Origin: Candidatus Colwellia aromaticivorans
GTDB taxonomy: Bacteria; Pseudomonadota; Gammaproteobacteria; Enterobacterales; Alteromonadaceae
Direction: 5' to 3'
Length of the DNA stretch: 64,000 nucleotides
Assembly: GCF_003333305.1 (NCBI RefSeq)
Contig: NZ_QOLD01000069.1
Span: 1-64,000 of the forward strand
Position 1 is the stretch's first letter. Each line of letters opens with the position of its first letter. The notes under the pieces are model-generated. The model searched no databases, was not told where the DNA came from, and saw only the letters and a list, made by a program, of their open reading frames with translations. Shown one piece after another: positions 1 to 64,000 of the stretch. Both the position numbers and the translations under genes were made by a program.

Positions 1-234
1 TATTTTATGCTTTACATACGCAGCGCCAGGCAAGTTCCTTCCTATTTCTGTCAAGGTTAGTTTATTACCTGCTATTAATGCGTCGCTACAACTCATCAAT
101 GTTTTCATTCTGGCATTATTGAAAGAATATAAGGCGTTTTTGAAATATTTATGGCAAAGTAATGGCTCAGGCATGGCAGTTGTAACTTATGTGTGTTGTG
201 GTGACTTACATAAGATCATAAATTGCTGTGCCTG
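1..234. other. Unassigned left edge, one long open frame
   Basis: No gene is recognised here. One plus-strand frame stays open from base 2 to a TAG at 272-274, entering the window from outside and stopping inside the repeat copy that starts near 235. Its translation is moderately hydrophobic and has several cysteines near the end, but it matches no family I know. It may be the tail of a gene cut by the repeat, or chance. The remaining bases up to 451 are repeat and the leader of the next gene. Confidence 0.3.
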
Positions 235-395
235 TCACGTTTTGGGGATTCGTCAGCCCATAGGGCAGGTTTAGAAACGTTTTATGCAGCGTTATTGATT
301 TCGACAATAGAACAACTATTCTCTTCAATCAATGCCTTGCCTAAAGACGTTTCTAATTCCAGCTGAATCCTGCATTTTGAAGTAACACGGGTATA
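235..395 (-). repeat. Palindromic element family 1, copy A (half copy)
   Basis: This is one half of the intergenic element that recurs through the window. The right inverted end (GCATTTTGAAGT...GGGTATA) is intact at about 372-395, and the internal blocks TTTAGAAACGTTTTATGC and CAATGCCTTGCCTAAA are present. The outer left half and left inverted end are missing, so the copy is truncated. It ends about 55 bases before the start codon of the next gene. Confidence 0.75.
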
Positions 396-451
396 TAAGT
401 TCAAGTTTCCCTTTTAATATTAGGTATGACTTTACCAAAAGGAAATAAGTG

Positions 452-1111
452 ATGAGTAGCCCGTTAGTTGTTGATTATTACAGTGACATTTTATGTGTTT
501 GGGCGTGGATCGCACAACGTCGTATTGATGAATTAAATAAGCAATTAGGCAATAAAATTGAATTACGCTATCACTATGTAGATATATTTGGTGATGCGAT
601 AAATAAAATACCGACTCAATGGCGAGAAAAAGGCGGTTATGACGGTTTTTCTGCCCATGTAATTGAGTCAGCTTCTGTTTATGAAGATGCTCATATTAAT
701 AGTGATATTTGGTCAAAAATTCGTCCGGTGTCTTCTGCTAATCCTCATTTGGTTCTTAAAGCCATTGAATTAACTTATTCATGCCAACAAAGCATTGAGT
801 TAGCGCTAAAATTTAGGGAAGCATTTTTTGTTGAGGCAAAGGATATTAGTCATTTATCGGTGTTGTTTTCTATTATTGAACAAGCAGGGCTTGATAGTAA
901 TCGGGTAAATAAAGCGATGAATGATGGTAGTGCTATGGCGGGCTTAATGCGTAATTATCAACAAGCAAAAGCATTGGAGTTAAAAGGTAGTCCATCTTAT
1001 ATTATCGACAATGGTCGACAAATATTGTACGGGAATGTCGGTTATCGAGTGTTGCTAGCCAATATTGAAGCACAGTTAAATGCACCAGAAAATGACGTAA
1101 GTTGGTGTTAA
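452..1111 (+). CDS. DsbA-family thioredoxin-fold protein (HCCA isomerase-like)
   Basis: A 219-residue cytoplasmic protein of the DsbA/2-hydroxychromene-2-carboxylate isomerase superfamily. The N-terminal strand VVDYYSDILCVWAW places a single cysteine (C15) where DsbA and FrnE have CxxC, so the second redox cysteine is missing. The cis-proline segment near the C-terminus is recognisable (KGSPSYIIDN). Loss of the CxxC fits the isomerase or glutathione S-transferase kappa branch better than a disulfide oxidase; the substrate is unknown. The ATG at 452 is preferred over the adjacent GTG at 449 because AAAAGGA lies about 8 bases upstream. No signal peptide is seen. It stands alone and shares a bidirectional terminator with the convergent lysA. 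Confidence 0.78.
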   Translation: MSSPLVVDYYSDILCVWAWIAQRRIDELNKQLGNKIELRYHYVDIFGDAINKIPTQWREKGGYDGFSAHVIESASVYEDAHINSDIWSKIRPVSSANPHLVLKAIELTYSCQQSIELALKFREAFFVEAKDISHLSVLFSIIEQAGLDSNRVNKAMNDGSAMAGLMRNYQQAKALELKGSPSYIIDNGRQILYGNVGYRVLLANIEAQLNAPENDVSWC

Positions 1112-1145
1112 TTTTTATTTCGGATTGATTGTTTCGAACTAATTA

Positions 1146-1184
1146 TTACAAAGGCATCATAATATATATATTATGCCTTTGTAA
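1146..1184. terminator. Bidirectional terminator between dsbA-like gene and lysA
   Basis: A perfect 12-base stem (TTACAAAGGCAT / ATGCCTTTGTAA) encloses an AT-rich loop. It lies in the 97-base gap between two convergent stop codons, so it can serve both transcripts. Confidence 0.8.
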
Positions 1185-1208
1185 TTGGTATTATTTGCTT
1201 CTTACTTT

Positions 1209-2471
1209 TTAAACCCAACTTGGCACTGAATCAGCGTTAATGACTTCTTCGTAGGTTGGACGTGCTCTGACAATGGCAAATTCATTATCTTTTACCATGA
1301 CCTCGGGCGCTAACATTCTAGTGTTATAAGTAGACGCCATTACTGCGCCATAAGCCCCACAACTCATAATGGCAATTAAATCACCTGATTTTGATTCATT
1401 TACTTGGCGGCTTTTGGAAAAAGTATCGCCAGTTTCACAAACGGGGCCAACAACGTCATAAATTTTTTGTGCTGTATTTGTCGTATCTACCGCTAATATT
1501 TCGTGATGAGCATCATACATACTTGGGCGAATTAAATCGTTCATGCCAGCATCTAACATTAAGAACTGACGCTCCTCACCTGTTTTAATCAATACCACAC
1601 TCGATACTATAATACCGGCATTTCCTAATAAAGAGCGGCCAGGTTCAACGATGATTTTACAGGCTAAGTGGCCTAATTGTGCTTTGGCAACAGCAGCATA
1701 TTCCTTTTTACTTGGGATCACTTCATCACTGTAAGTAATACCTAAACCGCCACCAATATCGATAACGCTGATTTCATGGCCATCTTCTGTAAGATCAGTC
1801 ACTAATTGGGCAATACGTTTATACGCTTCTTCAAACGGGGCAAGTTGGGTTAATTGTGAGCCAATGTGAACATCAACCCCTTGAACTTTTATATTAGGTA
1901 ATGACGCTGCTTGCTTATAAGCTAGTCGGGCTTTACTTATTGGCACACCAAATTTATTTTCAGCTTTACCGGTAGATATTTTTGCATGCGTGTTCGCGCA
2001 AACATCAGGGTTTATACGAAAAGCAATGGCAGCTGTCGTGTTTAACCGCGTGGCAATTTGGCTAATGAGTTCAAGTTCAGGCTCTGATTCAACATTAAAT
2101 TGAAAAATGCCTTGGTTTAATGCGTATTCTATTTCTGATTCAACTTTAGCGACCCCTGAATAGACTATTTTGTCTGCGGGAATTCCAGCAGCGAGAGCGC
2201 GGCGAATTTCACCTTCTGAGACAACGTCGGCACCTGAGCCTAGTTTTGCTAAAGTAGATAACACGGCTTGGTTACTATTTGCTTTTACGGCATAGCAAAT
2301 CAGCGTATCTTGTTCACTAAAAGCTTGCTGATAACCTTTAAAATTTTGGCTTATAGCGGTATTTGAGTAGCAGTAAAAAGGTGTGCCTACTTGTTTTGCT
2401 ATATCGCTAATGGCCACGTTTTCAGCAAACATTTTGCTGCTAATATACGGAAAGTGTGTTTGAATTGTCAT
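1209..2471 (-). CDS. lysA: Diaminopimelate decarboxylase
   Basis: LysA decarboxylates meso-diaminopimelate to L-lysine, the last step of lysine synthesis, using pyridoxal phosphate. The 420-residue length is normal for the family. The PLP lysine is K63 in CYAVKANSN. The TIM-barrel motif HIGSQL, the glycine-rich phosphate loop GGGLGITY, EPGRSL and the C-terminal catalytic block PVCETGD are all present. The start at 2471 gives a normal N-terminus. The gene is transcribed alone, away from the peptidoglycan operon. DAP is also a component of the muropeptides that operon handles, but this proximity may be coincidental. No leader or riboswitch is evident in the upstream 220 bases. Confidence 0.96.
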   Translation of the reverse strand: MTIQTHFPYISSKMFAENVAISDIAKQVGTPFYCYSNTAISQNFKGYQQAFSEQDTLICYAVKANSNQAVLSTLAKLGSGADVVSEGEIRRALAAGIPADKIVYSGVAKVESEIEYALNQGIFQFNVESEPELELISQIATRLNTTAAIAFRINPDVCANTHAKISTGKAENKFGVPISKARLAYKQAASLPNIKVQGVDVHIGSQLTQLAPFEEAYKRIAQLVTDLTEDGHEISVIDIGGGLGITYSDEVIPSKKEYAAVAKAQLGHLACKIIVEPGRSLLGNAGIIVSSVVLIKTGEERQFLMLDAGMNDLIRPSMYDAHHEILAVDTTNTAQKIYDVVGPVCETGDTFSKSRQVNESKSGDLIAIMSCGAYGAVMASTYNTRMLAPEVMVKDNEFAIVRARPTYEEVINADSVPSWV

Positions 2472-2577
2472 GTGCCTAGTCTTTATTTACAGAGTGAACT
2501 TTTTAAGAATGAACAATCTATTCTAATCTTTAATGCTATTCAATATAAACAGCCATAATATTTTTTTCTAGTTTATA

Positions 2578-2634
2578 TTAAAGCCACTTTAAGATGCAGA
2601 ATTTAGCTGGAATTAGAAACGTCTTTAGACAAGC
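2578..2634 (+). repeat. Palindromic element family 1, left-end fragment
   Basis: About 57 bases match the left end of the copy at 59545: GCCACTTTAAGATGCAG, then AGCTGGAATTAGAAACG and CTTTAGACAAGCC. The rest of the element is absent. The fragment lies in the divergent promoter region between lysA and the NlpC/P60 gene. Confidence 0.65.
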
Positions 2635-2694
2635 CATATTTTCAAATAAAAAGTGTTAATTTAGATTTTATCGTTTAACAAAACAGGAACCACG

Positions 2695-4101
2695 ATGAAA
2701 AAAAAGAATTTATTAGCCTTGTTTACAGTCTCTTTATTGTCGGTATCTGTGTTAAATCTCAATGTTTCTGCCCACGTGTCAGACTACAGTACAGATGTGA
2801 TTGGTATTAGTGAAATACACTTATCTTCCAGTCATTGGGTGAATAAATTAGCACAAGATAATACCCCTTTAATGAGCCAAACGAGCATCGCTCAGTTCAA
2901 CCAAAACTTAGTGCAAAATAATCCTTATATTGTTAATCCGCTGGCCATGGTTGAGCGTTTAACTAAAGCTCAATTATTAGAAAAAATACGCAGTATTAGC
3001 AAGCCTTCAAACCAAAAGCGTTTTTATGACAATGGCGAACAGCTTAATCAAAACGATTATGCAGCTTATATTGAAAGTACTAACCAAAATGCTGTCAAAG
3101 CTGAAAACACAGTGACCTTTGGTTTAGTGGTTAGACGCTCTATATTACGTACATTTCCAACCTTAGACAGAGTTTTTAAGTCGACAGAAGATAGAGATTT
3201 AGATCGGTTTCAAGAAAGTGGTTTATTTCCTGGTGATGCCGTTGCTATTTTACATGCGAGCAAGGACGAACAATGGGTTTTAGTGCAGGCCTATAATTAC
3301 CTTGCATGGATGCCAAAAAAAGATGTCGCGATTGGTAACAAAACTGACATCTCAGCTTTTAAAAATGATGAAAACTTTATTGTGGTAACAGGCAGTAAAG
3401 TTTTTACTAATCATGTGCCAAACCATGCGGCGCTGTCAAACATCCAACTGGATATGGGCATACGCTTACCTTTGGCTAAACGTAGTGAGTATAGTAATGC
3501 GTTATATGGCCAAAACCCGTTTGCTAATTTTATTGTTAAACTACCGACTAGAAGGTCTGATGGTAAGTTAGCGCTTAAACTTGTGCTAATACCACGTAGT
3601 CAAGATCTACGTGTGGGTTATTTACCTTTTACCAAGCAAAATTTAGTAAAACAATCTTTTAAGTTTTTAGGTGAACGCTACGGCTGGGGACACGATTATA
3701 ATGGTCGGGACTGTACTGGTTTTATTGGTGAAATTTACAAAAGTTTTGGTTTGTTGATGCCAAGAAATTCGGGTCAACAGGCTAAAAGTGATTATGGTCA
3801 AAATCACTTTTTTGCTATAGGTGCAGCTAAATCAGATAAGTTGAAAGTGATCGAGCAGATGCAAGTGGGCGATCTTATATATATACCTGGCCATGTGATG
3901 ATGTATTTAGGACTGGATAATTCAAGGCCTTATATCATACATGATGTTAAAGGCTTGGGCTACATTGATGAGCGTGGTGAAGTATACCGTGGTACGCTAA
4001 ATGGTGTTTCCGTTACGCCATTATTACCTTTAAAAGATTATGAATCCTTAAAAGATTATGTAAATAATATTACTAACATTAAGCGTATTAGAGCTAAATG
4101 A
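2695..4101 (+). CDS. Secreted SH3/NlpC-P60 peptidoglycan endopeptidase
   Basis: A 468-residue exported cysteine peptidase of the C40 (NlpC/P60) family. Residues 1-26 form a signal peptide (MKKK, hydrophobic core, SA). An SH3b-like domain covers roughly 140-212, and the catalytic domain is C-terminal (about 315-430). The catalytic residues are readable: C340 in RDCTGF, H400 in PGHVMM and H416 in IIHDVKG. Enzymes of the YkfC type cut the gamma-D-Glu-diaminoacid bond and release L-Ala-D-Glu. That fits the next gene, a dipeptide epimerase, 16 bases downstream. AGGA lies ahead of the ATG. It is probably periplasmic and opens a four-gene salvage operon. The exact bond cleaved is inferred from family and context. 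Confidence 0.9.
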   Translation: MKKKNLLALFTVSLLSVSVLNLNVSAHVSDYSTDVIGISEIHLSSSHWVNKLAQDNTPLMSQTSIAQFNQNLVQNNPYIVNPLAMVERLTKAQLLEKIRSISKPSNQKRFYDNGEQLNQNDYAAYIESTNQNAVKAENTVTFGLVVRRSILRTFPTLDRVFKSTEDRDLDRFQESGLFPGDAVAILHASKDEQWVLVQAYNYLAWMPKKDVAIGNKTDISAFKNDENFIVVTGSKVFTNHVPNHAALSNIQLDMGIRLPLAKRSEYSNALYGQNPFANFIVKLPTRRSDGKLALKLVLIPRSQDLRVGYLPFTKQNLVKQSFKFLGERYGWGHDYNGRDCTGFIGEIYKSFGLLMPRNSGQQAKSDYGQNHFFAIGAAKSDKLKVIEQMQVGDLIYIPGHVMMYLGLDNSRPYIIHDVKGLGYIDERGEVYRGTLNGVSVTPLLPLKDYESLKDYVNNITNIKRIRAK

Positions 4102-4117
4102 TGATAAAGGTAACGAG

Positions 4118-5209
4118 ATGAAAATAACTAATATTCGGTTTGCCAAATTAACAGTACCCCTAGTGACTCCGTTTAAAACTGCGCTTCGCACTGTAACCAA
4201 TATTGACGATTTAGTGGTGATTATTGAAACCGATAATGGGGAAGTTGGGTATGGCGCAGCGCCGGCTACTCCGTTGATCACTGGTGATACTCATGGCTCA
4301 GTGATGACAGCGATTGACACGGTGATTAAGCCATTATTAATTGGTCGAGACATTGGCGAACTTAGTGAGTTGACTAATATTGTTCAGTCGGCACTTATTA
4401 AAAACACTAGCGCTAAAGCGGCGGTTGAAATTGCACTTTTTGATTTGTGGGGAAAATTATACCAAGCACCTTTGTATAAGCTGTTGGGTGGTGGTTGCAG
4501 CCAACTGAAAACGGATATCACCATCAGCATTGATAACATCGATAAAATGATCAGTGACAGTCAAAAGGCATTAGCGCAAGGTTTTGATATTCTAAAAATC
4601 AAAATTGGTAAAGATATTCACCAAGACATTGAACGAGTAAAAAATATTTACCAAGCAGTTAAAGGCAAAGCATTAATTCGTTTGGATGTGAACCAAGGCT
4701 GGACAGCTAAACAAACGGTATTTACTATACAAAAACTTGATGCGGTGGGGGTTGAATTAGAGCTAATTGAACAACCTGTTAGAGCGGATGATTTGGCTGG
4801 TATGCGTTATGTAACTGAGCGAGTTTCAACGCCAATAATGGCAGACGAAAGTGCCTTTGGCCCTAAAGAAGTTATTGAACTCATTACCACGGGTGCTGCG
4901 GATATTATCAATATTAAATTGATGAAAACAGGCGGTTTATCCAACGCCATTAAAATAGCGGATATTTGCCAAACGTATCATGTTGATTGCATGATAGGGT
5001 GTATGCTTGAAGGTAGCATAGGGGTGGCAGCTGCAGCACATTTAGCCGCATCAAAATCGAATGTGATCACTAAAATTGACCTTGATGGTCCAGCGCTTGG
5101 GCAATACGATCCTGTACATGGCGGGGTAAATTTTAACCTTGCTAATATTAGTTTAGGCGATGGGGCTGGTTTAGGTATTGAAAGGATTGATGGTTTGGTC
5201 GACCTCTAG
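4118..5209 (+). CDS. L-Ala-D/L-Glu epimerase (enolase superfamily)
   Basis: A 363-residue cytoplasmic enzyme of the muconate-lactonizing subgroup of the enolase superfamily. The acid/base pair K160-I-K162, metal ligands D190, E218 and D243, and the opposite lysine K267 in NIKLMKTGG are all in place. The DxD motif D321-L-D323 is the hallmark of dipeptide epimerases. The expected reaction is conversion of murein-derived L-Ala-D-Glu to L-Ala-L-Glu, which ordinary peptidases can then degrade. It is named YcjG or YkfB in other species. It lies 16 bases after the peptidase gene, with AAGG before its ATG, so the two are co-transcribed. Other dipeptide substrates cannot be excluded by eye. Confidence 0.9.
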   Translation: MKITNIRFAKLTVPLVTPFKTALRTVTNIDDLVVIIETDNGEVGYGAAPATPLITGDTHGSVMTAIDTVIKPLLIGRDIGELSELTNIVQSALIKNTSAKAAVEIALFDLWGKLYQAPLYKLLGGGCSQLKTDITISIDNIDKMISDSQKALAQGFDILKIKIGKDIHQDIERVKNIYQAVKGKALIRLDVNQGWTAKQTVFTIQKLDAVGVELELIEQPVRADDLAGMRYVTERVSTPIMADESAFGPKEVIELITTGAADIINIKLMKTGGLSNAIKIADICQTYHVDCMIGCMLEGSIGVAAAAHLAASKSNVITKIDLDGPALGQYDPVHGGVNFNLANISLGDGAGLGIERIDGLVDL

Positions 5210-5333
5210 CACTTAGTGTTTTCAATGGTCATGAGTATAAAATGGCAATAACGTTTGGTTTTATCCTCGGTAAATTAATTAGTGAAATTTCCCACTTATT
5301 AATAGTGTAATTTTTAAGTGAGTAAAGATTTTT

Positions 5334-6953
5334 ATGAGCGCAGAATATACAAGTGTAGACTGGTTGGTATTTGTCACTTATGGCGCAATTTTATTGCTGT
5401 CAGGCTGGTGGGTTAATCGCAAAAAATCAATCAGCAGTGAAGATTACTTTCTTGGCGGTAATGCTATGCCAATGTGGATGGTGTCTATTTCTGTATTGGC
5501 AACATCACAATCAGCAGCAACCTTTTTAGGTGGTCCTGATATGGGCTATCGTGGTGATTTATCTTATTTAGCGACTAATATTGGCGCTTTTATCGCGGCA
5601 TTTTTTGTGTCAGCTTACCTTATTCCAAAATTTTACCAATACAAGGTTTTTACCGTTTATGAATTGCTTGAACAGCAAATAGGGCCGAGAGCAAAAAAGC
5701 ATGCCGGTATTATGTATTTGTTTGGTCGTGTATTTGCCAGTGGCGCTCGTTTGTATATGGCGGCCATTGCCGTGGCGATGATTTTATTTGGTGATATTGC
5801 TGCACAAAGTATTGTGTATGCAACCGTTATTATTACTGTGATTGGTTTGTTATTTTCAGTATTTGGTGGCGTACGCGCAGTTATTTATAGTGATGTCATT
5901 CAAGCGATCGTTTATGTCAGTGCTGCGGTATTTGTTCTTTACTTTTTAGTTATCGCTATTCCTGCCGATTTTTCAACGATTGTTGCTGCGCTGCAAGAGC
6001 CAGCAGTTAACACTACAGGCTTTATTCAAACCTCAAAACTAACGTTATTTAATTTCGATTTAGATTTTAGCAGCGCCGGCATGTTTGGTTTTTGGTCATC
6101 TATCACAGGGTTTTTATTACTCAATATTGCCGCTTTTGGTTTAGATCAAGATATGACTCAAAGGGTGTTAACATGCAAAACAGCTAAAGACGGCAGTAAA
6201 GCGATGTTATTTTCTGTAGTGATGGTTATTCCCGTTATGCTGTTGTTTTTGGTTATCGGCTTATTGTTATTTATTTTTTATCAACGTCCTGACTTAATGG
6301 GAGAGGGCGCGGCAACCGCGATGACATCATTTGATGGTGCAAAAGTGACAGTATTTATGTCCTATGTTCTTAATCAAATACCCTCAGGTGTCCGTGGTTT
6401 GGTGACTATAGGTATTATTGCGGCAGCCTTGTCTACATTGAATTCAGGTCTAAGTTCAATGTCATCAGTATTGGTGCAAGATTTGTATCGTCCTTTTAAC
6501 CAGCAAAGGGGCTTGCAGTTTGCTGATAGTCATTATGTTAAGGCAGGTAAAGTCAGCATGATTATTGTTGCTGTTGCGTTAGCTGCGATGGCAGTATTGT
6601 GTTTTTACTGGCAACAGCATACAGATACACCACTATTAGCTTTCGCCTTGAGTGTTATGCTATTTTCTTATAGTGGCTTGTTGGGTGTTTATTTTACTGC
6701 GCTATTTACCAAACGAGGCAGTGAGCGCTCGGTAACCGCAGCCTTAATAACGGGCTTTGTTATTACGTTAATATTTCAACCTTATATTCAAACATTGTAT
6801 TTACCAGCAGAGTTGATTTTTGACTTAGCCTTTACCTGGAAGCTATGCATTGCGACTTTTATTTCTACCTTGGTTTGTTTGTTAGGCACGCGTAATATTG
6901 TTGATACGCCATATAGTTCTGGTCATGAGAATAAACTTGAGGTGCATGCCTAA
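5334..6953 (+). CDS. Sodium:solute symporter (SSS family)
   Basis: A 539-residue integral membrane protein of the SSS family with about 13 hydrophobic segments. The N-terminal signature SSEDYFLGGNAMPMWMV, the following SISVLATSQSAATFLGG and the mid-protein ALSTLNSGLSSMSSVLVQDLY are typical of Na+-coupled sugar or acid symporters. Its position between a murein dipeptide epimerase and a sugar kinase suggests that it imports a peptidoglycan-derived sugar or peptide, perhaps N-acetylmuramic acid or an anhydro form. That substrate is inferred from context only. The gap to the epimerase is 124 bases, so an internal promoter is possible, and the start of the downstream kinase overlaps its stop codon. 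Confidence 0.88.
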   Translation: MSAEYTSVDWLVFVTYGAILLLSGWWVNRKKSISSEDYFLGGNAMPMWMVSISVLATSQSAATFLGGPDMGYRGDLSYLATNIGAFIAAFFVSAYLIPKFYQYKVFTVYELLEQQIGPRAKKHAGIMYLFGRVFASGARLYMAAIAVAMILFGDIAAQSIVYATVIITVIGLLFSVFGGVRAVIYSDVIQAIVYVSAAVFVLYFLVIAIPADFSTIVAALQEPAVNTTGFIQTSKLTLFNFDLDFSSAGMFGFWSSITGFLLLNIAAFGLDQDMTQRVLTCKTAKDGSKAMLFSVVMVIPVMLLFLVIGLLLFIFYQRPDLMGEGAATAMTSFDGAKVTVFMSYVLNQIPSGVRGLVTIGIIAAALSTLNSGLSSMSSVLVQDLYRPFNQQRGLQFADSHYVKAGKVSMIIVAVALAAMAVLCFYWQQHTDTPLLAFALSVMLFSYSGLLGVYFTALFTKRGSERSVTAALITGFVITLIFQPYIQTLYLPAELIFDLAFTWKLCIATFISTLVCLLGTRNIVDTPYSSGHENKLEVHA

Positions 6954-7897
6954 TGGCATTGGAAAATAAAAAACAAGTTAGTAATAAGATTAACTATATT
7001 TTGGGCGTTGATGGCGGTGGTACTAAAACACTCGCTCGTTTAATTAACTTAACGACTCAAGAGCAATGGCAAGCAGCTTCTGGTCCATCATCATTAACGA
7101 ATAATTTTACGGGTGCGGTGAAGGTATTAAACGCGTTAATTGATGATCTAATCGAACAAGCAGATTGTCAATCACTTGAGGTGGTTGCTATTTTTGGATT
7201 GGCGGGTGCAGGTAATAGCGATCTTGTTGCTAAGTTGCAAGAAATACTCGCGCATCGCTTTATCGCCCTCGATATTTGTAGTGATGCTACCACGTCTGCC
7301 TATGGGGCAAATAATGGCGGCGAGGTTGCTGTAGTTGCTTTAGGTACTGGCTCTGTAGGGATGCGCCTACAGTTAAATGAACAGGGTAAGTTAACTCAGC
7401 ACTTAGTTGGCGGTTGGGGTTTTCTCATTGGTGATGAAGGTGGTGGCGCTAAACTGGGTTACCATAGTGTTCAAGCTTTAGTGGCTGAATTTGAATATTT
7501 TGGCTATGCGCAGAGTCAATTAGCTAAAGCGGTTGCTGCTTTTATTAATACTCAAGATAGTCATGTGATAACACGTCAGGCTATTGCTGTTTGGTTAGCA
7601 AACGCAAAGCCTATTGATTTTGCTCAGTTATCACCCTTGGTGACTCAACACCAATCTGACTGTCCCGTGGCGAAAAATATCATTGATAATCATGTCGCCA
7701 GTGTTGAATCGCTCATTAGGGATACACGTGCTGATACCACACTGCCAGTCGTTTTGCTGGGAGGACTTGCTCAGTCAACCCAAACGTTGTTGTCAGCCAC
7801 AACTAAACGTTTGTTAGTTAGCGCAAAAGGTGATGCGCTTGATGGCGCCTGCTTACTTGCTACCATTGCGGTGAAAAAGCACAAGCTTGCGATTTAA
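6953..7897 (+). CDS. BadF/BadG/BcrA/BcrD-type sugar kinase
   Basis: A 314-residue ASKHA-fold kinase. The phosphate-1 motif DGGGTKT begins at D20, and the adenosine and phosphate-2 regions read ALGTGSVG and GGWGFLIGDEGGGAKLG. Members of this family phosphorylate N-acetylglucosamine, glucosamine or MurNAc. The ATG overlaps the symporter stop in a TAATG arrangement, so translation is probably coupled and the kinase likely acts on the imported sugar. No etherase (MurQ) or deacetylase is encoded alongside, so the next metabolic step must lie elsewhere. The kinase family is firm; the exact amino sugar is inferred. Confidence 0.86.
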   Translation: MALENKKQVSNKINYILGVDGGGTKTLARLINLTTQEQWQAASGPSSLTNNFTGAVKVLNALIDDLIEQADCQSLEVVAIFGLAGAGNSDLVAKLQEILAHRFIALDICSDATTSAYGANNGGEVAVVALGTGSVGMRLQLNEQGKLTQHLVGGWGFLIGDEGGGAKLGYHSVQALVAEFEYFGYAQSQLAKAVAAFINTQDSHVITRQAIAVWLANAKPIDFAQLSPLVTQHQSDCPVAKNIIDNHVASVESLIRDTRADTTLPVVLLGGLAQSTQTLLSATTKRLLVSAKGDALDGACLLATIAVKKHKLAI

Positions 7898-7960
7898 TAA
7901 ACAGTCTTGTGCACCTTGAGTCGTGCTATTTATTACTTACAAGATCACTCTTAGCTGAAG

Positions 7961-8497
7961 TTATACGTTTAACAATGACAGCGCACTTTGCAATTTATCG
8001 ACTAATTCAGGATTAGTTAATGCTTGTTTTTCGCTATCAAAATTATCATAAAAGCTAGGGACAGATACGCTCGCTTTAACATCACCAGCAAAATAAGGTG
8101 CCGATCCCGTTGCTGCGGCCAACACTGAACCTGCGCCGCCAGGGCCCGGCGATGTTGCTAATAATACCATTGGCTTATTTTGAAAAAGTTTTTGATCGAT
8201 ACGTGAAGTCCAATCAAAAAGGTTTTTATAAGCCGCAGAATAAGAACCGTTATGCTCAGCAAAAGAGATAATAATGGCATCTGCTTGGCCTAGTTTAGCG
8301 AAAAAATCTAATGCTTGTTGCGGCTGACCTAGAACTTCTTCCTTATCTTGGCTAAATAATGGCATTTCATAGTCGTTAATATCTAAAATTTCAACTTCAA
8401 CACCATCTCTATGTTTAACTTGTGAAGCTGCATAAGTGGCAAGTTGCTTATTGATTGATTTTGAACTGCTGCTTGCTGCAAAGGCTAATAATTTCAT
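7961..8497 (-). CDS. NAD(P)H-dependent FMN reductase
   Basis: A 178-residue flavodoxin-fold oxidoreductase of the NADPH-dependent FMN reductase family. The N-terminal FMN-phosphate loop (FAASSSSKSINKQL), the central EHNGSYSAAYKNLFDW and the glycine-rich SPGPGGAGSV agree with azoreductase or chromate-reductase-like members. It is probably cytoplasmic and reduces FMN, quinones or small electrophiles; the substrate is unknown. It is divergent from a LysR regulator with a 93-base shared promoter region that contains a palindrome, so it is likely that regulator's target. Confidence 0.87.
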   Translation of the reverse strand: MKLLAFAASSSSKSINKQLATYAASQVKHRDGVEVEILDINDYEMPLFSQDKEEVLGQPQQALDFFAKLGQADAIIISFAEHNGSYSAAYKNLFDWTSRIDQKLFQNKPMVLLATSPGPGGAGSVLAAATGSAPYFAGDVKASVSVPSFYDNFDSEKQALTNPELVDKLQSALSLLNV

Positions 8498-8539
8498 GAG
8501 ATGGCTTCCGTTAATGTAAGTTAATGATGATTAGTATAT

Positions 8540-8558
8540 ATTACAAGCTTATCGTAAT
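8540..8558. promoter_or_regulatory. Candidate LysR operator
   Basis: The interrupted palindrome ATTAC-N9-GTAAT lies between the divergent FMN reductase and LysR genes. The size and T/A-rich arms are of the kind LysR regulators bind. The assignment is by position and symmetry only. Confidence 0.4.
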
Positions 8559-8590
8559 TAATATAGTAAAAAGCATTTATTTATTTCCAT

Positions 8591-9505
8591 ATGACACATA
8601 ATAGCAAAGACAGTAAATTATTCGATGGCATTATCATTTTTACCCAAGTGGTGAAATGCGGTAGCTTTTTTAAGGCTGCTGAGGTGACTGGGCATTCTAA
8701 TTCGTATATCAGTAAAACAATTAACAAGCTCGAAGCCCGACTAGCCGTTCGCTTGCTAAACCGTACTACGCGTTCGCTTAGTTTAACGCCTGAAGGTAAA
8801 GTCTATTTTGAACAATGTCAGCAACTGGTATTAGATGCTGAGGATGCTTTAGGCTTACTAAACCAAAGCCATGTTCAGCCAAAAGGGGTATTAAAAATAA
8901 GTTGTCCCGTTGCTTTTGCTCAAGGCTATTTACAAGATTTTTTATCAAAATATTTACAATGCTATCCAGAGGTTGAACTACAGCTTGATTTAAATGATCG
9001 TCGTGTTGATCTTATTCAAGGGGGCTTTGATTTAGTGATCAGGGCGACAGATCAATTGGAAGAATCTAGCTTAGTCTGTCGAAAAATATATAGTTGTAAA
9101 AGCTATACCGTAGCGTCTCGTGATTATTTACAGCGCTTTGGTAGGCCGACTAAACCAGCGCAACTGTCTGAACACCAATGCCTTTGTTACAGCAATTTAA
9201 AAACACCTAAACGTTGGCATTATGTTGACCCTAGTGGCCATGATATCCAAGTCGATGTTTCGGCTAAATTACTCTGTAATAGTGCGCAAATGGAATTGGC
9301 TATGGTAAAAGCTGGGCATGGGATTTGTCGTTTGCCAGAGTTTGCTATGGAGCAGGAGCTTAAAGATAAGTCGTTAGAAATACTTTTTAGTGATTATCCT
9401 GCACCTATTATCAACGTTTATGCTATTTATCCTAGTCGACAGCATTTATCACCGAAAGTTAGGTGTTTTATTGATTTAATGGTTGAGCATATGCCCGTGT
9501 GTTAA
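8591..9505 (+). CDS. LysR-family transcriptional regulator
   Basis: A 304-residue LysR protein. The winged helix-turn-helix lies at about residues 14-73 (VVKCGSFFKAAEVTGHSNSYISKTINKLE, then LLNRTTRSLSLTPEG), followed by a substrate-binding domain that starts near SCPVAFAQGYL. It is of the CrgA/AaeR-like subgroup that often controls a divergent oxidoreductase, here the FMN reductase. The Shine-Dalgarno sequence before the ATG is weak. Its 3' end overlaps the convergent DUF2982 gene by 30 bases. The inducer is unknown. Confidence 0.9.
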   Translation: MTHNSKDSKLFDGIIIFTQVVKCGSFFKAAEVTGHSNSYISKTINKLEARLAVRLLNRTTRSLSLTPEGKVYFEQCQQLVLDAEDALGLLNQSHVQPKGVLKISCPVAFAQGYLQDFLSKYLQCYPEVELQLDLNDRRVDLIQGGFDLVIRATDQLEESSLVCRKIYSCKSYTVASRDYLQRFGRPTKPAQLSEHQCLCYSNLKTPKRWHYVDPSGHDIQVDVSAKLLCNSAQMELAMVKAGHGICRLPEFAMEQELKDKSLEILFSDYPAPIINVYAIYPSRQHLSPKVRCFIDLMVEHMPVC

Positions 9506-10186
9506 GTCTTTATCATAATGTTGTGATGCATTCTGGCACTGTCTTAATAGTTGATGGAAGTCATTTAGTTCTCTATCCATACTCGTTTCAGGAAGATACA
9601 AGTGGTAGCCTAGTGCTGAGTGTAAGCTTTGACAGTGATGCAAAAATGCGGCTATTGGCCCTGAAATGTTCAAACCAGATTGCACCGTAAATGGCGTAAA
9701 ATTAATTTGAATTTGTTCTAATGATAAGAGTTGCTGTACATAAGCAAACTTGAGTAAAGGTTGTTGTTCATGTATCAGCCTGTTAGCTAATCTAGGTGAT
9801 ATTTGTTGCGCTAGTGACTCTAAATTAACTAAACGAATACCGATGTAAGGTAAGTCAATAGGGGTGATTCCGCATACTTCTCGAATAGGCTTTATTGCTT
9901 GAATTTGTTGCCAATAAAGTTGCCAGCTACCGTATATATGCATATATTCTAATTTTTTTGGTGTTATATGATAACTAAATTGTGGTTGTAAATACTTTGT
10001 CACTCCAGTAATCATCACGACTAAAGCCACTAAAAAAACAAACATTAATACTAATCTCAATGATTGCCAATAATACTGGCTAACTAATAAGGTTAACAAT
10101 AATAGTATGAAGCCAACTAACAGCAAAAATATCGCATGATGGCTGGCTTGCGCTTTAATATTAATACTAGGTAATTGTGTTGTCAT
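9476..10186 (-). CDS. DUF2982 membrane protein
   Basis: A 236-residue protein with two N-terminal transmembrane helices (about 16-37 and 44-62), followed by a soluble domain with ITPKKLEYMHIYGSWQLYW and PIDLPYIGIRLVNLE. This layout matches the uncharacterised DUF2982 family found in Alteromonadales. The soluble part should face the cytoplasm if both helices span, giving an N-in/C-in topology. Function is unknown. The gene is monocistronic and convergent with the LysR gene, with a 30-base overlap. The next 235 bases upstream hold no recognisable gene. Confidence 0.75.
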   Translation of the reverse strand: MTTQLPSINIKAQASHHAIFLLLVGFILLLLTLLVSQYYWQSLRLVLMFVFLVALVVMITGVTKYLQPQFSYHITPKKLEYMHIYGSWQLYWQQIQAIKPIREVCGITPIDLPYIGIRLVNLESLAQQISPRLANRLIHEQQPLLKFAYVQQLLSLEQIQINFTPFTVQSGLNISGPIAAFLHHCQSLHSALGYHLYLPETSMDRELNDFHQLLRQCQNASQHYDKDLTHGHMLNH

Positions 10187-10421
10187 GATGATATCACTTG
10201 CTATAGCGCATTTTATAAATTAGCTAATCAGTCAACTTACCTGTTAAGTATAAACGTTTTTTAGGTGATTTGTGACTACGTATTATATTTGAGGTTACCA
10301 ATCACCAATCAAATTGAATGTTAATATGATCACTTTTGCTACAGACTGTGTAATAACCAAATTTACTGGCCGCCTTAAGTATCATCCTGCTGTCATGTGG
10401 TGAATAATGGTATGGGGATAG

Positions 10422-11557
10422 TTATGTAGCAAGTCGTGCAACGGGATCTATATTAATTTTTAGAATTAAGTCTACTTGACGATGTGTTCCCGTTTTTTCA
10501 AAAATATATTTAAGATACCAACGAGCGGTTTCATAACTTATTCTCATCTCAAAAGCTGCACCTTTTAACTCGAACCATCAACTAAATACTTGGTTAATCG
10601 TGTCTCACAAAGGCTTAAATTGTAACTCTGTTGTAAATATTGCATATTTATTGGATTTTCAGCTGCGCTTTCCCTAATAATTAGGAGAACTACAGGTAGA
10701 TCAAATTGTAATTGTAGTCTCGGCATAGCCGGCATTAATATTAACAAGAGGTTTTCATATTCAGGTAGGTTAAGACGTAGTGGGATCTCTTTATTAAGTA
10801 CTGCGTTAATCATGGTTTGTTTTAATTCGGCATTAAATTTTTTTCTAAAACTCGAGTTTTTCGCGGTAAATTTCCCTTGTTGTATTGATAGAAAAGGATT
10901 TTTTTCTATACTATTTGATGCACTTTGGTTTATTTCCAATACATTTTTATCACTATCTAATATTAAAATACCGTGTCCCATATTTGACAATAGGTGCTCA
11001 GCATTTTGCATTCGATAATTTGTTCGTTCAAAAACGTTAGAGAGCTGTACCGCTTTGTTGATATGTTTTGAAAATGCGCCCAGTGCTTGTAATTCTTGTA
11101 GGGTGTATAAGCCTTGTTGAGCTGAGCGTAACAAGGTGAAGTGCAGTGTATTATGACCATCAGCGATTAACATACCGCCAGCTGCATGTGAAAAATTCTG
11201 CGGTTTCATCCATTCATTATTAAATGTTGTGCGGCAATAGAAATTTTCATCTTGGCGGCGAGCATTGAAAATTTGCTCTGTGAACATAACGCCCGCTATT
11301 AATTCTGAGTGATCCGTAAAGGTTGGGTTAATGTGCCCGTAATAATCCCCATAACTTTTTAAATAGCCTTCCTTTAACCCCAAAAAAGCGATTGATTTAA
11401 CTTGTTTAGTGTAGGGATTTTGGCTAAATAGTCCTGCTCTTTCGGATTGAAAATAATCACAGACACCTTGCAACGCAACATCCCAATGTTGTGGATCAAT
11501 AGAAGCTTGGTAGATTGATACGATAGCATCATTGTATTTGTCAAAGTCGATTAAATT
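10422..11557 (-). pseudogene. LuxR-type regulator, frameshifted
   Basis: The main frame (TTG start at 11473 to stop at 10565) encodes a PAS/GAF-like sensor half ending SLCETRLTKYLVDGSS. The missing helix-turn-helix follows in another frame, from about 10560 to a TAA at 10422-10424. It reads LKGAAFEMRISYETARWYL, then IFEKTGTHRQVDLIL, a standard LuxR-type DNA-binding domain. A single-base indel near 10565 explains the break. The 5' end is also damaged: the frame continues upstream as DFDKYNDAIVSIYQASIDP with no usable start before a TGA at 11558-11560. Both ends are therefore broken and a functional regulator is unlikely, unless the shift is a sequencing error. Confidence 0.75.
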
Positions 11558-11715
11558 TCAAGCCGTTATGAAATTGTTCTTTGGGTATAGCTAGCCCGCT
11601 AAAAGGTAGCAAATTTTGTTAAGAAAACCTCCACCCAATTGGGGGGAGGTTAAATTACTTATATTAGCTAAACTCAGAAGTGGTAATAAAACTAATTATA
11701 AGAAGGAATTTCTCG

Positions 11716-12897
11716 ATGAATATAAATAACTCTAAAAAACAACTATGTAGGAATATTTTATCAGTGTTTATTGCGGTGCTTTTATTAATGGGCTGTGGTG
11801 GTTCTTCAGATGAGTCAGCAATAAAAACAGGTGTTTTTCTAGACAGTGCAGTTATCAATATTGGCTATAGAACAGAAACGTTAGAAGGAATTACAAATTC
11901 AGCAGGGCAGTATCAGTATTTAGCAGGGGAGACAGTCACATTCTTTATTGGTGATCTTGTATTTCCTACTATAAACGCTAGTCCTATTGTAACGCCTTTT
12001 GATTTAGCCAATACGGAAGATATAACAAATAATATGGTTGTTAATATTATTCGATTACTGCAATCTCTCGACCAAAATGGCGATTCAAGTGATGGTATTA
12101 GTATTACCGAACTGGCAAAATCATCAGCAGTGCCTTCAATTGATTTTACGCAAACGGTTGAGGATTTTTCATCGTCATCAGATGTACTTACTTTACTTGC
12201 CAATGCGGGACAAGATACAACTATTTTAATATTAATAACCATTGAAGAAGCAACCGAACATTTTAAAAATTCACTAGGATTGACGAATAATTTAATTGCA
12301 TTAACGACAGCAGAGCTTGTTGGTAGTTCATTTGAAGTTTATTTTGATCAAGCTGAGGGTTCACTTATTTATCATTTTTCGTCTGATGGTGCGTGTAGTG
12401 TAGCTGATTTCGATGGTGAATTTGATTGTACCTGGGAAGTTAATTCCTCAGGACAATTAATTGTAACAACTGAAGATTTTGAAGATACTTATACCGTAAC
12501 GTCAGGTAATTCAACATTAGGCACATTAAGTATTCATATTGATGATATTGAAGAAGGTATATTAAATGAAACAGGTAAAATAACAAAAGTAGGAGAAAAT
12601 ATATTTACTCATAAAGCCGTATCTGGTGGGGACTTTAGGATCAATTTTAATCCATCAGGTTTTCTTGCTTATCATTTTTCACCCGACGGTACTGGTATTG
12701 TTCAAGATTTTGATGGTCAATTTGATTGTACTTGGGCGATAAATTCATTAGGTGCGTTGGTGGTAACAACTGAGTTTTTTGTAGACACCTACGTCTTAAC
12801 GGGAGGTATACCTTCGTCTGGCACATTAAATATTCATATTGTTGATGAAGAAGAGGGTATATTAGATGAAACAGGTACTATATCGCTTCATCGTTGA
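11716..12897 (+). CDS. Lipoprotein with two tandem beta-rich repeats
   Basis: A 393-residue putative lipoprotein. AAGGAA upstream selects the ATG at 11716 over one at 11680. The signal peptide ends in the lipobox LLMGC, followed by GGSSDES, so it is probably acylated and anchored to the membrane. The N-terminal domain includes a Dx(D/N)G-like stretch (QNGDSSDG). The C-terminal half is a duplication of about 90 residues; each unit carries YHFS.DG...DFDG.FDCTW, then TLxIHI..EEGIL.ETG. I recognise no enzymatic motif and function is unknown. It is not obviously linked to its neighbours. Confidence 0.8.
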   Translation: MNINNSKKQLCRNILSVFIAVLLLMGCGGSSDESAIKTGVFLDSAVINIGYRTETLEGITNSAGQYQYLAGETVTFFIGDLVFPTINASPIVTPFDLANTEDITNNMVVNIIRLLQSLDQNGDSSDGISITELAKSSAVPSIDFTQTVEDFSSSSDVLTLLANAGQDTTILILITIEEATEHFKNSLGLTNNLIALTTAELVGSSFEVYFDQAEGSLIYHFSSDGACSVADFDGEFDCTWEVNSSGQLIVTTEDFEDTYTVTSGNSTLGTLSIHIDDIEEGILNETGKITKVGENIFTHKAVSGGDFRINFNPSGFLAYHFSPDGTGIVQDFDGQFDCTWAINSLGALVVTTEFFVDTYVLTGGIPSSGTLNIHIVDEEEGILDETGTISLHR

Positions 12898-13259
12898 TAT
12901 GGCCGATTTTGTGGTAAAAATATAAAATACATTATTGTTGGTAAAGGTTTGAAATAACATGAAACTATTATTTTAACCTTTATTATTATGTTTTCTCAAA
13001 TTGAACTTCATTAAAATTGTACTCAACGTTACCACGAAGATATTAAGCCTAATGTCTTTTAGCGAGGAACGGAAGCTTTGATATTACCACTCCTAGCTTC
13101 CGCTCTCTAGCGCCCAAAGTGATCCAAAACATTGTTCACTGAATCTCAGATATTATGATTGAAAGGCTGTTTTTCATAAAAATTAATCTATGGTCAATGA
13201 GACCAACCTCAATAATGAGGCGTAGTCACAAGTCAATAACTTTGTTATAGAAGCAAACT
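12898..13259. other. Intergenic gap with one inverted repeat
   Basis: No gene or RNA is recognised. The only structure noticed is a perfect 8-base inverted repeat, CGGAAGCT at 13070-13077 and AGCTTCCG at 13095-13102. It has no T-run, so it is a weak terminator candidate between the convergent lipoprotein and AEC transporter genes. Confidence 0.4.
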
Positions 13260-14231
13260 TTACAGTAGTAAACTCAACCATAAAGGAATGGTTATTGTGC
13301 TCAGTAAGGTGCTTACTACTACAGTACCCGCTACGGTTTGCTGATGTTGTTGATGAGTTAAAGCAATTAAATAAGCATTTACCGCCGTAGGGCAGGCACT
13401 TAATATGACCAATACTGTAATGGTGAGTGGTTGAAGACTGAAAATATAATGCGTTGTTATATAAACTAAAATGGGTAATAAAATTAATTTACTAACACAA
13501 GCTATGCTTATGAACGTTAACTCTTTGCGTACGTGATAAAAGGTTAATGATCCCCCTAAAGTAAATAATGCTAACGTAATCGCGGGTTTCCCGATTAACG
13601 TTAAACTTTCTTGTAAAAAATCAGGTAAAGATATTCCTAATATATTAACCAATAAGCCTGTCAGTATGCTGATAATGAGCGGGTTATTTAACGTGTGCTT
13701 AATAAAACCAAGCCAATAGAAGTATTTGTTTTTGTTTTTTTCTTTATTAGTATTCTTTGCTGCTAATACAGCGGTTAAAGTAAATAACATTGCGCTATGC
13801 ATGGTGACTATAAGAAAAACAATGATGATCACTTGTTCACCAATAACGGCTAATAATACAGGTAAGCCAACAATGACGTTATTTGAATAGCTAGCGCTTA
13901 AAGCAAAAACTGCAGAAGCAGCGCTATTTTTATGAGAAGACTGTTCGGTTTTTTTATTGACTTTATGCCCATAAAAATAATAATTTATTAGCCAAGCAAT
14001 TAAGTAGCAAATTAATACAGGCAGATAAAATGCAGCGAATAATTGTGGACTGACATCACTGCTAAAATCAGCTTTTGCCATTTGATAAAACAAAAAAGCA
14101 GGAATGCTAATCGAGAAAGTAAACTTGCTTAATGTGTTAAGTTGCTCACGGCTTAGCCAACGACTTTTTGTACAGATAAACCCGAGCAGACCCACTAAAA
14201 TTAGTGGTGATATGATAGCAATGATATTCAT
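13260..14231 (-). CDS. AEC-family transporter (auxin efflux carrier-like)
   Basis: A 323-residue inner-membrane protein with about ten hydrophobic segments in two halves joined by a charged loop (TNKEKNKNKYFYW). The start, PLILVGLLGFICTKSRWLS, and the SYSNNVIVGLPVLLAVIGE motif are typical of AEC carriers related to malonate and other organic-acid transporters. The substrate is unknown. It lies 27 bases downstream of ruvX on the same strand and may be transcribed from the upstream genes. The stretch IVFLIVTMHSAMLFTLTAV is strongly hydrophobic, as expected. Confidence 0.85.
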   Translation of the reverse strand: MNIIAIISPLILVGLLGFICTKSRWLSREQLNTLSKFTFSISIPAFLFYQMAKADFSSDVSPQLFAAFYLPVLICYLIAWLINYYFYGHKVNKKTEQSSHKNSAASAVFALSASYSNNVIVGLPVLLAVIGEQVIIIVFLIVTMHSAMLFTLTAVLAAKNTNKEKNKNKYFYWLGFIKHTLNNPLIISILTGLLVNILGISLPDFLQESLTLIGKPAITLALFTLGGSLTFYHVRKELTFISIACVSKLILLPILVYITTHYIFSLQPLTITVLVILSACPTAVNAYLIALTHQQHQQTVAGTVVVSTLLSTITIPLWLSLLL

Positions 14232-14258
14232 AATGAATACACCGAAACTCTTTTTTTA

Positions 14259-14702
14259 TTAGCCGTAGCTTTGTTCAAAAAAACTTTCAATAATTAATCG
14301 AGCTGATTCGGCATCGATATTATCTTTTGTTAAATTTTTATAACCGCCACGAGAAAATAACTGCTCTTTCGCATCGGCAGTCGTTAGCCTTTCATCTTGA
14401 AATTCAACTTTTATTCCAAAACGACCAGCGATACGTTGGCCAAATTTCTTCGCATCTAAGGTTATTTGTTGCTCACTACCATCCATATTAAGCGGTAGGC
14501 CAACAACAATAAAATCAGGTTGCCATTCTTTTAAATAACTCGCTAATGAATCCCAGTTTGGAATGCCATCGTTGGCTTTAATTGAACCTATAGGGGAAGC
14601 GGATCCAGTAATTTCTTGACCAACTGCTACACCAATATATTTTTTACCAAAGTCAAAGCCGATAACGGTGCGTTGACCAATAGGGCTGTTTTTTTTTGCC
14701 AC
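14259..14702 (-). CDS. ruvX: Holliday junction resolvase-like RuvX/YqgF
   Basis: A 147-residue RNase H-fold nuclease. The first acidic residue is in [14 protein letters not shown], the middle motif is [13 protein letters not shown] and the last acidic pair is in [12 protein letters not shown]. The family is linked to Holliday junction resolution and to processing of 16S rRNA 5' ends in E. coli. The order gshB-yqgE-yqgF matches enterobacteria. The length is normal. Confidence 0.93.
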
Positions 14703-14788
14703 TGTATTTACCTAAATGTTTATCGGTTGCTAATCATTCGTTACTCAACCGTACTTCGCTACTCGTAAGTTATAACTAACGACTGTTG

Positions 14789-15412
14789 TTATGCATGGCC
14801 AATATCCGAAGATAAATGCGCAATATCAATACCCAGCTTTTCAGTCGCCTTTTGCCAGCGTTGTTCAATTGGGGTATTAAATAAAATATCACTATCGGCA
14901 TCAATGGTTAGCCAAGAGTTAGCTTGTAATTCGGTTTCCAATTGACCCGGCCCCCAACCAGCATAACCTAAGGTGACTACAAACTGTTCCGGTGCTTTTT
15001 TTGTGCCTAATGCGAGCAAAATATCTTTAGAGGTGGTGATCATGATGTCATCACTGAGCGCTAAAGAACTATTCCAACCAGATTGAGTTCGATGCAACAC
15101 AAAACCACGGTTTTGGGAAATAGGGCCACCAGAAAGTACCAGTTGCTCTAAGCTATGATCTAAGCCGATGTTCTCCACTGATGCAGGCTTCTCTTCAGGT
15201 TCAAGTGTGGCTTTGTTTTCACTTGCCTGTTCATTATCATTTTCTTCAATTTGTTTTAATAAATCATGCAAGGTGATATTAACAGGCATGTTAATAATCA
15301 AACCCATGGCGCCTTCATCATTGTGCTCACAAATATAGGTGACGGTTTTGTTAAAATAGTCATTACCTAGTGAAGGCATGGCAATTAAAAATTGATTTTC
15401 TAAACTATCCAT
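14789..15412 (-). CDS. YqgE/AlgH family protein
   Basis: A 207-residue member of the YqgE/AlgH (UPF0301) family. Two conserved segments are visible: LENQFLIAMPSLGNDYFNKTV at the start and GYAGWGPGQLETELQANSW near the end. The start is placed at 15412 rather than 15439 because GAGGTAG precedes that ATG and the protein then begins like its relatives. It is somewhat longer than the usual 185-190 residues because of an acidic insertion near residues 70-90 (EENDNEQASENKATLEPEE). The role is poorly defined. It sits between gshB and ruvX as in E. coli. Confidence 0.92.
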   Translation of the reverse strand: MDSLENQFLIAMPSLGNDYFNKTVTYICEHNDEGAMGLIINMPVNITLHDLLKQIEENDNEQASENKATLEPEEKPASVENIGLDHSLEQLVLSGGPISQNRGFVLHRTQSGWNSSLALSDDIMITTSKDILLALGTKKAPEQFVVTLGYAGWGPGQLETELQANSWLTIDADSDILFNTPIEQRWQKATEKLGIDIAHLSSDIGHA

Positions 15413-15495
15413 TTCTACCTCTATTAAAGCCAATATCACAAAGTTAGTGAAACTGGTATAACGCTAACTGCCAAGGGTATTCTGATCGGAACTCA

Positions 15496-16461
15496 CTATT
15501 TTTTTCTAATGTTTTCTTCAATAGCATCCATCAATTTACCACTAATATTAATAGGGTAAGCGGCTTCTATTTCTCGTATACAGGTTGGACTAGTAACATT
15601 TATCTCAGTCACTTTATCGCCAATAACATCTAAACCGACAAAATATAATCCACGCTTCTTCAGCTCAGGGGCGATGGTTTCAGCAATGAGTTTATCACTT
15701 GGGCTTAATGGCCTAGCAACGCCTCGACCACCGGCAGCTAAATTACCCCGGGTTTCTCCTTGTGCTGGAATGCGTGCTAAGCAGTATGGCATCGGCTCAC
15801 CATTTACAATTAAAATACGTTTATCGCCATCAACAATTTCCGGCATATACTCTTGTACCATGGCGTATTGTTGACCATGGTTAGTTAATGTTTCAATGAT
15901 AACACCCACGTTGGCATCATCTTCTTTAATACGAAATATTGATGAGCCGCCCATGCCATCAAGTGGTTTGATGATAATGTCTTTAAGCTCTTGATGAAAA
16001 GTACGAATTTGTTTGTCATTTCGTGTGACTAACGTGCGAGGCGTTAAGTCAGCAAACCAAGCGGTAAATAGTTTTTCATTACAGTCTCGCAAGCTTTGTG
16101 GTTTGTTAACGATTAATGTACCTTCTATTTCAGCGCGCTCAAGCATGTAGGTTGCATAAATATATTCGGTGTCAAAAGGTGGATCTTTACGCATTAAAAT
16201 AGCGTCAAGCTCACTTAACGCGATATCTTGTTGATCCGATAATTCATACCAATGGTTAGCATCATCAAATACTTTTACCTTTTGTGTACTTGCTCTCGCT
16301 TGATCTTGATCAAGATATAAATCCTGCATCTCCATGTAATAAATTTCATAACCACGCTTTTGGGCTTCAAGCATCATTGCCATGGAAGAGTCTTTAACTA
16401 CTTTAACCTCAGAAATAGGATCCATTACGATACCGAGTTTTATTTTTTCAGATTGTGCCAT
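15496..16461 (-). CDS. gshB: Glutathione synthetase
   Basis: GshB joins gamma-glutamylcysteine and glycine with ATP to make glutathione in the cytosol. The 321-residue protein has an N-terminal GIVMDPISEVKVVKDSSMAM, the ATP-grasp loop IKPLDGMGGSSIFRI, and a C-terminal metal/ATP block VIGDKVTEINVTSPTC, all characteristic. The length equals the family norm. It is 25 bases downstream of rsmE on the same strand, so they are likely co-transcribed, as in E. coli. A fragment of a family 2 repeat end (GTGAAACTGGTATA) lies just downstream near 15447-15460. Confidence 0.96.
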   Translation of the reverse strand: MAQSEKIKLGIVMDPISEVKVVKDSSMAMMLEAQKRGYEIYYMEMQDLYLDQDQARASTQKVKVFDDANHWYELSDQQDIALSELDAILMRKDPPFDTEYIYATYMLERAEIEGTLIVNKPQSLRDCNEKLFTAWFADLTPRTLVTRNDKQIRTFHQELKDIIIKPLDGMGGSSIFRIKEDDANVGVIIETLTNHGQQYAMVQEYMPEIVDGDKRILIVNGEPMPYCLARIPAQGETRGNLAAGGRGVARPLSPSDKLIAETIAPELKKRGLYFVGLDVIGDKVTEINVTSPTCIREIEAAYPINISGKLMDAIEENIRKK

Positions 16462-16486
16462 TGTTATTTTCTATCCTATCTGTATA

Positions 16487-17248
16487 TTATTTTAAATCGC
16501 CAAAGCGACATTGCAGCGCGGTAATTGCGGTAAGCGCGGCTGTTTCTGTTCTTAATACCCTTGGACCAAGTAATATATCTTGAAAATCAGCTTGGTTTGC
16601 TTGGCTTATTTCCTCATCCGTTAACCCGCCTTCTGGGCCGATTAATAATCTAACGCTAAGTTCGCTGGCTGGTTTATCCATTGGTAATGACATTATGGAA
16701 TGTTCAGCTTTAGGATGTAAATTAAGCTTTAAAGCGGTTGTTTGCTCATTAATCCAGTCTTGTAACGGCATAGGCTCAGCAACCAAAGGAACAACACATC
16801 GGCCACTTTGTTCACAAGCACTGATCACTATTTTTTGCCATTGTTCTCGTTTTTTAGCGAAACGTTCGCTTGATAGTTTTACCCCACAACGCTCAGTAAA
16901 TAATGGCGTGATTTTATTGACCCCAAGTTCAACTGATTTTTGTAAGGTAAAGTCCATACGGTCGCCACGTGAAATACCCTGACCTAAATGAATATTCAAT
17001 GGTGATTCGTTATTCACCGATTCCTCGCTGATTATTTCAACACTAGCCTGTTTCTTTTTAACATCGACTAATTTGGCAGTATATTGAAATGCTTCATTAC
17101 CATTAGGCTTGTTGCCATTAAATAAGGTAACTATATCGCCTTCATTTAAACGTAAAACTCTCACCATATGACCAAAGGCATCATCAGATAATTTCACCGT
17201 GCTATTTACAATAAAATCTGTACTTTGATAAATTCGTGTTTTGGACAT
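16487..17248 (-). CDS. rsmE: 16S rRNA m3U1498 methyltransferase
   Basis: RsmE methylates N3 of U1498 in 16S rRNA using S-adenosylmethionine. The 253-residue protein has an N-terminal PUA-like domain (HMVRVLRLNEGDIVTLFNG) and a C-terminal SPOUT knot with LLIGPEGGLTDEEI and LGPRVLRTETAALTA, which binds SAM. The length is normal. metK, which makes the SAM donor, lies next upstream, though 379 bases containing a repeat and the metK terminator separate them. Confidence 0.95.
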   Translation of the reverse strand: MSKTRIYQSTDFIVNSTVKLSDDAFGHMVRVLRLNEGDIVTLFNGNKPNGNEAFQYTAKLVDVKKKQASVEIISEESVNNESPLNIHLGQGISRGDRMDFTLQKSVELGVNKITPLFTERCGVKLSSERFAKKREQWQKIVISACEQSGRCVVPLVAEPMPLQDWINEQTTALKLNLHPKAEHSIMSLPMDKPASELSVRLLIGPEGGLTDEEISQANQADFQDILLGPRVLRTETAALTAITALQCRFGDLK

Positions 17249-17329
17249 AGTGTGGCAAGGCTTACTTTATTCGTCATAAGATAGATACAAGATAGGGGTT
17301 AAGGGGTTAAAAAACAATGGGGAGGCTTA

Positions 17330-17578
17330 ACTATATTTTTTCTTATAAATGAAAAAACCAGCAAAAATGCTATTCACCTATCGTCACTCCCGAGGTCTTT
17401 AAATCGGGAGTCTAGAGTTTTAAACACTGAGATTCCAGCTTCAGCTTTGTAGTTCCAGACCAAAGCTAAGTACCTACGTCCTGTAGGCAAAGACATAACT
17501 GGAATGACGGGAATACTAGGTATGGTGAATAGACTGCACTATTTTTTGTTTATAAATGAAAAAAACAGCAAAAATGCT
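17330..17578. repeat. Duplicated metK terminator flanking a third repeat family
   Basis: A sequence of about 42 bases (TATAAATGAAAAAA...CAGCAAAAATGCT) occurs at 17330-17371 and again at 17538-17578. Between them lies a 166-base element with partly inverted ends: CTATTCACC on the left, GGTGAATAG on the right. Inside are CGTCACTCCCGAGGT and GGAATGACGGGAAT. A block at 17450-17475 (AGTTCCAGAC then CTAAGTACCTAC) is shared with the element copy at 59545. The left terminator copy has lost the right arm of its hairpin. Confidence 0.7.
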
Positions 17579-17587
17579 GGTTTTTAG
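17559..17587 (-). terminator. metK rho-independent terminator
   Basis: Read on the minus strand, CAGCA-TTTT-TGCTG forms the stem core, with an A-run before it and seven T residues after. It lies 40 bases past the metK stop codon. Confidence 0.75.
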
Positions 17588-17627
17588 GTAATGATAAATG
17601 TGAACACTCTTTTGTTTACCGTTAGCT

Positions 17628-18815
17628 TTAGATTCCCGCAGCTTTACGCAAATCATCAGCCTTGTCAGTTTTTTCCCAACTAAAGGCAGTAAAGGTATCA
17701 TCACCAACAGTCATTTCAAATGGTTCACGACCAAAGTGACCATATGCCGCAGTTTGCTGGTACATAGGGTGTAATAAGTCTAACATTTTAGTGATGCCAT
17801 AAGGGCGTAAGTCAAAATGTTCGCGTACTATCTCAACTAACCTTTCTTCAGCAATTTTGCCAGTGCCAAAAGTATCAATTGAAATTGAGGTAGGCTCAGC
17901 AACACCAATTGCGTACGACACTTGAATTTCACATTTGTCAGCAAGTCCGGCTGCAACAATGTTTTTAGCAACATAGCGACCAGCATAAGCCGCACTTCTG
18001 TCTACTTTTGATGGATCTTTACCTGAAAATGCACCGCCGCCATGACGCGCCATACCGCCGTAAGTATCTACAATAATTTTACGACCGGTTAAGCCACAAT
18101 CACCTACAGGACCACCAATAACAAAACTACCTGTTGGGTTGATGTGATATTTCGTATTTTCAGTTAAGAACTCTGCTGGTAATACATGCTTAATAATGTT
18201 TTCCATTACCGCATCAATTAAATCTTCTTGCTTAATATCAGGGTTATGTTGAGTTGACAATACTACGGTATCAATCGCGATAGGTTTATTGTTTTCATAA
18301 ACAAAGGTAACTTGCGATTTAGCATCAGGGCGTAACCAAGGTAAAATACCTGATTTACGCGCTTCAGCTTGACGCTCAACTAAGCGATGAGAGTAATGTA
18401 AAGGAGCAGGCATTAAAGTTTCAGTTTCGTTAGTTGCATAACCAAACATTAAGCCTTGATCGCCAGCACCTTGATCTTCTGGTTTAGAGCGATCAACACC
18501 TTGGGCAATTTCAGGTGATTGTTGACCAATTAAATTCATAATGCCACAAGTAGCACCATCAAAACCAACATCAGAAGAAGTGTAACCAATGTCACTGATA
18601 ACATTACGTGTAATAGTTTCTAAATCAACCCAAGCATTGGTACTCACTTCGCCTGAAATAATAGCAACGCCGGTTTTAACCATGGTTTCACAAGCAACAC
18701 GGGCAAATTTATCTTTAGCAATAATGGCATCTAAAACCGCATCAGAAATTTGGTCGGCTATTTTATCGGGATGACCTTCAGAAACAGACTCTGAAGTGAA
18801 AAAGTGTGTAGACAT
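17628..18815 (-). CDS. metK: S-adenosylmethionine synthetase
   Basis: MetK makes S-adenosylmethionine from methionine and ATP in the cytosol. The 395-residue protein begins [20 protein letters not shown] (methionine/ATP-binding). It contains [13 protein letters not shown] and the phosphate loop [16 protein letters not shown]. The length is close to that of other gammaproteobacterial MetK proteins. It is monocistronic, with its own terminator, and a MetJ operator lies about 160 bases upstream of the start codon. Confidence 0.97.
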
Positions 18816-18975
18816 AAATCCTCAGCAGATTGCATTTTAGCATTCATATTTTGATTTTATACAGCAGCTTAATTAATTACAGCCATATAAAACCTGCGCT
18901 AAAATGTAAAAATTGATAGTAATACAATAATAATGCGCAGATTCTACTCTTTCTAAAGTCATTCTTCTAGCTTTT

Positions 18976-18999
18976 TTACGCCTAGACGTCTAAATGGCT
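18976..18999 (-). promoter_or_regulatory. MetJ operator upstream of metK
   Basis: Three adjacent 8-base met boxes: TTACGCCT (5 of 8 to consensus), AGACGTCT (8 of 8 at 18984-18991) and AAATGGCT (5 of 8). Tandem met boxes bind MetJ with S-adenosylmethionine as co-repressor, so metK is likely repressed by its own product. A TAGAAT at about 18941-18946 on the minus strand could be the -10 box; I find no clear -35. Confidence 0.75.
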
Positions 19000-19152
19000 T
19001 AAATTATTATAAGCGTAATGAGAGCCTCTCATCAAACGAATAAACATTTGATGTTAATATAAGCACCTAAAATCATATTTTTTGATCCAGTATAGTAAAG
19101 TTACGTTGCAAAAGGTTAGAATGAATATATGAAGTATTAACTGTACCTTTTG

Positions 19153-19917
19153 ATGAATATTGAAGAATTATTAAGCCCGATCAAGTCATTTTTACAATGT
19201 GAAACACCGCAAGAGTGGATTGAAAAAGCGGCAAAACCTGAAAATTTACCTGTCATATTATTAGACCATCTCGTGTGCGAATTAAAAGCAGCTCAAACAG
19301 GGATGTGGCTTATTCGCAAGTATGCTGTAGATAAAAAAAGTGGTGAAGAATTGCTAAACTGGCTACAGCCATATGAGAAGTTTGTCTATAAAAAAGAAGG
19401 GAAGCTTGAAGATTTGGCTAGTAAGTTGAAATTTTCAAAGTCTATAGTGCCAAAAAACAATTCTCCAATAGGGCAAGATTTAATCGATAAGATGGTGCTA
19501 CTGATTAAAGAAGAGCTACATCACTTTTATCAAGTTTTAGAAATAATGAATGCCCGTAATATTCCATATGAGAATATTACGGCGGGTCGATACGCCAAAG
19601 GAATGATGACACATGTCACAACACATGAACCTGAAACACTCATTGATAAACTGATTTGTGGGGCTTACATCGAAGCTAGATCATGTGAACGATTTGCTAA
19701 GTTGGCGCCGCATTTAGATGATGATTTAAATAAGTTTTACGTCTCTTTATTACGCTCTGAAGCCCGTCACTACCAAGATTATTTATCACTGGCTGCACAG
19801 GTAGCAGGTAAAGATATATCTGAACGAATAGCTCACTTTGGTAAAGTAGAGGCTGAATTAATATCTACTCCAGATAGTGATTTTAAATTTCACAGTGGTT
19901 TACCTGTAAAATCTTAA
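19153..19917 (+). CDS. miaE: tRNA-(ms2io6A37) hydroxylase
   Basis: MiaE is a diiron monooxygenase that hydroxylates the isopentenyl group of ms2i6A at tRNA position 37. The 254-residue protein has ferritin-like helices with carboxylate/histidine ligands in EELHHFYQVL, YIEARSCERF and RSEARHYQDYL. The internal TAGRYAKGMMTHV segment is typical. The ATG at 19153 directly follows an in-frame TTG. The gene is single and convergent with lpxH. It depends on O2, consistent with an aerobic lifestyle. Confidence 0.93.
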   Translation: MNIEELLSPIKSFLQCETPQEWIEKAAKPENLPVILLDHLVCELKAAQTGMWLIRKYAVDKKSGEELLNWLQPYEKFVYKKEGKLEDLASKLKFSKSIVPKNNSPIGQDLIDKMVLLIKEELHHFYQVLEIMNARNIPYENITAGRYAKGMMTHVTTHEPETLIDKLICGAYIEARSCERFAKLAPHLDDDLNKFYVSLLRSEARHYQDYLSLAAQVAGKDISERIAHFGKVEAELISTPDSDFKFHSGLPVKS

Positions 19918-20018
19918 ATTGTTACACAAGTCTAAGTGGTTAATCGAGTTACTCTGAATCGAACCGATTGAATGTGTTTGGTATAACAGTGAATTAAGGT
20001 TATCAGTCTCGATGTACT

Positions 20019-20762
20019 TTACGTTAACGGCTTATTCATTAATTGCATACTTGTTGGCGTAACCTTAAGCCAAGCACCTTGTTCATACCAATCACCCAGC
20101 ACTATCCGTTTAGCCTCTTCATTATTAGCACTTAACTCATGTACTGCAGGTCTGTGAGTATGGCCATGTATTAATAGCTGACTGTGGTAGTTTTCAAGAC
20201 ATTTAACTACTTCGTCAGGTGTTACATCCATAATATCTTGTGATTTAAACGCTGTTGCTGCTGCACTTTTTTTTCGGTAGTCAGCCGCTATTTTTTTACG
20301 GACAAATAAAGGTAAGCTTCTTATTAGCGCTTGCCACCACCATGAACGTGATTTTTTGCGAAACTTTTGATAGCCAACATCACGAGTACACAGCGTATCA
20401 CCGTGCATAATAACAACACTTTTTCCGTATAAATCGATTAAATCAACCTCAGGTAACAAGATCATTGCTGATTTTTTAGCAAAGCGCTTTCCAAGTAAGA
20501 AATCACGATTACCATGAATATAGTAAATAGTAGTACCAAGGGCTGATAGGGTAGCCAATGCTTTGGCTATAGTGGATAAAAAAGGGCTGTCGTCATCGTC
20601 ACCAATCCAAGCTTCGAATAAATCACCCAAAATATAAAGTCGCTGTGCTTGGGTCGCTTCACCTTGCAAAAAACGTAAAAAACAGGCCGTCATGTCGGGC
20701 CTGTTTTGTGCTAAATGCAAATCAGCAATGAAGTAGGTAACTTCTTGGAGAGTACTATTCAT
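20019..20762 (-). CDS. lpxH: UDP-2,3-diacylglucosamine hydrolase
   Basis: LpxH hydrolyses UDP-2,3-diacylglucosamine to lipid X in lipid A synthesis, at the inner face of the inner membrane. The 247-residue calcineurin-like phosphoesterase has the ordered metal motifs ADLHL, GDLFEAWIGDDD, GNRDFLLG, MHGDTLC and HGHTHRP. The basic stretch RKKIAADYRKKSAA is likely the membrane-facing helix. It lies 20 bases downstream of ppiB on the same strand, as in E. coli. Confidence 0.96.
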   Translation of the reverse strand: MNSTLQEVTYFIADLHLAQNRPDMTACFLRFLQGEATQAQRLYILGDLFEAWIGDDDDSPFLSTIAKALATLSALGTTIYYIHGNRDFLLGKRFAKKSAMILLPEVDLIDLYGKSVVIMHGDTLCTRDVGYQKFRKKSRSWWWQALIRSLPLFVRKKIAADYRKKSAAATAFKSQDIMDVTPDEVVKCLENYHSQLLIHGHTHRPAVHELSANNEEAKRIVLGDWYEQGAWLKVTPTSMQLMNKPLT

Positions 20763-20782
20763 TAGTTGAAAAGGTTACCGAG

Positions 20783-21274
20783 TTATTCAACAAGTGCAGA
20801 TTCAATTAAAATATCGTCTTTAGGAACATCACCGTGACCAAACATATTGCCTGTTTCTACAAGTGCCATCTTATCAATTACGTCCATGCCTTCAACAACT
20901 TCGCCAAATACACAGTAGCCCCAGCCTTGAACAGATTCACTTGTAAAATCTAAGAAATCATTGTCTGATAAATTGATAAAAAATTGAGCGGAAGCTGAAT
21001 GTGGCTCTTGTGTACGTGCCATCGCTAAAGTTCCGCGTTTATTACCTAAGCCATTATTTGCTTCGTTTTCAATGCTAGCACGGGTTTGTTTTTCATCTAA
21101 ACCAGGAGCAAAACCACCACCTTGTGCCATAAACCCTTTGATCACACGGTGAAAGATAGTGCCATTGTAATGACCTTCTTCTACATATTGTTGAAAGTTT
21201 TTAGCTGTGTTTGGTGCTTTATCGAAATTTAATTCAATTTTAATATCACCAAGGGTCGTTTTGAAAATAATCAT
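20783..21274 (-). CDS. ppiB: Cyclophilin-type peptidyl-prolyl isomerase B
   Basis: A 163-residue cytoplasmic cyclophilin. The catalytic arginine region [13 protein letters not shown] and the pocket residues [13 protein letters not shown] are conserved. There is no signal peptide, so it is the cytosolic PpiB rather than periplasmic PpiA. It is the first gene of a ppiB-lpxH unit and is divergent from cysS. Confidence 0.96.
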
Positions 21275-21436
21275 AAGATTCTCTTAATAAGTTGGGCATG
21301 CAAATAAATTTTGCCAAATTGTACCTTAACTTAAGATAAAGTGCATCTGCTATGGTGATCCAAAAGGATGCTTGAGGTACAATCTTTTTTTAATTCGAAT
21401 ATTCAATTTTTTATTTAAGTGGAGTCGTTAATTCTC

Positions 21437-22843
21437 ATGTTACAGATATACAATACCCTAACCCGTAAAAAGGAAGTTTTTACCCCAATTAACCCCGGTA
21501 AAGTAGGATTGTATGTTTGTGGTTGTACTGTTTACGATTTATGCCACATTGGTCATGCACGCACTTACATTAGCTTTGATAACATTGCTCGCTATTTACG
21601 CTTCTCTGGTTTTGAGGTTAATTATGTACGTAATATCACTGACGTTGAAGATAAGATTATTAATCGTGCTCATGAAAACAATGAAACAACTGATGAATTA
21701 ACTGAGCGTACTATTGGTTACATGCATGAAGATTTTGATGCCTTAAATATGGCGCGTCCTAATCTTGAGCCTAGAGTAACCACGCATATGGCTGAAATTA
21801 TTGCGATGATTGAAACGCTAGTCGCTAAAAAACATGCTTATATTGCTGGTATTGACGCGGATGTAACCGGCAAAGGGGATGTTTTATTTGATGTGTCGAG
21901 TTATGACAATTATGGCAAGTTGAGTGGTCAAGACTTAGAACAATTACAAGCGGGCTCACGCGTTGAAGTGGATAATACAAAAAATAGCCCGTTAGATTTT
22001 GTGTTATGGAAGTCAGCTAAGCCGGGTGAGCCAAGTTGGTCATCACCTTGGGGAGAGGGGCGCCCCGGTTGGCATATTGAATGTTCAGCGATGAATGCTA
22101 AAGAGCTAGGGAACCACTTTGATATTCATGGTGGAGGCTCAGATTTGCAATTTCCTCATCATGAAAATGAAGTTGCGCAAAGCTGTTGTGCGCTTGATAC
22201 ACCTTATGTGAATTATTGGATGCACACGGGTATGGTACAAATTGATCAAGAAAAAATGTCTAAATCGCTTGGTAACTTTTTTACTATACGTGACGTGTTA
22301 GCTAAGTATGATGCCGAAACAGTAAGGTTTTTCTTAACAACAGGGCACTATCGTAGCCAGTTAAATTACTCAACAGACAACTTGAGCCAAGCGCGTTCTT
22401 CATTAGAGCGTATTTATACAGCGCTAAGAGATGTTAATGTGCCTGAAGACTTTGTTTTAGATAAACAATCACCTTATGTAGTGCAATTTAGCCAAGCCAT
22501 GGATGATGATTTTAATACCCCACAAGCTATTGCGGTATTATTTGAAATTGCTAAAGAACTCAATGTAGTAAAAGATGATAACGCGGAACAAGCAATAAAA
22601 CTTGCTGCTACGTTAAAAGCACTGGGTGGTGTCATCGGTTTATTACAATTGGCGCCATCATCTTTTTTACAAGGTCAAAATGATGATGATGAAGTTGCGG
22701 TTATTGAAGCGCTAATTGTACAGCGTAATCAAGCGCGTGTGGATAAAAACTGGGCATTAGCAGATGATGCAAGAGATAAGTTAAATGCGATGAATATTGT
22801 GCTAGAAGATAGTGCAGGTAAAACGACTTGGCGTAAAGCTTAG
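21437..22843 (+). CDS. cysS: Cysteinyl-tRNA synthetase
   Basis: CysRS charges tRNA-Cys. With the ATG at 21437 the protein has 468 residues and starts [12 protein letters not shown] like its relatives; a GTG at 21419 would add six atypical residues. C28 in YVCGCTVYD is a zinc ligand, HIGH is at 37-40, and KMSKS is present, with a further zinc site around [11 protein letters not shown]. The fold and length are normal. It is transcribed alone and converges on folD across a cluster of short repeats. Confidence 0.96.
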
Positions 22844-22852
22844 CCTTTAGAC

Positions 22853-22985
22853 CCTTCGACTGTTCGTTCCTCACGCTCAGGGCGAACGGTTTACCTTAAT
22901 CTATAACCTATAATCCGTTTGTCCTGAGCTTGTCGAAGGAAGCTTGTCGTCCTTCGACTGTTCGTCCCTCACGCTCAGGATGAGC
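22853..22985. repeat. CTTCGAC/GTCGAAG inverted repeat cluster 1
   Basis: Two forward units CCTTCGACTGTTCGT(T/C)CC TCACGCTCAGG (at about 22853 and 22950) flank an inverted unit, TGTCCTGAGCTTGTCGAAGG, near 22920. Units of this kind recur in many bacterial genomes as intergenic palindromes. They fill the space between convergent cysS and folD, where they could act as a transcription stop. Confidence 0.75.
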
Positions 22986-22997
22986 GGTATTGTCCAT

Positions 22998-23852
22998 TTA
23001 TTTCCCAAATTGCTCACAAGCAATAAGCGTATTTTCAATCAAGCTTGCTACGGTCATTGGGCCAACACCACCCGGAACGGGAGTGATAAAAGCTGCTTTA
23101 TTCTTAGCGATATCAAAATCGACATCACCAACAAGTTTTCCAGACGCTAAACGGTTAATGCCTACATCAATTACAATTGCACCCTCTTTAATCCACTCAC
23201 CGGGAATAAAGGCGGGTTTACCAACTGCGACAACAATTAGGTCAGCATTTCTCACTTTCCCTTCAAGATCTTTAGTGAACCGGTGCGTAGTCGTAACAGT
23301 ACAGCCAGCCAGTAATAACTCTAACGTCATTGGACGGCCAACAATATTTGAAGCGCCAACTACCAAAGCTTCTAAACCGTAAGGGCTTATATCCGTTGAC
23401 TCGATAAGCTCCATAATACCTTTTGGAGTACAAGGGCGTAATCCGGGTTGACGCAGAACGAGTTTACCAACATTAAAAGGATGGAAACCATCAACATCTT
23501 TCTCGGGGTGAATATGTTCTATGATCAAGTTCGCATCTAAGGTTTCAGGCAAAGGCAGTTGCACCAAAATACCATCGATTGTGTCATCGTTATTGAGTTC
23601 ATCTATTAATTGGTATAATTCATCTTGTGAGGTGGTAGGTGGCAAATCATATGAGCGAGAAACAAAGCCAACTTCTTCACAAGCCCTACGTTTACTACCA
23701 ACGTAAACTTGAGAAGCCGCATCACACCCTACTAGAATAACAGCTAAGCCAGGGGCTCTTTGACCATGGCTAATGCGTATATTAACTTTTTCTTTTACTG
23801 AATCTCTTAGTCGTTTGGCAATGCTTTTGCCGTCAATTAATGATGCCGTCAT
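22998..23852 (-). CDS. folD: Methylenetetrahydrofolate dehydrogenase/cyclohydrolase
   Basis: FolD interconverts 5,10-methylene-, methenyl- and 10-formyl-tetrahydrofolate with NADP. The 284-residue protein carries catalytic K54 in [11 protein letters not shown], the motif [11 protein letters not shown], the dinucleotide region [12 protein letters not shown] and [16 protein letters not shown]. The usual GRSNIVG reads GASNIVG here, a mild substitution. The length is normal. It is monocistronic, next to cysS as in E. coli. Confidence 0.96.
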
Positions 23853-24179
23853 AATGCTTATACTTGACCTTAAATATATTATTTAAATAATAGTGATAAA
23901 ACAGCGCTATTTTGCCATAAAGGTAGACTGAGTAGTAGGTATAAATAACAGTTAACACACTTGCGTGTTATAACCGCTGTTTGAAATTATAGTTATGATA
24001 GATTACATAAATGATAGAAAGCCAAATAAGGGGGTTTTGATTCAACAATTGACCAAGTTGCATTAAAATTAGGCGAACACGTTTTTTTTAAAAAAAAAGG
24101 TTTGACTGGGCTGACGCAACTCGGTAATATCCGCATCCGTTGAAAGCAGCTAATATTTAGTTTGATTTTTAACGGATGT
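23853..24179. other. folD-tRNA gap
   Basis: The first 230 bases hold no recognisable gene; a long frame on the minus strand here runs into the tRNA and is not credible. An A/T homopolymer stretch at about 24082-24099 precedes the tRNA promoter. Confidence 0.5.
24102..24130 (+). promoter_or_regulatory. tRNA operon promoter
   Basis: TTGACT (24102-24107) and TAATAT (24125-24130) are 17 bases apart and are followed by a GC-rich CCGCATCCG discriminator, typical of stringently controlled stable-RNA promoters. The expected start near 24137 gives a leader of about 43 bases before the first tRNA. Confidence 0.75.
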
Positions 24180-24256
24180 CGGTGATTAGCGCAGCTTGGT
24201 AGCGCACTTGGTTTGGGTCCAAGGGGTCGCAAGTTCGAATCTTGCATCACCGACCA
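24180..24256 (+). tRNA. tRNA-Pro(UGG), copy 1
   Basis: A 77-base cloverleaf with CGGTGAT/ATCACCG acceptor stem, D-arm AGCGCAGCTTGGTAGCGC, anticodon loop TTTGGGT (anticodon TGG) and T-arm GCAAGTTCGAATCTTGC. CCA is encoded. It is identical to the copy at 24710. Its 3' half is duplicated immediately downstream. Confidence 0.96.
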
Positions 24257-24434
24257 CTTTTTCTTTCTAGAATATTAGAAAGTTCAAGTCTTGGTTTGAG
24301 TGTCGTCAAGTTCAGTCGAAAGTTTGAATCTTGCATCACCGACCACTTTTTCTTTCTAGAATATTAGAAAGTTCAAGTCTTGGTTTGAGTGTCGTCAAGT
24401 TCAGTCGAAAGTTTGAATTTTTCATCACTAACCA
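24257..24434 (+). repeat. Two 89-bp tandem units carrying tRNA-Pro 3' remnants
   Basis: Units 24257-24345 and 24346-24434 differ at only a few bases. Each starts with CTTTTTCTTTCTAGAATATT, which contains a 7-base hairpin CTTTCTA/TAGAAAG. Each then carries a degenerate anticodon arm (CTTGGTTTGAGTGTCGTCAAG) and ends with a copy of the tRNA-Pro 3' end. The first end, GAATCTTGCATCACCGACCA, is exact; the second (GAATTTTTCATCACTAACCA) has decayed. The D-arm and 5' acceptor strand are missing, so neither unit is a tRNA. They lie inside the tRNA transcript. Confidence 0.9.
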
Positions 24435-24482
24435 CTTTTTTATTCTTTAGAATTTTAAAGTAAAGCTTTTGTAGGTAAATGT

Positions 24483-24559
<77 letters not shown>

Positions 24560-24589
24560 TACTAAAAAGTAAATGTAAAAATGTATTAT

Positions 24590-24666
24590 GGTGGCTATAG
24601 CTCAGTTGGTAGAGCCCCGGATTGTGATTCCGGTTGTCGAGGGTTCAAATCCCTTTAGCCACCCCA
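24590..24666 (+). tRNA. tRNA-His(GUG)
   Basis: A 77-base cloverleaf. The encoded extra G at position -1 (GGTGGCTATAG) faces C73 in CACCCCA, as required for tRNA-His. The anticodon loop ATTGTGATT contains GTG, and the T-arm is GAGGGTTCAAATCCCTT. CCA is encoded. Confidence 0.96.
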
Positions 24667-24709
24667 TCTTTATTTCATTACATGCCAATGTAGTGGGAAT
24701 TGTGAAAAT

Positions 24710-24786
24710 CGGTGATTAGCGCAGCTTGGTAGCGCACTTGGTTTGGGTCCAAGGGGTCGCAAGTTCGAATCTTGCATCACCGACCA
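24710..24786 (+). tRNA. tRNA-Pro(UGG), copy 2
   Basis: Identical over all 77 bases to the copy at 24180. It ends the cluster; the next bases, CTTTCTTTATTTCTTC, resemble the start of the 89-base unit after copy 1 but are not repeated. Confidence 0.96.
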
Positions 24787-25033
24787 CTTTCTTTATTTCT
24801 TCTTTAAATATTCAAATATCCAAATGTATTTTTTGGTGTAATGAAAAAAAGTCAAAATTTCAATCTGTCATCATTGACCAATGACTTTATTTTCTCTAAA
24901 AAATCAACCTCTCGATTGAACCCTGTCATTTTCAAAGTATGGGCAGTGACTCAGAACAAATACTTCTTTTATTTTTCATTAATATCAATAAATACATCAA
25001 CTAAATTGAAATGCATGCAGTGGCTTTGATTAC
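24787..25033. other. Gap after tRNA cluster
   Basis: AT-rich sequence with no recognised gene. A 62-codon frame at 24841-25029 lacks a ribosome binding site and resembles nothing known, so I do not call it. No convincing terminator is seen after the last tRNA. Confidence 0.4.
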
Positions 25034-25135
25034 GTTACATCTCTTTTTAAGAGAGTGAGCATTGATAAAAAAATGTATCTTGATCATGAATCGCTCAGAC
25101 ATCCTGAAACTCGCATACTTGAAGTATCATGGGGA
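25034..25135 (+). repeat. Palindromic element family 1, copy G (right half)
   Basis: About 100 bases match the right part of the copy at 59545: TCTTTTTAAG, TTGATCATGAATCGCTCAG and ACATCCTGAAACTCGCAT, ending TTGAAGTATCATGGGGAT. The left half is absent. It ends 25 bases before the -35 box of tig. Confidence 0.7.
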
Positions 25136-25160
25136 TCTAATTTTCCGAGAAAACTTGCTC

Positions 25161-25189
25161 TTGCAAGTTCTTTTATGTATCGCTATAAT
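25161..25189 (+). promoter_or_regulatory. Promoter of tig
   Basis: TTGCAA and TATAAT with 17-base spacing, about 120 bases before the tig start codon. The -10 matches the sigma-70 consensus fully and the -35 at 5 of 6. Confidence 0.7.
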
Positions 25190-25310
25190 TTGGCGTCATA
25201 AATTTTAACCGTTCGTATGAACAAGGCACTTTTACTGCTTTATAGTAAAGTAAGTAAACATTAGTGCATTATAAAAAGCGTAGCACGCTAATTTCTTTTG
25301 AGGTAATTAA

Positions 25311-26618
25311 ATGCAAGTTTCAGTTGAGACAATACAAGGTTTGGAACGTCGTTTGACTATTTCAGTTCCAGCCGAAACAGTAGATGTTGAAGTTAAAAAT
25401 CGCCTTCGTCAAGTGAGTAAAACCCAACGTATTGACGGCTTCCGTCCAGGTAAAGTACCAGCGTCAGTTATTCAAAAACGTTACGGTAAATCAGTTCGTC
25501 AAGAAGTTGCTGGTGAACTCATGCAACGTAATTTTGTTGATGCCATCATTGCAGAAAAAATTAATCCAGCAGGACGTCCTTCATTCGTAGCTAAAAGCAA
25601 TGAAGATGGTAAACCATTAGAGTTTGAAGCAACATTTGAAATTTATCCTGAAGTTGAATTAAAAGACTTAGAAAAAATTGCAGTAGAGCGTCCAGACGTT
25701 GAAGTTAACGATGCAGATTTAGATGAAATGTTTGTAACATTGCAAAAGCAACACCAAACATGGAAAGAGAACAAACGTATAACAAAGAAAGGCGACAAGT
25801 TAACACTTGATTTCAATGGCCGTGTTGATGGTGAAGAATTTGAAGGTGGTAAAGCTGAAGGATTTGAACTTGAACTTGGCGCGGGTCGCATGATTCCAGG
25901 TTTCGAAAAAGAAATCACGGGTATGAAAGTCGGCGAAGAAAAAACGATTAAAGTTACATTCCCTGATGATTATCATGCAGAAAATCTAAAAGGTAAAGAA
26001 GCTGAATTTGACATCGTTGTTCATAAAACTGAAGGTTCAGTATTACCTAAAGTTGATGAAGAGTTTGCTAAACTTTTCGGTGTTGAAGAAGGTGGCGTTG
26101 ACGCTTTACGTGCAGAAGTTAGCAAAAACATGTCACGTGAATTAACGCAAGCTGTTAAGGCTAAAGTTAAAGAACAAGTAATTGAAGGCTTATTAGCTGG
26201 TCATGAAGTTGGTTTACCGTCGGCGTTAGTTGCTCAAGAAGTTGATGTTTTACGTCAGCAAGCTATGCAGCGCTTCCAAGGCCAAATGGATCCAAAAAAC
26301 TTACCTGAACTACCAAGTGAGATGTTTACTGAGCAAGCAGAACGTCGCGTTAAAGTTGGTTTGTTATTAGGTGAAGTGATTAAAATTAACGAATTAAAAG
26401 TTGATAATGCTAAAGTTGATGAGTTAATTGCTACTGCTGCTTCTGCTTACGAAGATCCAAAAGAAGTTATTGAATACTATGCAAACAACCAAGAATTAAT
26501 GCAGCAAATGCAAAATGTTGCTTTAGAAGAGCAAGCAGTTGACTTTTTAGTTGAAAAAGCTGATGTATCAAGCAAAAAAGCGAGCTTTAAAGATATTATG
26601 AACCCAGAAGGTAAGTAA
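25311..26618 (+). CDS. tig: Trigger factor
   Basis: Trigger factor is the ribosome-bound chaperone and prolyl isomerase that meets nascent chains. The 435-residue protein has three parts: the N-terminal ribosome-binding domain, with the [16 protein letters not shown] loop at about 44-60; the FKBP-type domain from about 160 ([24 protein letters not shown]); and a long helical C-terminal arm. The length matches E. coli. It starts the conserved tig-clpP-clpX-lon block but has its own terminator, so it is not transcribed with clpP by default. Confidence 0.97.
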
Positions 26619-26657
26619 TACCGCTTTTTATATTGACAAAAAGCTACGCAATAGCTT

Positions 26658-26697
26658 AAATGGCTTATATGGAAACATATAGGCCATTTTATTTTTA
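26658..26697 (+). terminator. tig terminator
   Basis: The stem AAATGGCTTATATG / CATATAGGCCATTT (14 pairs, one G-T) with a GAAA tetraloop is followed by TATTTTTAT. It sits 40 bases after the tig stop. Confidence 0.85.
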
Positions 26698-26964
26698 TAT
26701 AGCCAAGGCACTTCAAAATGCGAGTTTCAGGATACCTGAGCGGATCATGATCAAGGCGCATCTTTTGATTAAGGGTTGTTCCCTTAAAAACAGATGTAAC
26801 GATGAGTATGTTTTTCTCAGGAATCCCCGTAGGACTGGTTTAGAAACGTTTTAGTCTACGTTATTGAATTTGAGAAGGGAGTTAACCATCTCTTCAATCA
26901 ATAGCTTGCCTAAACACGTTTCTAATTCCAGCTGAATCCTGCATTTTGAAGCAACTTGGGTATA
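26697..26964 (-). repeat. Palindromic element family 1, copy B
   Basis: A complete copy of about 268 bases. The left end is GGCACTTCAAAATGCGAG, then TTTCAGGA; the right end is CTGCATTTTGAAGCAACTTGGGTATA. It carries the same internal blocks as the copy at 49434, but in opposite orientation. It fills most of the tig-clpP gap and ends 43 bases before the clpP start. Confidence 0.85.
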
Positions 26965-27007
26965 TGTAAGCCACTTTTTTACATTCGGTTTTAGGGAAGG
27001 TACACAC

Positions 27008-27667
27008 TTGTTTACTTCACAACATGCATCTCAGTTTAATTCAGAAATTAATTCTCAAAGTTCAGCCTCCAACCCAGAAAGCGCTTTAGTGCCTATGGTA
27101 GTAGAACAAACCGCTAAGGGTGAACGTTCTTACGATATTTATTCTCGACTATTAAAAGAGCGAGTTATCTTTTTATGTGGTCAAGTTGAAGATCACATGG
27201 CGAATTTAATCATTGCCCAATTATTGTTTTTAGAATCAGAAAGTCCAGATAAAGACATATTTCTTTATATCAACTCGCCTGGTGGCTCGGTAACAGCGGG
27301 TATGGCAATTTACGATACCATGAAATTTATTAAGCCGAATATAAGTACTGTTTGTATTGGTCAAGCCGCAAGCATGGGCGCATTTTTACTTTCTGGTGGT
27401 ACCAAAGGTAAGCGTTATTGTTTACCTAATGCCCGCGTAATGATTCATCAACCACTTGGTGGTTTTCAAGGTCAAGCATCAGATTTTGAAATTCATGCAA
27501 AAGAGATTTTGTATATTAAAGATAAGCTAAATCGTTTAATGGCTGAACATACCGGACAGTCTTTAGAGAAAGTATCTCAAGATACTGATCGAGATAATTT
27601 TTTAAGTGCAGAAAGTGCAGTTGAATATGGTTTAGTTGACTCCATATTAGAACAAAGAAACAGTTAA
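27008..27667 (+). CDS. clpP: ATP-dependent Clp protease proteolytic subunit
   Basis: ClpP forms the tetradecameric serine protease chamber that works with ClpX or ClpA. The catalytic residues are S122 (AASMGAF), H147 (MIHQP) and an aspartate near 196 (DRDNF), offset by 11 from E. coli. The segment [10 protein letters not shown] aligns with the E. coli N-terminus. A start at the internal ATG would therefore cut it short; TTG at 27008 with GAAGG upstream is the best start, giving 219 residues. The leader peptide is presumably processed. The promoter is not obvious because a repeat element lies immediately upstream. Confidence 0.96.
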
Positions 27668-27792
27668 ACTTTTTAAATACACCATTTTATAAAAAAAGGG
27701 TGTACTGAAAAAATGATAAAATTACTACTATACTTAGTTTATATAAACAGTTTGTAGCTAATTAACAGTATTAAGATATTTAGAGGTAGGGC

Positions 27793-29070
27793 ATGACGGA
27801 TATTAAAAGTGGCGACGGTGACAATGGTAAGTTACTTTACTGCTCATTTTGTGGCAAAAGCCAACATGAGGTTCGTAAACTAATTGCTGGCCCATCAGTA
27901 TTTGTTTGCGATGAATGTGTTGAATTATGTAATGACATTATTCGTGAAGAAATCAAAGAGATTTCACCCAAAGAAGAAAAAGAAGCATTACCTTCTCCAG
28001 TAGAAATACGTGAAAGCTTAGATGACTATGTTATTGGTCAGGATCACGCGAAAAAAGTATTAGCCGTTGCGGTTTATAACCATTATAAACGTTTACGTAA
28101 TGGTGACTCGCATAATGGTGTTGAGCTAGGTAAAAGTAATATTTTATTAATCGGTCCAACTGGCTCAGGTAAAACCTTATTGGCGCAAACGTTAGCTCGT
28201 TTGCTTGATGTGCCTTTTACTATGGCAGATGCTACGACACTAACTGAAGCAGGTTATGTAGGTGAGGATGTAGAGAATATTATTCAAAAATTGTTACAAA
28301 AATGTGATTATGATGTTGAAAAAGCTCAACGCGGTATTGTTTACATTGATGAAATAGATAAAATTTCTCGTAAATCAGACAACCCTTCAATTACTCGTGA
28401 TGTATCAGGCGAAGGCGTTCAACAAGCATTGTTAAAACTTATTGAAGGTACTATTGCTTCTGTACCGCCACAAGGCGGACGTAAGCATCCTCAACAAGAA
28501 TTTTTACAAGTTGATACCTCTAAAATACTCTTTATATGTGGTGGCGCGTTTTCTGGCCTTGATAAAGTGATTGAGCAACGTTGCCAAACCGGAACAGGTA
28601 TTGGTTTTGGAGCTGAAGTACGTGGTAAAGATGAAGAAGTAACTTTAACAGAGCGCTTAGAGGAAGTTGAACCTCAAGATTTGGTTAAGTATGGTTTGAT
28701 TCCTGAGTTTATCGGTCGTTTACCTGTTCTTGCAACCTTACGTGAATTAGATGAATCTGCATTAATTCAAATTCTACAAGAGCCTAAAAATGCATTAACC
28801 AAACAGTTTGTCGCATTATTTGATATGGAAGAAGTTGAATTAGAGTTTAGAGAAGATGCATTACGCGCAATCGCTAAAAAAGCGATGGATAGAAAAACAG
28901 GGGCTCGTGGTTTACGCTCGATTGTTGAAGCGGTATTACTCGATACTATGTATGAACTACCATCAATGGAAAATGTGAGTAAAATAGTTGTTGATGAAAC
29001 AACGATAAAAGGTGAATCTAAACCCTTGGTTATTTACGATAGCAAGCAGGATCAAGCTGCTTCCGAGTAA
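27793..29070 (+). CDS. clpX: ATP-dependent Clp protease ATPase subunit ClpX
   Basis: ClpX is the hexameric AAA+ unfoldase for ClpP. The 425-residue protein has an N-terminal zinc finger (C17, C20, C39, C42), Walker A GPTGSGKT, Walker [11 protein letters not shown], and the ClpP-docking loop IGF within [14 protein letters not shown] lies before the ATG at 27793. It follows clpP by 125 bases, with a weak hairpin in the gap, and ends at a strong terminator. Confidence 0.97.
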
Positions 29071-29102
29071 GCGATATGAGTATATAATTACTGTTTGAAT
29101 TT

Positions 29103-29127
29103 AAAGAGCCCTTGTGGCTCTTTTTTG
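29103..29127 (+). terminator. clpX terminator
   Basis: AAAGAGCC-CTTGT-GGCTCTTT followed by a T-run. It separates clpPX from lon. Confidence 0.9.
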
Positions 29128-29161
29128 TTTCTACCTCAGCTATAGAAACTTATTTTTATTG

Positions 29162-29190
29162 CTTGTAACTTCTTTATTTATCCCCATATA
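29162..29190 (+). promoter_or_regulatory. Sigma-32-like heat-shock promoter of lon
   Basis: CTTGTAA (29162-29168) and CCCCATATA (29182-29190) are 13 bases apart, close to the sigma-32 consensus CTTGAA-N13/14-CCCCAT. lon is a heat-shock gene in E. coli. Confidence 0.65.
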
Positions 29191-29232
29191 CTTTCTAATC
29201 AGTAATTTATAACACTTTTTAAAGAGACTCAC

Positions 29233-31578
29233 ATGACCGAAGAATTATCTGGTGTAGTTGAAATTCCCGTACTTGCCTTAAGAGATGTTGTCGTTTACCC
29301 ACAAATGGTTATTCCTTTATTTGTTGGTCGAGAAAAATCTATTCGTTGTTTAGATCTTGCCATGGAAAATGACAAGCAAGTATTTTTGGTAGCACAAAAA
29401 GATGCTGCTATTGATGACCCTCAAGCCAATGATGTTTATGAAGTAGGTACAGTAGCGACTATTTTACAAATGTTAAAACTTCCAGATGGCACAGTAAAAG
29501 TGTTAGTTGAAGGAGTACAGCGTGCACGGGTGACAGCATTTGTTGAAACGCAAGAATACTTTAGTGCAAATGTTGAATACTTACCAATTGAAGGTGATTC
29601 AGAAGATGATACCGAAGTATTAATTCGCTCTGCCATCTCACAATTTGAAGGTTATGTAAAACTTAATAAAAAAATTCCACCAGAGGTACTCACCTCGGTT
29701 TCAGGTATTGACGATGCTCAGCAGTTAGCTGATACCATGGCTGCTCATATGCCGTTAAAGCTTGGCGATAAACAAAAAATATTAGAAATCATTAATGTTT
29801 CTAAACGTTTAGAGCATTTAATGGCGCTGATGGAAGGTGAAATTGATTTATTACAAATAGAGAAAAAAATTAGAACGCGCGTTAAAAAGCAAATGGAAAA
29901 AAGTCAACGCGAGTATTATTTGAATGAGCAAATGAAAGCCATTCAAAAAGAGCTTAATGAAGGTGATGAAACACCAGACGAGCTTGAACTTATGGCTAAG
30001 CGTATTGATGAAGCTCAAATGCCGGCAGAAGCAAAAGATAAAACGTTGGCCGAATTACAAAAATTGAAAATGATGTCACCAATGTCAGCTGAAGCGACAG
30101 TAGTGCGTAGTTATATTGATTGCATGATCAATGTACCATGGAAAAAACGTAGCAAATTAAAGCGTAACCTAGCGTTAGCACAAGAAGTGTTAGATAAAGA
30201 CCATTATGGTCTAGATAAAGTAAAAGAGCGCATTCTAGAGTATCTTGCCGTACAACAGCGCGTTAGCCAGTTAAAAGGTCCTATTCTTTGTTTAGTCGGT
30301 CCTCCAGGAGTTGGTAAAACCTCATTAGGCCAATCTATTGCTAGATCTACAGGGCGTAAATATATTCGTATGGCGCTAGGTGGTGTGCGTGATGAAGCTG
30401 AAATTCGTGGTCATCGCCGTACTTATATCGGTTCATTACCTGGCAAGTTAATTCAAAAAATGTCGAAAGTTGGGGTAAAAAACCCACTGTTCTTATTAGA
30501 TGAAATTGACAAAATGGCTTCAGACATGCGTGGCGATCCTGCTTCTGCTTTACTTGAAGTGTTAGATCCTGAGCAAAACACCACTTTTAATGATCATTAT
30601 TTAGAAGTTGATTATGACTTATCTGATGTTATGTTCGTCGCTACGTCTAATAGTATGGATATTCCTGGGCCATTACTTGACCGTATGGAAGTTATTCGTT
30701 TATCGGGTTATACCGAAGATGAAAAACTAAATATTGCTCGTAATCACTTACTAGATAAACAAATTAAGCGTAATGGTCTAAAGAGCAAAGAAATAACAAT
30801 TGAAGACAGTGCTATTATTGGAATTATTAGATATTACACTCGAGAAGCAGGGGTACGTAATCTTGAACGTGAGATATCTAAATTATGCCGTAAAGCAGTT
30901 AAATCCATTTTATTAGATAATAAACTGAAAAGTGTTGTTATCAATCAAGACAATTTAGATGAATTTTTAGGCATACAACGATTTGATTATGGTAAAGCCG
31001 ATGATGAGAATCGTGTGGGCTTAGTAACCGGTTTAGCATGGACACAAGTGGGTGGTGAATTATTAACGATAGAGACAGCCTCAGTACCTGGTAAAGGTAA
31101 ATTAACCTATACGGGCTCTTTAGGTGACGTAATGCAAGAGTCGATTCAAGCGGCGATGACTGTAGTGCGAAGCAGAACGAAAAAGTTGCGTATCAATGAA
31201 AATTTTTATGAAAAACGTGATATTCATGTTCATGTACCGGAAGGGGCAACACCAAAAGATGGACCAAGTGCTGGTGTAGGAATGTGTACTGCACTCGTTT
31301 CAAGTTTAACCGGTAATCCGGTAAGAGCAGACGTTGCCATGACAGGTGAGATTACCTTACGCGGTGAAGTTTTGGCTATTGGTGGTTTAAAAGAAAAGTT
31401 ATTAGCAGCGCATCGTGGTGGCATTAAAACGGTCATTATTCCTCATGAAAATGAACGTGATCTAAAAGAAATACCTGAAAATGTTAAAGCTGATTTATCT
31501 ATTCACCCAGTAAAATGGATAGATGAGGTACTGAAACTGGCGCTTGAGCACCCAGTAGAGCAATGGCAAGCAGAGTGA
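29233..31578 (+). CDS. lon: ATP-dependent protease Lon
   Basis: Lon is a homo-oligomeric AAA+ serine protease that removes misfolded and regulatory proteins. The 781-residue protein has an N-terminal LON domain ([16 protein letters not shown]), Walker A GPPGVGKT, Walker [12 protein letters not shown] and a C-terminal protease domain. The catalytic dyad is S679 (KDGPSAGVG) and K722 (GLKEKLL), the same numbering as E. coli Lon. It is preceded by a sigma-32-like promoter and followed by hupB, as in enterobacteria. Confidence 0.98.
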
Positions 31579-31924
31579 TTTTTATACGAGAAAAGTTGCT
31601 TTTTGATATAAATCATTAAAAAAGGTTAAAAAAGGTTAAAAAAGTCAAAAAACTTGTGAAAAATAGTAATTAAGGCTTTTCAAACGTTGAAACTATGGTA
31701 AGTTAACTACGCTTATATCGCTAGACCCCTTGTATATCATGCATAAAGCAATATATTTAGGAGAGCTAGCACAAAGTATTTTTCTAAACTCTACGCTTGA
31801 AGTTCAACAAAAGAAATGATTTTACCTAGAGTATATAATTTCTACAGGACGAGCTTTTATTAAACCCCTTATTGAGGGAAGTAAAAATAGCGTTGTAATA
31901 ATAACAATTGAAGGGGTATACACT
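31579..31924. other. lon-hupB gap
   Basis: An AT-rich leader. Three A-rich units AAAAAAGGTT / AAAAAAGTC run in tandem near 31619-31650. A TATAAT at 31834-31839 could be the hupB -10 box, but I find no matching -35. No gene or RNA is recognised. Confidence 0.4.
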
Positions 31925-32200
31925 GTGAATAAATCTCAACTTATCGAGAAAATTTCTGAAGGCGCAGACATTTCAAAAGCTGCTGCTGGTCGCGCATTAG
32001 ATTCATTTATTGGTGCTGTAACTGAAGAGTTACAAAATGGTGAGCAAGTTGCTTTAGTTGGTTTTGGTACTTTCTCTGTACGTGACCGTGCAGCACGTAC
32101 TGGCCGTAATCCACAAACAGGCGCTACTATTCAAATAGCGGCTGCTAAAATTCCTGCATTTAAAGCAGGTAAAGCATTAAAAGATGCTTGTAATGACTAA
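31925..32200 (+). CDS. hupB: DNA-binding protein HU-beta
   Basis: A 91-residue HU protein, a nucleoid-associated dimer that bends DNA. The N-terminal [10 protein letters not shown], the core [25 protein letters not shown] (with the DNA-clamping arm) and the C-terminal [16 protein letters not shown] are typical. The start codon is GTG, with GAAGGGG upstream. Position between lon and ppiD identifies it as the hupB orthologue. It is followed by its own terminator. Confidence 0.97.
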
Positions 32201-32246
32201 TATTTGATTAATTGCTTTTAGCAGTTTTTATATTAAAAATATATTT

Positions 32247-32271
32247 AAAGACCACCTAAAGGTGGTCTTTT
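32247..32271 (+). terminator. hupB terminator
   Basis: AAAGACCACC-TAAA-GGTGGTCTTT, a perfect 10-base stem followed by TA. It lies 46 bases after the hupB stop. Confidence 0.85.
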
Positions 32272-32560
32272 ACTGTTAGCCTATTTAAATAGACTAAAAA
32301 TAATGCCTATTCACCTTCCTCTGAAAGCGTAGTTATTCCGTAAATCTCTAGTACAGAGTATTCTACATCAATCCAGAGTTCCTTAATTAAAACACTATGA
32401 GGAAGACAGCAGGTGAACAGTTGAAAAAATAAAATGAATCTTGCACTTCAAGCGATGGTCTGCATCTGCTAAAATCGCGAGCAATAAAAAATTATAGCCT
32501 GAACTCTCGATATTATAGAGATCGGTTTTATTGGCTATACCTTAAATAAATGAGATAAAG
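32272..32560. other. hupB-ppiD gap
   Basis: No gene is recognised. A possible weak promoter is TAAAAT in CTGCTAAAATCGCG near 32469, with only a poor -35 (TTCAAG) 17 bases earlier. Confidence 0.35.
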
Positions 32561-34489
32561 ATGTTAGAAAATATTCGAGAAAGCTCGCAGGGCATGACAG
32601 CCAAAATTATTCTTGGCCTTATTATATTAACTTTTGCTGTTGCTGGTCTTGGTAGTTACACTAATTCGACTGATACTTCTATTGCGACGGTTAATGGCGA
32701 AAAAATTAGTCAACAAGAATTCAATAAAGCTTATCAATCGCAACGTAACCGTATGGCACAACAATTTGGGGATATGTTCGATACTTTATCTAATGATAGT
32801 AACTATATGGCTAATTTTCGCCAAGGTGTTTTAGATAATCTAATTAATGAACGATTAATCGATCAAAGTGCAGAAAGTCTTGCTATTCGTGTATCAGATG
32901 AGCGACTTAAAAAAACGATAAGAGAAATGCCTGAATTTCAAGTTGATGGTGTTTTTGATAATAACCGCTACTTGGCTATTATTAACCAATCTGGTTTTTT
33001 CCAATCATCAAATTTTCGAGATTATTTACGTGTTGAAATGACTCGTCGTCAACTATCTCAAGCGCTTGTTTCTACAGAGTTCAACTTACCTTACCAAGAA
33101 AAATTACAACTGGCTTTGCAAAATCAAACCCGTGATATTCGTTTTGCAACTATTTCAGCAAAACAATTCGAAGCCGGTATTGATGTTAGTGAAGAAGAAA
33201 TTAAAACTTACTATCAAGCTAATCAAATACGTTTTGAAAATAAAGAACAAGTAAAAGTAGATTATATCCGTCTAAGTATTGCTGATATAGCCAAAAACAT
33301 CCAAGTTAGCGATGAGGAAGTTGCTAGCTATTATCAAGATAATATCGCCAGTTTTACTCAAGCGGAACAACGTCGTGTTTCACATATACTTATAGAGTTT
33401 ACTGAGGGTGATAGTAATAGTGAAGCCACAGCCAAAACACAAGCTGAAACTGTGTTAGCTCGTATTGCTCAAGGAGAAGACTTTGCAGAGCTTGCTAAAG
33501 AGTTATCAAATGATACTTTTAGTGGTGAAAATGGTGGTGATTTAGATTTCCTTGAAGTTGGCGTAATGGAGTCAAGTTTTGATACTGCAGCTTTTGCATT
33601 AACAACAGTAGGAGATATCACCGAACTAGTCAAAACGAGTTTTGGTTACCATGTTATTAAATTGACAGAGCTTAAAACACAAGTGATTCAAAGTTTAGCT
33701 GATGTTAAAACTGAATTACTGGCTAAAGTGAGTAATGATAAAGCACAAGAGGAATTTTATACACAAACTCAAGAGATGGCACGTGTAAGCTTTGAGTTTC
33801 CAGACAGCCTCGAAGATGCCGCTAGTGAAGTGAATACTACGATAGAAACATCAACTTGGTTAGCTAATTCGGGATTAAATACTAATAGTAAAGCGCCTTT
33901 TAATAATCCTAAAGTGCTTGAAGCCGCTTTTTCTGATTTGGTTTTACAAGATAATATGAACTCCGATATTATAGAGCTGAATGATAATGAAGCCTTAGTA
34001 TTACGTTTGAATACCTACCAAGAAGCAAATGTTAAGCCGTTAGTGGAAGTACAAGCGCAAATAGAAAAAATATTAGTGGCACAAAAGGCGACTGAAAAAG
34101 CACAAAGTACGATTCAAGCACTTTTGGTGCAATTTAAAGCAGGTAATGATATTACAGAAGAGTTAACTAAGCATTATGTTAGCTTTACCGCAAAAGAAAA
34201 TGTTGGGCGTTATAGTGCAGATTTAGATCAAAGTATTACTCGTGAAGCATTTGTATTACCTCACCCTACAGAAGGGACTATTTCCGCATCGACAGTCGCA
34301 CTAAGTAATGGAGATTTAGCTTTAGTAGAGGTACAGGCGGTTAATGTGGTTGATTCGATTGCGACTCCACAGCTTGCTCAGCAGCAAACCTCTCAATTAG
34401 CCCAATCTGCTTATAAAAGCTATGTTGATTCATTAAAAATTGGCGCTGAAATTACCCATGGTAAAGTAGCTGAACCGACAAACTATTAA
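32561..34489 (+). CDS. ppiD: Periplasmic folding chaperone PpiD
   Basis: A 642-residue protein anchored by a single N-terminal helix (about 14-34, IILGLIILTFAVAGLGSY), with a large periplasmic part. A SurA-N-like chaperone region (about 35-200) is followed by a parvulin domain (about 265-360, RRVSHILIEF...FGYHVIKL) and a C-terminal helical region. PpiD works at the Sec translocon on emerging outer-membrane proteins. The length matches the family and the position after hupB is conserved. Confidence 0.95.
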   Translation: MLENIRESSQGMTAKIILGLIILTFAVAGLGSYTNSTDTSIATVNGEKISQQEFNKAYQSQRNRMAQQFGDMFDTLSNDSNYMANFRQGVLDNLINERLIDQSAESLAIRVSDERLKKTIREMPEFQVDGVFDNNRYLAIINQSGFFQSSNFRDYLRVEMTRRQLSQALVSTEFNLPYQEKLQLALQNQTRDIRFATISAKQFEAGIDVSEEEIKTYYQANQIRFENKEQVKVDYIRLSIADIAKNIQVSDEEVASYYQDNIASFTQAEQRRVSHILIEFTEGDSNSEATAKTQAETVLARIAQGEDFAELAKELSNDTFSGENGGDLDFLEVGVMESSFDTAAFALTTVGDITELVKTSFGYHVIKLTELKTQVIQSLADVKTELLAKVSNDKAQEEFYTQTQEMARVSFEFPDSLEDAASEVNTTIETSTWLANSGLNTNSKAPFNNPKVLEAAFSDLVLQDNMNSDIIELNDNEALVLRLNTYQEANVKPLVEVQAQIEKILVAQKATEKAQSTIQALLVQFKAGNDITEELTKHYVSFTAKENVGRYSADLDQSITREAFVLPHPTEGTISASTVALSNGDLALVEVQAVNVVDSIATPQLAQQQTSQLAQSAYKSYVDSLKIGAEITHGKVAEPTNY

Positions 34490-34502
34490 ATACTGATAAA
34501 AT

Positions 34503-34533
34503 AAGTAGCGGATTTTTAAACCCGCTACTTATT
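34503..34533. terminator. ppiD terminator (also faces sapF)
   Basis: AAGTAGCGG / CCGCTACTT, a 9-base stem, followed by ATTTTAT. It lies between the convergent ppiD and sapF genes. Confidence 0.75.
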
Positions 34534-34571
34534 TTATAGTATATCTTTTAAGAACCATTTTCTTCAGATCA

Positions 34572-35357
34572 TCATTTTTTAGGTGTTAGTTGAAAACTAT
34601 GATTCCGCAGTAGTTTTTGAGTTACTTTATGTTGTGGATTAGTCATCACATCACGAGTTTTACCTGACTCAACAACTTCCCCTTGCGATAACACCATAAT
34701 GTCGTCACTAAAATGGCGAATGATGCCTAGGTTATGGGAAATTAGAATATAAGCTAAGCCCATCTGGTATTGCAGGTCTAACAACAAGTTAATCATTTGT
34801 GAACGTAATGACGGATCTAATGATGCCAATGCTTCATCGAGTATTATTACTTGAGGTTTTAATATAATCGCTCTAGCAAGCGAAATGCGCTGCTTTTGAC
34901 CTCCAGAGAACATATGAGGATAAAAATTCATATGATCGCCCAATAAACCTACTTTTTGTAATGTGGTGCGAATAAGATCTTTTCGATGTACTTCATCAAA
35001 GGGCGTATTGAGTTTTAACGGCTCATCAAGTAATTGTAAAATAGTTAAGCTTGGGTTTAGCGTAGTGCCTGAATCCTGAAAGATCATCCGAATATGTTGG
35101 CATCTTTGTTTATAGCTAGCACTTTGTAATGCTTTACCATTTAAATAAATACAGCCGCTACTTGCTGGCTCTGCGCCAACTAATAACTTAGCTAACGTTG
35201 ATTTTCCCGAGCCAGTATCACCGATAATAGCTAACGTTTGATGTGCTTCAACACTAAAAGAAATAGGCGCTAAAACGGTGGTTGTTTTTTTATTAAACCA
35301 ATAGTTTTTATCTCTATATGACTTACTGAGGTCTTTTACTTCAAGTAACTCTGACAT
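34572..35357 (-). CDS. sapF: Sap-type peptide ABC transporter ATPase SapF
   Basis: A 261-residue ABC ATPase of the oligopeptide/peptide family. Walker A is GDTGSGKST, the signature is FSGGQKQRI, and Walker B is PQVIILDEALASLD. It pairs with SapD as the two cytoplasmic motors of the importer. It is the last gene of the unit pspF-sapA-sapB-sapC-sapD-sapF, with one base between it and sapD. In enterobacteria Sap binds cationic antimicrobial peptides or haem; which applies here is not visible. Confidence 0.92.
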   Translation of the reverse strand: MSELLEVKDLSKSYRDKNYWFNKKTTTVLAPISFSVEAHQTLAIIGDTGSGKSTLAKLLVGAEPASSGCIYLNGKALQSASYKQRCQHIRMIFQDSGTTLNPSLTILQLLDEPLKLNTPFDEVHRKDLIRTTLQKVGLLGDHMNFYPHMFSGGQKQRISLARAIILKPQVIILDEALASLDPSLRSQMINLLLDLQYQMGLAYILISHNLGIIRHFSDDIMVLSQGEVVESGKTRDVMTNPQHKVTQKLLRNHSFQLTPKK

Positions 35358-35358
35358 A

Positions 35359-36381
35359 TTAGTTATCCCCCTTTATTATTTTTTTAGGAAGGGGGCTTGG
35401 TGGTGTAAGAGGAAAGTGGCAACTGACTTTATGTCCATGAAAATTAGTCACTGAAGGGGCTTTTACGCAAGCTTGCTGTGCTCTAGGGCACCGTGGACCT
35501 AAACGACAGCCAATGGGTAAATGTTGTAAAATGGGGATGCTGCCAGGCAATGTTTTTAATCGTGATTTTGCCGGTAAATGTAAATTGGCACTGGGGCTAC
35601 TATCGACTAAAGCTCGGGTATAAGGATGTAATGGCTTACTAAATATTTGCGTTGTTGTACCTGCCTCAACAAATTGGCCACTATACATTACCGTAATGGT
35701 ATTGGTCCAATGGGTGATGTTTTCTATATCATGACTGATCAATAAAATAGACATGTTTTTTAATTGGTTTAAACTGGCTAATAATCTGAAAATTTGTCCT
35801 TCATTGCTAATCTCCATTGCCGCTGTTGGCTCATCTGCAATCAATAATATAGGTCTTCTTGCTAAGGCCATTGCTATCATCACCCGTTGGCAGAATGCTT
35901 CAGTTAACTGATGCGGGTAACTTGAAAGGCAGGCGTTGTGGTCTTTTATGCCTACTTTATGTAGGAGTTTAATTGCAGCAGATTGACGTTGTTGTTTTCT
36001 TTGCCAAAAAAAGCCTGATAGCTGACCACTATCAATGGCTTCTGTTAGCTGTTCTCCAATTGATGTTGTGGGATCCAAACAAGCCATAGGTTCTTGAAAG
36101 ATCATCGCAATATCACGAGAGAGTAGCGCTTTGCGTTCTTCAATTGAAAGGTGTAATAAATCAATGCCGCGCCAATGAAATCTATCAGCATGTACATGCC
36201 ATTTATCGTCTAGTACACCGACAAGTGCTTGTGCTAATAATGACTTGCCTGAGCCTGATTCACCCACTAAACCTCGTACTTCACCTTCTTTCATGGATAA
36301 ACTGATTTTATCAACGGCAAGTATACTTTGTTCATCATGGATGAGCTCAATTGATAGATTTCTAATATCAAGTAAATTCAT
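35359..36381 (-). CDS. sapD: Sap-type peptide ABC transporter ATPase SapD
   Basis: A 340-residue ABC ATPase with Walker A GESGSGKS and Walker B PILLIADEPTAAM. The signature region reads LTEAFCQRVM in place of the canonical LSGGMxQRV, a divergence also seen in other SapD proteins. The C-terminal oligopeptide-transporter extension has the cysteine motif CRLGPRCPRAQQAC, which may bind an iron-sulfur cluster or zinc in this family. The start overlaps the sapC stop by one base. Confidence 0.92.
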   Translation of the reverse strand: MNLLDIRNLSIELIHDEQSILAVDKISLSMKEGEVRGLVGESGSGKSLLAQALVGVLDDKWHVHADRFHWRGIDLLHLSIEERKALLSRDIAMIFQEPMACLDPTTSIGEQLTEAIDSGQLSGFFWQRKQQRQSAAIKLLHKVGIKDHNACLSSYPHQLTEAFCQRVMIAMALARRPILLIADEPTAAMEISNEGQIFRLLASLNQLKNMSILLISHDIENITHWTNTITVMYSGQFVEAGTTTQIFSKPLHPYTRALVDSSPSANLHLPAKSRLKTLPGSIPILQHLPIGCRLGPRCPRAQQACVKAPSVTNFHGHKVSCHFPLTPPSPLPKKIIKGDN

Positions 36382-37274
36382 TAGTGTTCCTTGCGCAGTT
36401 TAAGCGCATGGCGAATACCTTCACCGACAAGGTTGGTTGCAACTACGGAAAATAAAATAGCTAAACCGGGTAAGTAAACTGTCCATGGGGCGATATAAAA
36501 TAAATCTAAACCATTAGCTAAGGTTGCCCCCCATTCAGGTAATGGAATTTGTGCGCCCAAACCTAAAAAACCTAATGTTGCAATGTCTAAAATAGCAGCA
36601 GATTGCGCTAAGGTTGCTTGCCCCATGATTCTATCGGTAATATTAGGAAATATTGAATAGTACAAAATTCTAAATGGACTTGCTCCATCTAGCTTTGAGG
36701 CTAGCACATAGCCTTTACGGGACTCTTCTTTTACTGCATAACGAGTAATATGAATAAACTGAGGAATGAGGACCAGCACTACTGCCCATACAGTGTTAGC
36801 TATACCAGGGCCTAAAATAGCAACAATAATAATAGCGAGCAGCAAAGACGGAATGGATAAAATCACATCGAGAAAATGATTAAGGAAGCTTGATTTAAGG
36901 CCTGAAGTTAAGGCTGATAATGAGCCGATTATCACACCAATAACCAGTGAAATAATAACAACGATAAAGCTAAGGCCAAAGGTAAGTGAAGTACCATACA
37001 TTAAGCGCGATAACATATCTCGGCCTAATTCATCAGTACCTAATAGATAACTTACATTACCGTCAATATGCCATGCTGGAGGCAGTAATAGCATATCTAG
37101 TTGCCCTTCAACGGGCGAGTGGGGGGCTAAAAGCGGACCGAAAATAGCGAGCACTATCAAAAATAAAAAACAGCTAAAGCCTACCATTGCAACCGGTGTT
37201 TTTCGAAAAGCCAACCAAAGTTGCATAAAAGGAGAAGGAAAAATTTCTTCTAAATATATCTTATCACGCGCCAT
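36381..37274 (-). CDS. sapC: Sap-type peptide ABC transporter permease SapC
   Basis: A 297-residue inner-membrane permease of the DppC/OppC class with about six helices. The N-terminal helix (VAMVGFSCFLFLIVLAIFGPL), the motif LLGTDELGRDMLSRLMYG and the EAA loop region (KLDGASPFRILYYSIFPN) are clear. It overlaps sapB by 11 bases and sapD by one, indicating translational coupling. Confidence 0.92.
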   Translation of the reverse strand: MARDKIYLEEIFPSPFMQLWLAFRKTPVAMVGFSCFLFLIVLAIFGPLLAPHSPVEGQLDMLLLPPAWHIDGNVSYLLGTDELGRDMLSRLMYGTSLTFGLSFIVVIISLVIGVIIGSLSALTSGLKSSFLNHFLDVILSIPSLLLAIIIVAILGPGIANTVWAVVLVLIPQFIHITRYAVKEESRKGYVLASKLDGASPFRILYYSIFPNITDRIMGQATLAQSAAILDIATLGFLGLGAQIPLPEWGATLANGLDLFYIAPWTVYLPGLAILFSVVATNLVGEGIRHALKLRKEH

Positions 37275-38292
37275 ATTTAATTCCTCTAGCGAGTGGGTTT
37301 AACGCGGCATAAATAAAATCTGTTAGGATGTGCACGATAAAAATAAAGCATGATAAAACTAATAGACCACTTTGAATGGCGGTATAATCTCTTTGATAAA
37401 TACTTTCTATAAGCCAACGACCTATTCCCGGCCAGCTAAAGATGACTTCAGTGACCATTGCAATGGTCACTAAATTAGCAAATTGCAAACCAACGTGACG
37501 AATTATTCTAATTAGTGCGTTTCTGATGGCGTGACGAAAAATAATTTGTTGAAAAGTTAAACCTTTAGCACTAGCTGCACGAATATAGTTAGTTTCTAAC
37601 ACTTCGATCATTGAAGTACGAGCTAAACGAATAAAGATCGTTGCAGGTGCTACTGCAATAACACAAGCAGGTAGAATAATGTGGGCGGTAGCATCACTAA
37701 AGGCTTGCCATTTATATGGACTGTCACTCAGAAGGATATCAATAAACTGAATGCCGGTTACTAGCTCTATTTCGAATAGTAAACTTATCTGCCCAGCAGA
37801 AGGAAACCAGCCTAAGTTGATAGAGAAAGCTAAAATTGCCAATAGCCCTAACCAAAAAACTGGTACCGAGTAACCTAACATTGACACAGACAAAATCAAG
37901 TTATCAGTGAGTTTATTATGCTTTATTGCTGCAATAAAGCCTAAGGGAATACCAACAAGCATAGCAATGAGCAGTGCTACTAAACTGAGTTCAATCGTTG
38001 CGGGTAGTAAGTTAACTATTTCAGTACTAATATCTGACTGGCTTGCCATTGATAACCCTAAGTCACCGTTGATTATATGGCTGAGGTAAGTCATGTATTG
38101 CCAGAAAAAATTACGGTGAGTTTGATAAGCCTCATTAAGCTCAATAAGTTGGCTTGGTGTCGCATTAATAGCACCTGATAAATTAATTATTGCCTCACCA
38201 GGGAATAAAAAATTTAAGCTAAATGACAGTAGTGTCAATAATAACATAGTAAACATAAATAGGCTTAATCGGCGTAAAGTAAAAACTAGCAT
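37264..38292 (-). CDS. sapB: Sap-type peptide ABC transporter permease SapB
   Basis: A 342-residue inner-membrane permease of the DppB/OppB class. It starts with a hydrophobic helix after TLRRLSLFMF. It carries the EAA loop (ETNYIRAASAKGLTFQQIIFRHA) and ends in ALNPLARG. The stop of sapA and start of sapB are two bases apart, and the 3' end overlaps sapC. Confidence 0.92.
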   Translation of the reverse strand: MLVFTLRRLSLFMFTMLLLTLLSFSLNFLFPGEAIINLSGAINATPSQLIELNEAYQTHRNFFWQYMTYLSHIINGDLGLSMASQSDISTEIVNLLPATIELSLVALLIAMLVGIPLGFIAAIKHNKLTDNLILSVSMLGYSVPVFWLGLLAILAFSINLGWFPSAGQISLLFEIELVTGIQFIDILLSDSPYKWQAFSDATAHIILPACVIAVAPATIFIRLARTSMIEVLETNYIRAASAKGLTFQQIIFRHAIRNALIRIIRHVGLQFANLVTIAMVTEVIFSWPGIGRWLIESIYQRDYTAIQSGLLVLSCFIFIVHILTDFIYAALNPLARGIKYGA

Positions 38293-38294
38293 AA

Positions 38295-39980
38295 TTAATT
38301 TACACCTGTATTAATGATGTTGTTTTTTCTGCGTTGAGGGTTCTGCTTTACCACTGTTTTCTTACTGGTTAATTTGCGCTTGGCTACGTGGTAAAAATTG
38401 ATACCGCCAAAGGGTGTTAAAATGTTACCTATTACATTGTTCCCCCGCGCTTGATAACGTTTTGAGTGCGCAATTGGAATTAAGGGAACTGCTTGTGTAA
38501 GTATAGCCATAGCTTGAGCGTAGTATTTTTTTCTTTGATTAATATTAGTTGTTTGCAATGCTTTTTTTATAATAGCATCATATTCTTGGTTACACCAAAA
38601 GGTGGTGTTGCTGCCAGTTTGTGTAGCGGAACAACTAAGTATAGGGGTGAAAAAATTATCAGGATCAGGGTTATCTGCAGACCAACCTAACAAAAAGCTT
38701 TGATGCTCGCCAAGTTTCAATCGTTTTAAAAAAGTGTTCCATTCATAACTAATAATATTAACTTTTATATCAATTTTCTTTAAGTCGCTTTGAATAAGCT
38801 TAGCCATAGTGATGGCATTTGGGTTATAAGGCCTTTGAATTGGCATGGCCCACAAATCCATAGTGAAGCCATCTGAATAGCCCGCTTGGGTTAGAAGGCT
38901 TTTTGCTAATATAGGATTAAATTCTTGTTCAAGGATACTTTCATCAAAAGCCCATGAAGTTTTGGGTAATAATGAATTAGCCATTTCAGCTTTCCCTTGA
39001 TAAACCGTATCAAGCAAGGTTTTTTTATTAATCGCATAACTGATTGCTTGTCTAACTAGTTTATTATCAAAGGGGGCTTTTTTGACATTAAAACCAAAAT
39101 AGCCAACGTTTAATGCCGTTACCGCCTCTAATGATAAATCTTCACGCTGAATTATTTTTTCATGGGCAATGGGGTAAGCTGTAACATCACACTCATTTGC
39201 GAGCAGTTTGGTTAATCTACCTGTATTACTGGGGGTTATATCAAATACTAGTTGTTCAATTTGTGCAGGTTCTTGCCAGTATCGTTCGTGACGGTAAAAG
39301 CGTATTAATGATCCAACGCGATATTCTTTTAACTTAAAGGGCCCTGTTCCTATTGGGTGTGTGTCTATATTTGATTTAGCCTTTTGTTTAGCAAGTTGTT
39401 CAGCATACTCAGCAGATAAAATTACAGCAAAATCAGTAGCAAGGTTCGCTAGGAATGAATTATCAGCATGAGACAAGTGAAATCGTATGGTGTGATCATT
39501 AATTTTTTCGATCTCGTCGATTAAATCACTAAAACTGACACTTTGAAAAAAAGGGTAATTTCCACCAGAAACTAAGTGATACGGATGCTCAGTATCTATA
39601 ATTCTTTTAAAGCTAAAAATGACATCGTCAGCAGTTAATAACCTACTCGGGGTAAAATAATCAGTGTGATGAAAAGCAACATTTTTTCGTAAATAAAAGG
39701 TGATTTTTTTACCATCATGAGTAACATGCCAAGACTCAGCTAGGGCAGAGCTCAATGTGTTTTTATCGCCCTGATAAGCAATTAATCTATCGTATAGCTG
39801 GTTTGAGGTCGCATCTATTGTTGTACCAGACGTGACCAGTTGAGGATTAAAAGTTTCTGGTGAGCCTTCAGCGCAGTAAATCACACTGCGCTCACTTAAT
39901 GATAGTTTACCTTCCTCGTTACAAGCAGTTAACAATAATAAGCTGAGTAGGATTGTTGTAATAAACTTAAGATAAATCAT
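38295..39980 (-). CDS. sapA: Sap-type periplasmic peptide-binding lipoprotein SapA
   Basis: A 561-residue solute-binding protein of family 5, the receptor of the Sap importer. The start at 39980 (MIYLKFITT) gives a normal signal peptide ending in the lipobox LLTAC. It is therefore probably an acylated periplasmic protein, unlike the non-lipidated E. coli SapA. The family signature appears in AESWHVTHDGKKITFYLRK and GTGPFKLKEYRVG. Its first 14 bases overlap the end of pspF. Confidence 0.9.
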   Translation of the reverse strand: MIYLKFITTILLSLLLLTACNEEGKLSLSERSVIYCAEGSPETFNPQLVTSGTTIDATSNQLYDRLIAYQGDKNTLSSALAESWHVTHDGKKITFYLRKNVAFHHTDYFTPSRLLTADDVIFSFKRIIDTEHPYHLVSGGNYPFFQSVSFSDLIDEIEKINDHTIRFHLSHADNSFLANLATDFAVILSAEYAEQLAKQKAKSNIDTHPIGTGPFKLKEYRVGSLIRFYRHERYWQEPAQIEQLVFDITPSNTGRLTKLLANECDVTAYPIAHEKIIQREDLSLEAVTALNVGYFGFNVKKAPFDNKLVRQAISYAINKKTLLDTVYQGKAEMANSLLPKTSWAFDESILEQEFNPILAKSLLTQAGYSDGFTMDLWAMPIQRPYNPNAITMAKLIQSDLKKIDIKVNIISYEWNTFLKRLKLGEHQSFLLGWSADNPDPDNFFTPILSCSATQTGSNTTFWCNQEYDAIIKKALQTTNINQRKKYYAQAMAILTQAVPLIPIAHSKRYQARGNNVIGNILTPFGGINFYHVAKRKLTSKKTVVKQNPQRRKNNIINTGVN

Positions 39981-41106
39981 CAGTAACACCCCTCTCAAGT
40001 AAATTATATTTTTTTAAATAACCTCTCAGTTGATGATAGGTTAGTTCAAGTGCTTGAGCGGTTTTCTTTTGATTGTATTGGCAATGTGCTAACGCTGATT
40101 TAATTAATTCAACTTCGTAGTTTTGTGATAATGATTTTAATGATTGTGGGAAAGCATTGCTAATAGCATAGAGTGGACTGGCCGTTTCTACGATGTTTTC
40201 AGTATCAGCTAGGTCGCTAGCGGTTGATTTATCTGGTTGTTGAATACTATTCTCAGGGTGAGGTGCAATGAACTTTGGTTGTAACTGTGTTCTATCTATT
40301 GTCTTAATAAGCTGAGTTGGTCTAAAAGGCGACTCAAAGGGATCAATAATTAAATCATGTACAGGTAAATGAGGATTATTACAGCGATAAACACTGCGTT
40401 CGATTACATTTTTTAATTCTCGAATATTACCCGGCCAAGAGTATTCTAGCATGGCCCGTTTAGCCTTATCAGTAAAACCGCTAAACACTTCAAATTCTAA
40501 TTCTCTCGTCATATTGATAGCAAAATGCTCTGCTAACATGAGAATGTCGTCAAGTCGCTCTCTTAATGGCGGCAAAGTAATAACATCAAAAGCTAAACGG
40601 TCAAGCAAATCGGCTCTAAATTGGCCTGATGCTGCTAAGGTTGGTAAATCTTCATTGGTTGCTGCAACTAAACGTACATTGGTGGTAATCGTACGTGATC
40701 CGCCAACGCGTTCAAATTCGCCGTATTCAACCACACGTAATAATTTTTCTTGAATTAATCCAGAAGTATTCGCAATCTCATCTAAAAAAAGGGTGCCATT
40801 ATCTGCCCGTTCAAATCGACCTTCGTGACGTTTATTAGCACCGGTAAAAGCGCCAGAGTCATAACCAAAGAGTTCTGTTTCAAGTAAGTTTTCATTCAGA
40901 GCAGCACAATTAAGCTTTAAATAACTTTGTTCCCAACGTTTTGATAAATAATGTAAACGCGCAGCAACTAACTCTTTACCTGTACCACGTTCGCCAATAA
41001 TTAATACTGGTTTACTCAATAGCGCAATTTGTGATACTTGTTCTAACACCTCTAGAAAGCAGTTAGATTGACCAAGAAGATTGTCTTGTTTATTAAAGCG
41101 CGACAT
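39967..41106 (-). CDS. pspF: Phage-shock operon activator PspF
   Basis: A 379-residue bacterial enhancer-binding protein that activates sigma-54 RNA polymerase at the psp promoter and is held inactive by PspA. It consists of a AAA+ domain with no N-terminal sensor: Walker A GERGTGKE at 39-46, GAFTGA at 85-90, Walker B GTLFLDEI. The C-terminal Fis-type helix-turn-helix is KKTAQALELTYHQLRGYLKK. A linker of about 80 residues before the helix-turn-helix makes it longer than E. coli PspF (about 325 residues). It is divergent from pspA and heads the sap genes. Confidence 0.95.
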   Translation of the reverse strand: MSRFNKQDNLLGQSNCFLEVLEQVSQIALLSKPVLIIGERGTGKELVAARLHYLSKRWEQSYLKLNCAALNENLLETELFGYDSGAFTGANKRHEGRFERADNGTLFLDEIANTSGLIQEKLLRVVEYGEFERVGGSRTITTNVRLVAATNEDLPTLAASGQFRADLLDRLAFDVITLPPLRERLDDILMLAEHFAINMTRELEFEVFSGFTDKAKRAMLEYSWPGNIRELKNVIERSVYRCNNPHLPVHDLIIDPFESPFRPTQLIKTIDRTQLQPKFIAPHPENSIQQPDKSTASDLADTENIVETASPLYAISNAFPQSLKSLSQNYEVELIKSALAHCQYNQKKTAQALELTYHQLRGYLKKYNLLERGVTDDLS

Positions 41107-41414
41107 GGCTTGACCTAATTATGATACCAATTAAATTCATTATAAATTGAAATAACTAAATAGACTTGGTATTAGTTAATTTCACTAACAAATAGTGTAT
41201 TTTATTAATCGACGATATAATAGTATTTTTTAAGATTTCGATAAATCTAGCTAAAACAGTTGGTTAAGCCTTTTTGTCACGTTGGCGTAAAACATGAATA
41301 GCATAGTGTATAAGTTTACTACACATTTATACTCGTTTTTATTAAATTTGAATGAAATATCATTAATTTGAACAATAAGTAAGAGCGTTAACTAATATAT
41401 AAGAGGAAGTCGTT
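41107..41414. other. pspF-pspA divergent promoter region
   Basis: A 308-base AT-rich region with no gene. A short repeat-like segment at about 41124-41175 has ATACCAATTAAA and CTTGGTATTAG, resembling a decayed family 2 element. It also contains a possible sigma-54 site, listed separately. Confidence 0.4.
41282..41298 (+). promoter_or_regulatory. Weak sigma-54 promoter candidate for pspA
   Basis: TTGGC (41282-41286) and ATGAA (41294-41298) have the spacing of the -24/-12 elements, but the -12 reads TGA instead of TGC. PspF control requires a sigma-54 promoter somewhere in this gap, and this is the best match I found. It is not convincing on sequence alone. Confidence 0.3.
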
Positions 41415-42074
41415 ATGGGTATTTTTTCAAGGTTTACCGATATTATCAATTCGAATATTAATAATTTATTAGATAAAGCTGAAGATCCAGAAAAAATGGT
41501 ACGTTTAATTATTCAAGAAATGGAAGATACCTTAGTTGAAGTGCGTTCAAGTTCCGCTAAAACGTTAGCAGATAAAAAAGAACTTACTCGCCGAGTGACT
41601 CGTTTTGAAAATGAAGCACAACAATGGCAAGAAAAAGCAGAACTAGCGTTAAGTAAAGACCGAGAAGATTTAGCGCGTGCTGCGTTGATAGAAAAAAAGA
41701 AAAGTAGCGAGAATGCACAAACACTATTACAAGATTTAATGCATACAGAAGAGCATATAATGAAGCTTCAGAGTGAAGTTTTGCAATTGCAAGACAAACT
41801 AGCCGATGCAAAATCACGACAAAAAGTGATTGTTATGCGAGAGAAAACAGTTAAATCTCGTTTGAAAATTAAGAAGAATATTGATAGTAATAAAGTTGAT
41901 GATGCGTTAAGTCGTTTTGATCGTTATGAACGAAAAATTGACAATCTTGAAGGGCAAGTTGAAGCATATGATCTAGGTAGTAAATCTCTAGCGGATGAAA
42001 TTTCTGAACTTGAATCAGATGAAAAGGTAGATGATGAATTGGCTTCATTGAAAGCAAAAATGAAAAAGAAATAG
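41415..42074 (+). CDS. pspA: Phage shock protein A
   Basis: PspA is an ESCRT-III-like coiled-coil protein that binds PspF to keep the regulon off and coats stressed inner membrane. The 219-residue protein starts MGIFSRFTDIINSNINNLLD (amphipathic helix), followed by EDPEKMVRLIIQEMEDTLVE and long charged coiled coils. The length is normal. AGAGGAAG precedes the ATG. Confidence 0.96.
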   Translation: MGIFSRFTDIINSNINNLLDKAEDPEKMVRLIIQEMEDTLVEVRSSSAKTLADKKELTRRVTRFENEAQQWQEKAELALSKDREDLARAALIEKKKSSENAQTLLQDLMHTEEHIMKLQSEVLQLQDKLADAKSRQKVIVMREKTVKSRLKIKKNIDSNKVDDALSRFDRYERKIDNLEGQVEAYDLGSKSLADEISELESDEKVDDELASLKAKMKKK

Positions 42075-42183
42075 CATTAGATTATGAGTCGCTAGTTGCG
42101 AGTATTCAATAGTCATTGTATCTGACTATTGGTTAAACTTAAGCGTTAAGTTGAACGTTAAGTATTTAATAAGGGGAAGTATC

Positions 42184-42411
42184 GTGGAAGAGCTCATTAT
42201 GGCACCTGTTATTATTTTTATGGTCATCGTTGCGCCAATTTGGTTAGTACTGCATTACCGTAGTAAAGGGCAAGTTAGTCAAGGTCTTAGTGAAGAAGAG
42301 TATATCCAGTTATCTGACTTATCAGAAACGGCAGATAAAATGGCCGATCGTATTAAAACCCTTGAAGCTATTTTAGATGTGGAGACTCCAGATTGGAGAA
42401 ATAAGCTATGA
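42184..42411 (+). CDS. pspB: Phage shock protein B
   Basis: A 75-residue inner-membrane protein that with PspC senses stress and recruits PspA. One N-terminal helix (APVIIFMVIVAPIWLVLHY) is followed by a cytoplasmic amphipathic coiled segment (LSDLSETADKMADRIKTLEAIL). The start is GTG at 42184, preceded by AAGGGGAAG; the longer upstream frame from 42151 lacks a ribosome site. The stop overlaps pspC by four bases (ATGA). Confidence 0.94.
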   Translation: MEELIMAPVIIFMVIVAPIWLVLHYRSKGQVSQGLSEEEYIQLSDLSETADKMADRIKTLEAILDVETPDWRNKL

Positions 42412-42869
42412 TTGGGCGCAGAGGTGAGCTATACCGTAACCCAATTAATGGGAAAATAGCAGGTGTTTGTGCCGGTATCGCCGATTACTTTGGTTGGGAA
42501 ACCTGGTTAATAAGGATTTTAGTGGTGTCAGGTGTATTGTTTGGTATGCCTTTCTTAATATTCGGTTATGTTGCCGCTTGGTTTATACTTGATAAAAATC
42601 CTAAGGGGCAAGTTAAGCACAGTAAATATCACAGAGCAGGAACTTCAAAACATTCACAGTATGAAAGTGCTAGCAAACATGATGAAGATGAACAAGTGAA
42701 TGAATCGATTAAAGTTAAGGCTAGAGTGTGGCAATCAGGTGAACCACCTAAGCAGGCTTTTCACGATATTCGCCGTAAATTTTCTTCGTTAGAGAAACAG
42801 CTACAAGCAATAGAACACTATGTAACGTCACCAGAATTTACGGTGGCAAGAGAGATAAATAAACTATGA
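42408..42869 (+). CDS. pspC: Phage shock protein C
   Basis: A 153-residue PspC-domain membrane protein. The N-terminal PspC domain (YRNPINGKIAGVCAGIADYFG, then a transmembrane stretch through VSGVLFGMPFLIFGYVAAWFI) is followed by a longer basic and polar tail and a leucine-zipper-like helix (IRRKFSSLEKQLQAIEHYV). It is co-translated with pspB. The gene runs to the edge of the minisatellite that begins at 42871. Confidence 0.95.
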   Translation: MIGRRGELYRNPINGKIAGVCAGIADYFGWETWLIRILVVSGVLFGMPFLIFGYVAAWFILDKNPKGQVKHSKYHRAGTSKHSQYESASKHDEDEQVNESIKVKARVWQSGEPPKQAFHDIRRKFSSLEKQLQAIEHYVTSPEFTVAREINKL

Positions 42870-42870
42870 T

Positions 42871-42990
42871 CGTCCCTCGGTGCTCCGTTCGTCCCTCGGT
42901 GCTCCGTTCGTCTCTCGTGTGCTCCGTTCGTCTCTCGTGTGCTCCGTTCGTCTCTCGTGTGCTCCGTTCGTCTCTCGTGTGCTCCGTTCG
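42871..42990. repeat. 20-bp minisatellite after pspC
   Basis: Four exact tandem units of GCTCCGTTCGTCTCTCGTGT (42901-42980) follow two 19-base variants (CGTTCGTCCCTCGGTGCTC type). A partial fifth unit leads into the CTTCGAC repeat. It starts two bases after the pspC stop. Since 20 is not a multiple of three, reading frames through it are artefacts. Confidence 0.9.
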
Positions 42991-43165
42991 TCCTGAGCCA
43001 GTCGAAGGAAGCCAGTCGAAGGAAGCCAGTCGCCCTTCGACTGTTCGTTCCTCACGCTCAGGGTAAACGGTATTTCCCTATTTCCGCTTGTCCTGAGCTT
43101 GTCGAAGGGTCGAAGGAAGCCTGTGGTACTTCGACTGCTCGTTCCTCGCGCTCAGCATGAACGGT
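42985..43165. repeat. CTTCGAC/GTCGAAG inverted repeat cluster 2
   Basis: The same palindromic family as at 22853. TCCTGAGCCAGTCGAAGG, then three CCAGTCGAAGGAAG-type 14-base steps, CCTTCGACTGTTCGTTCC, TCCTGAGCTTGTCGAAGG, and a decayed last unit ending AACGGT at 43164. The following 140 bases up to ycjX contain nothing recognised. Confidence 0.8.
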
Positions 43166-43305
43166 TGTGTTTATTCCTAGTTATGGTGGCCACATTGACT
43201 AGTGATATGACTACCAAAGTAAACTAAGGCTATTATTTCTTTAAAAAAATCATTACCATCAAACTATTCAATTATTAAGCTCTTTAAAATTCAGTTAAAC
43301 AAAAC

Positions 43306-44763
43306 ATGGCAATGATTAAAAAACAGCGATTAGATAAATTAAAAAATAAAGCCAGTGAATTATTAAACCGTAGTCTAGATCAACACATCAATTTAGCCGT
43401 TACGGGGTTAAGTCGAAGTGGCAAAACCGCATTTATCACTTCACTTGTTAATCAATTAATCAATGAAGGTCACGGTAGTCGATTAAGTTTTTTCGATCCC
43501 GTTCATCACGGTAATTTTATTGCGGCTAAAAGGGTTCCACAAAAAAATCTATCTATCCCTCGCTTTGATTATGACAAAGCAATCTCTTCACTGACAAGTG
43601 ATATACCCTCATGGCCTGAGCCTACTCACGGTATTAGTGAATTACGTTTAGCAATTCGTTATCAACCCAAAAAATCATTATTGAAATATGCCACTGATAT
43701 GGCAACGTTAACGTTAGATATTACTGATTACCCGGGAGAATGGCTGCTTGATTTACCTATGCTCAATCAAACCTACGAACAATGGTCAGAGCAAACACAA
43801 GTATTATTGTCTGCGGCACCACGTGATAAACATTCTCAAGAGTTTTTAGTTAAAGTGGGACAAATTGATCCCTTTGGCGCAGTGGATGAAGAGCTATTAG
43901 CACAACTGTCAAAAGAATATACTAAGTTATTACATACTTTTCGTTATGAATTAGGACTATCGGTGATTCAACCAGGGAGATTTATTTTGCCTGCAGAGTT
44001 AGCTGGCGCTCCTATTTTAGAGTTCTTTCCGTTTCCAAACTTAAATACAATTGATGGCAATGATTATCAAAATGCGAGCGACGATAGCTTTATCGGTATG
44101 CTCAGGTCACGATATATTGAGTATAAAGAGCAAGTAGTTAAGGTGTTTTATCAGCAACACTTCTTACGTTTTGATCGACAAATTGTTTTAGCTGATTGCT
44201 TAACACCACTTAATGCTTGTTCAGACAATAGTGGCTCAGAGAGCTTTGCCGATTTACAACTAGCCATTGATATGATTTTAGAAAGCTATAGCTATGGTAA
44301 GTCAGGTTTGTTTTCTCGGTTATTTTCACCAAAAATAGATAAGCTGTTATTTGCAGCGACTAAAGCAGATCATGTTACTGCTGAGCAACATGGCCCGATG
44401 GTTTCTTTATTAGATCAACTTATATATCAAAGTAAACATAAGCTTAACTATGAAGCTATTGAAATGAAAACCCTGGCTATCGCTGCTGTGAAAAGTACTA
44501 CATCGGGGAAAACGCTACACAAAGGGCAAAGGATATCAGTTATTCAAGGTAATACTTTACCCAAAGGGCAAGAGTCGACAGCAAAAATAACACTTTTTCC
44601 TGGCGCTGTTCCTGAAAAATTACCTGAAAAAAATTATTGGCAACAAAGTGCTTTTAATTTTATTAATTTCTTACCCATTACAGGTATGGAAAAACATGAG
44701 CCTTTACCTCATATTCGTATGGATCAGGTATTACAATTCTTATTGGCGGACAAAATGATATGA
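43306..44763 (+). CDS. ycjX: YcjX-family P-loop stress protein
   Basis: A 485-residue member of the YcjX/DUF463 family. An N-terminal P-loop, GLSRSGKTAF (about 34-43), is followed by a DxxG-like element in LDITDYPGEWLLDLP. Family members are cytoplasmic GTPase-like proteins co-regulated with psp genes in E. coli and Shewanella, and their activity is still not well defined. It overlaps ycjF by four bases. The upstream repeats may separate it from pspC transcription. Confidence 0.93.
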   Translation: MAMIKKQRLDKLKNKASELLNRSLDQHINLAVTGLSRSGKTAFITSLVNQLINEGHGSRLSFFDPVHHGNFIAAKRVPQKNLSIPRFDYDKAISSLTSDIPSWPEPTHGISELRLAIRYQPKKSLLKYATDMATLTLDITDYPGEWLLDLPMLNQTYEQWSEQTQVLLSAAPRDKHSQEFLVKVGQIDPFGAVDEELLAQLSKEYTKLLHTFRYELGLSVIQPGRFILPAELAGAPILEFFPFPNLNTIDGNDYQNASDDSFIGMLRSRYIEYKEQVVKVFYQQHFLRFDRQIVLADCLTPLNACSDNSGSESFADLQLAIDMILESYSYGKSGLFSRLFSPKIDKLLFAATKADHVTAEQHGPMVSLLDQLIYQSKHKLNYEAIEMKTLAIAAVKSTTSGKTLHKGQRISVIQGNTLPKGQESTAKITLFPGAVPEKLPEKNYWQQSAFNFINFLPITGMEKHEPLPHIRMDQVLQFLLADKMI

Positions 44764-45857
44764 ATAAAGGTAATGACAAAACGGACGAAAAAACCCACCA
44801 ACAGCAAATACTGTTTTCTGATAGTGAATTGTTGATTGAACAAGTTACTAATGAAGTAAAAGCAAGCCAAGATGGCAAACAAGTGATATTTGATAATCAA
44901 GATTACTTACCAATAGATGAACAAAAAGAATTACCAGCACTATTAAATGAGCAAACCTTAGAGCACAATTTAACGGCAACAAAATCTAAGCCGCGTTGGT
45001 TATGGCGTATAGCGTTAACGCTACTTACCGGTGTTATTGGTGTTGAAACCGTTGACTTTTTTATGATGGGTTTTGTCAATTCGCCAATTATTACGAGTGT
45101 CTATGGTGTTATATTATCCTGTTTAATAGTGCTTGCTTCTTCAAGTGTGTTTAGTGAATGGTCAACCTTACGACAATTCAAATGCAGAGAAAAATTAAAA
45201 CAACAAGCGTGTGAATTACTTTCAGATAATTCGCTAACTAAAGAGCAAAATATTAGCGCGTTAGACGTAAAAACCTTTTGTCAAAAAGTGAGTGAAAACT
45301 TGCCTTGTGATCTGGTTTCAGAGCAAGAGCAAGCGTGGCAAGATGCCTTAAATGCTCAATACAGTGACGCTGAATTATTACAACTCTATTCGCGATTAGT
45401 ACTGACAAAGGTAGATGAGAAAGCGATGGCTGAAATTGCCAAATTCTCTACAGAGGCCGTTGTTTTGGTTGCACTTAGCCCTGTGGCATTAATCGATATG
45501 TTGATAATTTTATGGCGTAATTTACGCATGATTAATAAAGTTGCGCTCTTGTATGGTATAAAATTAGGATATTGGAGCAGAATAAAACTGATCAGGCAGG
45601 TGTTTGTTAATATGGCTTATGCTGGTGCTAGTGAGCTTATTGCTGATTTTGGATCGGATATGATCGGTGCTGATTTACTGGGTAAACTTTCGGGTCGTTT
45701 GGCTCAGGGATTAGGCGCGGGCATGCTAACAGCTCGCTTAGGTGTTAAAACTATGCAGTTATGCCGTCCTATTCCGTTTGCAGACAAGCCTAAGTTAGCT
45801 CATGTTAGAAGAGAAATGTTGGCAACAATTAAAAATCTAATCAGCCGAAAAGCCTAA
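44760..45857 (+). CDS. ycjF: YcjF-family membrane protein (DUF697/TIGR01620)
   Basis: A 365-residue inner-membrane protein. The acidic cytoplasmic N-terminus is followed by two transmembrane helices (about 80-100 and 112-132), a helical region, and a C-terminal DUF697 domain (LVALSPVALIDMLIILWRNL, GLGAGMLTARLGVKTM). It is coupled to ycjX by a four-base overlap, as in the psp regulons of relatives. The function is unknown. Confidence 0.9.
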   Translation: MNKGNDKTDEKTHQQQILFSDSELLIEQVTNEVKASQDGKQVIFDNQDYLPIDEQKELPALLNEQTLEHNLTATKSKPRWLWRIALTLLTGVIGVETVDFFMMGFVNSPIITSVYGVILSCLIVLASSSVFSEWSTLRQFKCREKLKQQACELLSDNSLTKEQNISALDVKTFCQKVSENLPCDLVSEQEQAWQDALNAQYSDAELLQLYSRLVLTKVDEKAMAEIAKFSTEAVVLVALSPVALIDMLIILWRNLRMINKVALLYGIKLGYWSRIKLIRQVFVNMAYAGASELIADFGSDMIGADLLGKLSGRLAQGLGAGMLTARLGVKTMQLCRPIPFADKPKLAHVRREMLATIKNLISRKA

Positions 45858-45884
45858 AGCTTACTTTGCTCTTTAAGTTTAGCT

Positions 45885-45902
45885 GTAACTATTATTTTAC
45901 GA
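45885..45902. promoter_or_regulatory. Weak TyrR box upstream of phhB
   Basis: TGTAAC-TATTAT-TTTACG matches the TyrR consensus TGTAAA-N6-TTTACA at 10 of 12 positions and keeps the key G and C. It is 255 bases from phhB, but only about 92 if the inserted element between them is ignored. Confidence 0.4.
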
Positions 45903-45937
45903 AACTTAACTCTGTTAGTTTTTGACCTGTGCGCATT

Positions 45938-46100
45938 ATACCAATCTCACTAACTATGTGATCATTTCTACTTGTTAAAACGACCAACTACTTCGTTATT
46001 TATTTAATAGCTAGAACAACTAGTTATTGAAATAAATGCCTTGTATTTGACCGTTTTCCCTACGTATAAAATAGATCACCTAATTAATGAAACTGGTATT
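45938..46100. repeat. Inverted-end element, family 2
   Basis: A 163-base element with ends ATACCAATCTCACTAAC...GTGATCA and, inverted, ATACCAGTTTCATTAAT...GTGATCT. About 20 of 27 end positions pair. An internal ATTTAATAGCTAG/CTAGTTATTGAAAT arm could fold. Fragments of similar ends are seen near 15447-15460 and 41124. It lies between ycjF and phhB. Confidence 0.65.
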
Positions 46101-46157
46101 ACTTCCCTTTTCTTAACTTTTTACCTTAAGATGAATGTAACTAGTTAAGGAATAAAA

Positions 46158-46496
46158 ATGAGTAAAAAATTATCAACGCAGCAATGTGAAGCGTGTCATG
46201 TTGACGCCCCAAAAGTGAGTGACGGCGAATTTAAACAGCTACTAAACCAAATTCCAGATTGGGTACCCCGAGTTCGCGATAACGTGATGATGTTAGAAAG
46301 AGAGTACAAATTCAAAAATTATAAGTTAGCTTGGGCATTTGCCAACAAAGTGAGTGAATTAGCTGAAGCCGAATTTCATCACCCATCTATTTTACTTGAA
46401 TGGGGTAAAGTCACGGTAACATGGTGGACACACTCTATTGGAGACTTGCATAAAAATGACTTTATTTGTGCGGCAAAAACTGATCAATTGATATGA
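46158..46496 (+). CDS. phhB: Pterin-4a-carbinolamine dehydratase
   Basis: PhhB dehydrates 4a-hydroxytetrahydrobiopterin, recycling the cofactor of phenylalanine hydroxylase. The 112-residue protein has the family core [39 protein letters not shown] and GDLHKNDF, with the catalytic histidines in HHP and WTH. No phenylalanine hydroxylase gene (phhA) lies beside it in this window, although the pair is commonly adjacent. AAGGAAT precedes the ATG. Confidence 0.95.
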
Positions 46497-46538
46497 TTTG
46501 TAACATAAAAATACAAGCACATTATGTATTACACTAGT

Positions 46539-46572
46539 AAGTCTTAATAATATCTATTATTAAGACTTTGTT
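46539..46572 (+). terminator. phhB terminator or tyrR leader hairpin
   Basis: A perfect 14-base stem, AAGTCTTAATAATA / TATTATTAAGACTT, with a TC loop, followed by TGTT. It lies just ahead of the TyrR box. Confidence 0.7.
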
Positions 46573-46574
46573 AT

Positions 46575-46592
46575 TGTAAAAATTAGTTTACA
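46575..46592. promoter_or_regulatory. Strong TyrR box upstream of tyrR
   Basis: TGTAAA-AATTAG-TTTACA is a perfect TyrR palindrome, 43 bases before the tyrR start codon. This position suggests autoregulation. Confidence 0.8.
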
Positions 46593-46634
46593 ATAGTTTT
46601 TTTATTTGAACTATTCGATAAAAGGGCTTCTTGC

Positions 46635-48203
46635 ATGCGTTTGGAAATTACTTGTCATGATCGTGTTGGTATGGGGCAAAAAATATTAGCTATTTTTGTT
46701 GAACACAGTATCAATGTTCGCGGTATTGAATTTAAACAGCCCGGCAGAATTTTCATTAATATTCCCGATTTAGAATTCTCAGAAATACAAACTTTTATGC
46801 CTCAATTACGTTTGTTGGAAGGTGTTGCAGATGTAAGAACCGCGCCTTACATGCCTTCTGAACGTGAGCGTAATGAATTGGTTACTTTAATTAAAACCTT
46901 TCCTGATCCCTTTATTTCTCTTGATGTTAAAGGCAATATTCGCATTGTGAATAATATCGCGTCGTCAATTATGGGGTGTAATGAAGATACCGTTAAAGGC
47001 CAGCATATTAGTCAATGGCTTAAAGGTTTTAACTTTACCCGTTGGTTAGATAATGTTGATGTATTTGCTCAAACTCGTCGTTTAAAATTCCAAGGAGAAG
47101 ACTTTGTCGCAGATATTATGCCTATTAATGTTATCAATGAGATTGACGAAATTGTCGGTGATAATAATCAGGTTTTGGCGGGAGCGGTACTTATTCTTAA
47201 GTCTGAAGCACGACTTGGTCAACAAATAAATGCTTTTAAAGAGCCAAACGAAAATGCTTTCTCAGGTATACAAGCCAGTAGTAGCGGTATGCGTAAAGTT
47301 ATTCGTGAAGCTAAACGTATGTCGCAACTTGATGCGTCTATTTTAATTATTGGTGAAACGGGTACAGGCAAAGAACTCCTCGCTCGCGCATGTCATGCTG
47401 CGAGTGAACGAGCAGAGCAACCCTTTATGACGCTTAATTGCGCTGCTTTACCTGACGATGTTGCTGAATCAGAATTATTTGGTGTGGGTGAAAAAGACCA
47501 TGAAGAAAGTAAACGAGGTATTTTTGAGCTTGCTGATGGCGGAAGTGTTTTTCTTGATGAAGTGGGCGAAATGTCGACTAAATTGCAAAGTAAACTTTTG
47601 CGTGTCATTCAAAATGGCAGCTTTAGACGAGTTGATTCAGAGCAAGAAGTGACGGTAAATGTACGTATTATTAGCTCAACAAACAAAGACTTACTTAACT
47701 TAGTTTCTCTTGGCCAATTTAGAGAAGATCTCTATTATCGCTTGAATGTGTTTGGTTTGAATATTCCACCACTAAGAGAGCGCCGAAGTGATATTTTACC
47801 ATTGACCGAGTTTTTTATTGTTCATGCAGGACAGCAAATTGGCAGATCAAATCTAAAACTAACGCCTGAGTGCAGTGAGTTTATTGAACATTATCCGTGG
47901 CCAGGTAATGTCAGACAATTAGAAAATGTATTAACAAGATCTGCTTCATTGCTTGAAGGGACTGAAATTGAAATTGAACACTTACAGCTTCCTGCTTATA
48001 CCCGTGAACATGGTTATTTAGAGCAAGAGTTTGAAGGTACTTTAGATGCGGCTGTTAAAAACTTTGAGGCTGATTTGTTACGTAAGCTTTATCCTGCCTA
48101 TCCAAGCACTAGACAATTAGCTAAAAAACTTGGCTTAAGCCATACCGCTATTGCGAACAAATTGCGAGAGTATGATATCAATAAGAAAACAATTAAAATT
48201 TAG
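46635..48203 (+). CDS. tyrR: Aromatic amino-acid regulator TyrR
   Basis: A 522-residue regulator of aromatic amino-acid metabolism and transport. An N-terminal ACT domain (MRLEITCHDRVGMGQKILAI) is followed by a PAS domain (about 80-190), a AAA+ domain (Walker A GETGTGKE; FLDEVGEM) and a Fis-type helix-turn-helix (TRQLAKKLGLSHTAIANKL). The region where sigma-54 activators have GAFTGA reads FGVGEKDHEESKRG, so it should act at sigma-70 promoters, as E. coli TyrR does. The downstream catabolic genes it would control are broken. Confidence 0.95.
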   Translation: MRLEITCHDRVGMGQKILAIFVEHSINVRGIEFKQPGRIFINIPDLEFSEIQTFMPQLRLLEGVADVRTAPYMPSERERNELVTLIKTFPDPFISLDVKGNIRIVNNIASSIMGCNEDTVKGQHISQWLKGFNFTRWLDNVDVFAQTRRLKFQGEDFVADIMPINVINEIDEIVGDNNQVLAGAVLILKSEARLGQQINAFKEPNENAFSGIQASSSGMRKVIREAKRMSQLDASILIIGETGTGKELLARACHAASERAEQPFMTLNCAALPDDVAESELFGVGEKDHEESKRGIFELADGGSVFLDEVGEMSTKLQSKLLRVIQNGSFRRVDSEQEVTVNVRIISSTNKDLLNLVSLGQFREDLYYRLNVFGLNIPPLRERRSDILPLTEFFIVHAGQQIGRSNLKLTPECSEFIEHYPWPGNVRQLENVLTRSASLLEGTEIEIEHLQLPAYTREHGYLEQEFEGTLDAAVKNFEADLLRKLYPAYPSTRQLAKKLGLSHTAIANKLREYDINKKTIKI

Positions 48204-48463
48204 ACTCAGTACATCCTTGTTTCTGTATGACTGAATAAATACGTCAAAAGAATTGATTGCCTGAGGTAAACCCCACAATTTTTCTTTAACCTGAACCAAC
48301 AGCTTATAGAAAACTCACTTTTTACTATTCTTTATCGGTGGAAAAAATTCATATAAAGAATTTTTTCCACTATTAAATCCTCCCCTTTTCTGATTGTTTG
48401 AGGCTTTAAGCTAAACCCGTAGAATTAGTAACATAATTTGAAAGGTTTAACAAAAGGTCACTT

Positions 48464-49362
48464 ATGAAGTTAGCTACTCTTAAAAATAATATGCGTGATG
48501 TTCAATTAGTCGTTGTTAATTTAACACTGGATAAAGCGGTAGTTGAGGCTGATATTGTTCTAACATTACAAGATGGATTAGATAATTGGCACGATATTTC
48601 ACCTAAGCTAGAAATTGTTTATAACGCACTTAACAAGGGCGAAATTAACAATACTATTGCTTTTTAGCTGGCGCAATGTGAGTCACCATTGCCTAGAGCC
48701 TATCAGTGGGCAGATGGTCACGCGACAAAATAAAAGTTGCTTGTGAAAGCGTTGGTATTGATTTTGACTCAGAAGTTGCAGTTATCACTGATTATGTGCC
48801 TATGGGGGCATCTGTAAAGCAAGCCGCACAACATATAAAATTATTAATGTTACTCAATGATGTGTCATTACGTAACTTAGTTCCCGGTGAATTAGCGAAA
48901 AGTTTTGGCCTTTTTGGCTCAAAGCCATCTAGTGCTTTTTCTCCAGTTGCCATTACTGTTGATTAATTAGGGCAAGCGTGGGATGGCGATAAATTATATT
49001 TACCACTGACTGCCCACCTAAATAATGATTTGTTCGGTCAACCAAGTTGTGGTGTAAATATGACGTTTTATTTTCCAACTATTGTTGCCCATGCAGCAAG
49101 AACACGCCCATTATCTGCGGGCTGTATTGTTGGCTCTGGTACTATTTCAAACTATGATCGTTCTTAAGGTTCAAGCGGTATAGCTGAAAAACTGATGTGA
49201 GAAATAATTGCTGGTGGTAAATCAAAAACAGAATTTATGAACTTTGGTGATAACGTGCGTATTGAAATGTTTGATGAAATTGGCGACAGTATTTTTGGTG
49301 TCATAAGACAGACAATGGTTGAATATAAAAGTTTAAATAATGACAATATTGCCTTACTTTAG
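48464..49362 (+). pseudogene. fahA: Fumarylacetoacetase, degraded
   Basis: The family start MKLATLKNNMRDVQLVVV is intact, but the frame stops at a TAG (48665-48667). Homology resumes in another frame around 48716 (VGIDFDSEVAVITDYVPMGAS, NDVSLRNLVPGELAKSFG). The residues that should lie between are missing, so there is an internal deletion as well as a frameshift. Further in-frame stops are at 48964, 49165 and 49198, yet MTFYFPTIVAHAARTRPL and VGSGTISN remain readable up to a final TAG at 49360. At least four lesions make this an old pseudogene of the last tyrosine-degradation enzyme. Confidence 0.92.
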
Positions 49363-49371
49363 GCGAGTAAT

Positions 49372-50093
49372 ATGAAACTTTACGGTTATTGGCGTTCAAC
49401 TGCGGCTTACAGAGTACGTATTGCTTTACATCTTATACTCATGATACTTCAAAATGCAGGATTCAGCTGGAATTAGAAACGTTTTTAGGCAAGACATTGA
49501 TTGAATAGAATGGTTTTTCAGGAGAATATGCTCCTGCATTCTCTAATTAGCTACATCCATGTAGCGTCCTTCTCAAAATCAATAACGCAGCATAAAACGT
49601 TTCTAAACCAGCCCTGCGGGGATAACTGAGCAAAACATGCTCATTGTTACATCTGTTTTTAATGGAGCAACCATTAATAAAAAGATGTGCCTTGATCATG
49701 ATCCGCTCAGGCGTCCTGAAACTCGCATTTTGAAGTGATTTGGGTATAGATATCGCTTGTGAAATTCATCCATTAAATAACTTACGTATTCAGCAATATT
49801 TGGCTACAGATCTTAATATAGAAAATGAAGCTAAAGCAGCATGGGTTGAGCATTGGATGATCATAGGTTTTAATGCGATTGAAAAACAATTAGCGCAAAG
49901 TGCAGGTTGTTATTGTTTTCAAGATCAAATAACCGTGGCTGATATTTGTTTGGTAGTACAAGTATATAATGCAAATCGCTTTAATGTTGATATGAGCGCC
50001 TATCCTTATATCAATCGAGTGGTTGATAATTGCAATAAGCTTAAAGCTTTTCAGCTAGCATTACCTGAAAATCAAGAAGATGCTCAGATATAA
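49372..50093 (+). pseudogene. maiA: Maleylacetoacetate isomerase, split by repeat element
   Basis: The start MKLYGYWRSTAAYRVRIALH is the N-terminus of the zeta-class glutathione transferase MaiA. It runs straight into the inverted end of an element (49434-49748). After the element the frame resumes as DIACEIHPLNNLRIQQYLAT and continues through the helical C-terminal domain to a stop at 50093. The roughly 80 residues that should connect the halves are missing, so insertion was accompanied or followed by a deletion. The gene cannot make a functional isomerase. Confidence 0.9.
49434..49748 (+). repeat. Palindromic element family 1, copy C (inside maiA)
   Basis: A complete 315-base copy bounded by TATA on both sides. 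The left end is TATACTCATGATACTTCAAA and the right end is CATTTTGAAGTGATTTGGGTATA. Internal blocks include AGCTGGAATTAGAAACG, TAACGCAGCATAAAACG and CTTGATCATGATCCGCTCAG. Confidence 0.9.
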
Positions 50094-50158
50094 CACACGT
50101 GTATTTACAAATTGTGCAGTGGTTCTAAAGTTATAATTAACATGACGGGTAAATAGTA

Positions 50159-50190
50159 ATAAAAAAAGAGATCAACGACCTCTTTTTTTA
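50159..50190. terminator. Bidirectional terminator beside serA
   Basis: AAAAAAGAG-N9-CTCTTTTTT with A- and T-runs on both sides. It sits between the maiA remnant and the serA stop. Confidence 0.8.
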
Positions 50191-50226
50191 TATATAACGA
50201 TTAATAGGTTGGGTATAACTAACCTA

Positions 50227-51462
50227 TTAATGCAATATTCTTGCGCGGATAGTACCATCAATTGCTTTTAGTGCTTTAAGTGCTAGGGCACTGTCAGCAG
50301 ATTCAACATCAATAACAACATAACCAATTTTATCATCAGTTTGTAAATACTGAGCAGCGATGTTAACACCGTGTTCAGCAAACGCTTGGTTAATTTTCGT
50401 CAATACACCCGGCTGGTTGTGATGAATGTGTAATAATCGACTAGCATTTATGTGCTCAGGCAGTGATACTTCAGGAAAATTAACGGCTGATAAACTTGAA
50501 CCATTATCTGAATATTTTACTAATTTACTTGCTACTTCCAAACCAATATTTTCTTGGGCTTCTTTAGTACTACCGCCAATATGCGGTGTTAAAATAACAT
50601 TATCAAAGCCACGTAATGGTGATAAAAACTCATCATCATTACCTTTTGGTTCAACAGGGAATACGTCAATGGCAGCACCAGCAATTTTTTTCTGAGTTAA
50701 AGCTTCTGCTAACGCATCAATGTCTACAACGGTTCCACGAGAAGCATTAATAAATATAGCACCGGATCTCATTGCCTCAAATTGAGCTGAACCAATCATG
50801 TATTGTGTTTGCGGTGTTTCTGGTACATGCAAGCTCACTACATCAGATTCGGCAAGTAAAGTATTCAATGATGCTGATTGACTCGCATTGCCTAGAGGTA
50901 GCTTTGTTTCAATATCATAAAAACGTACGCGCATCCCTAATGTTTCAGCCAAAATACCAAGCTGTGTACCAATGTGACCGTAACCAATAATACCTAAGGT
51001 TTTGCCGCGAGCTTCGAATGAACCTACTGCTGATTTAAGCCATTCTCCACGGTGTGCTTTAGCACTTTTTTCAGGAATACCGCGTAGCAATAATAAGGTT
51101 TCACCTAACACTAACTCTGCAACTGAACGAGTATTTGAAAACGGGGCATTAAAGACAGGAATACCTAACTCTTGTGCTGCGACGGTATCAACTTGATTGG
51201 TACCAATACAAAAACAACCAATAGCCACTAATTTTTTTGCGTGGCTTAATACTTCAGCGTTTAATTGAGTACGCGAGCGAATACCAATAAAGTGTGCACT
51301 GGCAATTTTTTCAATTAAATCGGACTCATTAAGTGAGGTTTTAAGATACTCAATATTCGAGTATCCTTTTGCTGTAAGCTCTTCAAGGGCACGTTGATGC
51401 ACACCTTCAAGTAATAAAATCTTAATCTTGTCTTTTGCTAATGAATTTTTATTTGTAGTCAT
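50227..51462 (-). CDS. serA: D-3-phosphoglycerate dehydrogenase
   Basis: SerA oxidises 3-phosphoglycerate with NAD, the first step of serine synthesis. The 411-residue protein has the Rossmann motif GIIGYGHIGTQLG, the catalytic histidine in TPHIGGSTKEAQ, and a C-terminal ACT domain (HHNQPGVLTKINQAFAEHGVNI) for serine feedback. The length equals that of E. coli SerA. rpiA lies upstream on the same strand, as in relatives, with a 224-base gap that allows a separate promoter. Confidence 0.96.
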   Translation of the reverse strand: MTTNKNSLAKDKIKILLLEGVHQRALEELTAKGYSNIEYLKTSLNESDLIEKIASAHFIGIRSRTQLNAEVLSHAKKLVAIGCFCIGTNQVDTVAAQELGIPVFNAPFSNTRSVAELVLGETLLLLRGIPEKSAKAHRGEWLKSAVGSFEARGKTLGIIGYGHIGTQLGILAETLGMRVRFYDIETKLPLGNASQSASLNTLLAESDVVSLHVPETPQTQYMIGSAQFEAMRSGAIFINASRGTVVDIDALAEALTQKKIAGAAIDVFPVEPKGNDDEFLSPLRGFDNVILTPHIGGSTKEAQENIGLEVASKLVKYSDNGSSLSAVNFPEVSLPEHINASRLLHIHHNQPGVLTKINQAFAEHGVNIAAQYLQTDDKIGYVVIDVESADSALALKALKAIDGTIRARILH

Positions 51463-51686
51463 AAGGGGTCGCTTCGCTCGTTAAGTTAACACTTATATTT
51501 TTGAATTCGTTAATCTTAGCCATATTTTAGCAAAAACAAATGCGTTTAGATGGCTAGATATCTATAATGCAAATAAGATAGCATATAGTGCATAGACTCT
51601 AAAGTACTTATTTAGCCTAAATGAATAAAAAGGCCACTTAGCTAGATGAGTATACACAGGTCTATATTGTTTAATTATATTGATTG

Positions 51687-52343
51687 TTATTTGATTACGC
51701 GGACACCGGACTCTGTCCCTAAAACCAATATATCAGCGCCTCGCTTCGCAAATAAACCATTCGTTACTACGCCAACAATGGCGTTAATATCGGCTTCTAA
51801 TTTTTTAGGATCTACAATTAATAAGTTGTGAACATCGAGGATAACATTACCGTTATCGGTAACTACGCCTTGACGATATTCAGGGTCACCACCCAGTTTA
51901 ACTAGCTCGCGGGCAACATAACTACGTGCCATAGGAATGACTTCAACAGGTAACGGGAAACCACCCAGTAGTTCAACTTGTTTAGAATCATCAGCAATAC
52001 AGATAAATTTATTGGCAACTGCGGCGACAATTTTTTCACGGGTTAGTGCCGCTCCACCACCTTTGATCATGCTCATATGCTTAGTTATTTCATCTGCACC
52101 ATCAACATAAACATCTAAAACATCTACATTGTTTAGATCAAATACTTCAATACCATGGGATTTTAAGCGTTTGCTTGATTCTTCAGAGCTAGAGACCGCA
52201 CCTTCAATTTTGTGTTTGATTGTCGCTAAGGCATCAATAAAATGATTTACTGTCGAGCCTGTACCTACGCCGACAATTGTGTCATTTTCAATAAATTCTA
52301 ATGCTTTAATTGCTGCTGCTTTTTTCATCTCGTCTTGAGTCAT
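51687..52343 (-). CDS. rpiA: Ribose-5-phosphate isomerase A
   Basis: RpiA interconverts ribose 5-phosphate and ribulose 5-phosphate in the pentose phosphate pathway. The 218-residue protein shows the phosphate loop [12 protein letters not shown], the catalytic DGADEI and [12 protein letters not shown]. The length is normal. It lies between serA and ygfA, all on the minus strand. Confidence 0.97.
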
Positions 52344-52430
52344 GGCGCTGCCTTAGTAGGGATTTAGCTGTTTTGTAGATAGTATTGCAGATTATAACAT
52401 TGTTCAAATAGTTTAGTAACGAGTTATCAG

Positions 52431-53072
52431 CTATGAACGGCGAAGAGCGTTAATAATACCCTCGCTACTCGCTACTTGAAACTGATGGTTTTGTGTTGGC
52501 GTAATAATTTCGGGTAAAGGTATATCCCAATATTCTACTGGCACTACATCAATTTGCTGACAATCATGAGCAATACCAATAGGGTACATTTTATGTGTTT
52601 GCCAATTAACTAATGTTCTGTCGTAAAAGCCACCGCCCATGCCTAATCTGGCACCTGAGCGATCAAAAGCGACCAGTGGTGTACATAACAGATCAAGTTG
52701 TTCTAATGGGCAAACCTTCGTTACCTCTAATTTCGGCTCACTGATGCCATATTGATTCTGGACCATAAAACTGTTCTTTTCAAATAATAAAAAGAGTAAA
52801 TGACCGGAGCAAAAAGGGTGTAATACCGGTAAGTAGACTTGTTTGCCTTGTTGCCAACACCATTTAATAAAAGGCATAGGATCAAGCTCACCATCATTAG
52901 CTAGATATAAGGCGATTGTTTTTGCTGATTGAACTTTCGGATGATTTACTAAACGCAGCTTCAGTAATTCACTGGCTTCTTTTTGGAATGTTGTGGTAAG
53001 TGCCTTTCTTTTGGTACGCAATATTTGTCTAATTGACGTTCTAGTGTTGAGTTCAGTAGGGTTTATACTCAT
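52431..53072 (-). CDS. ygfA: 5-formyltetrahydrofolate cyclo-ligase family protein
   Basis: A 213-residue cyclo-ligase that converts 5-formyl-THF to 5,10-methenyl-THF with ATP. Conserved features are TSIRQILRTKRKAL, YLANDGELDPMPFI, LLCTPLVAFDRSGARLG and MGGGFYDRTL. The only plausible ATG is the one at 53070-53072, and both it and the preceding GAGGTAAC lie inside the end of a repeat element (53064-53329). A TTG 17 codons in is the only other candidate. In E. coli ygfA follows 6S RNA and zapA; neither is next to it here. Confidence 0.93.
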   Translation of the reverse strand: MSINPTELNTRTSIRQILRTKRKALTTTFQKEASELLKLRLVNHPKVQSAKTIALYLANDGELDPMPFIKWCWQQGKQVYLPVLHPFCSGHLLFLLFEKNSFMVQNQYGISEPKLEVTKVCPLEQLDLLCTPLVAFDRSGARLGMGGGFYDRTLVNWQTHKMYPIGIAHDCQQIDVVPVEYWDIPLPEIITPTQNHQFQVASSEGIINALRRS

Positions 53073-53329
53073 GTTACCTCGAAATACTCGTTTCAGCGAG
53101 AATTAAAAGGCTTAGAGGCAAGGCATTGATTGAAGAGAATGGTTGTTCCCTTGTCGAAATCAATAACGCAGCATGTAAGCCTTTAAAACTCGCCCTGCGG
53201 GGACGCCTGAGCAAATAATGCTCGTCTTTGCTCCTTTTGTTAAGGGAACAACCATTAATAAAAACAAGCGCCTTGATCATGAATTGCTCAGAAGTCCTGA
53301 AACAGACATTTTGAAGTATCATGAGTATA
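53064..53329 (+). repeat. Palindromic element family 1, copy D (ygfA start)
   Basis: A complete 266-base copy with TATA at each end. The imperfect inverted ends are TATACTCATGTTACCTCGAA and, from the right, TATACTCATGATACTTCAAA. Internal arms AATGGTTGTTCCCTT / AAGGGAACAACCATT (15 of 15) and AAAGGCTTA / TAAGCCTTT could fold. It is nearly identical to the copy at 55106. Its left end overlaps the first three codons of ygfA. Confidence 0.92.
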
Positions 53330-53415
53330 ATAAAGGCTTAGTCATTTCTTTTGCTCAATAAAAAAATAAAGATGGATGTGTCGAAAACACCCACCTAATG
53401 CTAATCAAGTGCTAA

Positions 53416-54939
53416 TTAAGCATTATTAGTTGATGCATTTTGGATATTAGTTGATTCTTCATCTTCTGATAAATTTTCCCAAAACCTTGATTTAAAACCT
53501 AGCAGTAAAATAATCAAACCAATACCCATACTAAATAAGCTAATTTGAATATACAGTGCAGGTATTTGAGACACATTGTTTGGATCATAATTACCGGCTA
53601 ATAAACCTGAGATGATATTCCCAATAGAATAAGTCAAAACAAAAATGCCCATCATTTGCCCGGCAAAACGTTTAGGAGATAATTTGCTCACAGCGCTTAA
53701 TGCTACAGGGCTTAAACATAATTCACCAACGGTATGTAAAAAATAGGTTGCTACTAACCAATAGGGGGCAACTTTCATCCCAGAAGCTGCATGTTGTGCA
53801 GCAAAGAACATAACAATGAAGCCACTTGCCATAATAATTAAACCAACAGCACATTTTATTCCATAAGATGGACTAACAAGCTTTTTTCCTAAGTTGATCC
53901 ATAATGCGGCAAAGAAAGGGGATAATAATACGATAAAGAATGAGTTTAATGATTGAAACCAGCCAGTGGGTATTTCAAATGAACCCACAATACGATCGGT
54001 ATAATCGCGCGTAAATAAATTCATTGAGGAACCGGCCTGTTCAAACCCAGACCAAAAACAAGCGGAAGCGACACAAATAATTAATAACGCGACTAATTTT
54101 TTCTTTTCAACAACCGATAATGAACTAAAGAAATAAATGGTCGCATAGTAAATAACGAAAATAGCAGAAAATACGACAGCAACATATTGAGCAATGGTAA
54201 CAGGTACTATGGTTAGCATATCTTGGAGTATTAGGTAAGTTACTAATACTACAGTAGCTAAAAAGCCGTAGATAATTGTCCAGCTAAGTTTTTGTGCTTT
54301 TTTTGATAATGGATAAACCGGCTTTGCGCCTATGCCATTAAGGTTTGGCGTGGTGATTTTGTATTGAACTAACCCGATAGCCATACCTATAGCCGCCGCA
54401 CCAAATGCCCAATGCCAACCTTGATTCTCCATTAAATAACCACAAGCACCATAACCGATCACTGAACCGATATTAATGCCCATATAATAAATGGCATAAC
54501 CACTATCACGACGAATATCTTTATCAGAATATAACTGACCAACCATGGCACCAATATTGGGTTTTAATAAGCCAGTTCCTAACACGACAAAGATTAATCC
54601 AATTAAAAATGAATAATCGCTAGGTATTGCTAAAATTATATGGCCAATCATGATGATTATTCCGCCATACCATACGGCTTTTTGTCCACCAATTAACCTA
54701 TCAGCAATCCAACCACCTGGTAGCCCCATAAAGTATACACTACCAGTGTATAGACCATAAATTGCGGCTGCTGAGGCGACGGTTAAACCTAACCCTTCTT
54801 CTTGTAGAGTAGCCGTCATAAATAAAACAAGTAACATACGCATGCCGTAATAACTCATGCGCTCCCACATTTCGGTAAAAAAAAGTGTTTTAAGGCCACT
54901 AGGATGGCCAAAAAAGTCTTCTGTAGATTGTACTGACAT
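53416..54939 (-). CDS. POT-family proton-dependent oligopeptide transporter
   Basis: A 507-residue inner-membrane symporter of the POT/PTR family that takes up di- and tripeptides with protons. The diagnostic N-terminal motif FFTEMWERMSYYGMRMLLVL and the second motif (GGWIADRLIGGQKAVWYGG) are clear, and about 14 helices are predicted by hydrophobicity. FWSGFEQAGSSMNLF is the conserved mid-protein motif. It is closest to the Dtp/YjdL/YhiP group by layout; the exact member cannot be fixed. It is monocistronic, and an element copy lies 167 bases upstream. Confidence 0.93.
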   Translation of the reverse strand: MSVQSTEDFFGHPSGLKTLFFTEMWERMSYYGMRMLLVLFMTATLQEEGLGLTVASAAAIYGLYTGSVYFMGLPGGWIADRLIGGQKAVWYGGIIIMIGHIILAIPSDYSFLIGLIFVVLGTGLLKPNIGAMVGQLYSDKDIRRDSGYAIYYMGINIGSVIGYGACGYLMENQGWHWAFGAAAIGMAIGLVQYKITTPNLNGIGAKPVYPLSKKAQKLSWTIIYGFLATVVLVTYLILQDMLTIVPVTIAQYVAVVFSAIFVIYYATIYFFSSLSVVEKKKLVALLIICVASACFWSGFEQAGSSMNLFTRDYTDRIVGSFEIPTGWFQSLNSFFIVLLSPFFAALWINLGKKLVSPSYGIKCAVGLIIMASGFIVMFFAAQHAASGMKVAPYWLVATYFLHTVGELCLSPVALSAVSKLSPKRFAGQMMGIFVLTYSIGNIISGLLAGNYDPNNVSQIPALYIQISLFSMGIGLIILLLGFKSRFWENLSEDEESTNIQNASTNNA

Positions 54940-55105
54940 AAAAAATTCCCGAAAAAGTCACCATATTGTATTGATTTTTATTATGGCTGACAGATGTTTG
55001 CTCATAACGAAATAGTGCTAAAAACCATTAACAGACGAAAGTTATACCTGTGCTTGAGCGTAAAGGCAAATTTGAATAGATAACAATCTATTAACAAGTT
55101 CGTTT

Positions 55106-55371
55106 TATACTCATGTTACCTCGAAATACTCGTTTCAGCGAGAATTAAAAGGCTTAGAGGCAAGGCATTGATTGAAGAGAATGGTTGTTCCCTTGTCGAA
55201 ATCAATAACGCAGCATGTAAGCCTTTAAAACTCGCCCTGCGGGGACGCCTGAGCAAATAATGCTCGTCGTTGCTCCTTTTGTTAAGGGAACAACCATTAA
55301 TAAAAAGATGCGCCTTGAACATGAATTACTCAGTAGCCCTGAAACAGACATTTTGAAGTATCATGAGTATA
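55106..55371 (+). repeat. Palindromic element family 1, copy E
   Basis: A complete 266-base copy with TATA borders, differing from copy D at only about ten positions. The pair at 53064 and 55106 brackets the peptide-transporter gene as direct repeats, so recombination could delete it. Confidence 0.92.
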
Positions 55372-55838
55372 TGTAGAGAAGTTTTTCCTATTAACTAACG
55401 AGTATGTCTATAACTATCTTATAAATTTAGCAATGGAATATGCACTAGCTTTATTCAGAATATATGGTCAGTTTTCTGAGCGACAGCTATTCTCTAAGTC
55501 TCTTGTACGCAGTCTTATATATCAATGCTAAAAGCCCCACTTAAGGCTTATAGTTCAAGATTAAGGTAAATATCATGGGTATAAGTACTTACAGAAAATA
55601 ATTGCTTCTGCTTATTATAACAAAATGTTGCCTGAAACGTCATGTAGACAAAGGCAATATAAGGAAGGCTGTAAGTGAATAGTTACTGCTATTATACTAT
55701 TGTTTGCTTGTTACTATGCTGTTAGACTTCGGCGTTGTTAATTTGAGCATAAATGCTCAATATTTTCTTTATTTCCGCTAAGCTTGTGCATGTTAAAAAG
55801 GCTTAGGGTAACCGCATTACAGGAACACCTTTGCGCTA
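55372..55838. other. Gap before capsule-export gene
   Basis: AT-rich, 467 bases, with no gene recognised. I looked for a JUMPStart or ops element (GGCGGTAGCGT) upstream of the export gene and found none. Confidence 0.4.
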
Positions 55839-58601
55839 ATGATTATTATGACTAAAAAATTCTTTAATAAACTCACTCAAGTGGTAACTAAGTTTACATT
55901 TCATTTTGTTGCTTTTTCAATATTGATTTTTTCAACTCAAGCTATGTCTTATCAACAAGTAAGTAAAGCTCAGATAGCAGCGTTTCAAAAGATGTCTCCA
56001 TCACAGCAAAAAGCGCTAGCTAAAAGTATGGGATTCGATATTAGTAATATTGGTGATATAGGGAATATTTCAAAACAATTGTCAGGGACAGGTATCGATA
56101 GTCAACCGATAGTAAATACTAAAATCACCCCTCGCGCTAGCCAGGTTGATCAAAAAAGAAGTTCTGATAAGCAAATAGAAAGCTTAGGACAAATGAAAGA
56201 ATTAAAGCCTTTTGGTTATGATGTGTTTGCTAATTCACCTCAAACCTTTTCGCCAACCATGGATATTGCGATTCCTGCCGGTTATATAGTAGCTCCTGGT
56301 GATAAAATTTCTATTCAAGTATTTGGTAAAGAAAGTGATGAACTCGAATTAGAGGTAAATAGGGAAGGACAAATTGTTTTTCCAACTCATGGACCTTTTG
56401 CCGTTGCTGGCTTGTCTTTTTCTGAAATGAAACGTTTATTAATTGCAAAAATCAAAGAAAAAGTTCTTGGTGTCGATGTTGTTATTGGCATGGCGTCGTT
56501 ACGTTCAATGCGAGTATTTGTTTTAGGCGCTGCATTTAAACCGGGGCCATACAATCTAAGTTCTTTATCCAGTATTATCCACGCTGTTTTTGCCGCAGGT
56601 GGCATTAGTGATATTGGGAGCTTACGTAATATACAACTCAAGCGTTCTGGTAAGTTGATCAAAACACTCGACTTATACGATTTACTTATTCAAGGTGACT
56701 CTAGCAACGATGTGTTATTACAATCAGGTGATGTGGTTTTTATTCCACCTGTAGGTAAAGTAGTTTCTATTGACGGCGAAGTACGTCGCCCGGCTATTTA
56801 TGAATTAGCAACGGGAGATGATTTTGCTAGTGTATTAGCGATGGCGGGTGGTTTATTACCAAGTGCCTATGCAAAGTCAACCTTTATTGAACGCTATAAT
56901 CAAAATGATTTACGCAGTATTGTTAATGTCGATTTTACTAACGACAAACAATTGTTATCAAAAGCGCAAGCCGGTGATTTTATCCGAGTAATGAAAGCTG
57001 CTGATATGTTTTCACAATCTATTACCTTAATTGGTGCATTAACGCGCCCTGGAAAATATCAATGGCAGCAAGGACAAAGAGTTACAGACTTATTACCTCA
57101 TGTTAATTCACATACATTAGATAATGCTGATTTAAATTATAGTTTGATTATTCGAGAAATTGATCAAGCACGTAACATTGAAGTATTACAATTCGGTCTT
57201 GCTAAAGCCATCACTAATCCAGAATCTGAAGATAATTTTTTATTAAAAGCAAATGATAAATTGTTAGTGTTCTCTCGAGTATCTCAATTGTATGAAAGTA
57301 GTTTGTCGCTTGATATGCTTGCATACACGCAAGAAGAGCTCTTTAAGAAAGAGCAAAAGTTGGCTAAAGATAAATTTAAAACCAAGCAGTTTTGGCAAAA
57401 GTATGACCATCCAAATAAAATAGCTGAAATAGAAGTAGACAAAACAACCAAACTGGCAAATCAATCTATTGTACAAATTTCAGGAGGCGACATAGAAGAA
57501 AAAGTTAATGTAAAAGAACTTACTTTATTTTCTCGCCAACGTTTATTGATGCCTATCATTCAAAAGTTGAAGAACCAAGGCGGTTCAGGACAACCTATTC
57601 AACTAATTGAAATTGATGGCTCGGTGAAATTCCCAGGTGTTTATCCTCTGGTACGTAATGGTCGAGTAGATGATTTAATCGCTGCCGCAGGTGGTTTAAA
57701 TGAGTCTGCATATTTAGCGCGAGCAGAGATAACTCGCAATCAAGTACATAGCCAATTTGTAAGCAAACGTTCTATTTCAGTAAATTTAACAGCGGCGTTA
57801 CAAGGTGAAGAAAACGATAATATTTTATTGCAAAGCAAAGATAGATTAAATATCCATAAAATTCCTGCGTGGAGTGAAAATCATGTCATTGAATTACGGG
57901 GCGAGTTTGTTTTTCCTGGTAAATATACCATTCGTCGTGGTGAAAACCTGTCTGATTTAATCGCGAAAGCAGGTGGTTTTACTCCTTTTGCTCATCAAGA
58001 AGGCTCGGTATTTACTCGGGTTAAACTAAAAGAGCTAGAGTTACAAAACTTGATTAAACTATCGGGTGATTTACGTATTGAAATGGCATCTAAATCTTTA
58101 TCAGATAGTGATTATTCGCAATCTTATAGTGATGTTCAAACGATGCTAAACGATCTTACTAAATTAAAACCTGTTGGTCGCTTAGTGATAAACCTACCAA
58201 AAGTTGTTAAAGATAATGATTACGATATTTTACTTGAAGGTGGTGATGCACTTTACGTACCTACCTTAAAAAATTCAGTGAACGTTATAGGTCAAGTACA
58301 GGTCACTTCTTCTCATATTTATGATAAAAGTTTAACTGCACAGGATTACTTAGCACAAAGTGGTGGTAGTAAAAAACGTGCCGATGAAGGACGAGTTTAT
58401 ATTATTGCAGCTAATGGCAGCATAAAGCTAATGGACAATAGTAATTGGTTTGCAAGTAATGCGGGTGATAATATGAAGCCTGGTGATACTGTTGTGGTAC
58501 CACTTGATTCTGAGTACATGAATAACTTAACTTTATGGACCAGCGCTACCACTATCATGTATAACACGGCAATAGCGATAGCAGCGATTAGCGGCTTATA
58601 G
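55839..58601 (+). CDS. Wza-like polysaccharide export protein with multiple SLBB domains
   Basis: A 920-residue outer-membrane polysaccharide exporter of the Wza/GfcE class. The signal peptide is at about 14-36. A helical segment (QVSKAQIAAFQKMSPSQQKALA) leads to the poly-export domain (about 147-220, IPAGYIVAPGDKISIQVFG). About six SLBB repeats follow; clear ones start VFVLGAAFKPGPYNL, VSIDGEVRRPAIYEL, ITLIGALTRPGKYQW, IEIDGSVKFPGVYPL and IELRGEFVFPGKYTI. It is more than twice the length of E. coli Wza (379 residues), due to extra SLBB units. It has no capsule genes around it. The start could also be the ATG at 55848. Confidence 0.88.
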   Translation: MIIMTKKFFNKLTQVVTKFTFHFVAFSILIFSTQAMSYQQVSKAQIAAFQKMSPSQQKALAKSMGFDISNIGDIGNISKQLSGTGIDSQPIVNTKITPRASQVDQKRSSDKQIESLGQMKELKPFGYDVFANSPQTFSPTMDIAIPAGYIVAPGDKISIQVFGKESDELELEVNREGQIVFPTHGPFAVAGLSFSEMKRLLIAKIKEKVLGVDVVIGMASLRSMRVFVLGAAFKPGPYNLSSLSSIIHAVFAAGGISDIGSLRNIQLKRSGKLIKTLDLYDLLIQGDSSNDVLLQSGDVVFIPPVGKVVSIDGEVRRPAIYELATGDDFASVLAMAGGLLPSAYAKSTFIERYNQNDLRSIVNVDFTNDKQLLSKAQAGDFIRVMKAADMFSQSITLIGALTRPGKYQWQQGQRVTDLLPHVNSHTLDNADLNYSLIIREIDQARNIEVLQFGLAKAITNPESEDNFLLKANDKLLVFSRVSQLYESSLSLDMLAYTQEELFKKEQKLAKDKFKTKQFWQKYDHPNKIAEIEVDKTTKLANQSIVQISGGDIEEKVNVKELTLFSRQRLLMPIIQKLKNQGGSGQPIQLIEIDGSVKFPGVYPLVRNGRVDDLIAAAGGLNESAYLARAEITRNQVHSQFVSKRSISVNLTAALQGEENDNILLQSKDRLNIHKIPAWSENHVIELRGEFVFPGKYTIRRGENLSDLIAKAGGFTPFAHQEGSVFTRVKLKELELQNLIKLSGDLRIEMASKSLSDSDYSQSYSDVQTMLNDLTKLKPVGRLVINLPKVVKDNDYDILLEGGDALYVPTLKNSVNVIGQVQVTSSHIYDKSLTAQDYLAQSGGSKKRADEGRVYIIAANGSIKLMDNSNWFASNAGDNMKPGDTVVVPLDSEYMNNLTLWTSATTIMYNTAIAIAAISGL

Positions 58602-58611
58602 TACTTTAAAT

Positions 58612-58635
58612 AACCTCGCCCTAAGGGCTGAGGTT
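58612..58635 (+). terminator. Hairpin after the export gene
   Basis: AACCTC-GCCC-TAA-GGGC-(T)-GAGGTT, 10 pairs with one bulge, 11 bases after the stop. It lacks a T-run, so terminator activity is uncertain. Confidence 0.4.
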
Positions 58636-58664
58636 CACTATAACTACCGTTGTTTTTATTTGTT

Positions 58665-58757
58665 ATGCTAATTGTCTTGCTTTGTTGGAGTGCTACCGCT
58701 TCTGCTGAATCATTAAGTCAGGACATGTGGATGGGAGCAAGTTGGACAGTTGGTTGA
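58665..58757 (+). pseudogene. 30-codon remnant of a secreted protein
   Basis: An ATG opens a 30-residue frame whose first 14 residues look like a signal peptide (MLIVLLCWSATASA), followed by ESLSQDMWMGASWTVG and a stop. It lies 63 bases after the export gene, where a capsule-assembly partner would be expected. I read it as the 5' stub of a deleted gene. It could instead be a real short peptide. I cannot identify the parent family. Confidence 0.4.
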
Positions 58758-58798
58758 GCTGCACACTCAGAATAAGTGAGCAGTAATGCTTAATATGA

Positions 58799-59449
58799 TT
58801 ACGGATGAAGCTTAAAGTTCTGCCAAGCTTCATCATTTTTCTCAAAACACACTCTGTCATGTAAACGACTTGCGCGGCCTTGCCAAAATTCGATGTAGGT
58901 GGGCTTTACACGCCAGCCACCCCAAAACTCAGGATGCGGTACTTCACCTTGCGCATACTTATCATTAAAATTTGCCATGCGGTCTTTTAGCTCATTATCG
59001 TGTGTTAGCTTTTGGCTTTGCTTTGAAGCCCAAGCGCCAATTTGACTCCCTCTATCACGGCTATGAAAATAATCAGCTGATTCTTGCGGTGTTACCTTTT
59101 CAACCGTACCTTCTATGCGTATCTGTCGTTGTAATACATTCCAATGAAATAATAATGCTACCTTATTATTTTCTACTAGTTCATGACTTTTTCGGCTACC
59201 GTAGTTAGTAAAAAACACAAAGCCTTGCTCATCGAAATGCTTTAGCAACACCATGCGTGAGCTTGGTTGGCCATCACTACAGCTGCTGACGGACATTGCT
59301 TCAGGTAATAAAATCCCTGATTTGTTAGCATCGTTAAACCACTGCGTAAAAAGTGCTAAAGGAGTTGTATCAGAAGAAATTTCGGGTAAAGGTAAAGCGA
59401 CTCCTTGACCAAAGGTAAATAGGCATCGAAGTTTTTCTAATAAAGTCAT
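58799..59449 (-). CDS. pdxH: Pyridoxamine 5'-phosphate oxidase
   Basis: PdxH oxidises pyridoxine or pyridoxamine 5'-phosphate to pyridoxal phosphate, using FMN. The 216-residue protein shows the FMN/substrate motifs PSSRMVLLKHFDEQGFVFFTN, GSRKSHEL, RDRGSQIGAWASKQS and the C-terminal WGGWRVKPTYIEFWQGRASRLHDR. The length is normal. It is monocistronic and convergent on the gene remnant after the export gene. Confidence 0.96.
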   Translation of the reverse strand: MTLLEKLRCLFTFGQGVALPLPEISSDTTPLALFTQWFNDANKSGILLPEAMSVSSCSDGQPSSRMVLLKHFDEQGFVFFTNYGSRKSHELVENNKVALLFHWNVLQRQIRIEGTVEKVTPQESADYFHSRDRGSQIGAWASKQSQKLTHDNELKDRMANFNDKYAQGEVPHPEFWGGWRVKPTYIEFWQGRASRLHDRVCFEKNDEAWQNFKLHP

Positions 59450-59544
59450 AAGTGAATTCAGAATAAAGTCATAGGATTAATACTGGTTATGATTTTATCA
59501 GGTTTTTATAAAAGAAAACTAATCTAATATTGATTTATTTACAC

Positions 59545-59911
59545 TATACCCATGCCACTTTAAGATTCAGGATTCAGCTGGAATTAGCAACGCCTTTAGA
59601 TACAGGTTCATAGTTCCAGACTGAACCTAAGTACCTACATCCATGTACGCAAGGTATTTATTGAAGAGAATGGTTGTTCAGGATAATGTGCTCCTGCATT
59701 ATCTAATAAGTTACATCCATGTAGCGCCATTGTCGAAATCAATAACGTAGCATAAAGCTTTTCTAAACCAGCCCTTGGGGAAGGCTGAGCAAATCATACT
59801 CTGCGTTGTATTTCTTTTTAAGGGAATAAATAACCCTTAATAAAAAAATGCGCCTTGATTATGAATCGCTCAGACATCCTGAAACTAGTATCTTCAAGTA
59901 GCATGGGTATA
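59545..59911 (+). repeat. Palindromic element family 1, copy F (longest)
   Basis: A 367-base copy with TATA borders (TATACCCATGCCACTTTAAG / ...AGTAGCATGGGTATA). It is longer because of an insert at about 59600-59650 carrying AGTTCCAGAC and CTAAGTACCTAC, the module also found near metK at 17450. It lies between pdxH and the next small gene, four bases from that gene's stop codon. Confidence 0.88.
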
Positions 59912-59914
59912 ACA

Positions 59915-60136
59915 TTACCAGTCATCTGAGTCATCTAGTAAGTCTTTTAATCTTTTTTTCTCCATTAAATCATCTATGCGCTTTCTAGCGAGTAAGTTTC
60001 TTTGTGCTTGCTCTAGTGCCTGCTTGTTGGCCAGTTCACGAGACTCTATATCAATTCCTTGTTCAGCAGTTTCCTCGTTTTCCTCGTTTTCCTCACTATC
60101 CTCAATGTTATCTAAAAAATCATCGTCATTTGCCAT
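59915..60136 (-). CDS. Small acidic protein, possibly PA3496-like
   Basis: A 73-residue protein from the ATG at 60136. The first half is very acidic (DDDFLDNIEDSEENEENEE). The second half is a charged helix ending ARKRIDDLMEKKRLKDLLDD, which resembles the C-terminal block of PA3496-family putative envelope proteins. A longer frame from 60202 would add a hydrophobic N-terminus but is less likely, because the shorter form fits that family. The function is unknown. It is divergent from tmcA. Confidence 0.5.
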   Translation of the reverse strand: MANDDDFLDNIEDSEENEENEETAEQGIDIESRELANKQALEQAQRNLLARKRIDDLMEKKRLKDLLDDSDDW

Positions 60137-60249
60137 TAGCTTTACTCTTGAAGAAATACCAGTAATAAATACCAACATAGGCAAGTAATAAAATATTTTC
60201 AATAAAACTTTATACTTTCTTTTATTGGTATAGCGAATATTAAGGTAAT

Positions 60250-62478
60250 ATGGGTATATACAGCACTAATTATTTGACAGAAGTTACTATGCTAAATACC
60301 ACCTTTTCTCAATGGTTTGATCATTTTCACCAACAAGCAAAGGCCTTGAGTGAACGACGTTTAATTGTGCTTGTGGGTGAGAATGAGTGGGCACATTCCT
60401 TATTGCAAACAATTAATTCTTATAATCATGATATAAATAATATGGATGAAAAGTCATGGTTGATTTATGGTGATAGTGAGCTGATTAAAGCGAATGTTTC
60501 ACCGCAACGTTTTCGAGATAGGCTTGGCACTGAAAGTGATTTTGTTGTTTTTATTGAGCCACAATTGACGCTGGATGCCTTTGCTGCCTTATCTGGCACT
60601 CTTGTTGCTGGCGGTATAATGTTTTTGGTAATAAATGACATGACGTTGTTTAAACATAGTCACTTCTTTAAACGCTTTTTCTCTTTACTTCAAGGTTATT
60701 CTGAACATGTTAAACTGGAGCAGGAGGCTCTTGTTTTCCCTTCATTGAAGCTAATAAACCAAGTGAGTGATAAACGGGCAATAAACTCGGTAAGTTCCTC
60801 TAGATCACAAGCGTTAACTTATGGTTGTGTTACTCAAGAACAAGTGAGTGCGGTTGAAGCCATAACTAAAGTTATCAAAGGGAAAAGTAAGCGACCGTTG
60901 GTGTTAACCGCTGACAGAGGGAGAGGTAAATCATCAGCGTTAGCTATTGCTTGTGCTCAGTTATTAGCATTAGCCAAAAATGATAATAAACTGCATATTA
61001 TTATCACTGCTGCAGAGTTAAATTCGGTACAAATATTTTTCAGTCAGTTAGCGATAAGTTTACCTCAAGGTCACCAAGAAGCTCATAAATTTACAGCGCC
61101 TCATGGCTTTGTTGAGTTTGTTGCTGTTGATAAATTGCTTAAGTTACAACCTAAGGTTAGTTTAGTCTTAGTTGATGAAGCGGCAGCTATTCCTGTGTAC
61201 TTGCTTGAACAATTATTATTTGATCACTCTCGCTTGGTTTTTGCTAGTACGATTCATGGCTATGAAGGGGCAGGGCGCGGTTTTACCTTGAAATTTCAAC
61301 AAACCTTAAGCAAATTATTTCCACATTGGCGTAGCTTACATATAAATGAGCCCATTCGGTGGCGATTGGGTGATCCACTAGAGCAATTAGTTTTTGATGC
61401 ATGCTTATTGAACGCCGAATTACCAAATGTGTGCAATCAACGCCTAAATTCTAATTTAGCGATACCAAATACTCAATTTGAGTTTAAACATTTCACCGCG
61501 GCAGAATTAGTTGCCGATGAAAGCGTGCTCAGGCAAGTTTTTGCAGTGCTGGTGACTGCGCATTATCAAACTAAGCCGAGTGATGTACAGATGTTATTGG
61601 ACAATGAACAGGTTCAGCTTGTTTGTTTGATGTCAGCCGATAACGGGCAGCAACAAGTTATTGCGGTCGCTTTATTGATGCATGAAGGTAAATACAATGG
61701 GCAGGGTATTACCGAGGCTGAATTTAAAGCCGTTAGTAAATCCAAAAGACGGTTAAGAAATAATTTTATTCCGCAATCTTTGCTAACTCAATGTGGTGTT
61801 GAGCAAGCTTTTGACTATCATTATATAAGAGTGATGAGGATCGCTGTTCATCCGCAAGTGCAGCATCAAGGTATTGGTTCATTGTTTTTGAGTGAAATAA
61901 CTACATTTTCAAAAGCTCAAAGTGCTGATTTTTTAGCATCGAGTTTTGGCGCCACCAAGCCTTTACTTTCTTTTTGGTTAACTGCGGGCTTTAAGTTAGG
62001 CCGAGTTGGTTTTAGTAAGGACAAAGCAAGTGGTGAGCAATCAGCATTAGTATTAAAGTCGCTTTCAGGGAATTCTGAGCAGGTACTTGTCACGATCAAT
62101 ACTGAGTTTTACCGACAGTTTGATTATTTATTAGTTGAAGAATATAAACACTTAGCGACAAATTTAGTGGCATTAATTCAACAATATTGCCCGCAATCAT
62201 CTTTAATAACGTTGAGACCACTTGATAACGCTAATGTTGAAGCGTTTGCTCACGGGTATCGGCAATATTCTAGTTGTGTTTTTAGTCTGCATTTATGGCT
62301 AAAACAGCAATTATGTAATCAACATCTTAATGATGAAGTGCTCTGCGTTTTGATTAGTAGAATTATGCAAAAACATAGTGTTAGCGATATTTGTAGTAAA
62401 TATCATTTTACCGGGAAAAAAGCGCTGGAGCAGTTTTTAAAGGCAAGTGTTATGAGTGGTTTAACAGGGAACTGTTAA
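60250..62478 (+). CDS. tmcA: tRNA(Met) cytidine acetyltransferase
   Basis: TmcA acetylates N4 of C34 in elongator tRNA-Met, using acetyl-CoA and ATP. The 742-residue protein has an N-terminal DUF1726-like region, a helicase-like domain with Walker A TADRGRGKSSAL (about 220-231) and LVLVDEAAAIP, and a GNAT acetyltransferase domain with RIAVHPQVQHQGIGSLFL (about 540). The start at 60250 has AAGG upstream; the ATG at 60289 (MLNTTFSQWF) is the alternative. The 3' end overlaps a convergent small gene by 29 bases. Confidence 0.94.
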   Translation: MGIYSTNYLTEVTMLNTTFSQWFDHFHQQAKALSERRLIVLVGENEWAHSLLQTINSYNHDINNMDEKSWLIYGDSELIKANVSPQRFRDRLGTESDFVVFIEPQLTLDAFAALSGTLVAGGIMFLVINDMTLFKHSHFFKRFFSLLQGYSEHVKLEQEALVFPSLKLINQVSDKRAINSVSSSRSQALTYGCVTQEQVSAVEAITKVIKGKSKRPLVLTADRGRGKSSALAIACAQLLALAKNDNKLHIIITAAELNSVQIFFSQLAISLPQGHQEAHKFTAPHGFVEFVAVDKLLKLQPKVSLVLVDEAAAIPVYLLEQLLFDHSRLVFASTIHGYEGAGRGFTLKFQQTLSKLFPHWRSLHINEPIRWRLGDPLEQLVFDACLLNAELPNVCNQRLNSNLAIPNTQFEFKHFTAAELVADESVLRQVFAVLVTAHYQTKPSDVQMLLDNEQVQLVCLMSADNGQQQVIAVALLMHEGKYNGQGITEAEFKAVSKSKRRLRNNFIPQSLLTQCGVEQAFDYHYIRVMRIAVHPQVQHQGIGSLFLSEITTFSKAQSADFLASSFGATKPLLSFWLTAGFKLGRVGFSKDKASGEQSALVLKSLSGNSEQVLVTINTEFYRQFDYLLVEEYKHLATNLVALIQQYCPQSSLITLRPLDNANVEAFAHGYRQYSSCVFSLHLWLKQQLCNQHLNDEVLCVLISRIMQKHSVSDICSKYHFTGKKALEQFLKASVMSGLTGNC

Positions 62479-62683
62479 CTTGCCAACGCCAGTATTTTTG
62501 CATCGATAAATAATCACAGCGTTTTTCACCATCATAGCCAATGTCATCATGATGTAATAGCCGGTTTAGATAATAATTAATAGTTTTAGCTAAACCACAA
62601 CTGGGGTGATCTTTATACGTTATTATTAATATGTTTAACCAGCCTTCTAGTTGTACAAGTTCAGATGATAACTTTAGGCACAT
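62450..62683 (-). CDS. Unrecognised 77-residue protein
   Basis: No family is recognised with confidence. The protein carries LEGWLNILIITYKDHPSCGLAKTI, then YYLNRLLHHDDIGYDGEKRCDY and MQKYWRW, with no signal peptide and no membrane helix. Its ATG lies inside the last ten bases of the upstream small gene, a typical coupled overlap. That and the promoter region with a Fur box support a real gene. The three cysteines and clustered histidines could bind metal, but this is speculation. Confidence 0.6.
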   Translation of the reverse strand: MCLKLSSELVQLEGWLNILIITYKDHPSCGLAKTINYYLNRLLHHDDIGYDGEKRCDYLSMQKYWRWQVNSSLLNHS

Positions 62684-62877
62684 AAATAATTTTCCTTATT
62701 GTCAGTACTCGTTGCTAATAGTGCTTGCCAAATTACCTTTTTCGCACTGGCATTCAAACATTTACAGTCTTCCCCGTGCAGTAAACCTGATTTGAGTAGT
62801 TGCTTTAGAACATGGCTAGATAGTTCGACTTGAACTTTACTGGCTGTTGTTTCGGTATTGAACACAGGTGTCATCAT
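62674..62877 (-). CDS. Unrecognised 67-residue protein, Fur-box downstream
   Basis: No family is recognised with confidence. The sequence reads VELSSHVLKQLLKSGLLHGEDCKCLNASAKK, then a tryptophan-rich tail; the CxC in EDCKCL stands out. AAGGAAG lies before the start. It is first in a two-gene unit with the 77-residue gene (ten-base overlap) and is divergent from an ABC ATPase across a near-perfect Fur box, so both may respond to iron. Confidence 0.6.
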   Translation of the reverse strand: MMTPVFNTETTASKVQVELSSHVLKQLLKSGLLHGEDCKCLNASAKKVIWQALLATSTDNKENYLCA

Positions 62878-62986
62878 AATTACTTCCTTTTTTGTACTTT
62901 ATTTAAAGCCAAACTAGTAAAAAACGAATCACATTTTTAATTAGTTTGGTTATATGAGTATAAAATAAACTAAAAAACACCCAAAT

Positions 62987-63011
62987 ACAAATGATAATTG
63001 TTATCATTTGT
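62987..63011. promoter_or_regulatory. Fur box between small genes and ABC ATPase
   Basis: ACAAATGATAA-TTG-TTATCATTTGT, perfect 11-base arms around a three-base centre. The core fits the 7-1-7 Fur consensus TGATAATnATTATCA at all but one position. It is 110 bases from the 67-residue gene and 72 from the ABC gene, so it can repress either or both when iron is sufficient. Confidence 0.8.
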
Positions 63012-63082
63012 AAAAATATAATGTTATTTAGTATGAGTTCAGTACAATAAAGTTAAGAATAAATTCATCGAGATATTAATGC

Positions 63083-63979
63083 ATGAGTGTTGCTATTTGT
63101 GTTCAAGAATTAACGAAACAATATAAAGATGTCACTGCAGTTAATAATATCAGTTTTAACGTTGAGCAAGGCCACTGCTTTGGTTTATTAGGACCAAATG
63201 GGGCAGGTAAAACGACGACAATAGAAATTATGGAAGGAATTATTTCGCCAACTTCGGGTCAGGTCATCTACAAAGGTAAAGAGTACCAAGGGAAAAAAGT
63301 TGATGAAAGTATCTCACAACAAATAGGTATTCAGTTTCAACATACGGCCTTACAAGATTTTTTAACCGTTAAAGAAACCCTGAACTTATTTTCATCATTT
63401 TATCAACACACGTTAGCACAAGAACAAATCATTGAGCTTTGCGATTTAAATGATTTTTTAAATCGAGATAATCGATTACTTTCCGGTGGGCAGAGACAGC
63501 GGTTATTACTTGCCTTAGCATTAATAAATGATCCTGAAATTATTTTTTTAGATGAACCTACCACAGGTTTAGATCCTCATGCGAGGCGAAATTTTTGGCA
63601 ATTGATTAAGAACATTAAAGCACAAAATAAAACGATTATTTTAACCACCCATTATATGGATGAAGCAGAGCAACTTTGTGATGATATTGTCATTATGGAT
63701 CAAGGTAAAATTATTGAAGCAGGAACACCTCATCAATTACTTAATAAACATTTTAGTGAAGTCTTTATTTATCTGCCAGCAGAGCAAGTACCCTCAATTT
63801 TAGTTGAGCAAAATCAATGGCAAAAAATCGCTGGGCGAGTTGAAATAACCACCAGTAATGTTGAACAAACGTTAACCTTATTAATGAACAGTAAAGTGTC
63901 TTTAGCAGGATTACATGTGAAATCAGCAAATCTTGATGACTTGTTTTTACATTTAACAGGGCACTCCCTAAGAGAATGA
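63083..63979 (+). CDS. ABC-2 type transporter ATPase
   Basis: A 298-residue ABC ATPase of the exporter class. Walker A is GPNGAGKT (37-44), the signature LLSGGQRQRL, Walker B EIIFLDEPTTGLDP, with a switch histidine in TTHYMDEAEQLCDD. A C-terminal extension follows. The matching permease should be just beyond the window edge. The upstream Fur box suggests iron control; the substrate is unknown. It could be a drug, haem-related or siderophore exporter. Confidence 0.9.
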   Translation: MSVAICVQELTKQYKDVTAVNNISFNVEQGHCFGLLGPNGAGKTTTIEIMEGIISPTSGQVIYKGKEYQGKKVDESISQQIGIQFQHTALQDFLTVKETLNLFSSFYQHTLAQEQIIELCDLNDFLNRDNRLLSGGQRQRLLLALALINDPEIIFLDEPTTGLDPHARRNFWQLIKNIKAQNKTIILTTHYMDEAEQLCDDIVIMDQGKIIEAGTPHQLLNKHFSEVFIYLPAEQVPSILVEQNQWQKIAGRVEITTSNVEQTLTLLMNSKVSLAGLHVKSANLDDLFLHLTGHSLRE

Positions 63980-63983
63980 ATAC

Positions 63984-64000
63984 TCAAGCCACTTCAAACT
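63984..64000 (+). repeat. Likely start of another family 1 element
   Basis: The last bases, CTCAAGCCACTTCAAACT, resemble the element's left ends, for example CAAGGCACTTCAAAATG at 26703. Only 17 bases are in view, five bases after the ABC gene's stop. Confidence 0.4.

Follow-up and report, generated by a model that had tools for sequence, protein, structure and literature searches.

Why does a Colwellia-type marine bacterium carry, between two tRNA genes, two tandem tRNA-Pro copies that lack their front? The locus lies in a window of 64,000 nucleotides, the whole stretch of DNA that we analysed, from Candidatus Colwellia aromaticivorans. It contains cysS, folD (minus strand), the tRNA operon Pro-Arg-His-Pro, tig, and clpP, with gene names taken from a reading of the translations and tRNAs from ARAGORN. 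The operon and its surroundings contain the following features.

24102..24130, plus strand: promoter-like site TTGACT-17-TAATAT upstream of the tRNA operon (sequence pattern)
24180..24256, plus strand: intact tRNA-Pro(UGG), first copy (ARAGORN, tgg; RF00005, 63.9 bits)
24257..24345, plus strand: unit 1, 89 nt; leader with a hairpin at 24263-24282, core at 24291-24345 with an exact tRNA-Pro 3' end (repeat searches; fold z -2.44)
24346..24434, plus strand: unit 2, 89 nt; leader as in unit 1, core at 24380-24434 with a decayed 3' end, 4/20 mismatches (repeat searches; fold z -3.49)
24435..24461, plus strand: third-leader remnant, covered by a third direct-repeat copy (family D1, 24404-24461, 76% identity)
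24483..24559, plus strand: tRNA-Arg(UCU) (ARAGORN, tct)
24591..24666, plus strand: tRNA-His(GUG) (ARAGORN, gtg)
24710..24786, plus strand: intact tRNA-Pro(UGG), second copy, identical to the first (ARAGORN; direct-repeat identity)
24787..24880, plus strand: strongly decayed unit 3' of the second tRNA-Pro; 5 mismatches in the last 20 nt, motif not found (3'-end scoring; fold z -0.40)

An earlier note on this DNA had described an intact tRNA-Pro(UGG) followed by two 89-nt hairpin-bearing units, and ARAGORN, Tandem Repeats Finder, and a direct-repeat search bear this out. Tandem Repeats Finder reports a period of 89 over 24226-24440 (score 388, with 2.4 copies and 95% matches); in the direct-repeat search, the repeats are spaced 89 and 89 nt apart, and the two 89-nt copies are 98% identical. 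The leader hairpin, CTTTCTA/TAGAAAG, is located at 24263-24269/24276-24282 in unit 1 and at 24352-24358/24365-24371 in unit 2. The 55-nt core is composed of an 11-nt anticodon-arm segment, 13 nt foreign to the tRNA, the T-arm region, the acceptor 3' strand, and CCA, and the 5' part of tRNA-Pro is missing from it. In agreement with the note, the last 20 nt of unit 1 are identical to those of the tRNA, and those of unit 2 are decayed, with four mismatches. The "degenerate anticodon arm" that it saw holds for one tRNA segment, TTGGTTTGGGT, present in the window as TTGGTTTGAGT with one mismatch; the rest is sequence foreign to the tRNA.

Neither ARAGORN nor RF00005 calls the units as functional tRNAs, the four intact tRNAs being the only ones found in the window. 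No intrinsic-terminator-like site is observed ahead of tRNA-Arg, and the units likely lie within the tRNA transcript. The promoter-like site is weak evidence alone, with six such sites in the region against 3.5 expected from shuffling; in several relatives, CGGTAATATCCGC likewise precedes the first tRNA-Pro. The third-leader remnant, together with the decayed unit that has its end at 24880, suggests an array formerly larger or more widespread. An assembly artefact is an unlikely source of the arrays, since they also occur in one-contig genomes (G021, G229, G196, G279, and G290). Elsewhere in the window, tandem repeats are found at 42870-43032 (a 20-nt unit repeated 6.2 times and a 14-nt unit repeated 2.6 times) and at 31616-31652 (TTAAAAAAGG, repeated 3.8 times).

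Within the genus, the unit is present in 12 of 39 genomes: 11 were found by a one-unit search, in which a match had to begin at or before query base 14, well within the non-tRNA part, and one (G030) by covariance model R1. Most of these genomes are drafts, so the 27 in which no unit was found are not surely unit-less. Copy number ranges from 0 to 6 across relatives, and leaders differ by lineage. In 20 mapped stretches, up to six units lie directly 3' of tRNA-Pro(UGG), both in the Pro-Arg-His-Pro operon and at a second His-Pro locus. The units repeat every 89-90 nt in G000, G015, and G006, every 112 and 128 nt in Colwellia ponticola (G008), and every 131 nt in G021. Copies within an array are near-identical; the leaders vary from one genome to another and among the loci of a single genome, and the cores are alike, with a mean column identity of 86% over 24 of them (alignment A1).

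A search of 395 genomes of the family, 24 of which were searched again under laxer filters, places tRNA-Pro units in at least ten genera (g1, g8, g9, g18, g19, g26, g28, g31, g40, and g52). At 57 tRNA-Pro loci, chosen for their matches and thus not a random sample, TTGGTTTGGGT occurs within three mismatches in 98 of 112 scored unit 3' ends, or in 97 of 111 without a tRNA piece at a contig end of G005, which was excluded from later counts. Several of the 14 ends without the motif bear an rtT-type insert. A purine follows TTGGTTTGGGT in 92 of 97 units, at a position where the tRNA has C, and the segment that replaces tRNA sequence, in most cases 12-19 nt in length, varies from genus to genus. 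The T-arm and 3' end match the host's own tRNA-Pro (CGCAGGTTCAAATCCTGC in g18, CACAAGTTCGAATCTTGT in g9), the last 20 nt of which are copied exactly in 45 of the 112 units.

A pattern scan of 84,980 species, uninformative on motif conservation because its pattern includes TTGGTTTGGGT, returned 50 stretches, 27 of them with a tRNA-Pro at most 1.5 kb upstream and two more being Colwellia contig ends. The remaining 21, in other bacteria, have no tRNA within 1.5 kb upstream. The tRNA-linked matches come from Colwellia, Cognaticolwellia, Thalassotalea, Pseudoalteromonas, Arsukibacterium, Alishewanella, Rheinheimera, and Alkalimonas, and from MAGs labelled only Alteromonadaceae or Gammaproteobacteria; the scan revealed a tRNA-linked copy of this exact Pro form in no other named group. 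A literature search on titles and abstract openings returned no paper on the Alteromonadales units, which does not imply their absence in print. In two stretches, tRNA-Arg looks interrupted downstream of the Pro units, with group I intron matches (RF00028, 62 and 74 bits) at its expected position (L035 2806-3020 and L091 999-1187).

The occurrence of the same architecture in at least ten genera, with different leaders, makes the simple slippage duplication suggested earlier too simple an explanation. We favour, with about even confidence, a birth-and-death array of truncated tRNA-Pro copies that would be co-transcribed and discarded as an rtT-like hairpin by-product under weak constraint. This reading draws directly on the sequence of the units, their distribution, their host-following 3' ends, and modest support for a hairpin. 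The array would consist of 5'-truncated tRNA-Pro(UGG) copies in the transcribed spacer of the Pro-Arg-His-Pro operon. We infer that a tandem tRNA gene duplicate lost its acceptor 5' strand and D-arm and that its anticodon arm was then remodelled. Intact tandem tRNA-Pro copies, the likely raw material, are found in G051, G131, G282, G005, and G014, and the unit of Alishewanella tabrizica (G259) is less truncated, retaining the D-loop end TTTTGGTAGCGCAC.

Unequal recombination would afterwards have altered copy number; taking place mostly at identical tRNA-Pro 3' ends, it would also keep the unit ends like those of the host tRNA. No 5' remnants of tRNA-Pro are observed in the 57 loci, and this one-sided 3' survival may reflect a single ancestral truncation, not many independent events. 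For g9, g18, and g31, the recurrent purine after TTGGTTTGGGT and the similar segments (ACTCT...) favour common descent over recurrent birth of units from tRNA-Pro.

The predicted folds of units 1 and 2 have energies of -20.9 kcal/mol (z -2.44) and -20.4 kcal/mol (z -3.49), both better than those of shuffled sequences. In the long hairpin predicted for unit 1, TGGTT, GTG, and CAAGTTCA form the strand opposite the copied 3' end and its CCA. A g8 locus (L055) folds likewise (z -1.99), and units located 3' of a last tRNA-Pro do not stand out (z -0.87 in L037, -0.89 in L038, and +0.46 in L076). Across 22 distinct units from the first-Pro site in g1, g8, and g26, 86.5% of the cells of the long hairpin are paired, against 84.6% after shuffling (9/500), and ten cells are changed on both sides against 4.9 (2/500). 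Covariation is 0.156 against 0.126 (6/500), and five pairs show both-side changes (31/500 shuffles); this shuffle control leaves the relatedness among the 22 units in place. Slid controls pair at 23-66%, and RNAalifold retains only six pairs in the 22 orthologues, at -2.7 kcal/mol. Support for the predicted long hairpin at the first-Pro site class is thus modest.

Other candidate structures were rejected. As a family-wide structure, the long hairpin does not hold, the pairing of the segment with the T-arm 3' strand being equalled in 654 of 1000 shuffles across genera. An anticodon-type stem is weak across genera (13/1000, with rows that are not independent) and unsupported in the 22 orthologues, and the T-stem is 86.3% paired, no better than shuffled. 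Among the leaders, a CCAA/TTGG hairpin is overrepresented: it occurs in 7 of the 32 leader clusters, with 0.78 expected (0/2000), and all seven lie in g1 or g8 arrays 3' of a last tRNA-Pro.

The evidence for selection on the units is mixed, and their divergence points to weak constraint. Candidates poor in both halves of the core were removed from this comparison. Across the 64 distinct units of Colwellia/Cognaticolwellia, divergence is 0.148 in the 28 nt upstream of the T-arm, against 0.216 in the tRNA-derived 27 nt. Selection of units by the downstream half gives halves that are alike (0.148 and 0.150; 52 units), and selection by the upstream half gives 0.131 upstream against 0.214 downstream (61 units). 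Between genomes, the 28 nt diverge by 0.196, a figure lowered by the use of only the best unit per genome, against 0.293 at tig 4-fold sites, 0.441 in leaders, and 0.508 in shuffled leaders. The best-unit value is below the tig 4-fold divergence in 102 of 136 genome pairs; these are drawn from the 153 pairs of 18 genomes by a filter that dropped the pairs of one genome, apparently G006. The slower change of this 28-nt part, which as a whole is not tRNA sequence, relative to the tRNA-derived part and to tig 4-fold sites suggests some constraint. Compared with the genomes closest to the window by tig, the core shows no clear slowdown relative to 4-fold sites (0.18 vs 0.12 for G024 and 0.14 vs 0.16 for G016), and the decayed copies in these two genomes have cores that diverge from that of the window at roughly the pace of those sites. 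These decayed copies, together with the presence of the unit in only 12 of 39 genus genomes, argue against an important role.

The same data bear on a possible but doubtful alternative, in which the units are rtT-like precursors of functional small RNAs: the operon transcript would be cut, and a hairpin RNA with UUGGUUUGGGU and AAGUUCAGUC would persist and pair with RNA or bind protein. Conservation of the non-tRNA part of the core is compatible with such a role, although the halves diverge alike (0.148 and 0.150 in 52 units) under 3'-half selection. Similarly, the fold z-scores of the window units (-2.4 and -3.5) fit a stable RNA, but the structure is not common to site classes or genera. The anticodon-arm motif occurs in 98 of 112 units chosen by their 3' end, and in Actinobacillus, sRNAs of the RtT family are reported upstream of tRNA genes for Asn and Lys (PMC4986893). 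Set against this, the unit was not found in 27 of 39 genus genomes and is decayed in relatives.

The earlier note had also proposed that the units act as decoys for 3' maturation nucleases and that a comparison of relatives might show varying unit number with a retained CCA end. Unit number does vary, from 0 to 6, but the CCA end is not specially kept. The three CCA positions, of 20 scored, account for 19 of the 106 mismatches found in 34 decayed units, where an even spread would give 15% (p = 0.41); CCA itself is thus unprotected, and special selection on it was rejected. A decoy role towards CCA-related enzymes or the nucleases that mature tRNA 3' ends is therefore very improbable: CCA is unspared in decayed units and predicted to be paired in the window units, and the exact last-20-nt copies in 45 of 112 units, which speak for decoys, are explained by concerted evolution.

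Another reading, which we hold to be unlikely, is that the units are processing or transcription elements: U-rich runs and leader hairpins in the spacers between tRNA genes would fix where RNases enter, or arrays at the operon end would form Rho-dependent termination zones before tig. Many arrays do come after the last tRNA-Pro, but others lie mid-operon, where termination would deprive the transcript of Arg, His, and Pro, and the mid-operon array contains no intrinsic-terminator-like site. The leaders often start with CTTTTT or CTTTCT, like the tRNA-Pro trailer, and a CTTTC..GAAAG hairpin recurs 3' of the first tRNA-Pro in g1 and g8; yet in many relatives the operon is without any unit.

By our reading, Pro units retain tRNA sequence from the anticodon arm onward, and the units of Lys, His, and Arg from close to the anticodon, as might be left by integrative elements attaching between the anticodon loop and the 3' end of a tRNA. 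An attachment scar should, however, retain the anticodon 3' strand, which is replaced in the units. The units are moreover short and tandem with a regular period, and no integrase-like ORF is seen by eye in 22.5-27.5 kb, so that we give scars of this kind hardly any credence.

Returning to the birth-and-death array, we infer that the units are transcribed along with the operon. At the first-Pro site class, they would form the leader hairpin and a longer hairpin, the 5' arm of which would pair with the copied T-arm/acceptor 3' strand and CCA, making the copy unlike a maturable tRNA end. The units would be excised during maturation of the flanking tRNAs and mostly discarded as an rtT-like by-product RNA, probably with no strong function. 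Even as a mere by-product, the array is a clear case of tRNA gene birth-and-death with one-sided 3' retention.

Other tRNAs of the same genome were sampled in 20 fetched stretches containing 53 tRNAs by ARAGORN (62 tRNA matches genome-wide). Five of these stretches carry a 3'-end repeat outside a tRNA (at most 4/18 mismatches), from Lys(ttt), Met, Leu(tag), and, in two near-identical contigs, Arg(acg); 5' remnants are present in two stretches (Asn and Arg(ccg)). The phenomenon is thus not Pro-specific, nor strictly one-sided for other tRNAs. Two pseudo-tRNA-Asn copies in this genome (L140, 642 and 800) have an insertion, CTCTTTAT, in the anticodon loop, and the first has an extra insertion in its 3' part, ATAAAGAG, complementary to CTCTTTAT. 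In G015 (L034), two units 3' of tRNA-His copy the 3' part of that tRNA, with the same kind of replaced segment.

The rtT repeat has been regarded as an oddity mainly of one E. coli operon. The likeness to its layout noted earlier stands: units with a tRNA 3' terminus recur in relatives, some of them at the same tRNA-Pro with an rtT-homologous T-loop insert. In E. coli K-12, the rtT unit consists of T-arm sequence from tRNA-Tyr, its T-loop split by an insertion of about 65 nt, and ends in ATCCTTCCCCCACCACCA. Its 5' arm, GGGGAAGGAT, is complementary to the 3' end of the unit (ATCCTTCCCC), a pairing present in the Rfam consensus. RF00391 recognizes four E. coli units at 132.9-137.5 bits and has no match at E<=10 in 24150-24950 of the window. 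The structured T-loop insert (GTTCGA^..GTA^ATC) is absent from the window units, where the T-loop TTTGAAT is uninterrupted. Having neither the insert nor a match to RF00391, the window units are insert-free kin in architecture and not members of RF00391.

In G015, the last core at tRNA-Pro has an insert at the same T-loop place as E. coli rtT, and its alignment with the E. coli insert scores 41 (shuffled mean 15.8, sd 2.8, maximum 27 of 300). Two other G015 inserts score 32 and 39, above all of their own shuffles, and one from G210 scores 28, equal to the best shuffle. Those of G025 and G173 are not above shuffles, and the G173 insert aligns full-length with that of G015. Such insert-bearing Alteromonadaceae units, found at tRNA-Pro and other tRNAs, share the tRNA-3'-end design and differ from the window units in their T-loop insert; some of them occur at the same tRNA-Pro (L034, L066, L089, L120, and L121). 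At E<=1, RF00391 does not list the insert-bearing Pro stretches L034, L047, L066, and L089.

At E<=0.1, RF00391 matches 31 of 118 family genomes, in 22 of 52 genera, five of these genomes exceeding the gathering score. Of 14 named controls, E. coli alone has a match. Twenty fetched stretches (L095-L114) contain 37 RtT matches, 36 of them downstream of a tRNA and one at a contig end. Nineteen of the 37, in 14 stretches, close with a copy of the local tRNA 3' end (at most 3/18 mismatches; Lys 7, Glu 7, Ser 4, and Asp 1), and the other 18, including those beside tRNA-Arg, show no local 3'-end copy. Of the 25 insert-bearing units that have a 3'-end copy, four being E. coli paralogues, 16 carry a 5' arm whose best fit among six is the 3' end of its own tRNA (12 of 21 without E. 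coli). On these matches, RF00391 looks far wider than tyrT. The association of RtT with other tRNAs is partly known already, since the Actinobacillus report (PMC4986893) places sRNAs of this family upstream of the genes for tRNA-Asn and tRNA-Lys. A further report likens rtT to BIME-type attenuators of Enterobacteria (PMC2965389).

We also observe rtT-type inserts in other contexts. By our reading, a tRNA-Glu-like sequence is broken by one in the T-loop (L108, around 1346), and a tRNA-Ser-like 5' part after the D-loop (L101, around 563); the insert may thus move on its own. Five dispersed relatives of the insert occur in the genome under study (L115-L119; contigs C68, C59, C14, and C8), on contigs without a tRNA match. 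At least two of them (L115 and L116) have similar flanks, a possible MITE-like element.

A broader interpretation is an Alteromonadales class of tRNA-tailored repeat RNAs, of which rtT would be a member. The class would supply feedback or decoys specific to individual tRNAs, and in the Pro units the anticodon-loop segment UUGGUUUGGGU would do the work. This class would comprise units with and without the rtT-type insert beside many tRNAs, many with their own tRNA's 3' end and often a matched 5' arm. We regard this interpretation as improbable. Independently of its fate, the presence of insert-free and insert-bearing units side by side in many marine bacteria, at several tRNAs, offers a natural series for the study of origin, structure, and any function.

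Some known systems come close to this array. Giroux et al. reportedly described, in 1988, a repetitive tRNAPro-tRNAHis gene cluster in Photobacterium phosphoreum; the likeness lies in repeats within a gammaproteobacterial Pro/His tRNA operon. Spacer RNAs of tRNA precursors, such as 3'ETS-leuZ, resemble the units as possible by-product RNAs of tRNA maturation; they are not known to be repeated or to carry a copy of a tRNA end. With the rtT repeats, or RttR, of the E. coli tyrT operon, the window units share tandem units 3' of a tRNA gene, each closing with the 3' terminus of that upstream tRNA and CCA. The E. coli units have a 5' arm able to pair with the copied 3' end; in the window-type units such a pairing is predicted by the folds and modestly supported in the 22 orthologues, is weak by RNAalifold, and does not extend across genera. 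The two differ in that the E. coli units contain a T-loop insert of about 65 nt, whereas the window units have no insert and instead carry an anticodon-arm segment.
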